Of a DNA stretch of 27,146 bases, positions 1 to 27,146 are shown in pieces (the stretch's first letter is position 1; each line of letters starts with the position of its first letter). Made by a program: the position numbers and the translations under genes. The stretch is from IMG/VR virus record IMGVR_UViG_3300042503_000737, positions 1-27,146 of that record; one strand, given 5' to 3'. The notes under the pieces are model-generated. The model did not search any database. It had not been told where the DNA came from and worked only from the letters and a program-made list of their open reading frames with translations. The stretch is from a virus.

Positions 1-1868
1 TCCGCAATTTGTTGAAGAGCTTTAGTAAAGATACCATCAATTTCTTTGCCTCCCTTAAAACGCTTAATCATGTTTTGAAAGAAGCTGATACTAAACTCAG
101 CTAGCGGCGGGTACTGGTCTACGAGACCTCTCATTTGATCGAAGAAACTACCAGCGGTTTGAAGAAGGTTTACGCCCTCTTGCTGTTGTTGTTGCTGGTC
201 AATAGCAATCATAGAGTCAGAAGCAATTTCAATGCGGTAATTACGCATCTTGTTGTCCCGTAGGATGCTAAGAATCTGCATCTTAGTAATTTCCACTATT
301 TGCGCCATATCAGGCATGGGAGGTGACTCACCTAGTGGCATACCATCTGGACCCATTGGAGAAGGTGGTGGGGGTGGTAGGTAGATAGTTGGAACAATAA
401 GCTCATCTGCGTCTGCTATTTCTAAGATGCGCTGATCGTCAAACTGTTCCGCAATAATTGTGCCAAGGTTACTAATGGCATCGGATACAAACTTGGTAAA
501 CATGTTCTGCCGAACAATGAGACCAAGTGACGACCACTGATTCTCTAGTCTATTGGCCGTAGCTGATTTGTACTGCTCTGAAGTACCACGCAATAAATCA
601 GATACTTTTAAGGTTTCATAAAGCTGTTGAAGGGCTGTCTGTCTAGCGCCTTGAAGCACGTTTAGAGCGTTAATAAATGGTTCCACTGGATAGAAACTCA
701 TAGCAGCGGCAAGACCGCCACGACCTTGATTTGACGTCCAGTTATTAACAGGAACGCCTTTTAGGTCATCTTGAAAGATTTGCTCAATGGTTTGACCCAT
801 AGCTGAGTCATACGCAAAGTTAGTGCGAATGGCCTGGGTGACTGCATGAATACGGGTAGTGAGCCGCTCAACCTCTAAGATTTGATCTTTAACGTGTGCG
901 TAGTCTGAAACTGGGATTACGCTGTCTGGGTCAAGACTTTGACGGATAGCAGAACAGGGGTAGAACTTTTCAAACTTAATTGGTGGTTCAGTTTCATCAA
1001 TTAGGATTTTATCGCCTGACTTTTGAATCCAATAGACTTTGTTTGTAGCTTGGCACCAGATTTCAAACACTTCAGCTTTGCCGTCATATTTGTCTTGGTT
1101 TCTAGCGATTTCCTTTTTAATAACCTCTGGGAAACTATCATAGCTGAGCATTTCGGCTTTTTCTGCACCAAATAGAGCTTCGGCTTGGTCCCTATCAAGA
1201 AACGCTCGTCTTGCTTGCCACTCTATTTCTGACTCGTTTCTAGCATCAGAACAAAAGTAATCATTGTATTGCACTACGTCTAGAACTGCTCGTTCACTGA
1301 CTTTTTGTTCTACCTTTACAGACGCCAGTAATAAGCCGCCAGGAGCCTCGGTAATGTCCTCTAACTCATCGGTAAAGGCGTTACCATTGCCGTCAGAATA
1401 AGAGCCGTCCTCGTTCTGTATGACGGCTATTTGCTGGAATACGGTTTCAAACTTAGGCTCGTACCTAGCCCAGAGTACAGCTTGCCCAGTAAGCAAAAAC
1501 TGCAAAGCTGCATTGTATCCAATTTTGTCAAAGTCAAAATGACAATCCATTGAATACTGGGTATTACGCTCAAGGATAATGCTACCAAGTTCGTATGGTA
1601 TGCCACCTGTGCGCTTTCTTAGGTTTACTTCGGCTTTAGGGGTAGAGCTGTAATAGGCAGGTAGTAGGGTGTTAATGCAGTACCACCATACGTTTAAGCG
1701 GCGCTGGGCGTCCTTTAGGCTGTCGATCTGCTTTTGGGCGTTGTATACCCTTATGGACTCTTCAGCATCGCCTATAAAGCGTTTACGGCGGTCTTCGGAG
1801 ATAGTGATTTGTTGCTTCCACCAGCGAGGCGAGTATTTCTTTACAAGTGACTTAGCAACTTTCTTCAT
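1..1868 (-). CDS. Portal protein (C-terminus cut by window edge)
   Basis: The frame is open from an ATG at 1868 to base 1, giving about 622 residues; the 3' end lies outside the window. Portals form the dodecameric ring at one capsid vertex through which DNA is packaged and ejected. I translated the frame by hand. The N-terminus is basic and Trp-rich (KYSPRWWKQQ), followed by long helical stretches (RVYNAQKQIDSLKDAQRR). Near the visible end are a proline-rich stretch (PPPPPSPMGPDGMP) and a run of six glutamines (DQQQQQQEG). Size and position directly after TerL fit the P22-like portals of podoviruses, usually about 650-750 residues. The ATG overlaps the TerL stop as ATGA, implying translational coupling. 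The function rests on gene order plus general resemblance. Confidence 0.8.
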   Translation of the reverse strand, partial: MKKVAKSLVKKYSPRWWKQQITISEDRRKRFIGDAEESIRVYNAQKQIDSLKDAQRRLNVWWYCINTLLPAYYSSTPKAEVNLRKRTGGIPYELGSIILERNTQYSMDCHFDFDKIGYNAALQFLLTGQAVLWARYEPKFETVFQQIAVIQNEDGSYSDGNGNAFTDELEDITEAPGGLLLASVKVEQKVSERAVLDVVQYNDYFCSDARNESEIEWQARRAFLDRDQAEALFGAEKAEMLSYDSFPEVIKKEIARNQDKYDGKAEVFEIWCQATNKVYWIQKSGDKILIDETEPPIKFEKFYPCSAIRQSLDPDSVIPVSDYAHVKDQILEVERLTTRIHAVTQAIRTNFAYDSAMGQTIEQIFQDDLKGVPVNNWTSNQGRGGLAAAMSFYPVEPFINALNVLQGARQTALQQLYETLKVSDLLRGTSEQYKSATANRLENQWSSLGLIVRQNMFTKFVSDAISNLGTIIAEQFDDQRILEIADADELIVPTIYLPPPPPSPMGPDGMPLGESPPMPDMAQIVEITKMQILSILRDNKMRNYRIEIASDSMIAIDQQQQQQEGVNLLQTAGSFFDQMRGLVDQYPPLAEFSISFFQNMIKRFKGGKEIDGIFTKALQQIA

Positions 1869-3289
1869 ATTCTACTTTTTGCGTTTCTCGCCCTAATCTT
1901 TTCGATGTAGCTTTGTAGTTGTATCACACCTTTATTGAAAACCTGTGCTGGTTGTTCCCACTTAGAGTCAATTAACCGTGCTTTGCAGAGGTAGCGTAAA
2001 GCGTCTGCGGCATGGTCATTCCCAGTTGTGTCCAAATCCTCTGGATGCCTTTTGTCTATTGACATGGATGGTAGAGTTTCTAAGAGGTATGGGCAAGTTG
2101 CAAAAATATAGAGTAACGGAGGTTTAGCGACTAAGCGTTGTCGTATCTGAGACCAACCTGAAATACGGTCGTTATCGGCTCTTCTAAACGGTGGATGTTT
2201 GTACTTAGCAAACACGTTTGAGAACTGCTCATTAATACTAGGACCACCATCACACTTAAAAATGCTTGGGTCAGCTACCGCTATTGGATTTTCTCCCACG
2301 GATGCTGAAGCGATTCTAGTTGCTTGCTCAACGTTATCGACTCCTTTTCCCCACATTTCTCGATAGATAATAAGACTTCCCTTTGGATACGGAACTTCAT
2401 TACCTCCATCATCACGTCCAGAGCTAACAGCACCCCAGACAGCAGCAAAAGGGGAACTATAACCCCAATCAAACCCCAAATAGCGGGGCCAGTGCTTTGG
2501 GACGTTGAAAGGAGCAATAATATGTTTAGAGCTAAACTCTGGAAAGTAACTGCCTTCATGAATCTCAAAATCTCCTTCTAACCATGCTCGCACTAGCTCT
2601 GGACTACCTACCATGTGCAAACGGTTAATGTATTCAGGGTCTCTAGCTAACAGTATTTGATTATCCACCACCCGACTTGGAATATAGATGTAATCAAACT
2701 TAGCGCCGTTAGGTAATAACTTTTCTAAAACCTTCATGCCTCTGGGTGCTGGCCTAATAAACAACTCTTTTAGCCAGCCATGCCCTACACCGCCTGGGTT
2801 AAAGGTAAGAATAACCTGACCACCACCCTTACCTCGGAGTGCTCCAAATAGCTTCCAGATACAGCTTGGGTCAGAGTAGTTTCCCGCCTCTTCTATAGCC
2901 GCATGAGATAACGACTGACCTTGATATTTTTCAGCATCAGCATCATTTGCTAATGGTCTAAACCGCAAGCGTCCACCACCTACAAAAGTGAATTGCTTTT
3001 TCTGGTCCTGCCAATGAGCTTTTAGGGGCAAATAAATCTGCTTAGCTCGCTCAATAAGGTCATCTGCCTGGGGTAATTCTTTACGGAAGAAGATAGCGTT
3101 AAAATCAGCGCCAAGGCGTTCTTGGTCTACTGCCATCTTACCCAATACCCCGTCAGTTTTACCGCCTCCACGGGCACCACCGAAGCCAATAAGGGTAATA
3201 GGGCAGTTTACTAGAGTTTCCTGCGCGCCAGGTTGAGGCGACCATACGATATTCTCATCGGTGCGCTGGTCTGCAAACCAATCACTCAC
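1865..3289 (-). CDS. Terminase large subunit (TerL)
   Basis: Packaging motor ATPase and headful nuclease, which docks on the portal and moves DNA into proheads. Residue numbers are from the GTG at 3289 (474 aa). Walker A GGARGGGKT is at 37-45 and Walker B HAAIEEA near 129-135. The RNase H-like nuclease acidic residues are in GFDWGY (about D274), AVADPS (about D340) and NDHAADALRY (about D425). The frame is open upstream to a TTG at 3334 that has GAGG before it, but that lies inside the conserved C-terminus of the methyltransferase gene. The GTG at 3289 overlaps the methyltransferase TGA as GTGA, with AAGAGGT upstream, so I prefer it. The full ATPase and nuclease sets are present, so it should be functional. 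Confidence 0.95.
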   Translation of the reverse strand: MSDWFADQRTDENIVWSPQPGAQETLVNCPITLIGFGGARGGGKTDGVLGKMAVDQERLGADFNAIFFRKELPQADDLIERAKQIYLPLKAHWQDQKKQFTFVGGGRLRFRPLANDADAEKYQGQSLSHAAIEEAGNYSDPSCIWKLFGALRGKGGGQVILTFNPGGVGHGWLKELFIRPAPRGMKVLEKLLPNGAKFDYIYIPSRVVDNQILLARDPEYINRLHMVGSPELVRAWLEGDFEIHEGSYFPEFSSKHIIAPFNVPKHWPRYLGFDWGYSSPFAAVWGAVSSGRDDGGNEVPYPKGSLIIYREMWGKGVDNVEQATRIASASVGENPIAVADPSIFKCDGGPSINEQFSNVFAKYKHPPFRRADNDRISGWSQIRQRLVAKPPLLYIFATCPYLLETLPSMSIDKRHPEDLDTTGNDHAADALRYLCKARLIDSKWEQPAQVFNKGVIQLQSYIEKIRARNAKSRI

Positions 3290-3927
3290 AGCGGCAATAC
3301 CTCTTGCCGTAAACGCTTGGCAGCTAATTCGCAATACTTTTCCTCAATTTCAATGCCAATTGCTTTCCATTGAAGGTCTTTTGCTGCTCGTAAACTACTT
3401 CCACTTCCTGCAAAAGGGTCAAGCATCGTTCCAATTTTATGACATCTTAAAAATGGATACATTACATTCACAGGTTTTTCTGTTGGATGACGAAGACTAG
3501 AACCATTGATTCGTGGAACTCTTATAATGTCTGTGGGTCGATAAACAAAAAAATGATTGATTCCAGGGTAAAAAGCGCACCCTTCCCACTGTCTACCAAA
3601 CTCATGTTGTAAATCCCCCATAGAATGGCTGCCTTTGTCCCAAACTATAAAACTTTTTGGTTTTGGAAGTTGATACAGATTATCCCATCGACACCATACA
3701 AACATGGCAACTTTGTATTTAATTTCTTCAAATATCCAACTAGGAAACTTGTCATCATTTACAATGCCGCCTAATTGCTCATGTTTTGCCCGCCAATTGC
3801 TGTGATAATCCATTCCATAAGGCGGATCAGTAAGCACCAAATCAACTGGCTCTAAATGAGGTAAAATATCCCTACAATCCCCGTGATATAAAGTAACGTA
3901 ATTATCTTGGTAGTAAGGTTTAATCAC
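3286..3927 (-). CDS. DNA methyltransferase (N6-adenine or N4-cytosine, beta-type motif order)
   Basis: Predicted S-adenosylmethionine-dependent DNA amino-methyltransferase of 213 aa. The catalytic motif DPPY (residues 34-37, in VDLVLTDPPYG) comes before the SAM-binding motif DPFAGSGSS (about 170-178), and HPTEKP lies at about 147-152. That is the beta-class order. It is short and has little room for a target-recognition domain, which is common for phage orphan enzymes. No matching restriction nuclease is visible, so protection of phage DNA or marking of the genome is more likely than a restriction system. The GTG start overlaps the upstream TGA as GTGA. Its place between TerS and TerL is unusual. 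The target sequence cannot be read from the gene. Confidence 0.9.
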   Translation of the reverse strand: MIKPYYQDNYVTLYHGDCRDILPHLEPVDLVLTDPPYGMDYHSNWRAKHEQLGGIVNDDKFPSWIFEEIKYKVAMFVWCRWDNLYQLPKPKSFIVWDKGSHSMGDLQHEFGRQWEGCAFYPGINHFFVYRPTDIIRVPRINGSSLRHPTEKPVNVMYPFLRCHKIGTMLDPFAGSGSSLRAAKDLQWKAIGIEIEEKYCELAAKRLRQEVLPL

Positions 3928-4133
3928 TTCCCACTCACCATCACCGCATTATCACTATAAATCCGCTCTACATTGCACTTGAAGTTCTGGCACACAAAGT
4001 AAGGTCCAGTCTCTCCAGCCTGTAAACTAACATACGGTTTATCATCGGCTACCTTAACCGTACTAATATACCCACAACCAGGACACCTTTTAACCTCAGC
4101 ATCACTTTCTTTAAGTCTGTGTTCTATCCCCAT
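3924..4133 (-). CDS. Small zinc-ribbon-like protein
   Basis: A 69-aa protein I do not recognise. It has a CPGC pair near residue 18 and a CQNFKC pair near residue 49, spaced C-x2-C-x27-C-x4-C, consistent with one zinc ion holding a ribbon fold. The ATG start at 4133 overlaps the stop of the preceding gene by 10 bp, and the stop is coupled (GTGA) to the methyltransferase start. Zinc ribbons of this size usually bind nucleic acid or protein partners. Being co-translated with terminase and methyltransferase suggests a packaging or late-expression accessory role, which is inference only. Confidence 0.7.
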   Translation of the reverse strand: MGIEHRLKESDAEVKRCPGCGYISTVKVADDKPYVSLQAGETGPYFVCQNFKCNVERIYSDNAVMVSGK

Positions 4134-4306
4134 ACCCTGTCGTAATCCTCTTTAGTTACCTCGTGCTTACTCACCTCAATTACACCCCTACAAAACCTAA
4201 CCCTGCAATAAATAACCTCACTCATAGGTACTTCCATGCCTACCAACTTACAGTAAGGACACCTAAAGTATCTTAACCTCTCAACTACAACCTTCTTACG
4301 CTTCAC
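4124..4306 (-). CDS. Small basic zinc-ribbon-like protein
   Basis: A 60-aa protein with a basic N-terminus (MKRKKVVVERLRYFR), then CPYC and CRVRFC, spaced C-x2-C-x15-C-x4-C. It shares the uncommon second pair C-x4-C with the next gene, so the two may be diverged copies. The start is GTG at 4306, overlapping the TerS TGA as GTGA, the same arrangement as two other junctions in this operon. Zinc binding and nucleic-acid contact are plausible from the cysteines and basic residues. The specific function is unknown. Confidence 0.65.
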   Translation of the reverse strand: MKRKKVVVERLRYFRCPYCKLVGMEVPMSEVIYCRVRFCRGVIEVSKHEVTKEDYDRVWG

Positions 4307-4761
4307 TCTTTATCCAAATACCGCTGGATAAACTCTTCCTTGGTTAATGGCTTAGAACTAACAACACTCCTAACCTCTCCAGAAATCTCAATCTGATGCT
4401 GCTCACTCCACCCTAGCTTAGTCTTTAACAAGTGAAGCAATACAGGCGTATTACCATTCATAGCCTCAGACACAGCCACAGAAGCTAATCCACGCTGCAT
4501 CTCAGCCTGACCCTCTAGGAACTCCTCTAGGTAATACTTCTCTAGCAAATGCGTCGATAAGCGTGCTGCAAGCGCCGTAGACGACTTAGAAAGACCTAGC
4601 CTGGCTAAGTCCCGTATCTGTAAACCAAGCTGCTCATTCTTAACGTGGTGCCTTGTATGCGGTATCTCACGCAATACAGGTGGCAATACCTCTACTTCAG
4701 GATTTTTTATAATAGGCTCAAACCCAGCAACTTCATCTCGTTTTAAATCGTCGTCAGTCAT
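4303..4761 (-). CDS. Terminase small subunit (TerS)-like protein
   Basis: A 152-aa protein that should recognise the packaging site and load TerL. The largely helical middle (LGLQIRDLARLGLSKSSTALAAR) and the C-terminal stretch AMNGNTPVLLHLLKTKLGW followed by SEQHQIEISG resemble a signature common in phage TerS proteins. Gene order supports the call. The frame extends to a TTG at 4779, but that has no Shine-Dalgarno sequence. The ATG at 4761 (MTDDDLKRDE) is preferred, with weak TAGAG upstream. It is the first gene downstream of the candidate promoter at 4836-4864 and ends in a GTGA overlap with the next gene. Moderately sure, because TerS families diverge strongly. Confidence 0.75.
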   Translation of the reverse strand: MTDDDLKRDEVAGFEPIIKNPEVEVLPPVLREIPHTRHHVKNEQLGLQIRDLARLGLSKSSTALAARLSTHLLEKYYLEEFLEGQAEMQRGLASVAVSEAMNGNTPVLLHLLKTKLGWSEQHQIEISGEVRSVVSSKPLTKEEFIQRYLDKE

Positions 4762-4835
4762 AAAAACTCTATTAGGCAAATGCAGAACAATGTTTGAGTA
4801 ATGTACTGGGATTTTTATATGCGGGATTGGATATA

Positions 4836-4864
4836 TACATAACCGGTACCCTGCTTGTTTTCAA
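4836..4864 (-). promoter_or_regulatory. Candidate promoter for the packaging/late operon
   Basis: On the minus strand, TTGAAA (4864-4859) is followed after 17 bp by TATGTA (4841-4836). The -35 box matches the sigma70 consensus at five of six positions, and the -10 box is weak. Transcription would start near 4829, about 68 nt upstream of the TerS ATG. A weak -10 behind a good -35 would fit a promoter that needs an activator. Confidence 0.4.
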
Positions 4865-4942
4865 AATCGTTTTGGTTTTGGAAACTGTAGCTATGGAAAG
4901 GGATTCTAAGCCGTTGGAATCATTACCGAAATCAGGATAGGT

Positions 4943-4964
4943 AACTAGTTTTCTAATACTAGTA
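4943..4964. promoter_or_regulatory. Twin ACTAGT palindromes (operator-like)
   Basis: AACTAGTT at 4943-4950 and TACTAGTA at 4957-4964 are both perfect 8-bp palindromes with the same core, 14 bp centre to centre. They lie about 80 bp upstream of the candidate TerS promoter and just after the HTH gene. A dimeric regulator site is plausible, but chance cannot be excluded. Confidence 0.35.
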
Positions 4965-4994
4965 AGCAACCTAGCAGTACCTTGGCTCATGTAA

Positions 4995-5294
4995 CTATGC
5001 GATATCATTGAGTAACTGTCCGAACTCATCCCATGTCATACCGCTAGCGTTGAACAGTACGCCTATCTCGATTGGGTGATACAGCTGTTTGGTGCGCTCA
5101 CGATAGCGTAATGAGCCATAGGATACGCCGATATGCTTAGCGAACTCACTCCTACCCATCTTGAGATGATAGCGTACTGCACGGTATAGGTTACCCCTAG
5201 AACTACGTAGGGTATGTCTGAACCCTTCTAGTACAGTACACGGCGGGACATAAAACTTATTCTTTCGAGGATGGCTCACTGTGAACCCTAGCAT
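4995..5294 (-). CDS. HTH transcriptional regulator (Cro/CI-like)
   Basis: A 99-aa basic protein. The C-terminal half reads as a phage-type helix-turn-helix: MGRSEFAKHIGVSYGSLRYR (about residues 46-65), with AKHIGVS as first helix and turn and YGSLRYRERT as recognition helix, then a WDEFGQLL helix at the end. The basic N-terminal 45 residues (PRKNK, RHTLRSSRGN) have no recognisable domain. The ATG is preceded by GGTGAG. It is transcribed divergently from the first early gene, and a copy of the repeated GTAACTATT-related site GTAAACTATT sits 10 bp upstream of its own start codon with another beyond the plus-strand promoter. This arrangement suggests an autoregulated repressor of early transcription. 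The targets are inferred, not shown. Confidence 0.75.
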   Translation of the reverse strand: MLGFTVSHPRKNKFYVPPCTVLEGFRHTLRSSRGNLYRAVRYHLKMGRSEFAKHIGVSYGSLRYRERTKQLYHPIEIGVLFNASGMTWDEFGQLLNDIA

Positions 5295-5303
5295 ATCTCA
5301 CCA

Positions 5304-5313
5304 GTAAACTATT
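5304..5313 (+). promoter_or_regulatory. Operator-like repeat GTAAACTATT, copy 1
   Basis: GTAAACTATT, 10 bp upstream of the HTH gene start codon on the other strand. An identical copy is at 5372-5381, and the two bracket the plus-strand promoter at 5319-5347. Likely a binding site for the divergent HTH protein. Confidence 0.45.
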
Positions 5314-5318
5314 TTTCA

Positions 5319-5347
5319 TTGAAGCGCAAAAATAATAATCCGATAAT
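5319..5347 (+). promoter_or_regulatory. Sigma70-like early promoter
   Basis: TTGAAG (5319-5324), a 17-bp spacer, then GATAAT (5342-5347), which matches TATAAT at five of six positions. Transcription would begin near 5354 and run into the small early gene at 5422. It lies between two copies of GTAAACTATT, so a protein bound there could block it. This is the best sigma70 match seen in the region, implying host RNA polymerase starts early transcription. Confidence 0.55.
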
Positions 5348-5365
5348 ACTTGCATGGTCATCATA

Positions 5366-5385
5366 CTTGCTGTAAACTATTCTGT
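5366..5385 (+). promoter_or_regulatory. Conserved 20-bp upstream element, copy 1 (contains operator repeat 2)
   Basis: CTTGCTGTAAACTATTCTGT matches 18 of 20 bases with 6804-6823, which also precedes a plus-strand early gene. It contains the second GTAAACTATT (5372-5381). It lies just downstream of the predicted start site of the 5319-5347 promoter, where bound protein would block elongation or initiation. Confidence 0.5.
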
Positions 5386-5404
5386 ATTGAGTAAGTAACT
5401 GATA

Positions 5405-5416
5405 GTAACTAGGGAG
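5405..5416 (+). promoter_or_regulatory. GTAACTAGGAG-type leader with ribosome binding site, copy 1
   Basis: GTAACTAGGGAG with its first base 17 nt before the ATG at 5422. The same leader occurs before the genes at 6874, 8443 and 10088 at 17-18 nt. Only GGAG is needed for ribosome binding; the GTAACTA part is extra conservation. Confidence 0.6.
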
Positions 5417-5421
5417 AATAT

Positions 5422-5619
5422 ATGAGCACACTATACGTTTACAATATTGAGAGTAACGAACATATAGCGACAATTACAGGTAGCAGCAACGCTAGTTGCG
5501 AGGCTGTAGCCAACGAGCGTTATGGCTCCAACGATTATGCCTGGACCTACTCACCTGCGTTTGGCCTTGCTGACGGGCTTAGGTATATCGGTGACGCTGT
5601 AGAAATTAACGCTAACTAA
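5422..5619 (+). CDS. Small unknown early protein (65 aa)
   Basis: First plus-strand gene after the divergent promoter. It has the start GGGAGAATATATG and no recognisable family. The sequence (YVYNIESNEHIATITGSSNA then AWTYSPAFGLADG) has alternating hydrophobic residues and looks like a small beta-rich soluble protein, with no signal peptide or membrane segment. Its position makes it one of the first phage products made after infection, so a host-takeover or anti-defence role is possible but unproven. The 18 bp covering its ribosome binding site and first codons (GGAGAATATATGAGCACA) recur at the start of the next small gene. Confidence 0.65.
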   Translation: MSTLYVYNIESNEHIATITGSSNASCEAVANERYGSNDYAWTYSPAFGLADGLRYIGDAVEINAN

Positions 5620-5633
5620 CCAAAGGAGAATAT

Positions 5634-5717
5634 ATGAGCACATTCGACCGCATCTTGAGCATAGCAGCGCCGTTAGTCAGCGGCATTGTAGGTATAATCT
5701 GTTTAATAACGAGGTAG
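5634..5717 (+). CDS. 27-aa membrane peptide
   Basis: A very short gene with a strong AAAGGAG ribosome binding site 7 nt before its ATG, ending at TAG. The peptide is MSTFDRILSIAAPLVSGIVG followed by IICLITR: an N-terminal charge pair, one hydrophobic segment of about 17 residues and a terminal Arg. This is the pattern of a single-pass inner-membrane micropeptide. Its start region repeats that of the preceding gene exactly over 18 bp. Comparable early phage micropeptides sometimes bind host membrane proteins, but no specific target can be named. Confidence 0.55.
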   Translation: MSTFDRILSIAAPLVSGIVGIICLITR

Positions 5718-5721
5718 GTAT

Positions 5722-5934
5722 ATGAGCAAGAAACTAAAGAGTTTTCCTGTTGGTGTCGTATCTGCTCCAACGGTAGTTATTGATGAAAACGGTCAATATC
5801 GAATCGGTAAAGTAGCAGTAAATGAGAATAACGATCTTTGCGTGAGGTACTACTTGCCGATAAACAGAACAGACCGGAAGCATATTAAGACCTGCAAAGA
5901 TAACTCTACGCCTCAAATAGCTGTTTACGAATAA
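5722..5934 (+). CDS. Small unknown early protein (70 aa)
   Basis: ATG at 5722 follows the 27-aa peptide stop by 4 nt, with GAGGTAGGT as ribosome binding site. The protein is soluble (VVSAPTVVIDENGQYRIGKV, then VRYYLPINRTDRKHIKTC) and likely a small beta-sheet fold. No family is recognised. It is the last gene of the three-gene early cluster and is followed by the structured region at 5939-5978. It converges with the initiator gene on the other strand. Confidence 0.6.
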   Translation: MSKKLKSFPVGVVSAPTVVIDENGQYRIGKVAVNENNDLCVRYYLPINRTDRKHIKTCKDNSTPQIAVYE

Positions 5935-5938
5935 CCCC

Positions 5939-5978
5939 CTACAAGCCCCTAGGTTGCATCCACCTTGTAGCCTAGGGG
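5939..5978. other. Interleaved inverted repeats (possible bidirectional terminator or RNA switch)
   Basis: Four adjoining arms: CTACAAG (5939-5945), CCCCTAGG (5946-5953), a 10-nt loop, CTTGTAG (5964-5970) and CCTAGGGG (5971-5978). Arm 1 pairs with arm 3 and arm 2 with arm 4, so the two stems cross. They can form two alternative hairpins, or a strained pseudoknot, in either transcript. The site lies between convergent genes ending at 5934 (plus) and 6035 (minus), where terminators are expected, but no long U-run follows on either strand. Confidence 0.55.
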
Positions 5979-6034
5979 TATCCCTACCTCTACCCTTTAT
6001 AGTTTAACAGCGACCATCCTAGAGGCTTTTAAGC

Positions 6035-6676
6035 CTATTCAGGTAGGTCACTCCAGTCACCTTTACCATTCCAAGTCTTTTCAGGGTGAACAAGCTTAGC
6101 CTTGCGAAGCGTAGTTCTAGTCTCTGGGTCGAACTTAATTAGAAAAGAGCCATGGTCTTCCCAACCTTGAGGATCATTTCTTAAAGCGTTTAATCGAAGG
6201 CGTAGTTCTTTTTCTTTTTCTGATTCTTTAGCCATAGGTTCCTTTTCTGTTTCCTTAAATACTAAATCACTCTTTAGTAATTTCTTATTAGTAATATCTT
6301 TATTAGTAATCTCTTTATTAGTAGTGAGCACGTCGTACCCCCTCATCTGAGTATCTCTTACCCCCTCACTGAGTATCTTATACCCCCTCTGGGGGTACGA
6401 AATACCCCCTTTGTCGGTCAGTGTTAAGATGCGTTTTCGTTTGTAATGAGAGATTGCAAGGTACCCTTTTCCGACTAAACTTTTTACCGTGTTTTGTACT
6501 GTTTTTTCCGAAAAGCCTGTTTCAGCCGCGATGGTTTTACGAGAAGAAAAACACGGCTTACCTTTCGCTTGCCATTCCGCAACATAAGCAAGCACGATAG
6601 TTTCGTACGGTCCCAGAATCAAAAGTAACGCTTTGTTTACGTTGAAAAACGCATTGAGAGATGGTATCTTTGGCAT
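6035..6676 (-). CDS. Replication initiator-like winged-helix protein containing the origin
   Basis: A 213-aa protein. Residues about 15-90 form a winged helix-turn-helix of the kind seen in phage O-type replication proteins: IVLAYVAEWQAKGKPCFSSR, then KTIAAETGFSEKTVQNTVKS and a LVGKGYLAI wing. Next is a linker encoded by DNA iterons (about residues 88-113) and by AT-rich repeats (TNKEITNKDITNKK). A charged helix (KEPMAKESEKEKELRLRL) and a short conserved-looking C-terminus ending DWSDLPE follow. The architecture parallels lambda O: DNA-binding N-terminus, iterons in the middle of the gene, AT-rich DNA just after, partner-binding C-terminus. The ATG has AAGGAA upstream, and the gene has its own promoter (6771-6743). 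A plain transcription factor is the alternative. Confidence 0.75.
   Translation of the reverse strand: MPKIPSLNAFFNVNKALLLILGPYETIVLAYVAEWQAKGKPCFSSRKTIAAETGFSEKTVQNTVKSLVGKGYLAISHYKRKRILTLTDKGGISYPQRGYKILSEGVRDTQMRGYDVLTTNKEITNKDITNKKLLKSDLVFKETEKEPMAKESEKEKELRLRLNALRNDPQGWEDHGSFLIKFDPETRTTLRKAKLVHPEKTWNGKGDWSDLPE
6271..6329. repeat. AT-rich 15-bp repeats (candidate DNA unwinding element)
   Basis: TTATTAGTA occurs at 6285-6293, 6300-6308 and 6315-6323, exactly 15 bp apart, with a partial copy (TTAGTAAT) starting at 6274. The stretch is very AT-rich and lies next to the iterons on the 3' side of the initiator gene, where lambda has its easily melted region. Because 15 is a multiple of three, it also makes a protein repeat (TNKEITNKDITNK). 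Confidence 0.6.
6336..6410. repeat. Four origin iterons (TACCCCCT, 22-23 bp period)
   Basis: TACCCCCT starts at 6336, 6359, 6381 and 6403, so spacings are 23, 22 and 22 bp, about two helical turns. The two iterons at 6336 and 6359 are both followed by CTGAGTATCT (6347-6356 and 6369-6378). An inverted GGGGGTA at 6391-6397 pairs with the last copy across a 5-nt loop. The units fall in different reading frames of the initiator gene, so DNA selection rather than protein repetition preserves them. Likely the initiator-binding sites of the replication origin. Confidence 0.7.
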
Positions 6677-6691
6677 ATCAGTTCCTTTTTA

Positions 6692-6736
6692 AAGAGCGGG
6701 TTTTACTTTCGACGGTAGCCCGCTCTTGTTTTATTT
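6692..6736 (+). terminator. Stem-loop: plus-strand terminator, also leader hairpin of the initiator mRNA
   Basis: AAGAGCGGG (6692-6700) and CCCGCTCTT (6719-6727) form a perfect 9-bp stem with an 18-nt loop. On the plus strand GTTTTATTT follows, giving a reasonable intrinsic terminator. On the minus strand the same stem lies immediately after the predicted start site (near 6736) and 3-6 nt before the AAAAAGGAA ribosome binding site of the initiator gene. Confidence 0.55.
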
Positions 6737-6742
6737 CCCCTA

Positions 6743-6771
6743 CTTATACCCTCTCACGAAATAACCGTAAA
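6743..6771 (-). promoter_or_regulatory. Sigma70-like promoter of the initiator gene
   Basis: On the minus strand, TTTACG (6771-6766), a 17-bp spacer, then TATAAG (6748-6743), which matches TATAAT at five of six. Transcription would start near 6736, directly at the leader stem-loop, and reach the ATG at 6676 after about 60 nt. Confidence 0.55.
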
Positions 6772-6800
6772 GAAATAATAAAAAATACCGAATCTATTAG

Positions 6801-6829
6801 TTGCTTGCTGTAATCTTTTCTGTCATAGT
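6801..6829 (+). promoter_or_regulatory. Possible early promoter overlapping conserved element copy 2
   Basis: TTGCTT (6801-6806), 17 bp, CATAGT (6824-6829); three and four matches to the sigma70 boxes. The spacer is filled by CTTGCTGTAATCTTTTCTGT (6804-6823), 18 of 20 bases like 5366-5385. The start site would fall near 6836, on the palindromic site at 6831-6854. A weak match, supported by context. Confidence 0.35.
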
Positions 6830-6830
6830 G

Positions 6831-6854
6831 ATGCTGTAAACAGTAAATTGTTTA
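6831..6854 (+). promoter_or_regulatory. Operator-like palindromes upstream of the second early operon
   Basis: ATGCTGTAAACAGT (6831-6844) contains CTGTAAACAG, a near-perfect palindrome. It overlaps TAAACA-N6-TGTTTA (6837-6854). A 13-of-14 match to the first element is found at 8401-8414, ahead of the gene at 8443. The position, at the predicted transcription start, suits a repressor site. Confidence 0.45.
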
Positions 6855-6855
6855 T

Positions 6856-6867
6856 GTAACTAAGGAG
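6856..6867 (+). promoter_or_regulatory. GTAACTAGGAG-type leader, copy 2
   Basis: GTAACTAAGGAG, 18 nt before the ATG at 6874. One base differs from the common form, and one extra base lies between it and the start codon. Confidence 0.55.
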
Positions 6868-6873
6868 ACAAAT

Positions 6874-7179
6874 ATGAAACAAGTAATGTTGAAAGTAGGT
6901 AAAATGCGGAAAGCTGATGAGTGCGTTGTTTATCCAGTTGATTCAACAAATCCAAACAGACGATTTGTTCAAGGGGACCGCCTTGTCATGATTGTGGATA
7001 TAACAACGGGGAAAGCTCGATGTAACTACAAGACCGGATCAACCTATTGCAATAGTTTGCATTTAATTAATCATCCAAACATTGAGATTCACCAATTATC
7101 ACCAGAAGATATACAAGCGATAGTTGATGCTACGCCTAAATCCGGTGATAAAATTGGCGGCAATGTGTTTGTAGCTTAA
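6874..7179 (+). CDS. Unknown early protein (101 aa)
   Basis: First gene of the main plus-strand operon, with the GTAACTAAGGAG leader. It has no recognised family. The N-terminal part alternates charged and hydrophobic residues (KQVMLKVGKMRKADECVVYP) and contains QGDRLVMIVDITTGKARCNY, reminiscent of a small beta-barrel. The C-terminal part holds an acidic helix (SPEDIQAIVDAT). No signal peptide or membrane segment, so it is probably cytoplasmic. Position next to the origin promoter suggests a replication or host-takeover role, but nothing in the sequence shows it. Confidence 0.65.
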   Translation: MKQVMLKVGKMRKADECVVYPVDSTNPNRRFVQGDRLVMIVDITTGKARCNYKTGSTYCNSLHLINHPNIEIHQLSPEDIQAIVDATPKSGDKIGGNVFVA

Positions 7180-7192
7180 AGGAGAACTAATC

Positions 7193-7510
7193 ATGAAAAG
7201 AATAATCACAGCACTAGCATTTTTACCCTGTCTGGCTTCGGCGCAATCCAATGACCCTGTCAGTGACGTATTTAGAGAGGCATATGGGCTAAGACAACAG
7301 CTAGCCCCCGTGTACGGGCTACCAGTTCAGCCAGTGTTACCAATCCCACAGGATAACGGACCTTGGGGCACTGGGTACAGCATCGTGACAACCACCAAGC
7401 CCAAGCGGAACATTTTCGACTCTGATTTAACAGGCGAGGAAACAGTTCAGCGGGTAGTGCCTAATGATGCTCTTGGGCAACCGCTTAAGGGATTCGATTT
7501 TGGATATTAA
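7193..7510 (+). CDS. Secreted early protein with signal peptide (105 aa)
   Basis: The N-terminus MKRIITALAFLPCLASAQSN is a classic Sec signal peptide: two basic residues, a hydrophobic core and a cleavage motif ASA at about residues 15-17. The mature part is proline-rich (VYGLPVQPVLPIPQDNGPWG) and ends with LKGFDFGY. No family is recognised. AAAGGAG lies 9 nt upstream of the ATG. It is the first of four consecutive envelope-directed genes (7193-8401), so a periplasmic role with the lipoprotein and transglycosylase is likely. Confidence 0.7.
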   Translation: MKRIITALAFLPCLASAQSNDPVSDVFREAYGLRQQLAPVYGLPVQPVLPIPQDNGPWGTGYSIVTTTKPKRNIFDSDLTGEETVQRVVPNDALGQPLKGFDFGY

Positions 7511-7537
7511 GCAGTACAACAACTAGGAGAAATGTAT

Positions 7538-7741
7538 ATGCAAACAATAGTACGAGTAGGCTACGCAATAGTCGCAGTGATTACCCTTATCGCCCTTCAA
7601 GGCTGTACGGGTATTGAGATGGGTGGAAAGCTGTGGATAAGTCGAGTGGACGAACGCCAAGAATCGCAGAAAACCCATAATATTCCGCTCAAATGTTACT
7701 TGTGGCAGGACTGTTCACAAGCTGTGGAAAACTTAAAGTAA
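7538..7741 (+). CDS. Small lipoprotein (67 aa)
   Basis: From the ATG at 7538 the protein reads MQTIVRVGYAIVAVITLIAL then QGCTG. This is a positively charged start, a hydrophobic segment and a lipobox (ALQGC) with the lipidated Cys at about residue 23. The mature part is about 45 residues with two further cysteines. An in-frame ATG at 7532 is only 2 nt from the AGGAG, so 7538 with 8 nt spacing is preferred. It could anchor in the inner or outer membrane; Thr at +2 suggests export to the outer membrane. Possible roles are superinfection exclusion or Rz1-like spanin function, although it is not proline-rich as Rz1 usually is. Confidence 0.7.
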   Translation: MQTIVRVGYAIVAVITLIALQGCTGIEMGGKLWISRVDERQESQKTHNIPLKCYLWQDCSQAVENLK

Positions 7742-7751
7742 GGAGGCATAA

Positions 7752-7916
7752 ATGAAAGCTATCAAAGACCTATTGTTCACGCCTACGGGCATCGCTGTAA
7801 CTGTTCTACACCTAGCTTTTTTCGTGGGCGTAGTGACCTGCGCCGTTGGGTTTCGTGTCTATGTACTAGGGGATGACCCTGCGGCTGCCGTTAAAGCCAC
7901 AGTCACCCGACGATGA
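7752..7916 (+). CDS. Small inner-membrane protein (54 aa)
   Basis: A short gene with a strong TAAGGAGG ribosome binding site 6 nt upstream, starting 10 nt after the lipoprotein stop. The protein has a basic N-terminus (MKAIKDLLF), one hydrophobic segment (GIAVTVLHLAFFVGVVTCAV, about residues 13-32) and a basic tail ending VTRR. Its TGA overlaps the next ATG as ATGA, so it is translationally coupled to the transglycosylase. It has no recognised family. A holin-like or anchor-partner role for the adjacent enzyme is a reasonable guess. Confidence 0.65.
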   Translation: MKAIKDLLFTPTGIAVTVLHLAFFVGVVTCAVGFRVYVLGDDPAAAVKATVTRR

Positions 7917-8401
7917 GCCAAGAAGCAAGTAGCGGCTGGTTATGCGCTGCAATTGTCGTATTGGCTTGCTACACGGCGTTACCTGAGACCCTTGTCTACC
8001 ATCAGACCAGGCTACTTCGTGCTCCTATAGAGCCTTCCAGAGGCTTAATAGAAGCAGAGGTAGACCGAGCGGCTAAGGCGTACCAACTCCACCCCAGATT
8101 GCTTCATGCGCTGGTAAAAGTGGAGTCTGGGTATCGTCAGCAAGCTGTCTCACCTGTTGGAGCACTTGGTCTAAGCCAGGTCATGCCAGCGAATTACCGC
8201 CGTTGTGGGCTTAAAGATGCTGGAGAGTTGTTTGACCCAGTTTCAAACCTACGGTGCGGTGCGTTGATACTACGACAAGAGATAGACCGACTTGGCAGCC
8301 TTAGAGACGCTCTCACAGTCTACAACTGTGGGCGTGTTCAATGCCGAGAAGGTAAACAATATGCGAATAAAGTATTAAACCTGTTTACAGCGAAAGGATA
8401 A
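7913..8401 (+). CDS. Membrane-anchored lytic transglycosylase (SLT-like)
   Basis: A 162-aa predicted murein lytic transglycosylase cutting the MurNAc-GlcNAc bond. Residues about 9-30 are a hydrophobic anchor or signal-anchor (WLCAAIVVLACYTALPETLV). The catalytic domain starts near 55: LHPRLLHALVKVESGYRQQA with catalytic Glu at about 71, then VSPVGALGLSQVMPANYRRC and LTVYNCGRVQCREG in place of the usual AYNxG motif. It resembles VirB1-type enzymes as much as phage lysins. It sits in the early operon rather than with the lysis genes, so it may aid envelope remodelling during infection or be a signal-anchor endolysin. The ATG is coupled to the preceding gene. Confidence 0.85.
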   Translation: MSQEASSGWLCAAIVVLACYTALPETLVYHQTRLLRAPIEPSRGLIEAEVDRAAKAYQLHPRLLHALVKVESGYRQQAVSPVGALGLSQVMPANYRRCGLKDAGELFDPVSNLRCGALILRQEIDRLGSLRDALTVYNCGRVQCREGKQYANKVLNLFTAKG

Positions 8402-8414
8402 TGCTGTAATCAGT
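8401..8414 (+). promoter_or_regulatory. Operator-like element ATGCTGTAATCAGT
   Basis: Matches 6831-6844 at 13 of 14 bases and lies 29 nt before the ATG at 8443, starting at the stop of the preceding gene. The inverted 10-mer CTGTTTACAG (8381-8390, inside that gene) is the exact reverse complement of the palindromic core at 6834-6843. Confidence 0.4.
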
Positions 8415-8425
8415 AGGAACCTTTT

Positions 8426-8437
8426 GTAACTAGGAGG
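8426..8437 (+). promoter_or_regulatory. GTAACTAGGAG-type leader, copy 3
   Basis: GTAACTAGGAGG, 17 nt before the ATG at 8443. Identical over all 12 bases to copy 4 at 10071-10082. Confidence 0.6.
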
Positions 8438-8442
8438 AACAA

Positions 8443-8667
8443 ATGATCGTAAAAACAATCAACAGAAAAACAGTGTCACTTGAACACAACGGCTACGCTT
8501 TTGATGTTGAAGTGAGAAGTGAAGACGGGCGCATTCATTTCACACCGTTAAAAGGGTGGGGAAGTTTAGAATTACACACACAACAACCGTCGGAAACATT
8601 GCTCGAAGCAATAGACGAGGCAGTTTACAACGCTAACCCAGAGTTCTGGATAACTGAGGGTATATGA
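8443..8667 (+). CDS. Unknown early protein (74 aa)
   Basis: Starts behind the GTAACTAGGAGG leader and ends in ATGA overlap with the next gene. The protein is soluble and mixed alpha/beta: alternating strands (KTVSLEHNGYAFDVEVRSED) then a helix (SETLLEAIDEAVYN). No family is recognised and there is no signal peptide. It heads a translationally coupled trio with the CxxC protein and Bet, so it may serve recombination, but its sequence does not show this. Confidence 0.65.
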   Translation: MIVKTINRKTVSLEHNGYAFDVEVRSEDGRIHFTPLKGWGSLELHTQQPSETLLEAIDEAVYNANPEFWITEGI

Positions 8668-8858
8668 CCGAAACAGTTGAGTGTGTTGAGTGTGGGTATG
8701 AACAACCCGCCGATGAATACGATGCTAAGGCACCATGCGCAGGCTGTAGGGCACTAGATGACTATCTGGAGAACTACGGGCAGCGCAGGGAGCAACAAAA
8801 CGAACAGAGCTGGTACGAGTTTTGGCAAGAATGTGAACGAATCAAAGGAAAACTATGA
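8664..8858 (+). CDS. Small CxxC zinc-ribbon-like protein (64 aa)
   Basis: VECVECGYEQPADEYDAKAP is followed by CAGC, giving two CxxC pairs that could hold one zinc ion near the N-terminus (about residues 7-28). The rest is a Glu/Gln-rich helix (ENYGQRREQQNEQSWYEFWQ). Both ends are coupled through ATGA overlaps, to the gene before and to Bet after. Being sandwiched with Bet suggests it helps recombination or regulates the recombinase. That is inference from context only. Confidence 0.65.
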   Translation: MTETVECVECGYEQPADEYDAKAPCAGCRALDDYLENYGQRREQQNEQSWYEFWQECERIKGKL

Positions 8859-9658
8859 GTAAAGAACTAACAACAACAAACAATTCAATCGAGATGCTTC
8901 ACGCTCTTCGAAACACAGTAGCGCCAGGACTTACCGAACCTGAGTTTATGCTGTTTGCTGAGATGTGCAGGGTTACAGGACTAAACCCTGCCACCAAAGA
9001 AATCTGGGCTATCAAAGCAGGTGGACGCCTACAGCTAATGACGGGGATCAACGGCTTTCTGCGCATAGCTAACTCGCACCCACAGTTTGACGGTATGGAA
9101 GTGACTTATGAGTGGGACGACAAAACACTTATTAGCAGCACTGTGAAAGTCTATCGCAAAGATAGGCGCTTTCCGTCAGTAGCGACAGCTTACCTAGCTG
9201 AGTACGGCAAGAAGACTCCTATATGGGCTCAAATGCCGACGGTAATGTTAAGTAAGTGTGCAAAGAGTTTAGCTATTCGTGAAGCGTTCATTCAGGAATT
9301 AGGCGGTCTCTACACAGCAGAGGAGATGCCAGCATCATTTGCCGCTCCTACACCTCAACCGATTGAAGGTCATGAGGTAGTAGTGAGCACCAAAACGGGC
9401 GAGGTGCTTGGGTTTAAAAAGGAAGGCGTAGAAGTAGAAGGTTTAAAGCCGATGGATATTGCGGCTGAAATTAAGAAGCGCACACAGCCTACCTACTACG
9501 ATGTGACTAAGTTACCTGAAAAACATCAGGCAGCAGCGGAGCAGTACTTACGGGAATGTGAAGCAAGGGAAGTCAGAGAGCACGTCTGGCGAGCACCGAT
9601 ACGCTTAGAACGCATGACACAGTGCATTGTGGAGGCACCAAGTGAAGACGAAGCATAA
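8855..9658 (+). CDS. bet: Bet/RecT-family single-strand annealing protein
   Basis: A 267-aa homologue of the lambda Beta/RecT recombinases, which coat single-stranded DNA and anneal complementary strands. The conserved core is clear: EFMLFAEMCRVTGLNPATKE, then IWAIKAGGRLQLMTGINGFL and RIANSHPQFDGMEV (about residues 29-82), and TVMLSKCAKSLAIREAFIQE with LGGLYTAEEMP (about 128-159). The C-terminal part is less conserved and charged, as usual for the family. The ATG overlaps the previous stop as ATGA. A 5'-3' exonuclease partner (lambda Exo or RecE type) is not next to it; nuclease-like genes occur further on (10507 and 12607). Confidence 0.92.
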   Translation: MSKELTTTNNSIEMLHALRNTVAPGLTEPEFMLFAEMCRVTGLNPATKEIWAIKAGGRLQLMTGINGFLRIANSHPQFDGMEVTYEWDDKTLISSTVKVYRKDRRFPSVATAYLAEYGKKTPIWAQMPTVMLSKCAKSLAIREAFIQELGGLYTAEEMPASFAAPTPQPIEGHEVVVSTKTGEVLGFKKEGVEVEGLKPMDIAAEIKKRTQPTYYDVTKLPEKHQAAAEQYLRECEAREVREHVWRAPIRLERMTQCIVEAPSEDEA

Positions 9659-9875
9659 GCAAGAGTTGTTAAAAGTAAGAACGGAGCAAGTTGTATATGG
9701 TAACAGAGCACTCACTCAAGAGACGAAAGAAGAAGAAGCGGGACTGGAAGCGAGACGATGCCAAGCACGTAAGAGACGGGTGGAAACGTCACACTACTTA
9801 CTATCGTGTCGAATCGATCAATTATTTGCAGGAAATATCAACGTCAACAGGTCAGTTTCTTATGGATGTGATTGA
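9642..9875 (+). CDS. Possible alternative small gene overlapping 9697-9912
   Basis: GTG at 9642 has an excellent ribosome binding site (GGAGG, 6 nt spacing) inside the end of bet. The frame gives 77 residues beginning MKTKHKQELLKVRTEQVVYG, with a charged, helical first half and a Cys-containing second half that looks less protein-like. It shares most of its length with another open frame. Either only one is real, or a -1/+1 shift in the AAGAAGAAGAAG tract near 9728-9739 joins this start to the other frame. Confidence 0.35.
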   Translation: MKTKHKQELLKVRTEQVVYGNRALTQETKEEEAGLEARRCQARKRRVETSHYLLSCRIDQLFAGNINVNRSVSYGCD

Positions 9876-9912
9876 AGATGTCATCAACTTCTACCGCAAA
9901 AAGCATGATTGA
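9697..9912 (+). CDS. Small highly basic unknown protein (71 aa)
   Basis: Starts at the ATG at 9697 with GGAG 10 nt upstream. It is strongly basic at the front (SLKRRKKKKRDWKRDDAKHV), then RDGWKRHTTYYRVESINYLQ and an amphipathic end (QFLMDVIEDVINFYRKKHD). The basic region suggests nucleic-acid binding. It has no recognised family. Its frame overlaps the one starting at 9642, so one of the two may be a shadow. I favour this one for its C-terminal half. Confidence 0.45.
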   Translation: MVTEHSLKRRKKKKRDWKRDDAKHVRDGWKRHTTYYRVESINYLQEISTSTGQFLMDVIEDVINFYRKKHD

Positions 9913-10054
9913 GATTCTAGCGGCACTTGACGCAGTTCTTGCTCAGTTTGATACAGACGAACACTTGTCAGTGTTTGAACTAGGTCAAGCCGATGGCTTG
10001 CGTTGGGCAAAGCAGATAGTTGAGGAAATAAAAAACCCGCCAGACTCCGTTTAA
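9878..10054 (+). CDS. Small unknown protein (58 aa)
   Basis: The frame is open from a TTG at 9872; ATGs occur at 9878 and 9905, neither with a strong ribosome binding site. The conserved-looking part is SMIEILAALDAVLAQFDTDE and LGQADGLRWAKQIVEEIK, two amphipathic helices with an acidic middle. No family is recognised. Its TAA lies within the loop of the stem-loop at 10036-10069, so translation to the end would open that structure on the plus-strand mRNA. Confidence 0.5.
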   Translation: MSSTSTAKSMIEILAALDAVLAQFDTDEHLSVFELGQADGLRWAKQIVEEIKNPPDSV

Positions 10055-10069
10055 GTGAACTCTGACGGG
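10030..10069 (-). terminator. Intrinsic terminator facing leftward (antisense to early genes)
   Basis: Arms CCCGCCAGA (10036-10044) and TCTGACGGG (10061-10069) flank a 16-nt loop. In minus-strand RNA the single imperfect pair is a G-U wobble and the stem is followed by six U (complement of A at 10030-10035). In plus-strand RNA it is a C-A mismatch with no U-run. The design therefore points to termination of leftward transcription, probably from the virion/lysis operon ending at 13234. Confidence 0.7.
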
Positions 10070-10070
10070 C

Positions 10071-10082
10071 GTAACTAGGAGG
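10071..10082 (+). promoter_or_regulatory. GTAACTAGGAG-type leader, copy 4
   Basis: GTAACTAGGAGG, 17 nt before the ATG at 10088 and starting 2 nt after the terminator stem. Confidence 0.6.
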
Positions 10083-10087
10083 CATAT

Positions 10088-10504
10088 ATGAAATATGCTT
10101 ATCAGCATAGTACCAGAGGAAATGACCGAGTGTCCAGGGACATGGTGAAACTGGGAACAGTATTGGAAAACGTAACAAACAAACTAAGGAAAAGTATGAA
10201 TAAGCCAGTGAAGGATTTTAAAGAAAAAGGCGTTAGCGTAGCAGTGTGGGAGACCCGTAATGGTGGTTACTCAATCAGCATCAGCAAGCGTTACAAGGAC
10301 AAAGTATCAAACGAGTGGAAGGAGTCTAAATACTGGTTTAAAGAGGACCTGGGTAATCTTATTATTATGCTGCAAGGCGCTCTAGACTTTTGTGGTGGTG
10401 CTGAAGTGCATAAGGCTGAAGGTGTAACAAGCGGTCAAGGGCAGGTAGGCAAGCCAGCGACCTACGAACTATCGCAAAATGAAATAGATGACCTGCCTTT
10501 CTAG
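10088..10504 (+). CDS. Single-stranded DNA-binding protein-like
   Basis: A 138-aa protein ending NEIDDLPF, the acidic tip with terminal Pro-Phe that SSB proteins use to recruit partners. The body (KEKGVSVAVWETRNGGYSIS, then EWKESKYWFKEDLGNLIIML) looks like an OB-fold core with aromatic residues, as in small phage SSBs. The upstream ATG is chosen for its AGGAGG and leader; an internal ATG at 10196 also has AAGGA and would give about 102 residues starting MNKPVKDFKE, so two forms are possible. It works naturally with Bet and the origin. Family assignment rests on the tail and general look. Confidence 0.7.
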   Translation: MKYAYQHSTRGNDRVSRDMVKLGTVLENVTNKLRKSMNKPVKDFKEKGVSVAVWETRNGGYSISISKRYKDKVSNEWKESKYWFKEDLGNLIIMLQGALDFCGGAEVHKAEGVTSGQGQVGKPATYELSQNEIDDLPF

Positions 10505-10506
10505 TC

Positions 10507-11001
10507 ATGTTCACGCCAATACCCATAACACTATCCAACGTGGAAATGCTTAACGCTGCTACTGTTGGTGTCACTCGTAGGCTTGCCGCTGTTAAACGAC
10601 AACGGCAACACACAAATGGCACACCAACAATAGATATGTGGGGCATGGACATTGAAGGCGCTGGTGCTGAACTGGTAGTGGCAAAGTGGCTAGGAAGATA
10701 CTGGAACGCACTTGCTAATGATCCAAACACGCTAGAAGGCGATGTGGGACGTTATCAAGTGCGGCATACCAAGCGTTTAGACGGCTCGTTAATTTTGCAT
10801 GACAAGGATAACAGTGAGGCTTTGTTTGTGCTTGTAGTTGGTCAGTATCCTACATACGAGATTAGAGGTTGGATCAGCGGTAAGGACGGCAAGCAATCGC
10901 AGCACTGGCGAACAGGAGAGCGACCAGCTTATTTTGTGCCGCAGTCTGCTTTGCTAGACCCAACAGAACTCGAAATGAGTGTAAAGTGTAGAGAATTATG
11001 A
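10507..11001 (+). CDS. PD-(D/E)XK nuclease-like protein
   Basis: A 164-aa protein. The layout suggests a restriction-endonuclease-like fold: an N-terminal helix with Glu (DMWGMDIEGAGAELVVAKWL, about residues 43-62), then LEGDVGRYQVRHTK (about 76-89), strands with ALFVLVVGQYPTYEIRGWIS and a terminal PAYFVPQSAL. In such proteins the second strand normally carries Asp and Glu-x-Lys/Arg; here it reads D-V-G-R-Y-Q-V-R, so Gln may replace the usual Glu. Activity is therefore uncertain. It lies between SSB and a group of unknown genes and may serve in recombination or host DNA breakdown. Confidence 0.55.
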   Translation: MFTPIPITLSNVEMLNAATVGVTRRLAAVKRQRQHTNGTPTIDMWGMDIEGAGAELVVAKWLGRYWNALANDPNTLEGDVGRYQVRHTKRLDGSLILHDKDNSEALFVLVVGQYPTYEIRGWISGKDGKQSQHWRTGERPAYFVPQSALLDPTELEMSVKCREL

Positions 11002-11062
11002 AAACACCTATGGATTCGTTTGAAAGGTAGATATGAGCAAAACACCTGAAGAGATGGCGTAA
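10998..11062 (+). pseudogene. Two decayed start modules (10-aa and 9-aa ORFs)
   Basis: MKTPMDSFER (10998-11030, ATG overlapping the previous TGA) and MSKTPEEMA (11033-11062) are two tiny open frames. The second matches the start of the gene at 11361 nearly base for base (GAGCAArACACCTGAAGAGA and preceding GGTAGA) but hits TAA after nine codons. These look like remnants of duplicated gene starts rather than functional peptides. Confidence 0.55.
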
Positions 11063-11098
11063 AATTGACAGACCTTATACCAGTAGCAAAGGAACAAG

Positions 11099-11377
11099 AT
11101 GAATAAGACACCAGAAGAACAAAAAGAATACAATTTGGGATATAAAGAAGGCGAAATAATAGGGACAAGTTATGTGATGCAAATAAGAGCTGCTAACTAC
11201 ACAAACAGTGAAAGTTTAGCTGAAAAAATCGCAGCAAACGTATTTGAGCGGTTAAATAATAAGACTGTTTCGCAAGCATTTGTGAATGGTTTTCAAGACG
11301 CGATGCGAAGCATTGAAAGAATGTTTAAAGACGCTACAAAGGCATTAAAAGAGGTAGAAGATGAGCAAGACACCTGA
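11099..11377 (+). CDS. Unknown helical protein (92 aa), MNKTPEEQ start
   Basis: ATG at 11099 with AAAGGAAC upstream. The protein is helical and charged (EYNLGYKEGEIIGTSYVMQI, ERLNNKTVSQAFVNGFQDAM, EVEDEQDT), with no membrane segment. Its first residues MNKTPEE resemble the next gene (MSKTPEE) and the decayed copies upstream. The last 17 bp overlap the start of the next gene. No family is recognised. Confidence 0.6.
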   Translation: MNKTPEEQKEYNLGYKEGEIIGTSYVMQIRAANYTNSESLAEKIAANVFERLNNKTVSQAFVNGFQDAMRSIERMFKDATKALKEVEDEQDT

Positions 11378-11609
11378 AGAGATGGCAGAGGAGGCGCTTA
11401 TGACTGACGACAAAACTAAGGCAGATATGCGTATGTGTTTAGAACAATTTGAAAAGCAATTAGATGAAGTAGTTCCAGACATTATGTTTATGAGTAATGA
11501 ATACTATCAAAACAATAAAGCTAAGCTAGATAAACTAGGGTTAGTAGCGCAAGTAGTAGTTTGCGATAATAACCAAAACATATTTAAGGTAGAAGATGAT
11601 AAATCATAA
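11361..11609 (+). CDS. Unknown small acidic protein (82 aa), MSKTPEEM start
   Basis: Starts inside the end of the previous gene behind AGGTAGAAG. It is acidic and helical (EEMAEEALMTDDKTKADMRM, EQFEKQLDEVVPDIMFM, EYYQNNKAKLDKLGLVAQVV) and ends KVEDDKS. Its ending overlaps the following ATG, which is again preceded by AGGTAGAAG. No family is recognised. The N-terminus is duplicated as remnants at 11033, suggesting recent local duplication. Confidence 0.6.
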   Translation: MSKTPEEMAEEALMTDDKTKADMRMCLEQFEKQLDEVVPDIMFMSNEYYQNNKAKLDKLGLVAQVVVCDNNQNIFKVEDDKS

Positions 11610-11943
11610 GCAATTAGCAGAGGAGTATGCTTTTAACATTTTTGGAGAATGCTATGAGTCTCTTATAGGAGAAGAACAAGAAGTATACTCACATGCTAAA
11701 GATGCTTTTCTCGCTGGCTACCAAGCAGCAGCGCCGCAATGGATTAGCGTAAAGGATAGGCTGCCGGAATTAAACATTCTAGTTCTGTGCTGTTCCTTAA
11801 AATCGCTTTGTCCAACTTATGGATGGTTTGATGGTAATTTTTGGAGCGTAAACGACGAACCTAATTACTTCAAAGACAAGATTGATTGCATTAGTTTTAT
11901 TACCCACTGGATGCCGCTACCCGAAGCGCCGAAGGAGGAGTAA
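11596..11943 (+). CDS. DUF551-domain protein (115 aa)
   Basis: The second half has the DUF551 signature: WISVKDRLPELNILVLCCS near residues 49-67 and THWMPLPEAPKEE at the end. DUF551 proteins are common in tailed-phage accessory regions and their function is unknown. The first half (HKQLAEEYAFNIFGECYESL, HAKDAFLAGYQAAAP) is the helical leader usually found fused to it. ATG overlaps the preceding gene by 14 bp. It ends directly before the next ATG, with AAGGAGGAG in its last codons serving as ribosome binding site. Confidence 0.75.
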   Translation: MINHKQLAEEYAFNIFGECYESLIGEEQEVYSHAKDAFLAGYQAAAPQWISVKDRLPELNILVLCCSLKSLCPTYGWFDGNFWSVNDEPNYFKDKIDCISFITHWMPLPEAPKEE

Positions 11944-12549
11944 ATGAACGCAGACATACCCCCGCTTAAAGTCTGGATAGAAGCTAAAAACTTAAACGGT
12001 AAAGAAGGTTTCGAACATGGCTACGCATTTGCAATACAATCCTACAAAGCAAGAGCGATCCAGTTTCATGTACTACTTGAGTCAGGCGCTCACTTTCGCC
12101 ATATTCCTCTTCATTGGCTTTGGCATGACACTACTAGTGGCGACGGTTCTACATACCCTCTGGACCTTCTTCAACTATGGGATTGTTTCAGTTACCGCCC
12201 CGTAGTCACCACCTTTGACATCCTAAAAGACTATCAGTGTGACGCCGTTCTTAAAGACAAAACCAAAGTATCGGGCACTTACTGGTTTACGATTGACTGG
12301 CTACCTGATTCTGAGTCTGAGTCTGCTTTCCTGCTCCAACCCGATCAAAACAAATGTGCCCATGTCGTTTTGCTTGATAACGGACAAGTCGCAGCTCTGC
12401 CTACCAATAGACTCGTCTTCAAGGATGCCTTTTTTATTGGAAACAATCCAACAGCACCAACACGAGATTATGCTACACTCGACACAGCTTGGTCAGCAGA
12501 GGATTGTAACCGCTGGTCAGTAGCGGAAACTGAGAACACCTATTATTGA
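11944..12549 (+). CDS. Conserved-looking phage protein of unknown function (201 aa)
   Basis: Begins immediately after the previous stop, with GGAGGAG before the ATG. The protein is soluble with many aromatic residues: MNADIPPLKVWIEAKNLNGK, PLHWLWHDTTSG, LDLLQLWDCFSYRPVV, GTYWFTIDWLPD, KCAHVVLLDNGQVAALPTNR. I associate this layout with a family of uncharacterised phage proteins but cannot name a domain. It has no obvious catalytic motif, signal peptide or membrane segment. Two other frames inside it encode hydrophobic peptides (12017-12205 and 12239-12523) that I treat as probable shadows. Confidence 0.7.
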   Translation: MNADIPPLKVWIEAKNLNGKEGFEHGYAFAIQSYKARAIQFHVLLESGAHFRHIPLHWLWHDTTSGDGSTYPLDLLQLWDCFSYRPVVTTFDILKDYQCDAVLKDKTKVSGTYWFTIDWLPDSESESAFLLQPDQNKCAHVVLLDNGQVAALPTNRLVFKDAFFIGNNPTAPTRDYATLDTAWSAEDCNRWSVAETENTYY

Positions 12550-12550
12550 G

Positions 12551-12579
12551 TTGTAGCCCTGTTGTACTTGGTCCATAAT
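12551..12579 (+). promoter_or_regulatory. Possible promoter before the resolvase gene
   Basis: TTGTAG (12551-12556), 17 bp, CATAAT (12574-12579). The -10 matches at five of six positions; the -35 is weak. It lies in the only clear gap (12550-12606) of this part of the operon, about 28 nt before the GTG start. Confidence 0.3.
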
Positions 12580-12606
12580 TGTCAAGACTAAGTTACAGGA
12601 GGCATT

Positions 12607-12951
12607 GTGGTAAACTCACGAGCCAAAGGCGCCAGAGCTGAACGTGAGCTAGCCAATCGCCTAAAAGAGTACGGCTATCAAGCACACCGCACACAGCAGT
12701 TTTGCGGTAAGGCTGGCAACTCAGACGTAGAGTGCCATGAGCTTAGTCAGTTCCATCTTGAGTGTAAGATGGTAGAAGCTCTAAACATAGACAAAGCCAT
12801 GGACCAAGCAACTAGAGATTGCGGGGACCGAACACCAGTTGTAGTGCATCGAAAAAAACAGCGCCCCTGGCTAGTCACAATGTACTTAGAAGATTGGTTG
12901 AAACTGCAAGATGCAAGAAAAACAGAAGATAAACGAAACGGAACCGTTTGA
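12607..12951 (+). CDS. Hjc-like Holliday junction resolvase / PD-(D/E)XK endonuclease
   Basis: A 114-aa predicted structure-specific nuclease. The archaeal-type resolvase pattern is visible: RAKGARAERELANRLKEYGY with acidic E12/E14, then QQFCGKAGNSDVEC with D40 and FHLECKMVE with E52-x-K54, the metal-binding D...ExK core. A positively charged C-terminal part (VHRKKQRPWLV) could bind DNA. The start is GTG with AGGAGG only 4 nt upstream. It would resolve branched DNA from Bet-mediated recombination or replication before packaging. It overlaps the next gene by 41 bp. Confidence 0.8.
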   Translation: MVNSRAKGARAERELANRLKEYGYQAHRTQQFCGKAGNSDVECHELSQFHLECKMVEALNIDKAMDQATRDCGDRTPVVVHRKKQRPWLVTMYLEDWLKLQDARKTEDKRNGTV

Positions 12952-13237
12952 TCATAAAGCTACGCCAGAACAATTACTCTGGCTGGCTGTAATAGAGCGA
13001 GCTTTACTAGACTACGCTTGCCCTACCTCTGACTCACAGAAGTGCCATAACATCGGGCTAGACTGGTTTTTCTATGAGCTAAAATCCAAACCTTACAACC
13101 TAGAGTATATCTGCGAGAACTTTCTTAACTTTCCGGCAGGCGCAGAGAAAGTAAGGAAGCGACTAGAACGATTGATTAACTCTGAGTTTCCAGAACAAGC
13201 AATCAACCGCTCACGCCGCTACAAAGGTTTCTATTAA
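12911..13237 (+). CDS. Unknown phage protein (108 aa)
   Basis: Last plus-strand gene. Helical and aromatic-rich: TPEQLLWLAVIERALLDYAC, GLDWFFYELKSKPYNLEYIC, AEKVRKRLERLINSEFPEQA, ending RSRRYKGFY. No family is firmly recognised; small late-early boundary genes of this kind are sometimes regulators. It starts within the resolvase gene. Its TAA and the holin TAA on the other strand share the palindrome TTAA at 13234-13237, so the two operons converge with no space for a terminator. Confidence 0.65.
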   Translation: MQEKQKINETEPFDHKATPEQLLWLAVIERALLDYACPTSDSQKCHNIGLDWFFYELKSKPYNLEYICENFLNFPAGAEKVRKRLERLINSEFPEQAINRSRRYKGFY

Positions 13238-13419
13238 CGCTTCTTTTTCTTGTCAACAATCGACCAAACCTGACTAACGCCGTAGACAACAGCGCCAGCA
13301 ACTACAGGCTCAGCAGCTTTAGCTAGACCCTGTGCGGCTTCCTCAGTCACGCCAATGGTAAGCAATCCACCAGCGGCTAAGGTGAGCAAGTGTCGGACAA
13401 TGGATAAAAGTATTGGCAT
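13234..13419 (-). CDS. Holin (small Pam3-gp28-like)
   Basis: A 61-aa membrane protein. MPILLSIVRHLLTLAAGGLL and VVAGAVVYGVSQVWSIV form two hydrophobic segments separated by a small acidic/Ala stretch, and the tail is strongly basic (DKKKKR). This is the class II holin plan and resembles the Pam3-gp28 holin family. It would form the timed inner-membrane lesion that starts lysis. AGAGGAA precedes the ATG by about 7 nt. The start lies 43 bp inside the end of the Cys-rich gene. Confidence 0.75.
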   Translation of the reverse strand: MPILLSIVRHLLTLAAGGLLTIGVTEEAAQGLAKAAEPVVAGAVVYGVSQVWSIVDKKKKR

Positions 13420-14192
13420 ATAATTCCTCTGGTATACTCAAACAAACTACTATCGTACTTACAGTTTCTACTTCTTGGATCTATGAACTTACCCCGTATG
13501 CAGTTCATCCACGGCTCCCAGTAATAGGTTAGGTCGCAGTGTCTATACTTATCAACCCACTTCTTTACGTTAATTGTAGAGCCGTCTATGCCGTCTAAAT
13601 CAACTATACAAGGGGTAGAGAGTCTAGGATTTGTTCCATGCTTCTCACAGGTGGTTCCAGATAAACACGATTGGCGGTAAGGATTATCCACAATGTTACA
13701 CCCAGGCAAAGCACTAGATACAAGAGCACCCATAACTCTTCTTGCTCGTCCATTTAGGTCACACTCCAAACAAGGCGCTACATAACACGTCATCGGACCT
13801 ACAGCCTTACTTAACCTTACCTTTAACCTACCTAGCACCCTTTTAAACCTGGCAACTGACTGCCCTCTACCTCGTATAAACTCCCTGCTAGCCGATGCCG
13901 CTGTTTGCCCGTAGAGAATCTCATACTTCCCGCATCGCTTGTTTCTCATGCAAGGTGAATTGGCTATATGGACCCGTACTACCTTTGGTCTAGTGTCCTG
14001 TAATAGCCTGTCAGCGCACTTGCAATCGCTACCGAAGGTATTCTCTAACCAACCCGCTACAATCGTTTCCTGGCCATTGTAGGACTTTATAGCGGCATCA
14101 CAGCTAAACTTAGGGTGACACAAAGCAAGATAACTAGGTGCCTGAGCCTGAGCACTACCAATAAACGCTAGTAATGCTATCAGCCACCTCAT
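13377..14192 (-). CDS. Secreted Cys-rich protein, candidate endolysin or periplasmic hydrolase
   Basis: A 271-aa protein with a clear Sec signal peptide (MRWLIALLAFIGSAQAQA, residues 1-18) and 18 cysteines, fitting a disulfide-bonded periplasmic protein. No standard lysin domain is recognisable. The strands VVRVHIANSP (71-80), MTCYVAPCLECD (135-146) and LTYYWEPWMNC (221-231) resemble beta/alpha-barrel glycosidase strand ends, with E143 and E226 in positions where an acid/base and a nucleophile would sit. This is inference from spacing only. It lies between a membrane coiled-coil gene and the holin, where an endolysin is expected. ATG coupled by ATGA. Confidence 0.6.
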   Translation of the reverse strand: MRWLIALLAFIGSAQAQAPSYLALCHPKFSCDAAIKSYNGQETIVAGWLENTFGSDCKCADRLLQDTRPKVVRVHIANSPCMRNKRCGKYEILYGQTAASASREFIRGRGQSVARFKRVLGRLKVRLSKAVGPMTCYVAPCLECDLNGRARRVMGALVSSALPGCNIVDNPYRQSCLSGTTCEKHGTNPRLSTPCIVDLDGIDGSTINVKKWVDKYRHCDLTYYWEPWMNCIRGKFIDPRSRNCKYDSSLFEYTRGIICQYFYPLSDTCSP

Positions 14193-14428
14193 TTCTCCAA
14201 TGCTCGATCTAACTTCTTCTCTATTCGATCTAACCTATCCTTAACCGCTACTAACTCAATGTGAGTCACTTCTGCTTGCATAACTAACTCATACTTCTTC
14301 TGCTCAAGCTCTTTAAGTGAGTTCTTTACACTGCGGTAATCCATGCCGACAATAGACACAACCACACCGATGATGGCTTTCACCATGAGGTCAAACCAAT
14401 ACTTTACCTGCAAGAAATCTTCGCTCAT
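14189..14428 (-). CDS. Membrane-anchored coiled-coil protein, lysis block
   Basis: A 79-aa protein with one membrane segment (about residues 11-29, WFDLMVKAIIGVVVSIVG) and a long charged coiled coil (SVKNSLKELEQKKYELVM, then VAVKDRLDRIEKKLDRALEK). This plan fits a spanin i-subunit-like or holin-associated protein, though no Rz1 partner overlaps it. A TTG at 14431 is possible, but the ATG at 14428 overlaps the previous stop as TGATG and has GGGAGGG upstream. It is coupled at both ends, between DUF5675 and the secreted Cys-rich gene. Confidence 0.7.
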   Translation of the reverse strand: MSEDFLQVKYWFDLMVKAIIGVVVSIVGMDYRSVKNSLKELEQKKYELVMQAEVTHIELVAVKDRLDRIEKKLDRALEK

Positions 14429-14847
14429 CAATGCACCCTCCCACCCCCGTAAGCATCAATGACAATTAGTTCAGCTTCTAAACAACCTGATAGCTTGCCC
14501 ATAAACTGCAAGAACGCAGACCGTGATGCCAATATAGCCGGCTCACTGTCTATCTTGCTAAACTGCATACCCAACAAGATACAGCCGTTAGTATCCTTAT
14601 GCGTATTGCCAGCGTGAAACAAAATATGATCACGTTCAGGCACGTCCATCACCTGCCAAGTCTTTCCAAACTTAGGGCTATTCCTTGGCATAATTTTATA
14701 CCGCCCCACAGGTATGCAGCTAATCATGCGTTCATTATCTCGCCAGGCATCTTCTAACGTTACAAACTCAGGCGAGTCATCAATACACAACACACCAAGT
14801 GTTGCGTTGTTGTACTCCGTAACTCGCACTAAGCGTAGCCGCTTCAT
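14428..14847 (-). CDS. DUF5675 family protein
   Basis: A 139-aa protein with the DUF5675 pattern: TLGVLCIDDSPEFVTLEDAW, SCIPVGRYKIMPRNSPKFGK, DHILFHAGNTHKDTNGCILL. The His and Cys of LFHAGN...NGCILLG recall L,D-transpeptidase-like catalytic pairs, which has led to suggestions of peptidoglycan activity; unproven. The gene is often found near phage lysis genes, as here. The ATG at 14847 overlaps the chaperone stop (TAATG) with AGAGG upstream. A longer frame from 14871 (MGTSRGSIMK) lacks support. Confidence 0.8.
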   Translation of the reverse strand: MKRLRLVRVTEYNNATLGVLCIDDSPEFVTLEDAWRDNERMISCIPVGRYKIMPRNSPKFGKTWQVMDVPERDHILFHAGNTHKDTNGCILLGMQFSKIDSEPAILASRSAFLQFMGKLSGCLEAELIVIDAYGGGRVH

Positions 14848-15083
14848 TATGGAGCCTCTGGAAGTACCCAAGTCTTAGGGTCTGGTCCCTGTTTAGTTAG
14901 ATCGCGCAACGCTCTGCGGTATGCGATCCAATCAGCCTTGTTAGTTACTGGTGAATCACCGAGCTGCGTCCAGTCCGATGCGGCTAGTTCGCGGTTCCGC
15001 CATGCCTTGCAGTAATCGGCGATAAACTCATCGGTGCAGTCTTCTGGATTAAAGGAGCTTGGGCAGATGTTTATATAATTCAT
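14847..15083 (-). CDS. Tail fibre assembly chaperone-like protein
   Basis: A 78-aa protein starting MNYINICPSSFNP, with KAWRNRELAASDWTQLGDSP followed by VTNKADWIAYRRALRDL. The W-x-Y-R-R-x-L-R-x-L ending is typical of phage tail fibre assembly proteins placed directly after the fibre gene. It would help fold or trimerise the fibre. An ATG at 15098 also exists in frame, but the ATG at 15083 sits one base after the fibre TAA with AGCGGTG upstream, so I prefer it. Confidence 0.7.
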   Translation of the reverse strand: MNYINICPSSFNPEDCTDEFIADYCKAWRNRELAASDWTQLGDSPVTNKADWIAYRRALRDLTKQGPDPKTWVLPEAP

Positions 15084-15084
15084 A

Positions 15085-16002
15085 TTACACCGCTGCATAG
15101 GTTACAGTCGCAGTGATATATTTGCCCGCAGCTAAAGCAAAGTTCCCACTACTTGCCGCATCTTTATAGTGCCGTAGGGTAGTAGTTGAAATGACCACGA
15201 CATTTGCGACCTGCCAACTAGAATCAAACGTAAACCCCGCTATTGGAGCCTGACTAGATGCTATGCTGGCATTTACGGGCAGGTTTAACTCGATGAATGT
15301 AGATGCGGTGCCTCCTGTAGTGCCGTCGAGCTGATAGCTCATGTGAACAATCTTTCCAATCTTGCGAAACTTTTTGCGTGAGTACGTGATAGATGTAAAG
15401 GTCATGGTGCCGCCAGGAGTAGCGACCAAGCTCCAATCAATCCACCCCCCAGGGTCATTAGTGATGACAAAATTAGTGCCATCGTAAATCAACTCCATTA
15501 TTGCGCCACCGATCCATGTACCGAGAGTGGGGTTCGATGCGTCCTCATTGTTTACGATGTTTTTAGCGCCGAGACTGTTGATGTTGAGCGTATGTGCCGT
15601 ATTGGTTGCGCCCGTTGAGCCAAGGCTGCTACCGACTTTTAGCCGGAACTTCTGCCCAGCCTTGTATGCTGTAATGGCGGGAGTTGCGCTTGCCGTCTGC
15701 GCCGTAGCAGTACCACCAGTAGTTCCCAACCAAACAAAATCTCCATCTTGTGCCTGACCTACCGCAGCGTAATCAGTTCTTGCAGAACCGTTAGCGACGC
15801 CAGTGTGCTTAAATCCTCCCATAGGAAGGTTCGCATTTGGAGTATTTTGCCCGTCTTTAGTTAGACAATTATTAATACCAGTAGCTAAATCATTGTCCTG
15901 AGTATCGTGACGAGCAGGTTCAATGCCAACGCCATTGTTGAAATCTGTTACCCACTCGTTAGCTCCGTTCGCTCTTGTAAATGTTCCACCAGCCCAAGCC
16001 AT
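15085..16002 (-). CDS. Tail fibre / receptor-binding protein
   Basis: A 305-aa protein. The N-terminal part has the conserved virion-attachment module of many podovirus fibres: RANGANEWVTDFNNGVGIEP, INNCLTKDGQNTPNANLPMG, GFKHTGVANGSARTDYAAVG. The middle is Gly/Thr/Ala-rich beta sequence (TLNINSLGAKNIVN, AIMELIYDGTNFVI). The C-terminal domain (about 190-305) is again beta-rich (YSRKKFRKIGKIVHMSYQLD) and probably binds the host surface. It is short for a fibre with enzymatic activity, and no depolymerase motif was seen. AAGGAGAG precedes the ATG. Confidence 0.8.
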   Translation of the reverse strand: MAWAGGTFTRANGANEWVTDFNNGVGIEPARHDTQDNDLATGINNCLTKDGQNTPNANLPMGGFKHTGVANGSARTDYAAVGQAQDGDFVWLGTTGGTATAQTASATPAITAYKAGQKFRLKVGSSLGSTGATNTAHTLNINSLGAKNIVNNEDASNPTLGTWIGGAIMELIYDGTNFVITNDPGGWIDWSLVATPGGTMTFTSITYSRKKFRKIGKIVHMSYQLDGTTGGTASTFIELNLPVNASIASSQAPIAGFTFDSSWQVANVVVISTTTLRHYKDAASSGNFALAAGKYITATVTYAAV

Positions 16003-16012
16003 GACTCTCTCC

Positions 16013-17977
16013 TTATGCTTCCAACATTCTATATTTCATTAAAACTTTATCTACATATTGCTGCGTTTCGGATGGCGCACTTCTTCGTATGCTTGCCCAC
16101 GTTCTTGGCTTACCCTTAGCCTCTGCCTTATCTAAAGCAGTAAGAACGTTTCCAATGCCCCAATTATACGCAGCAATGCTTGCTTGCAGATCCTCTATTT
16201 GATTCATCTGCTGCCTCATGTAACGACTGCCAGCTTCAACATTCTTATTTGGATCAAAGATGTCTTTCTCTGCTAGACCTAAATCACTCGCAGTACCAGG
16301 CATAAGTTGCAGTAAGCCTTTTGCTTTCTTCGGGCTTACAGCTTTCGGATTAAAACTTGATTCAACATCAATCATTGCCTTTACCAAATTAGGTGGAGCG
16401 TATTGCTTGCCTACTGGTATGCTTACGTCTTGCTTACCTACTTTGACTGATTCAGGTTGCTCAATGGCTGTTGTTTGCGTTGGCTGCGTTTGCGCTTCAA
16501 GTGCTTGCAATTCAGCTTTCATCGCTTCTAAATCATCTTCACCAGTTCCTGTTGTTATTTGTGGCGCAGTTAAATTGGCTGCGTTTGTTGTTGGTTCTGT
16601 CGTTTGAGACAAGGCAGCACTTGTTAATGGTCTAGTAATACCAGGGGCAAAGTTTCCAATGCTTTCTGCTAGTGATCCTGCCCCTCGTAAAGTGCCGCCC
16701 GTAAGCTTCATTCCTGTAGGGGTGCTTAAAGCACCTAAACCAGCACCCAATAAAACGCCAGCGGGTATTCCACCAGTAGCGCCAACAAGAGCTGGAATGC
16801 CACCACCGCCGCTTGTGTAAAGAAAAAACTTTACAAGGTTTTTAAGTAATCTTCCTTTGTCAGCAGCATCAGCAGCTTGTCTAGTAGCAACTACTGGTCT
16901 TGCCAGGAGCATTCCTTGTAAATCTTTATTTAATGGTTTTACCTCTGGAGCATAACGCTCAATATGCTTCTGCAACTCATGGTACATAGCTCGATTAAAC
17001 TTTGCATCTTTAGTGATGCCTTTAGGATCATACTTTGAGCCATAGTATTTTTTTTGCTCTTGAATATATTCAAGTTTTGCTGCCCCTTTGAAACGATCTA
17101 TGCGGCTTTTCAAGTCAGCAATAGCGGCAGCTATTGTATTTTCATTCTCACCACCAAACTTACCTTTTTGATTAGCCCCTACAACATCAATAAACTGTGG
17201 CGTTGTTACAGGTCCAGACACATTCTGAATGAGATTGCTAATTGTCTGATTTGTTTGATCGATATTGGCATCAAGCGTAGTTAGTTGTTTCCCTGGGTTA
17301 GACGACTTACCCAGAAACCCCTTATCAATTACGTTATCAGCTTGAGATTGAGTAAGGCTGATAGTATCACCCGCAGCCGTTTGTACTGCTTGTCGTTTTC
17401 CTGACGTTTTTACATAGTCACCTTTTCCGAAGCCAGCGGCTGCTCGCTGCATAGCTCGACCTTGCTCTGTCAATTTAGGAGCGGTAGCGCCAACAAGTTT
17501 TGTTCCTGTTTTTAATGCGGCAGGAGCAACTAAACTTGCAGCAAGTTGTAATCCAGGAGATTCAGGAGCGTACTCTTCGGCCGCTTTTACTCCTAAATAT
17601 GAAGCCAACCCAGATACTGCTTGCGGGATAACTTTACCTGGACCAGTTGGGGTTGCATAAGACAACACTTCTTGCGGAATAGTTTTTTCTTGGAAGCCGT
17701 ACCGAGGCGCCAATACAGCTAAATCTTGCTCCAGCGATTTAGAAATTGGGAAATATGGAACATTATATCCGAATTGACGTGTTGCTGCGATTGCTGGAGT
17801 CGTTATTACATCGGCTAGCCCAGCAAAAGCTTTTAGTGGTCCTGTAGTAACATCATAGCCAAGTTGTTTTAATGAATAACCTTCGCTTAGCGTTGCTGTT
17901 GGGAGTTGATTCAATTCTGCATCTAAGCTGGCGTTCTTAGCTTCTAATGCAGCTAATTCTGGATCAATATCTGCCAT
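16013..17977 (-). CDS. Large ejection protein with C-terminal lytic transglycosylase domain
   Basis: A 654-aa internal virion protein likely injected with the DNA, where it opens the cell wall for the genome. Residues about 526-654 are an SLT domain: YAPPNLVKAMIDVESSFNPK with catalytic Glu at about 539, GLLQLMPGTASDLGL, and SIAAYNWGIGNVLTALDKAE. Ahead of it is a helical region (about 1-370), a Gly-rich hydrophobic stretch (GGIPALVGATGGIPAGVLLG, about 390-420) that could enter the membrane, and a Thr/Gln/Glu-rich linker. This organisation compares with the gp16-type ejection proteins of podoviruses. The ATG follows the preceding stop by 2 nt. Confidence 0.85.
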   Translation of the reverse strand: MADIDPELAALEAKNASLDAELNQLPTATLSEGYSLKQLGYDVTTGPLKAFAGLADVITTPAIAATRQFGYNVPYFPISKSLEQDLAVLAPRYGFQEKTIPQEVLSYATPTGPGKVIPQAVSGLASYLGVKAAEEYAPESPGLQLAASLVAPAALKTGTKLVGATAPKLTEQGRAMQRAAAGFGKGDYVKTSGKRQAVQTAAGDTISLTQSQADNVIDKGFLGKSSNPGKQLTTLDANIDQTNQTISNLIQNVSGPVTTPQFIDVVGANQKGKFGGENENTIAAAIADLKSRIDRFKGAAKLEYIQEQKKYYGSKYDPKGITKDAKFNRAMYHELQKHIERYAPEVKPLNKDLQGMLLARPVVATRQAADAADKGRLLKNLVKFFLYTSGGGGIPALVGATGGIPAGVLLGAGLGALSTPTGMKLTGGTLRGAGSLAESIGNFAPGITRPLTSAALSQTTEPTTNAANLTAPQITTGTGEDDLEAMKAELQALEAQTQPTQTTAIEQPESVKVGKQDVSIPVGKQYAPPNLVKAMIDVESSFNPKAVSPKKAKGLLQLMPGTASDLGLAEKDIFDPNKNVEAGSRYMRQQMNQIEDLQASIAAYNWGIGNVLTALDKAEAKGKPRTWASIRRSAPSETQQYVDKVLMKYRMLEA

Positions 17978-17979
17978 GA

Positions 17980-19272
17980 CTATCGCCCTTGCTGTAATCT
18001 TGCTTGCTTCTCAGCTTCTTTTTGAGCAATTTGCTGTCTAAGAACTGCCTTGCGTTGTTCTATATCAGTTTTAACTTGCGGCATTGGTGATAGCTGTTCC
18101 CCCTTTTGTTGAGCAAAATAAGTTTCCCAGGGTAAACGATTAGGATTGATCTGATTGTTTTTTAAAACTTGATCCTTCTTGTATTTATTCCATAACAAGT
18201 CGGCTCCTGAAGCATCACCTTTGTCTTGAACGTAAGTTTCTACAAAATTAGCATACTCATTGTTGAGCTTGTTTATCTCAATCATGTTTTGCAATAAACG
18301 AGCATTTTCAGTTGGTGTGTTGGCTGAAGATGGACCAGATCCAATTAACATTTGCGTTTCAAAGTTAGAAACAGCACCTGGAGACTTTAACTCCTTAACA
18401 ACCTCTGGGCGTATAGAATCTAATTCTTTTTGAGATGCTCGTTGCTGTTTTTCTTTTAGTCCACCTTCAGTTGGCGCATACTGATACATACCAGAGGCTA
18501 GTTCTCTTACGCTGCTTATCAAAGCAGGTCCACCAGTTTCTCCTGCGCCTGCAATACCTGCTGTTGCCTTGGAAATCATGGCATCAGCATTTGCAACAGA
18601 CTGACGAATCTTATTGATATTTTCTAATGCAGTTTTTGTTTGCGTTTCTTCGGTTTTAAGATTCTTAGTTGCGTAATCCAACCGTTCGCTTGGAGGTAGC
18701 CCCAAACCTTTCGCTTGTTTGATTAAACGGTCACGTTTTTGCGCCGTAGTTTCATACTCTCCAAAAATGCCTTCTTTTGGTGGTGGTGCTAATTGCTCCT
18801 CTACGCTTTTACCAAACAGATTAGCAAACTCAGGTGGTCTCGCTCCTTGTTTGATTGCTTCTAATGTTACGTCTTGCTTAAACTTAGCTTGCTGTTGTGC
18901 CGATGCAGCCTTGCTTGCCAACTCCTGCTGAGTCAACGCAGTAGACAGCGTAGACAATCTGCCACCAATGTCAGGGGATGCATCAAGCCCACCAATAAAG
19001 TCAGTCCTAGCCTGCGGCGTAGTCATGCTCATCATCTGGTTCGCTAGAGTATTGGCTTGCAAAGTATCCTGAGCAGCTTGAGACCTAGCCTGGTAGCCCA
19101 ATAATGACTGAAGCAATACTGACCCAAGGCTGATACCAATAGCCTGTCCTGTTGAGCCGTATGGGTTGATAAGCTGTGGTGTAGCTTGAGCCAATGCTTG
19201 TTGGCCGATACCATAACCAGTTTGTGCTGGTGAAAAGTTAAGGCCGTATAATGCTTCTTCTAATGTCGCCAT
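17980..19272 (-). CDS. Internal virion / DNA ejection protein (430 aa)
   Basis: Gln/Ala-rich protein, mostly helical: YGIGQQALAQATPQLINPYG near the start, SLGSVLLQSLLGYQARSQAA, then long charged helices and a final coil (IEQRKAVLRQQIAQKEAEKQ). A middle segment (DAMISKATAGIAGAGETGGP) is Gly/Ala-rich. No enzymatic motif. It lies between another small ejection protein and the SLT protein, the position of the second ejection protein in podovirus operons. Starts directly after the preceding TAA with GAGGTGGA as ribosome binding site. Confidence 0.65.
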   Translation of the reverse strand: MATLEEALYGLNFSPAQTGYGIGQQALAQATPQLINPYGSTGQAIGISLGSVLLQSLLGYQARSQAAQDTLQANTLANQMMSMTTPQARTDFIGGLDASPDIGGRLSTLSTALTQQELASKAASAQQQAKFKQDVTLEAIKQGARPPEFANLFGKSVEEQLAPPPKEGIFGEYETTAQKRDRLIKQAKGLGLPPSERLDYATKNLKTEETQTKTALENINKIRQSVANADAMISKATAGIAGAGETGGPALISSVRELASGMYQYAPTEGGLKEKQQRASQKELDSIRPEVVKELKSPGAVSNFETQMLIGSGPSSANTPTENARLLQNMIEINKLNNEYANFVETYVQDKGDASGADLLWNKYKKDQVLKNNQINPNRLPWETYFAQQKGEQLSPMPQVKTDIEQRKAVLRQQIAQKEAEKQARLQQGR

Positions 19273-20193
19273 TTAGCTTCCACCTCGCGTAAGACGTTGT
19301 GTTATTCCAGCGCCTACACCTTGTGCAAATCCCTGAGCAACATTTGCCCACGGATTAGGTTGCTGCTGTCCGTATCCTTGTCCTAAAGTTTCTGCTTGCA
19401 TACGCTCATAAAGAGTAGGTCCAGGCTGTGCACCACCGCCACCGCCACGAGGCATAGCTCTCATCTGCTGTAACTTGTATTTGTTCTCTAGTGCTGCAAG
19501 CTCCTTAGCAAACTGCTGCTGTTGAGTAAGTTGCTCTCCTTGATACTGAGCACCAACGCCAGCAACATACGGAGCCTGAATTGCTTGGAATTGCTCATAA
19601 GGTGCCATAGCAGTTTTATAAGCCTGTCCAAAGCCTTGCTCCTGTATGCCGTATGCAGCAGTCTCAGCGGCACTCATAGCCTCTTGTCGTGCAAGGTCTT
19701 GGCGAACATTGGTTTGTTTGTAAAGTGCCTGTGCTGCTGGGGAAGCTGGATCTAATCCACGCTCTGCAATCTGGCGCTGTACGTCCTCTTGTTGACGCTG
19801 AAACTCTTCCTGGTTACGTCTTTCAAACGTACCCAATACGTTCTGCCTTGCCTTGTCCATTTCGGTTTGAAATCCAGGCTGATACTGAGATTGCATCTGG
19901 TAAGGATCAAACCCACGGAAGCGATTAACGATGTCACCATAAGCTTGTCCACCTGCCTCAAAGCCTTGCTCTACCTGCTGCTCTCTTGTCATGTCAGCAA
20001 ATGAAGTTGGTCCTGTTGGAGCCGCAGCTGGCGCTTGTACTCCACCAGCTTTCTTAATGCCACCTTGTAGCTTCTTGATTTGCGGGTCGTTAGGTCTAAC
20101 ACGCTTTAAGTAATCAACACGTCGTTGTGCTCGTGCTACATCAAACGGAGCATTATCTTTCTTTGTTGGGTCTTTTCCTAATGCTGATGCCAT
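19273..20193 (-). CDS. Internal virion / ejection-associated protein (306 aa)
   Basis: Very Gln/Ala/Arg-rich helical protein: ARQNVLGTFERRNQEEFQRQ, QEDVQRQIAERGLDPASPAA, ENKYKLQQMRAMP, then a Gly run and a C-terminal tail (AQGFAQGVGAGITQRLTRGG). The RGLDPASPAAQAL segment recalls a motif in small phage ejection proteins. It has no membrane segment. Placed after the tail tube gene and before two larger ejection proteins. Role inferred from composition and position. Confidence 0.6.
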   Translation of the reverse strand: MASALGKDPTKKDNAPFDVARAQRRVDYLKRVRPNDPQIKKLQGGIKKAGGVQAPAAAPTGPTSFADMTREQQVEQGFEAGGQAYGDIVNRFRGFDPYQMQSQYQPGFQTEMDKARQNVLGTFERRNQEEFQRQQEDVQRQIAERGLDPASPAAQALYKQTNVRQDLARQEAMSAAETAAYGIQEQGFGQAYKTAMAPYEQFQAIQAPYVAGVGAQYQGEQLTQQQQFAKELAALENKYKLQQMRAMPRGGGGGAQPGPTLYERMQAETLGQGYGQQQPNPWANVAQGFAQGVGAGITQRLTRGGS

Positions 20194-20195
20194 AA

Positions 20196-21728
20196 TTATA
20201 CCTGTCCGCCTAAATCAAATCTCACCTCAAAACCAAGGATTTGCATAGTTGTATTTTTGACTGAACCACCAAATCTGACAGCAGCACAATGCCCTTGCCC
20301 CTTAACAGCATATCTATCAAAGATGTATTCAATGTCTGCTGACCAAGGACTAAACCAAGGACTGCCCCACGGCGTGAACACTCCTGACGGTGTAGTAACA
20401 GTCGTAACTGTTGGTGCTCTCTTGAAATCAACATCTAAGCCAAGGTTAAGAGTAACGCCACGTTTTGTTTTTAGTATTGGGCGAATATCCTTAAATGCTT
20501 TGTAATTACCTCGTGAGCCATAAAAGCTAAATGCGGTGCGACCACTAAATCTGATTGGCTGACTTGCTGTAGTTGTTACAGCGTCGGCTTGCCCAGACTC
20601 ACCCTCCCATACAATGCCAGTGGATGAGCCATAAAATGGACGCTTGTTAAAGACCGTTGCTGCTAGGCAATCCTCATCGCTAAACATCTCGAAAACAGTC
20701 CAACCTTTAGTGTCGATTGAATACACTAAAAACTTACAACCTAAGCCTGACGTTGGAATATTGATATAAACTCTTCTACCTTGCGGCCAAAAAAAGCCAG
20801 ACCACTGATGATCAAAAGACGTCGTAACAGCGTACTCAGATATAAATGGATTTACTTTCTGACTGATAGCGTTTAACGCTTGTTCTGGGTCGCTTGAAAA
20901 TAAAGCAGAGATTGGAACTATGCCCTGCTCTGTAATAATCCAGACTTCATTATTAACTCGCACATGGGCTCTATAACCTAACGGCTTACCAATTATGTAC
21001 CGCCCAACAAGTCCCCATGTCGTAGGGTCGCCAGCATAAGTACCAGTGTAAAAAACTATTTCGCCTTCTGAACTAAGTGCCCAGAAGTAATCTTGTGCCG
21101 CTACATTGGCACTATTGCTGTAACTACCAATCGCAACAAGAAACCCGCCACGAGTAAAAACGTACTGAAAATCAAAAGCAGTAAGAGCAGGAGTGCCACC
21201 TGTACCAGTAACTTGCAAACCTCCATACCAAACCTTAGCTGTATTAGCCTCAACAAAGTACAAACGCTCTTTATGCGCCGTTACGTTAACAAGCAAGTTT
21301 TTACTAACACCAGTAAAGGTAATATCAGAGCAAGTACCTGTGCCTGTGTAAACTTGAGCATTGTTAGTACCGTTACAAAGGTAAAGATTGTTAGCAAATG
21401 TTATGTACTGCCAATCACCTGTTGTTGGCGTAGTGCTACCAGTTATATCGCTAGAAACACCAGCAGTAGTAATCTTGTAAATCTTGCTATTGCTGCAAGC
21501 TATAAGTTGAGTGCTGCCGTCTTTAAGGTTAATTGGCGCTAGTAACTTAATTGGAGTACTAGTACCAATATCAGCAAACTTTTCATAGCCAAGGCGAACT
21601 GTAGGCGCACCAGCTCCAGGGAACACGTTTACAAGTTCCAGCGCAAAGGCTGGATCCATGTTGTCTATCGGACTTACTAAGTCCAATCCTCCGTATGGAG
21701 GTGACATTGTGAATCCCTGAAATGGCAT
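20196..21728 (-). CDS. Tail hub/nozzle-type structural protein (beta-propeller-like)
   Basis: A 510-aa beta-rich protein with repeated strand-turn blades: IKLLAPINLKDGSTQLIACS, DWQYITFANNLYLCNGTNNA, AHKERLYFVEANTAKVWYGG, VRVNNEVWIITEQGIVPISA, YSIDTKGWTVFEMFSDEDCL. This matches the tail gp10/gp12 class of podovirus proteins that close the tail tube after packaging. The start MPFQGFTMSPPYGGLDLVSP is common to that class. The ATG overlaps the preceding TAA by one base. Position after the adaptor supports the role. Confidence 0.8.
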   Translation of the reverse strand: MPFQGFTMSPPYGGLDLVSPIDNMDPAFALELVNVFPGAGAPTVRLGYEKFADIGTSTPIKLLAPINLKDGSTQLIACSNSKIYKITTAGVSSDITGSTTPTTGDWQYITFANNLYLCNGTNNAQVYTGTGTCSDITFTGVSKNLLVNVTAHKERLYFVEANTAKVWYGGLQVTGTGGTPALTAFDFQYVFTRGGFLVAIGSYSNSANVAAQDYFWALSSEGEIVFYTGTYAGDPTTWGLVGRYIIGKPLGYRAHVRVNNEVWIITEQGIVPISALFSSDPEQALNAISQKVNPFISEYAVTTSFDHQWSGFFWPQGRRVYINIPTSGLGCKFLVYSIDTKGWTVFEMFSDEDCLAATVFNKRPFYGSSTGIVWEGESGQADAVTTTASQPIRFSGRTAFSFYGSRGNYKAFKDIRPILKTKRGVTLNLGLDVDFKRAPTVTTVTTPSGVFTPWGSPWFSPWSADIEYIFDRYAVKGQGHCAAVRFGGSVKNTTMQILGFEVRFDLGGQV

Positions 21729-22342
21729 TAGTATTTCCTAAACATTTGTTGTCTTGTTGGCATCTGCTGCTGTTGCGGCTGTTGTGGCATACTAGCTGGA
21801 TAATTAACCATTTGATTCCAATCTATTGGTGGCATATTACCTTGCTGGCCAAGTCCATTTTGTAGTCCTGGAATTGGCTGATATTGCTGCTGCATTTGAT
21901 TTAGATAGAAGTCACGAGACCCTCCCGCCCAAGACATGGTGTTAGGCTCTTCCCCGTATTTACCAAGTTCGGCTTGGCTCATTGAAGATGTTTGCAGCTG
22001 TGGCATTTGTGCTCGAATTTGCTGGAAGAAAGGCGATTGCAACACACGTTGTGACTCCTCTGGAGAGTGCCGTTGCATTTGGTCGTTTAGCGGCTGACCA
22101 GCAATCATCTGTCCCACTTGCCCTGGCGATGCTTGGATTGGTAATGGTCTTGGTTGTCTCATCCCACTAGCAGCACCAGCTACAGCTTGCGGAGCTTGTG
22201 GTTGTGGCTGTCTTTGTATTGCTCGCCCTCTCTGGCTTACAAGACCACCCTTATTGCCACGGTAAACGCCAGGAGAAAGACGTTCCATAGCTTTCTCTCG
22301 TGGTGCTTTTGCTAATGCGCCTTTTAGCTTCTCGCCTTTCAT
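21728..22342 (-). CDS. Gln/Pro/Met-rich virion protein (204 aa)
   Basis: Low-complexity protein: basic start (MKGEKLKGALAKAPREKAME), QRQPQPQAPQAVAGAASGM, FFQQIRAQMPQLQTSSMSQA, and a Gln-rich end (MPQQPQQQQMPTRQQMFRKY). No fold or family is recognised. It probably lacks stable globular structure. Coupled through ATGA to the preceding gene and TAATG to the next. Such genes often encode minor internal virion proteins. Confidence 0.6.
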   Translation of the reverse strand: MKGEKLKGALAKAPREKAMERLSPGVYRGNKGGLVSQRGRAIQRQPQPQAPQAVAGAASGMRQPRPLPIQASPGQVGQMIAGQPLNDQMQRHSPEESQRVLQSPFFQQIRAQMPQLQTSSMSQAELGKYGEEPNTMSWAGGSRDFYLNQMQQQYQPIPGLQNGLGQQGNMPPIDWNQMVNYPASMPQQPQQQQMPTRQQMFRKY

Positions 22343-23895
22343 TTCTTTTCCTCCTTAGATTTACTGTAAGCCTTTTGCAATGCTCCTCGCATTGTTGGTG
22401 CTGCCACTAATTTTCCTGCATCGTTTCTATAAAGTCCTGCGGATTGTCTAGCTACTTCGCCTTTCTTTGGTCTAGGAATAATCGCCTCTGGAGCTGGAGC
22501 AGCGCCTACTAACTGTTGCGCTCCACTCATGTAGTAGTTGTATTTATTTTGGTCGATACGATTTTCCGATAACGCACTATCTAATTTGGATTTAATCAAA
22601 TCCATCGTAATGCCTTGCTGCTTTGCAAAGTGCTGCATATTTGATAACGAAGTATTGGGGTCATCTTTAGCGTTACTTACAGCAGCTTTAGCGTACATGA
22701 TTGCCATGTCTGACGCTTTCTGCCCAACGTATCCATATGAACTTGCCAAAGCATCTGCGGCAGGAACAGCAGCATTCCAAGCGTTTGGATTACCTTCTGC
22801 AACTTTATCTACGTTTTTCCATTTAAGATGGCTGCCATCTTGCCCAAAGTTGTATTTGGAGCCATCAGCTAAAGTGCCATAATACTTATCATCTAGTATG
22901 CCTTGTTCTTTTAGAACACCACGAACAGCATCACGAGCCATCTGAGGTTTCTTTTTAGAACTTCCAGTATAGGCTCCAATTCCACCTGCTAATGCACCAA
23001 CACCCGCTCCAATAGCAGCACCAATAGCTGTTCCTGGTCCTGGAACAATGCTGCCAATACCAGCTCCTATTGCTGCTCCTGACGCTGCACCTCCAATAAT
23101 TCCGGTTTGAGTGCGCTGCTGTCCAGCTGCCATATCGCCCATAGCTTCAGCGGTCTTATAGCCAGAGTATCCACCTGCTAGTATGTTTAAGCCTGGGATT
23201 ACATAAGCTCCGGTAGCTCCAGCTCCAGCTCCAGTTGCTACCGCTCCACTTGCAGCTGCAAGATTGCCAGCGGCAGCAGCTCCACCGATAGCAGCTCCAG
23301 CTGTATCACCTGATTTATATGATTTATAAGCACCATACATTTGCGCTAAAGCAAGTCCACCTTGCGCTACTTGGCTCCAATTAACGTTGGACCAAAATCC
23401 AGGATCATTAAGCGATTCAGTTGGAACCTGCTGTGGTCCAGAAGGTGTTTGAACTACAGACGTAGCTCCTTTTGTGCTTACAACAGGAGGTGGAGTTGGC
23501 GAGCTTGCGCCAATTTCTACTGCTGGACCTGCTCCACTGACTGTTGTTGTGCCTGGTGTTGGCACAGGTCGAGTCATTGTAATAGCTCCGCTTTCTGCGT
23601 AATTAGGTGTTGCAAAAGCACCTTTTACATTCGGAAATCCACGTAGGGCTTCTTGCGTTAATAATACACCACCAACCATGCCTCCAGTCTGAGCCAATCC
23701 CGATCTTTGAGCTGCTGCTGCTTGCTCTTTTCGTATCTGCTCTGGAGTCTTAGGCGCACCAAATATGGAAGTGGTTTGGTCGTAAGCTACCTGATGCGGA
23801 AAGCCATTACTGGTTAGCCAAGCATAGTAAGCATCTGGTCTGCTCCTAGCAAACTCTGGTGCTTCAGGATGGAATGCTTGTTGATTCATCGCCAT
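22339..23895 (-). CDS. Ejection-type virion protein with glycine-zipper region (518 aa)
   Basis: The middle is Gly/Ala-rich and hydrophobic: GAAIGGAAAAGNLAAASGAV, IIGGAASGAAIGAGIGSIVP, GTAIGAAIGAGVGALAGGIG. The GxxxG-type spacing suits membrane-inserting helices, as expected for proteins ejected into the envelope. Flanking regions are soluble (EAPEFARSRPDAYYAWLTSN; ADGSKYNFGQDGSHLKWKNV) and the tail is basic (QKAYSKSKEEKK). A TTG at 23907 is possible, but the ATG at 23895 follows the adaptor stop by 2 nt; an ATG at 23889 is also usable. Function inferred. Confidence 0.65.
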   Translation of the reverse strand: MAMNQQAFHPEAPEFARSRPDAYYAWLTSNGFPHQVAYDQTTSIFGAPKTPEQIRKEQAAAAQRSGLAQTGGMVGGVLLTQEALRGFPNVKGAFATPNYAESGAITMTRPVPTPGTTTVSGAGPAVEIGASSPTPPPVVSTKGATSVVQTPSGPQQVPTESLNDPGFWSNVNWSQVAQGGLALAQMYGAYKSYKSGDTAGAAIGGAAAAGNLAAASGAVATGAGAGATGAYVIPGLNILAGGYSGYKTAEAMGDMAAGQQRTQTGIIGGAASGAAIGAGIGSIVPGPGTAIGAAIGAGVGALAGGIGAYTGSSKKKPQMARDAVRGVLKEQGILDDKYYGTLADGSKYNFGQDGSHLKWKNVDKVAEGNPNAWNAAVPAADALASSYGYVGQKASDMAIMYAKAAVSNAKDDPNTSLSNMQHFAKQQGITMDLIKSKLDSALSENRIDQNKYNYYMSGAQQLVGAAPAPEAIIPRPKKGEVARQSAGLYRNDAGKLVAAPTMRGALQKAYSKSKEEKK

Positions 23896-23897
23896 AA

Positions 23898-24761
23898 CTA
23901 TATCCAAGTTCCAAATACTGCCACGCCATTTCTTGCATACTGAAGGGGTCTATTAGCTCCACCAGCCCAAATAATTTTACCTGCTGCCGATCTACTAAAC
24001 TCTTCATGCAACTGTTGATCAAACTTAGGTCTAATACTGTCTAGCCCGTGAATCTCAGCAAAGCGTTCTAGTACGCCCTGCTCAAGCAACTTCTCCTGGA
24101 ATATGCTCTTGTCTGTGTCAGCTAGAAACTCACTATAAGCACCGTTGTAATACGTCCAGGTGACTCCGCCATCAGATACGCTTCCGCTAGTATGCGTAGG
24201 TGCTGTAGCGCCTGTAGTGCCACCTGCTGTAGTTTGATAGTAGTTGCCGTTATAGAAACAGTAAGCATTAGCAGCAAAGGCAGTTGATGCTGTCCAAGTC
24301 TTAGGAACAACGCTTCTGTCTGCAATGTACTCAAATATAAGGACTTGGCCGTTAGTACCAGCATCAGGCGTTGGACTGATTAGCAACTCATTGTTGCTCA
24401 TCCCTCGAATCTGAAAGCGTTGATAAATGGTAGGGTAAAGTCCAAAGCCTTCAATCTCAGCAAACTCTTGCTCGCTCATGGGACCCAGAACTCTCCAACG
24501 AGTGCTTTGATTCCAAAAGGTTTCGTATTGATAGTGAGAAAAAGCCGCTGGCAGGGCGTACGTGGCTTGCCCAGATACCAGCGTTATCGAACCAGAAGCA
24601 TAGCACTTCTGCCACGGATACGCCTCAAATATGTCACGGTTAATACGTTGCGCTATAGCCAGAAGCTGCTTAGTAGTCGTTTCAGTCGACGAAAATATAT
24701 TCGACTCAACAGTGTAACCAGCCTCATTTGCAACATTTTGTATAACCGTGGCTATGCTCAT
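23898..24761 (-). CDS. Head-to-tail adaptor (gp4/gp11-like) with inserted carbohydrate-binding-type domain
   Basis: A 287-aa protein. The helical N-terminus (SIATVIQNVANEAGY; KQLLAIAQRINRDIFEAYPW) and the strands around LVSGQATYALPAAFSHYQYE and ELLISPTPDAGTNGQVLIFE fit the podovirus adaptor ring under the portal. Residues about 155-206 (WTASTAFAANAYCFYNGNYY, TTGATAPTHTSGSVSDGGVT, WTYYN) look like a small chitin-binding/beta domain inserted into the fold. The C-terminal helices (FQEKLLEQGVLERFAEIHGL) resume the adaptor. Coupled by ATGA to the preceding gene. Confidence 0.75.
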   Translation of the reverse strand: MSIATVIQNVANEAGYTVESNIFSSTETTTKQLLAIAQRINRDIFEAYPWQKCYASGSITLVSGQATYALPAAFSHYQYETFWNQSTRWRVLGPMSEQEFAEIEGFGLYPTIYQRFQIRGMSNNELLISPTPDAGTNGQVLIFEYIADRSVVPKTWTASTAFAANAYCFYNGNYYQTTAGGTTGATAPTHTSGSVSDGGVTWTYYNGAYSEFLADTDKSIFQEKLLEQGVLERFAEIHGLDSIRPKFDQQLHEEFSRSAAGKIIWAGGANRPLQYARNGVAVFGTWI

Positions 24762-25438
24762 ACTTTTCTCGGTCGACCCCTACGCTTCACTGGTTCATCG
24801 GTTTCATCAACATCATCGAGTTCGTCCACAACTTCAGTAGATTGGATCACCTCCCTTCGATGTGAGCGTAAGTCTGTACCTTCATTGGCTTCGATACGCT
24901 GCATGAAAAGCTCCAACTTCTCCTCAAGTTTAGCTGTGCGAGCTTGCTCCTTCTCAAGCAACTGCTTGAGCTTAACAACCTCATTCTGGTCCGACTTAGC
25001 GGCTGCCAGCCAATCTTGAGCTAACTTTGCAAACTTGCCCAAGGTGCCTAGTTTGCGTTTTGCCTCATCTGAAGCATTAGCTAGTTGCTCTACTGTTTTG
25101 AATCCAAGGTACTGAAGCTCTCGCATAGCGGAGCCTGACATCATTGCCCACTCAGATAGTGGCGTGCCTTCTGTTACTGGCTCTGAACCAGCCTTAAACG
25201 CAGCATACTTATCTGGATAATCTCGAATATCCTGCGGCTCAATACGTCTAACCGTTTCATCCATGCCTGGAAATTGAATACTGATAGATGGAATCTCATC
25301 AAATATCGGACGCCCTTCCTTTAGGGTTTTTTCCTCATTCTCGTTGTAGGCATTAAAGAAACGGACATTAGCGCCAGAGTATCGCTTCTTGGGCGTTTGC
25401 TGCCCATTCATGATGCCCTGCCAGTCTATGTGTGCCAT
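24758..25438 (-). CDS. Coiled-coil protein with C-terminal AT-hook (226 aa)
   Basis: N-terminal part is a mixed globular region (VRFFNAYNENEEKTLKEGRP; ISIQFPGMDETVRRIEPQDI). Residues about 110-145 could be a helical domain (RELQYLGFKTVEQLANASDE), then a coiled coil (VKLKQLLEKEQARTAKLEEK). An acidic stretch is followed by a basic end KRRGRPRKV, whose RGRP core is an AT-hook that binds the minor groove of AT-rich DNA. Role unknown; a virion DNA-organising or assembly protein fits position and AT-hook. Confidence 0.65.
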   Translation of the reverse strand: MAHIDWQGIMNGQQTPKKRYSGANVRFFNAYNENEEKTLKEGRPIFDEIPSISIQFPGMDETVRRIEPQDIRDYPDKYAAFKAGSEPVTEGTPLSEWAMMSGSAMRELQYLGFKTVEQLANASDEAKRKLGTLGKFAKLAQDWLAAAKSDQNEVVKLKQLLEKEQARTAKLEEKLELFMQRIEANEGTDLRSHRREVIQSTEVVDELDDVDETDEPVKRRGRPRKV

Positions 25439-25455
25439 ACCGTAATCTCCGTAAA

Positions 25456-25471
25456 TAGGCGTTATTGCCTA
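25456..25471 (-). terminator. Weak stem-loop after the 25485-25802 gene
   Basis: TAGGC and GCCTA (plus-strand coordinates) form a 5-bp stem with a 6-nt loop in the 46-bp gap before the next gene. In minus-strand RNA a short UUUAC follows. Possibly a leaky attenuator or a chance structure. Confidence 0.3.
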
Positions 25472-25484
25472 CCTACTTATAGCA

Positions 25485-25802
25485 CTAGCCTTCTACAACG
25501 ACCAAGGTATTGATAGTAGCTCCAGAGGTCTGATACGCCGTTATTGCGCCATTGGGAACAAAGCCATTAGCAAATATCAGTCTGTTGCCGTTATCGTTGT
25601 TTGTTAAGTTTAAGCAGAGGTTACTTGACGTTGGTGCTATGCCCGTAAGGGTTTGCCCGTCTAATCCAATGCCTATATGCGCTGCCGAAGCGTTCTGAAT
25701 AATTAAAAACTTTCTAAATGGATTAGCTGCTAGTATTTGTACGCTTGTGGCGGTAGCAATATTTGGAGTAGTTGTAGTAGCTTTTCCTGCATATGCGGTC
25801 AT
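25485..25802 (-). CDS. Small virion protein, decoration-like (105 aa)
   Basis: Beta-rich, threonine-rich protein: MTAYAGKATTTTPNIATATS, AANPFRKFLIIQNASAAHIG, IGLDGQTLTGIAPTSSNLCL, VPNGAITAYQTSGATINTLV. The RKFLIIQN-x-S motif followed by IGIGLDG is common in small structural proteins next to phage capsid genes. It may decorate the capsid or sit at the head-tail joint. No catalytic motif. Lies between two stem-loops. Confidence 0.65.
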   Translation of the reverse strand: MTAYAGKATTTTPNIATATSVQILAANPFRKFLIIQNASAAHIGIGLDGQTLTGIAPTSSNLCLNLTNNDNGNRLIFANGFVPNGAITAYQTSGATINTLVVVEG

Positions 25803-25819
25803 AAATCACCTAATAAATT

Positions 25820-25837
25820 GGGGGGATTGCTCCCCCC
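25820..25837 (-). terminator. GCAA-capped stem-loop between virion genes
   Basis: In minus-strand RNA, GGGGGGA and TCCCCCC pair around a GCAA tetraloop, just after the stop of the 25844-26149 gene. A weak T-run (AATTTATT) follows. Similar to the stem-loop at 26166-26185, suggesting a regulated mRNA 3' end or processing site. Confidence 0.55.
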
Positions 25838-25843
25838 GTTAAG

Positions 25844-26149
25844 CTATACAGCTTTAGTAAACTTGAGGTAAAAGAACGACGTTCCGTTACTAACTACAAC
25901 GAAGCAGTTAGTATCAGTGTCGGCATCCTTAACAACTCCTACAAATCCACTTCCTACTGTAGCTGGCGCACCAAAAGAGGTGGTCAACTCAGCAGCCGTT
26001 GGCGTTGTATCATTTACGTTGTTAATAGCTTGCTTAGTACGAATACCAGCAGCAGTTGCATTTAAGACGGAAGACTCAATTCCGTCGCAAATCTGAACTG
26101 CATGCTCAGGTGGCATCCCAAGACCAATAAGATTGGTTACCGATGGCAT
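25844..26149 (-). CDS. Small virion-associated protein (101 aa)
   Basis: MPSVTNLIGLGMPPEHAVQI is followed by a helix (ESSVLNATAAGIRTKQAINN) and a beta-rich end (GFVGVVKDADTDTNCFVVVS; SFFYLKFTKAV). The start IGLGMPPEHAVQI is a recurring phage pattern, but no function is known. Position after the cement-like protein suggests a structural or assembly role. Flanked on both sides by GCAA-capped stem-loops. Confidence 0.65.
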   Translation of the reverse strand: MPSVTNLIGLGMPPEHAVQICDGIESSVLNATAAGIRTKQAINNVNDTTPTAAELTTSFGAPATVGSGFVGVVKDADTDTNCFVVVSNGTSFFYLKFTKAV

Positions 26150-26165
26150 AAATCCTCACAAAAAC

Positions 26166-26185
26166 GGGGGATATTGCTATCCCCC
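26166..26185 (-). terminator. GCAA-capped stem-loop after the cement-like gene
   Basis: In minus-strand RNA, GGGGGATA and TATCCCCC pair perfectly around GCAA and are followed by GTTTTTG, resembling an intrinsic terminator. On the plus strand TTTGTTTTT follows, so it could stop transcription both ways. Placed after the capsid and cement genes, it may reduce expression of the downstream genes relative to capsid. Confidence 0.65.
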
Positions 26186-26192
26186 TTTGTTT

Positions 26193-26672
26193 TTACACTG
26201 CTATATGAGTTGTAGATGCAAGCTCTACAGCCGTAGTGCCAGATGTATTTGCAAGACCAACAACGCCGTTTAGCTTGTCAGTTGCAGTTGCATCATCAGC
26301 ACAACCAGCAGTTGATGTAGTGTATAAAGCATTACCAGCAACGTATCCTGTAAGGATTTTGCCCTTAATGCCTTTGCCAGTTCCACCGCCCATAGGTCCA
26401 CCAATCCAGACCCAAAGGTACTCGTTATCAGCAGCAGCTACTTGAGCTACGCCAACTTGAACTGGTCCAGCGATTGCATCAGTAGCTTCAGATGCTTGCC
26501 CTGCTTCTGTAATTTTTACAAAAGCGTATTGAGCAATAGCTCCATCAGCTTGAACAAATACAAAGTCACCTTCTACCAACGAACCAACCGTTCCTACTTT
26601 CGCAGGAAGAATCGCCTCAGTAGTAGCGAAAGCCTTCTTATAATTAACTCCGAATGATCCACTCTGTGACAT
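26193..26672 (-). CDS. Capsid decoration/cement-like protein (159 aa)
   Basis: Gly/Ala/Val-rich beta protein: AFATTEAILPAKVGTVGSLV, EGDFVFVQADGAIAQYAFVK, AGPVQVGVAQVAAADNEYLW, VAGNALYTTSTAGCADDATA. The GNALYTTSTAG-x-x segment and overall pattern fit small capsid-stabilising proteins placed right beside the capsid gene. Strong AAGGAGGG ribosome binding site and the downstream terminator-like loop suggest high-level synthesis. Function is inferred from position and composition. Confidence 0.7.
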   Translation of the reverse strand: MSQSGSFGVNYKKAFATTEAILPAKVGTVGSLVEGDFVFVQADGAIAQYAFVKITEAGQASEATDAIAGPVQVGVAQVAAADNEYLWVWIGGPMGGGTGKGIKGKILTGYVAGNALYTTSTAGCADDATATDKLNGVVGLANTSGTTAVELASTTHIAV

Positions 26673-26688
26673 TTTCTAGCCCTCCTTA

Positions 26689-27146
26689 TTAAGCGTAAAT
26701 AACACCCTGGAGCGCAGGAGCTGCACAGCATAGGTTTCCTTCAACGAGAATTACGGTGAAGAAAGCATCCTGGTCAACTGGTCGATCCATTGTTGGTGCT
26801 AGTGGCTTGAAGTCAGCGCCTCGAACCATGTCGAATGTCCAATACTTGGTATTGAGCAATCGGCATGAGTTGGTCTCAAGAACTGAGCTTCCAAATCCAC
26901 CGTCGAATACGAAATCGCATCCGTCATAAGCAAGTACACGGAAACCAGCTACAGCCTTCTTTGTAGGAAGCTGAATACGCTGAATAGCCGTGAGCGAGCT
27001 ATGAAGATACTTCCAAGCGGTACGATCCATGAGTCCCAAATCTGGAGCCTCATCGCCTCGTGTGAGACGGCTGATAACGTCCGTAATGGTCTCCTGAACA
27101 TTTGAAGCGGAAAGCGTTACGTTTGTGGCGTAGTTTCTAGCCCAAG
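26689..27146 (-). CDS. Major capsid protein (C-terminal 151 residues; start outside window)
   Basis: The frame is open from the right edge to TAA at 26689. The visible sequence includes DVISRLTRGDEAPDLGLMDR, TAWKYLHSSLTAIQRIQLPT, GFRVLAYDGCDFVFDGGFGS, NSCRLLNTKYWTFDMVRGAD and DQDAFFTVILVEGNLCCAAP. The WKYLxSSLTxIQR, D.VFDGG and LNTKYW patterns fit the C-terminal part of an HK97-fold phage capsid protein. The N-terminus and any scaffold gene lie outside the window. Gene order (cement protein next, portal on the same strand at the other edge) supports the call. Confidence 0.75.
   Translation of the reverse strand, partial: WARNYATNVTLSASNVQETITDVISRLTRGDEAPDLGLMDRTAWKYLHSSLTAIQRIQLPTKKAVAGFRVLAYDGCDFVFDGGFGSSVLETNSCRLLNTKYWTFDMVRGADFKPLAPTMDRPVDQDAFFTVILVEGNLCCAAPALQGVIYA

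Follow-up and report, generated by a model that had tools for sequence, protein, structure and literature searches.

A probable lambda-type replication origin inside the initiator gene of uncultivated phages, in a cassette that related phages appear to exchange

Why does a phage replication initiator gene carry four closely spaced copies of a short DNA repeat in the middle of its coding sequence? The question was raised by a stretch of viral DNA of 27,146 bases (the window), which, wherever it was sampled, was identical to a portion of an IMG/VR contig of 37,758 bases. One further locus, L150, carries an identical initiator gene. All relatives were found in IMG/VR, and none were found among isolate phages, plasmids and GTDB genomes. 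An earlier note on this DNA had proposed that the repeats are iterons of a lambda-like origin. The analyses described below lead to the conclusion that the locus is very probably a lambda-type replication origin embedded in its own initiator gene:

6035-6676, minus strand: initiator gene, 213 aa, with HTH_36 and PHROG O-like matches and an AlphaFold2 model

Exactly four copies of TACCCCCT are present in the window, at 6336, 6359, 6381 and 6403, and thus with the spacings of 23, 22 and 22 bp that had been reported. The expected number was 0.48, and none of 100 dinucleotide shuffles reached four copies. Two of the copies are trailed by CTGAGTATCT, also as described before. On the coding (minus) strand the array consists of four 19-bp imperfect palindromes of the form GGGGGTA-N5-TACyCnn, with 7-bp arms, a 5-bp spacer and start-to-start distances of 22, 22 and 23 bp:

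6391-6409, minus strand: iteron 1, GGGGGTA TTTCG TACCCCC, a perfect palindrome
6369-6387, minus strand: iteron 2, GGGGGTA TAAGA TACTCAG
6347-6365, minus strand: iteron 3, GGGGGTA AGAGA TACTCAG
6324-6342, minus strand: iteron 4, GGGGGTA CGACG TGCTCAC

In iterons 2-4 the right arm is degenerate (TACTCAG); in iteron 4 it reads TGCTCAC in the window versus TACTCAC in L002, L004 and L008. For the inverted GGGGGTA at 6391-6397 two partners are available, 6381-6387 across a 3-nt gap and 6403-6409 across a 5-nt gap. With the 5-nt gap the register matches that of the other three copies and none of the eight half-sites is left over; with the 3-nt gap one orphan half-site would remain at each end. The 7-bp hairpin of the earlier note does exist as a pairing, but it is better read as the perfect 19-bp palindrome of iteron 1. 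Similarly, the repeats do lie in the region 6336-6410 to which the array had been assigned, but the 19-bp units span 6324-6409, and AT-rich repeats at about 6250-6323 belong to it as well. On the 37.8-kb L001 contig the array is found at about 11.4 kb. The copies occupy frames 2, 0, 1 and 0 of the initiator gene, and 0 of 200 synonymous-codon shuffles produced four identical 7-mers in a row at iteron spacing (maximum 2). Rfam and tRNA scans were empty, and promoter and terminator scans stayed at chance level.

Immediately downstream of the iterons in the gene, three copies of a 14-15-bp AT-rich repeat are found, ACTAATAAAGAGATT and variants, which encode TNKEITNKDITNKK. A 60-nt scan placed the highest AT content of the entire window (82%) here, with the top windows starting at 6250-6264 and adjoining the iterons. 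This stretch is likely to be the unwinding element:

6250-6323, minus strand: likely unwinding element, from the AT scan, with the 14-15-bp repeats ACTAATAAAGAGATT / ACTAATAAAGATATT / ACTAATAAGAAATT

The encoded protein matched HTH_36 in Pfam (E 2.6e-9) and, weakly, DnaD_N, and its best PHROG families were replication initiation and O-like proteins (E about 1e-8). It did not match Pfam Phage_rep_O (PF04492), a family that was matched by one other gene in the 74-member set. No Rep_3 match was found in Pfam and no plasmid match in the protein search, and the iterons are intragenic, which sets the gene apart from the Rep genes of iteron plasmids. Sequence and fold searches against the PDB retrieved just generic winged helices of the HrcA, TubR and MarR type, with no initiator among them and none at E <0.001 by fold. 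The protein is laid out as an N-terminal winged helix (about residues 15-86), a linker (about 98-148), which is the stretch encoding the iterons and the AT-rich repeats, and a small C-terminal domain or tail. The AlphaFold2 model contained a confident winged helix (helices 15-21, 23-37, 46-53 and 57-70; strands 73-78 and 81-86) and a small C-terminal domain after residues 103-148, which comprise most of the iteron-coding and AT-rich stretch. As the pLDDT of these residues was below 50, the iterons and AT repeats are predicted to be encoded in a disordered linker.

As a handle that is independent of the initiator, the RecT gene of the window (8855-9658) was used to collect sister phages. The search yielded 61 loci, 33 with an HTH initiator, and 29 distinct genes were analysed, L008 included. 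An array was present directly after the HTH in 29 of 29 genes, usually followed by AT-rich repeats. The earlier note had named a conserved protein without the repeats as the observation that would speak against it; a conserved HTH lacking the array was seen in 0 of the 29 distinct genes. Where the HTH differed, other repeats took the place of the window-type repeats. GGGGGTA-N5-TACCCCC is shared by the window, L153/L002, L008, L159/L004 and L175/L141, and GGGATCA-AAA-TGATCCC by L188, L169, L200, L156 and L202. The iterons are GGTGCCA in L178, GGGGTCA/GGGGGCA in L173, GCGGCCA-AAA-TGGCCGC in L162 and TGTCAAATTGACA-like in L182. TGTATCA-NNN-TGATACA is found in L154/L009, L163, L165, L152 and L177, GGGGGCAC in L171, L168 and L172, CTGTTCA-AAA-TGAACAG in L181 and L166, TGTCCAAAATGGACA in L158, GTGGCCA-AAG-TGGACAC in L187, L184 and L185, and GGGATCGGAAT in L151. 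The genes fall into 8 HTH classes at 50% identity and 10 at 60%.

Over 406 pairs, the number of shared 6-mers in the iteron region correlated with HTH identity (Spearman 0.53, partial Mantel P 0.001) but not with RecT identity (-0.03). Because HTH and iterons are physically linked, part of this covariation could be due to co-inheritance. The exact 7-mer chain test was failed by L168, L182 and L158, in which the copies can be seen but are degenerate or spaced widely. Palindromic sites numbered 96 overall versus 36.8 expected from synonymous shuffles; gene by gene the excess was significant for some genes only, in a count that by design skips imperfect copies, copies 2-4 of the window among them. 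Palindromy was weak in L171, L168, L172 and L151, which were lowest in this test. Within class B the copies change in concert (GGGATCA, GGTGCCA, GCGGCCA), and the change from GGGATCA to GGTGCCA goes along with a change of the recognition-helix residues from LSEPSTKRY to LSERSTKRH. Among the class B kin, a His after 'KR/RR' pairs with ..CCA (L178, L162), and Tyr or Met mostly with ..TCA. Concerted change of iteron and recognition helix within one HTH class speaks for matched recognition. The iterons thus appear to be matched to their cognate HTH and to be selected as DNA.

A binding site of this kind might also be an operator, through which the HTH protein would repress or tune either the initiator gene itself or the early genes divergent from it, and the origin would be elsewhere. 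The evidence for a binding site would look identical in that case, the fold resembles regulators of the MarR/TubR type, and the early genes at 6874 are oriented divergently to the initiator gene. However, the array begins directly after the winged helix, about 270 bp inside the gene and not at a promoter, it abuts the AT maximum of the window, the top PHROG matches are replication initiators, and the layout, including AT-rich repeats after the iterons in sister classes too, fits lambda ori. An operator is therefore regarded as improbable, and the intragenic origin is the preferred reading. GC skew, which had been suggested as a check, was computed and discarded as evidence on the origin, because it follows gene orientation; it lends no independent support.

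To separate constraint on DNA from constraint on protein, the window was compared with relatives that have the same HTH, L002, L008 and L004-L007, at 86%, 76% and 54% identity, respectively. The array was kept in all of them. Between the window and L004, third positions were identical in 39% of the HTH codons, 86% of the iteron codons and 87% of the AT-repeat codons. At conserved residues the same codon was used in 25 of 52 cases in the HTH, 19 of 20 in the iterons and 12 of 12 in the AT repeats. The contrast between HTH and iterons was present in all six pairs among the window, L002, L008 and L004. In aligned homologues, the comparison that had been suggested, the iterons thus change more slowly than the HTH codons. 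As their third positions are conserved at least as strongly as the amino acids, selection on the protein is not sufficient as an explanation. Conserved synonymous sites, mixed frames and the in-gene cassette exchange described next indicate that selection acts on the DNA of the iterons, in agreement with the earlier proposal of a binding site rather than a protein repeat.

Comparisons at the nucleotide level revealed breakpoints inside the gene, which delimit the following block:

6253-6652, minus strand: exchangeable cassette of HTH, iterons and AT-rich repeats, from blastn breakpoints

In L154 (=L009), the RecT of which is 90% identical, the window is matched at 5936-6252 (86%) and 6653-6882 (89%), and both matches reach into the initiator gene. 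The segment 6253-6652 in between is replaced by another HTH, another AT repeat and TGTATCA iterons at offsets 268, 301, 323 and 346. Likewise, L152 has flanks 95.5-95.8% identical to those of the window and an HTH and iterons of another class. The converse was observed in L161, L175 and L146 (=L008), in which 6274-6616 is retained and the C-terminal part and the surroundings have diverged. The window tail WNGKGDWSDLPE is also found with the HTHs of L154 and L162, the tail KPLS.QTR.WLAEMTGVSLD.LPD is common to L008 and L182, and the tail ..WDE...AMVRRK is combined with about six HTH classes. By these breakpoints, related phages swap the DNA-reading part together with its matching repeats as one cassette, and by the combinations found the tails assort freely with HTH classes. 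As the sites are coded in the putatively disordered linker that directly follows the DNA-reading domain, reader and site would travel together and the whole block would be exchanged.

Such mobility offers another explanation for the conserved repeats, namely recent exchange of the block among lineages by gene conversion instead of selection on DNA. Cassettes clearly move between relatives, and phages that carry RecT recombine readily. Within the shared block 6274-6616, however, the third positions of the HTH half are saturated (39-62% identical) and those of the iteron half are not (86-93%), while one recent transfer would homogenise both; in addition, the class B copies change in concert (GGGATCA, GGTGCCA, GCGGCCA). 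Gene conversion as the cause of the conservation is thus considered very unlikely, and selection on the iteron DNA is retained.

The arrangement was also surveyed beyond the sister phages: IMG/VR was scanned blindly for GGGGGTA triples spaced 20-24 bp. The scan gave at least 120 stretches and was used solely with respect to iteron arrays after an HTH in mixed frames. Among the matches listed, the triples of 40 of 120 stretches lay inside an HTH initiator ORF, 8-63 codons past the HTH, and the copies occupied more than one frame in 33 of 33 distinct genes. For the composition-matched control GGTGGAG the number was 2 of 119, and both were also iteron-array-like. A half-site common to all surveyed phages was considered and rejected, as the G-run flanks a different palindrome in many distant phages; therefore, the arrangement is shared, but not necessarily the site. 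In many distant initiators (the L011-L130 set, e.g., L020, L024, L029 and L089) palindromes that are unrelated in sequence have a GGGGG(G)TA run between them. That the repeats serve the protein as a repetitive linker, with DNA similarity as a by-product, is hardly credible: similar peptides are indeed encoded (RGYKILSE and RGYDVL; these and EGVRDTQM had been given correctly before, QRGYKILSEGVRDTQMRGYDVL), but the copies are spread over more than one frame, both in the window and in each of the 33 distinct GGGGGTA-type genes, third positions are conserved as much as or more than residues, and the region is predicted to be disordered.

For the probable origin the following sequence of events is proposed. 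The N-terminal winged helix, probably as a dimer, would bind the four 19-bp palindromic iterons, which are two helical turns apart. The nucleoprotein array would melt the adjoining 15-bp AT-rich repeats, and host helicase, primase and polymerase would then be recruited, probably via the short C-terminal part of the initiator. The sequences themselves show the iterons and their geometry, the constraint on the DNA, the adjoining AT maximum, the covariation with the HTH and the cassette swaps; that the protein dimerises, binds and melts this DNA and recruits a helicase, and that the site is active as an origin, is inferred by analogy. In ten relatives of 33-38 kb no relatives of DnaB (DnaB_C), DnaC (IstB/DnaC), PolA or lambda P were found, in contigs that may be incomplete and by a search that could miss a divergent loader; this fits the previous description of the phage as replisome-less. 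Therefore, the helicase is probably that of the host, and the loader would be the host's or an unrecognised one.

The C-terminal part of the initiator has features of its own:

6035-6236, minus strand: C-terminal domain with its own in-frame ATG, also found with differently reading HTHs (L154, L162) and as a separate ORF in L141

The ATG lies at about codon 148 and has AAGGAA just upstream; thus, the domain may also be made alone. In L141 (3001-3856) the initiator is split into an HTH protein of 154 aa, which ends in the SSB-tip-like ...DEDDFCPFD, and a separate ORF of 122 aa with the C-terminal domain. As a query on its own, the domain retrieved L001 and L009 only. Unrelated tails (L188, L156, L162, L182, L008 and the window gene) converge on [DE][DE][LIV]P[ED]-like ends, which might act as a peptide that docks to a replication protein of the host.

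Additional features were observed in the vicinity. A 138-aa early protein encoded near RecT (10088-10504, plus strand) had no PHROG or Pfam match; it ends in ...NEIDDLPF, like the acidic-Phe tip of an SSB, and it is likely to be the phage SSB. Between the convergent genes 5722-5934 and 6035-6676 an inverted repeat, CCCCTAGGTTGCA / TGTAGCCTAGGGG, is present at 5946-5978; it is terminator-like, though unflagged by the terminator scan, and L152, L154 and L161 retain matching blocks. At 3286-3927 (minus strand) a short (213 aa) DNA N6/N4 methyltransferase is predicted, with a Pfam match confined to the C-terminal part; the gene overlaps the terminase start.

With these results, the likely origin of an uncultivated phage group can be located from sequence alone. 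They also reveal a natural library of matched reader-site pairs, with 8-10 HTH classes in one group and the same arrangement in many other phages, so that the recognition code of HTH_36 initiators could be tested directly. How a phage without a visible loader recruits the host helicase is a question raised by this locus. More tentatively, the HTH-iteron-AT block of 350-400 bp might be a self-specifying origin cassette, swapped by in-gene recombination. It would combine freely with several C-terminal tails, through which the host helicase is brought in with no loader from the phage; the swaps might be driven by origin incompatibility or origin-directed antagonists, and the pairs of recognition helix and half-site might constitute a readable natural code.

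That the origin of lambda lies within its initiator gene is textbook knowledge. The genes of SPP1 gp38 and of Rep of Tuc2009/TP901-1 also contain the origin, and these are phages the protein families and hosts of which differ from those of the window. Iteron plasmids of the RepA/RepE type resemble the window, with its likely unwinding element, in that they have an AT-rich unwinding element, direct repeats of about 20-22 bp and an initiator with a winged helix; in contrast, their iterons are outside the rep gene and their proteins are of the Rep_3 type. In lambda, dimers of O bind to iterons that lie midway through the O gene, with unwinding of the AT-rich tract, and for Stx phages an origin within the initiator gene has been shown (PMC7466680). 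Both O/ori regions (lambda: NC_001416, 39034-39118) share with the window an N-terminal DNA-binding domain, four mid-gene iterons and an AT-rich tract alongside (PMC7466680). As in the window, the lambda iterons are 7-5-7 palindromes at 20-24 bp (iteron 1: ATCCCTC-AAAAC-GAGGGAA). The window differs in its iteron sequence, its HTH_36-type protein, which stays below Phage_rep_O, and its shorter C-terminal part (about 66 aa); an adjacent P loader was looked for in the ten relatives and not found. The analogy to the lambda origin thus holds in position, geometry and the adjacent AT-rich tract and would extend to function: the locus likely works like lambda ori, with a protein that, as tested, is not a member of Phage_rep_O. 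The exchange of reader and site in one DNA stretch has a parallel in PLE satellites, for which replicon swapping has been proven by experiment. Their RepA and origin resemble the window group in having semi-palindromic iterons and in the joint swapping of DNA-binding domain and origin, while the rest of the initiator stays; the specificity was shown experimentally, and origin-directed attack by the nuclease Odn is thought to select for exchange (PMC8263062). The PLE origin is noncoding and outside repA, whereas that of the window would lie inside the coding sequence right after the reading domain (PMC8263062). Taken together, intragenic origins (lambda, Stx phages) and initiator/origin swapping (PLE) were already known, and the evidence for natural swaps is unusually clear here.
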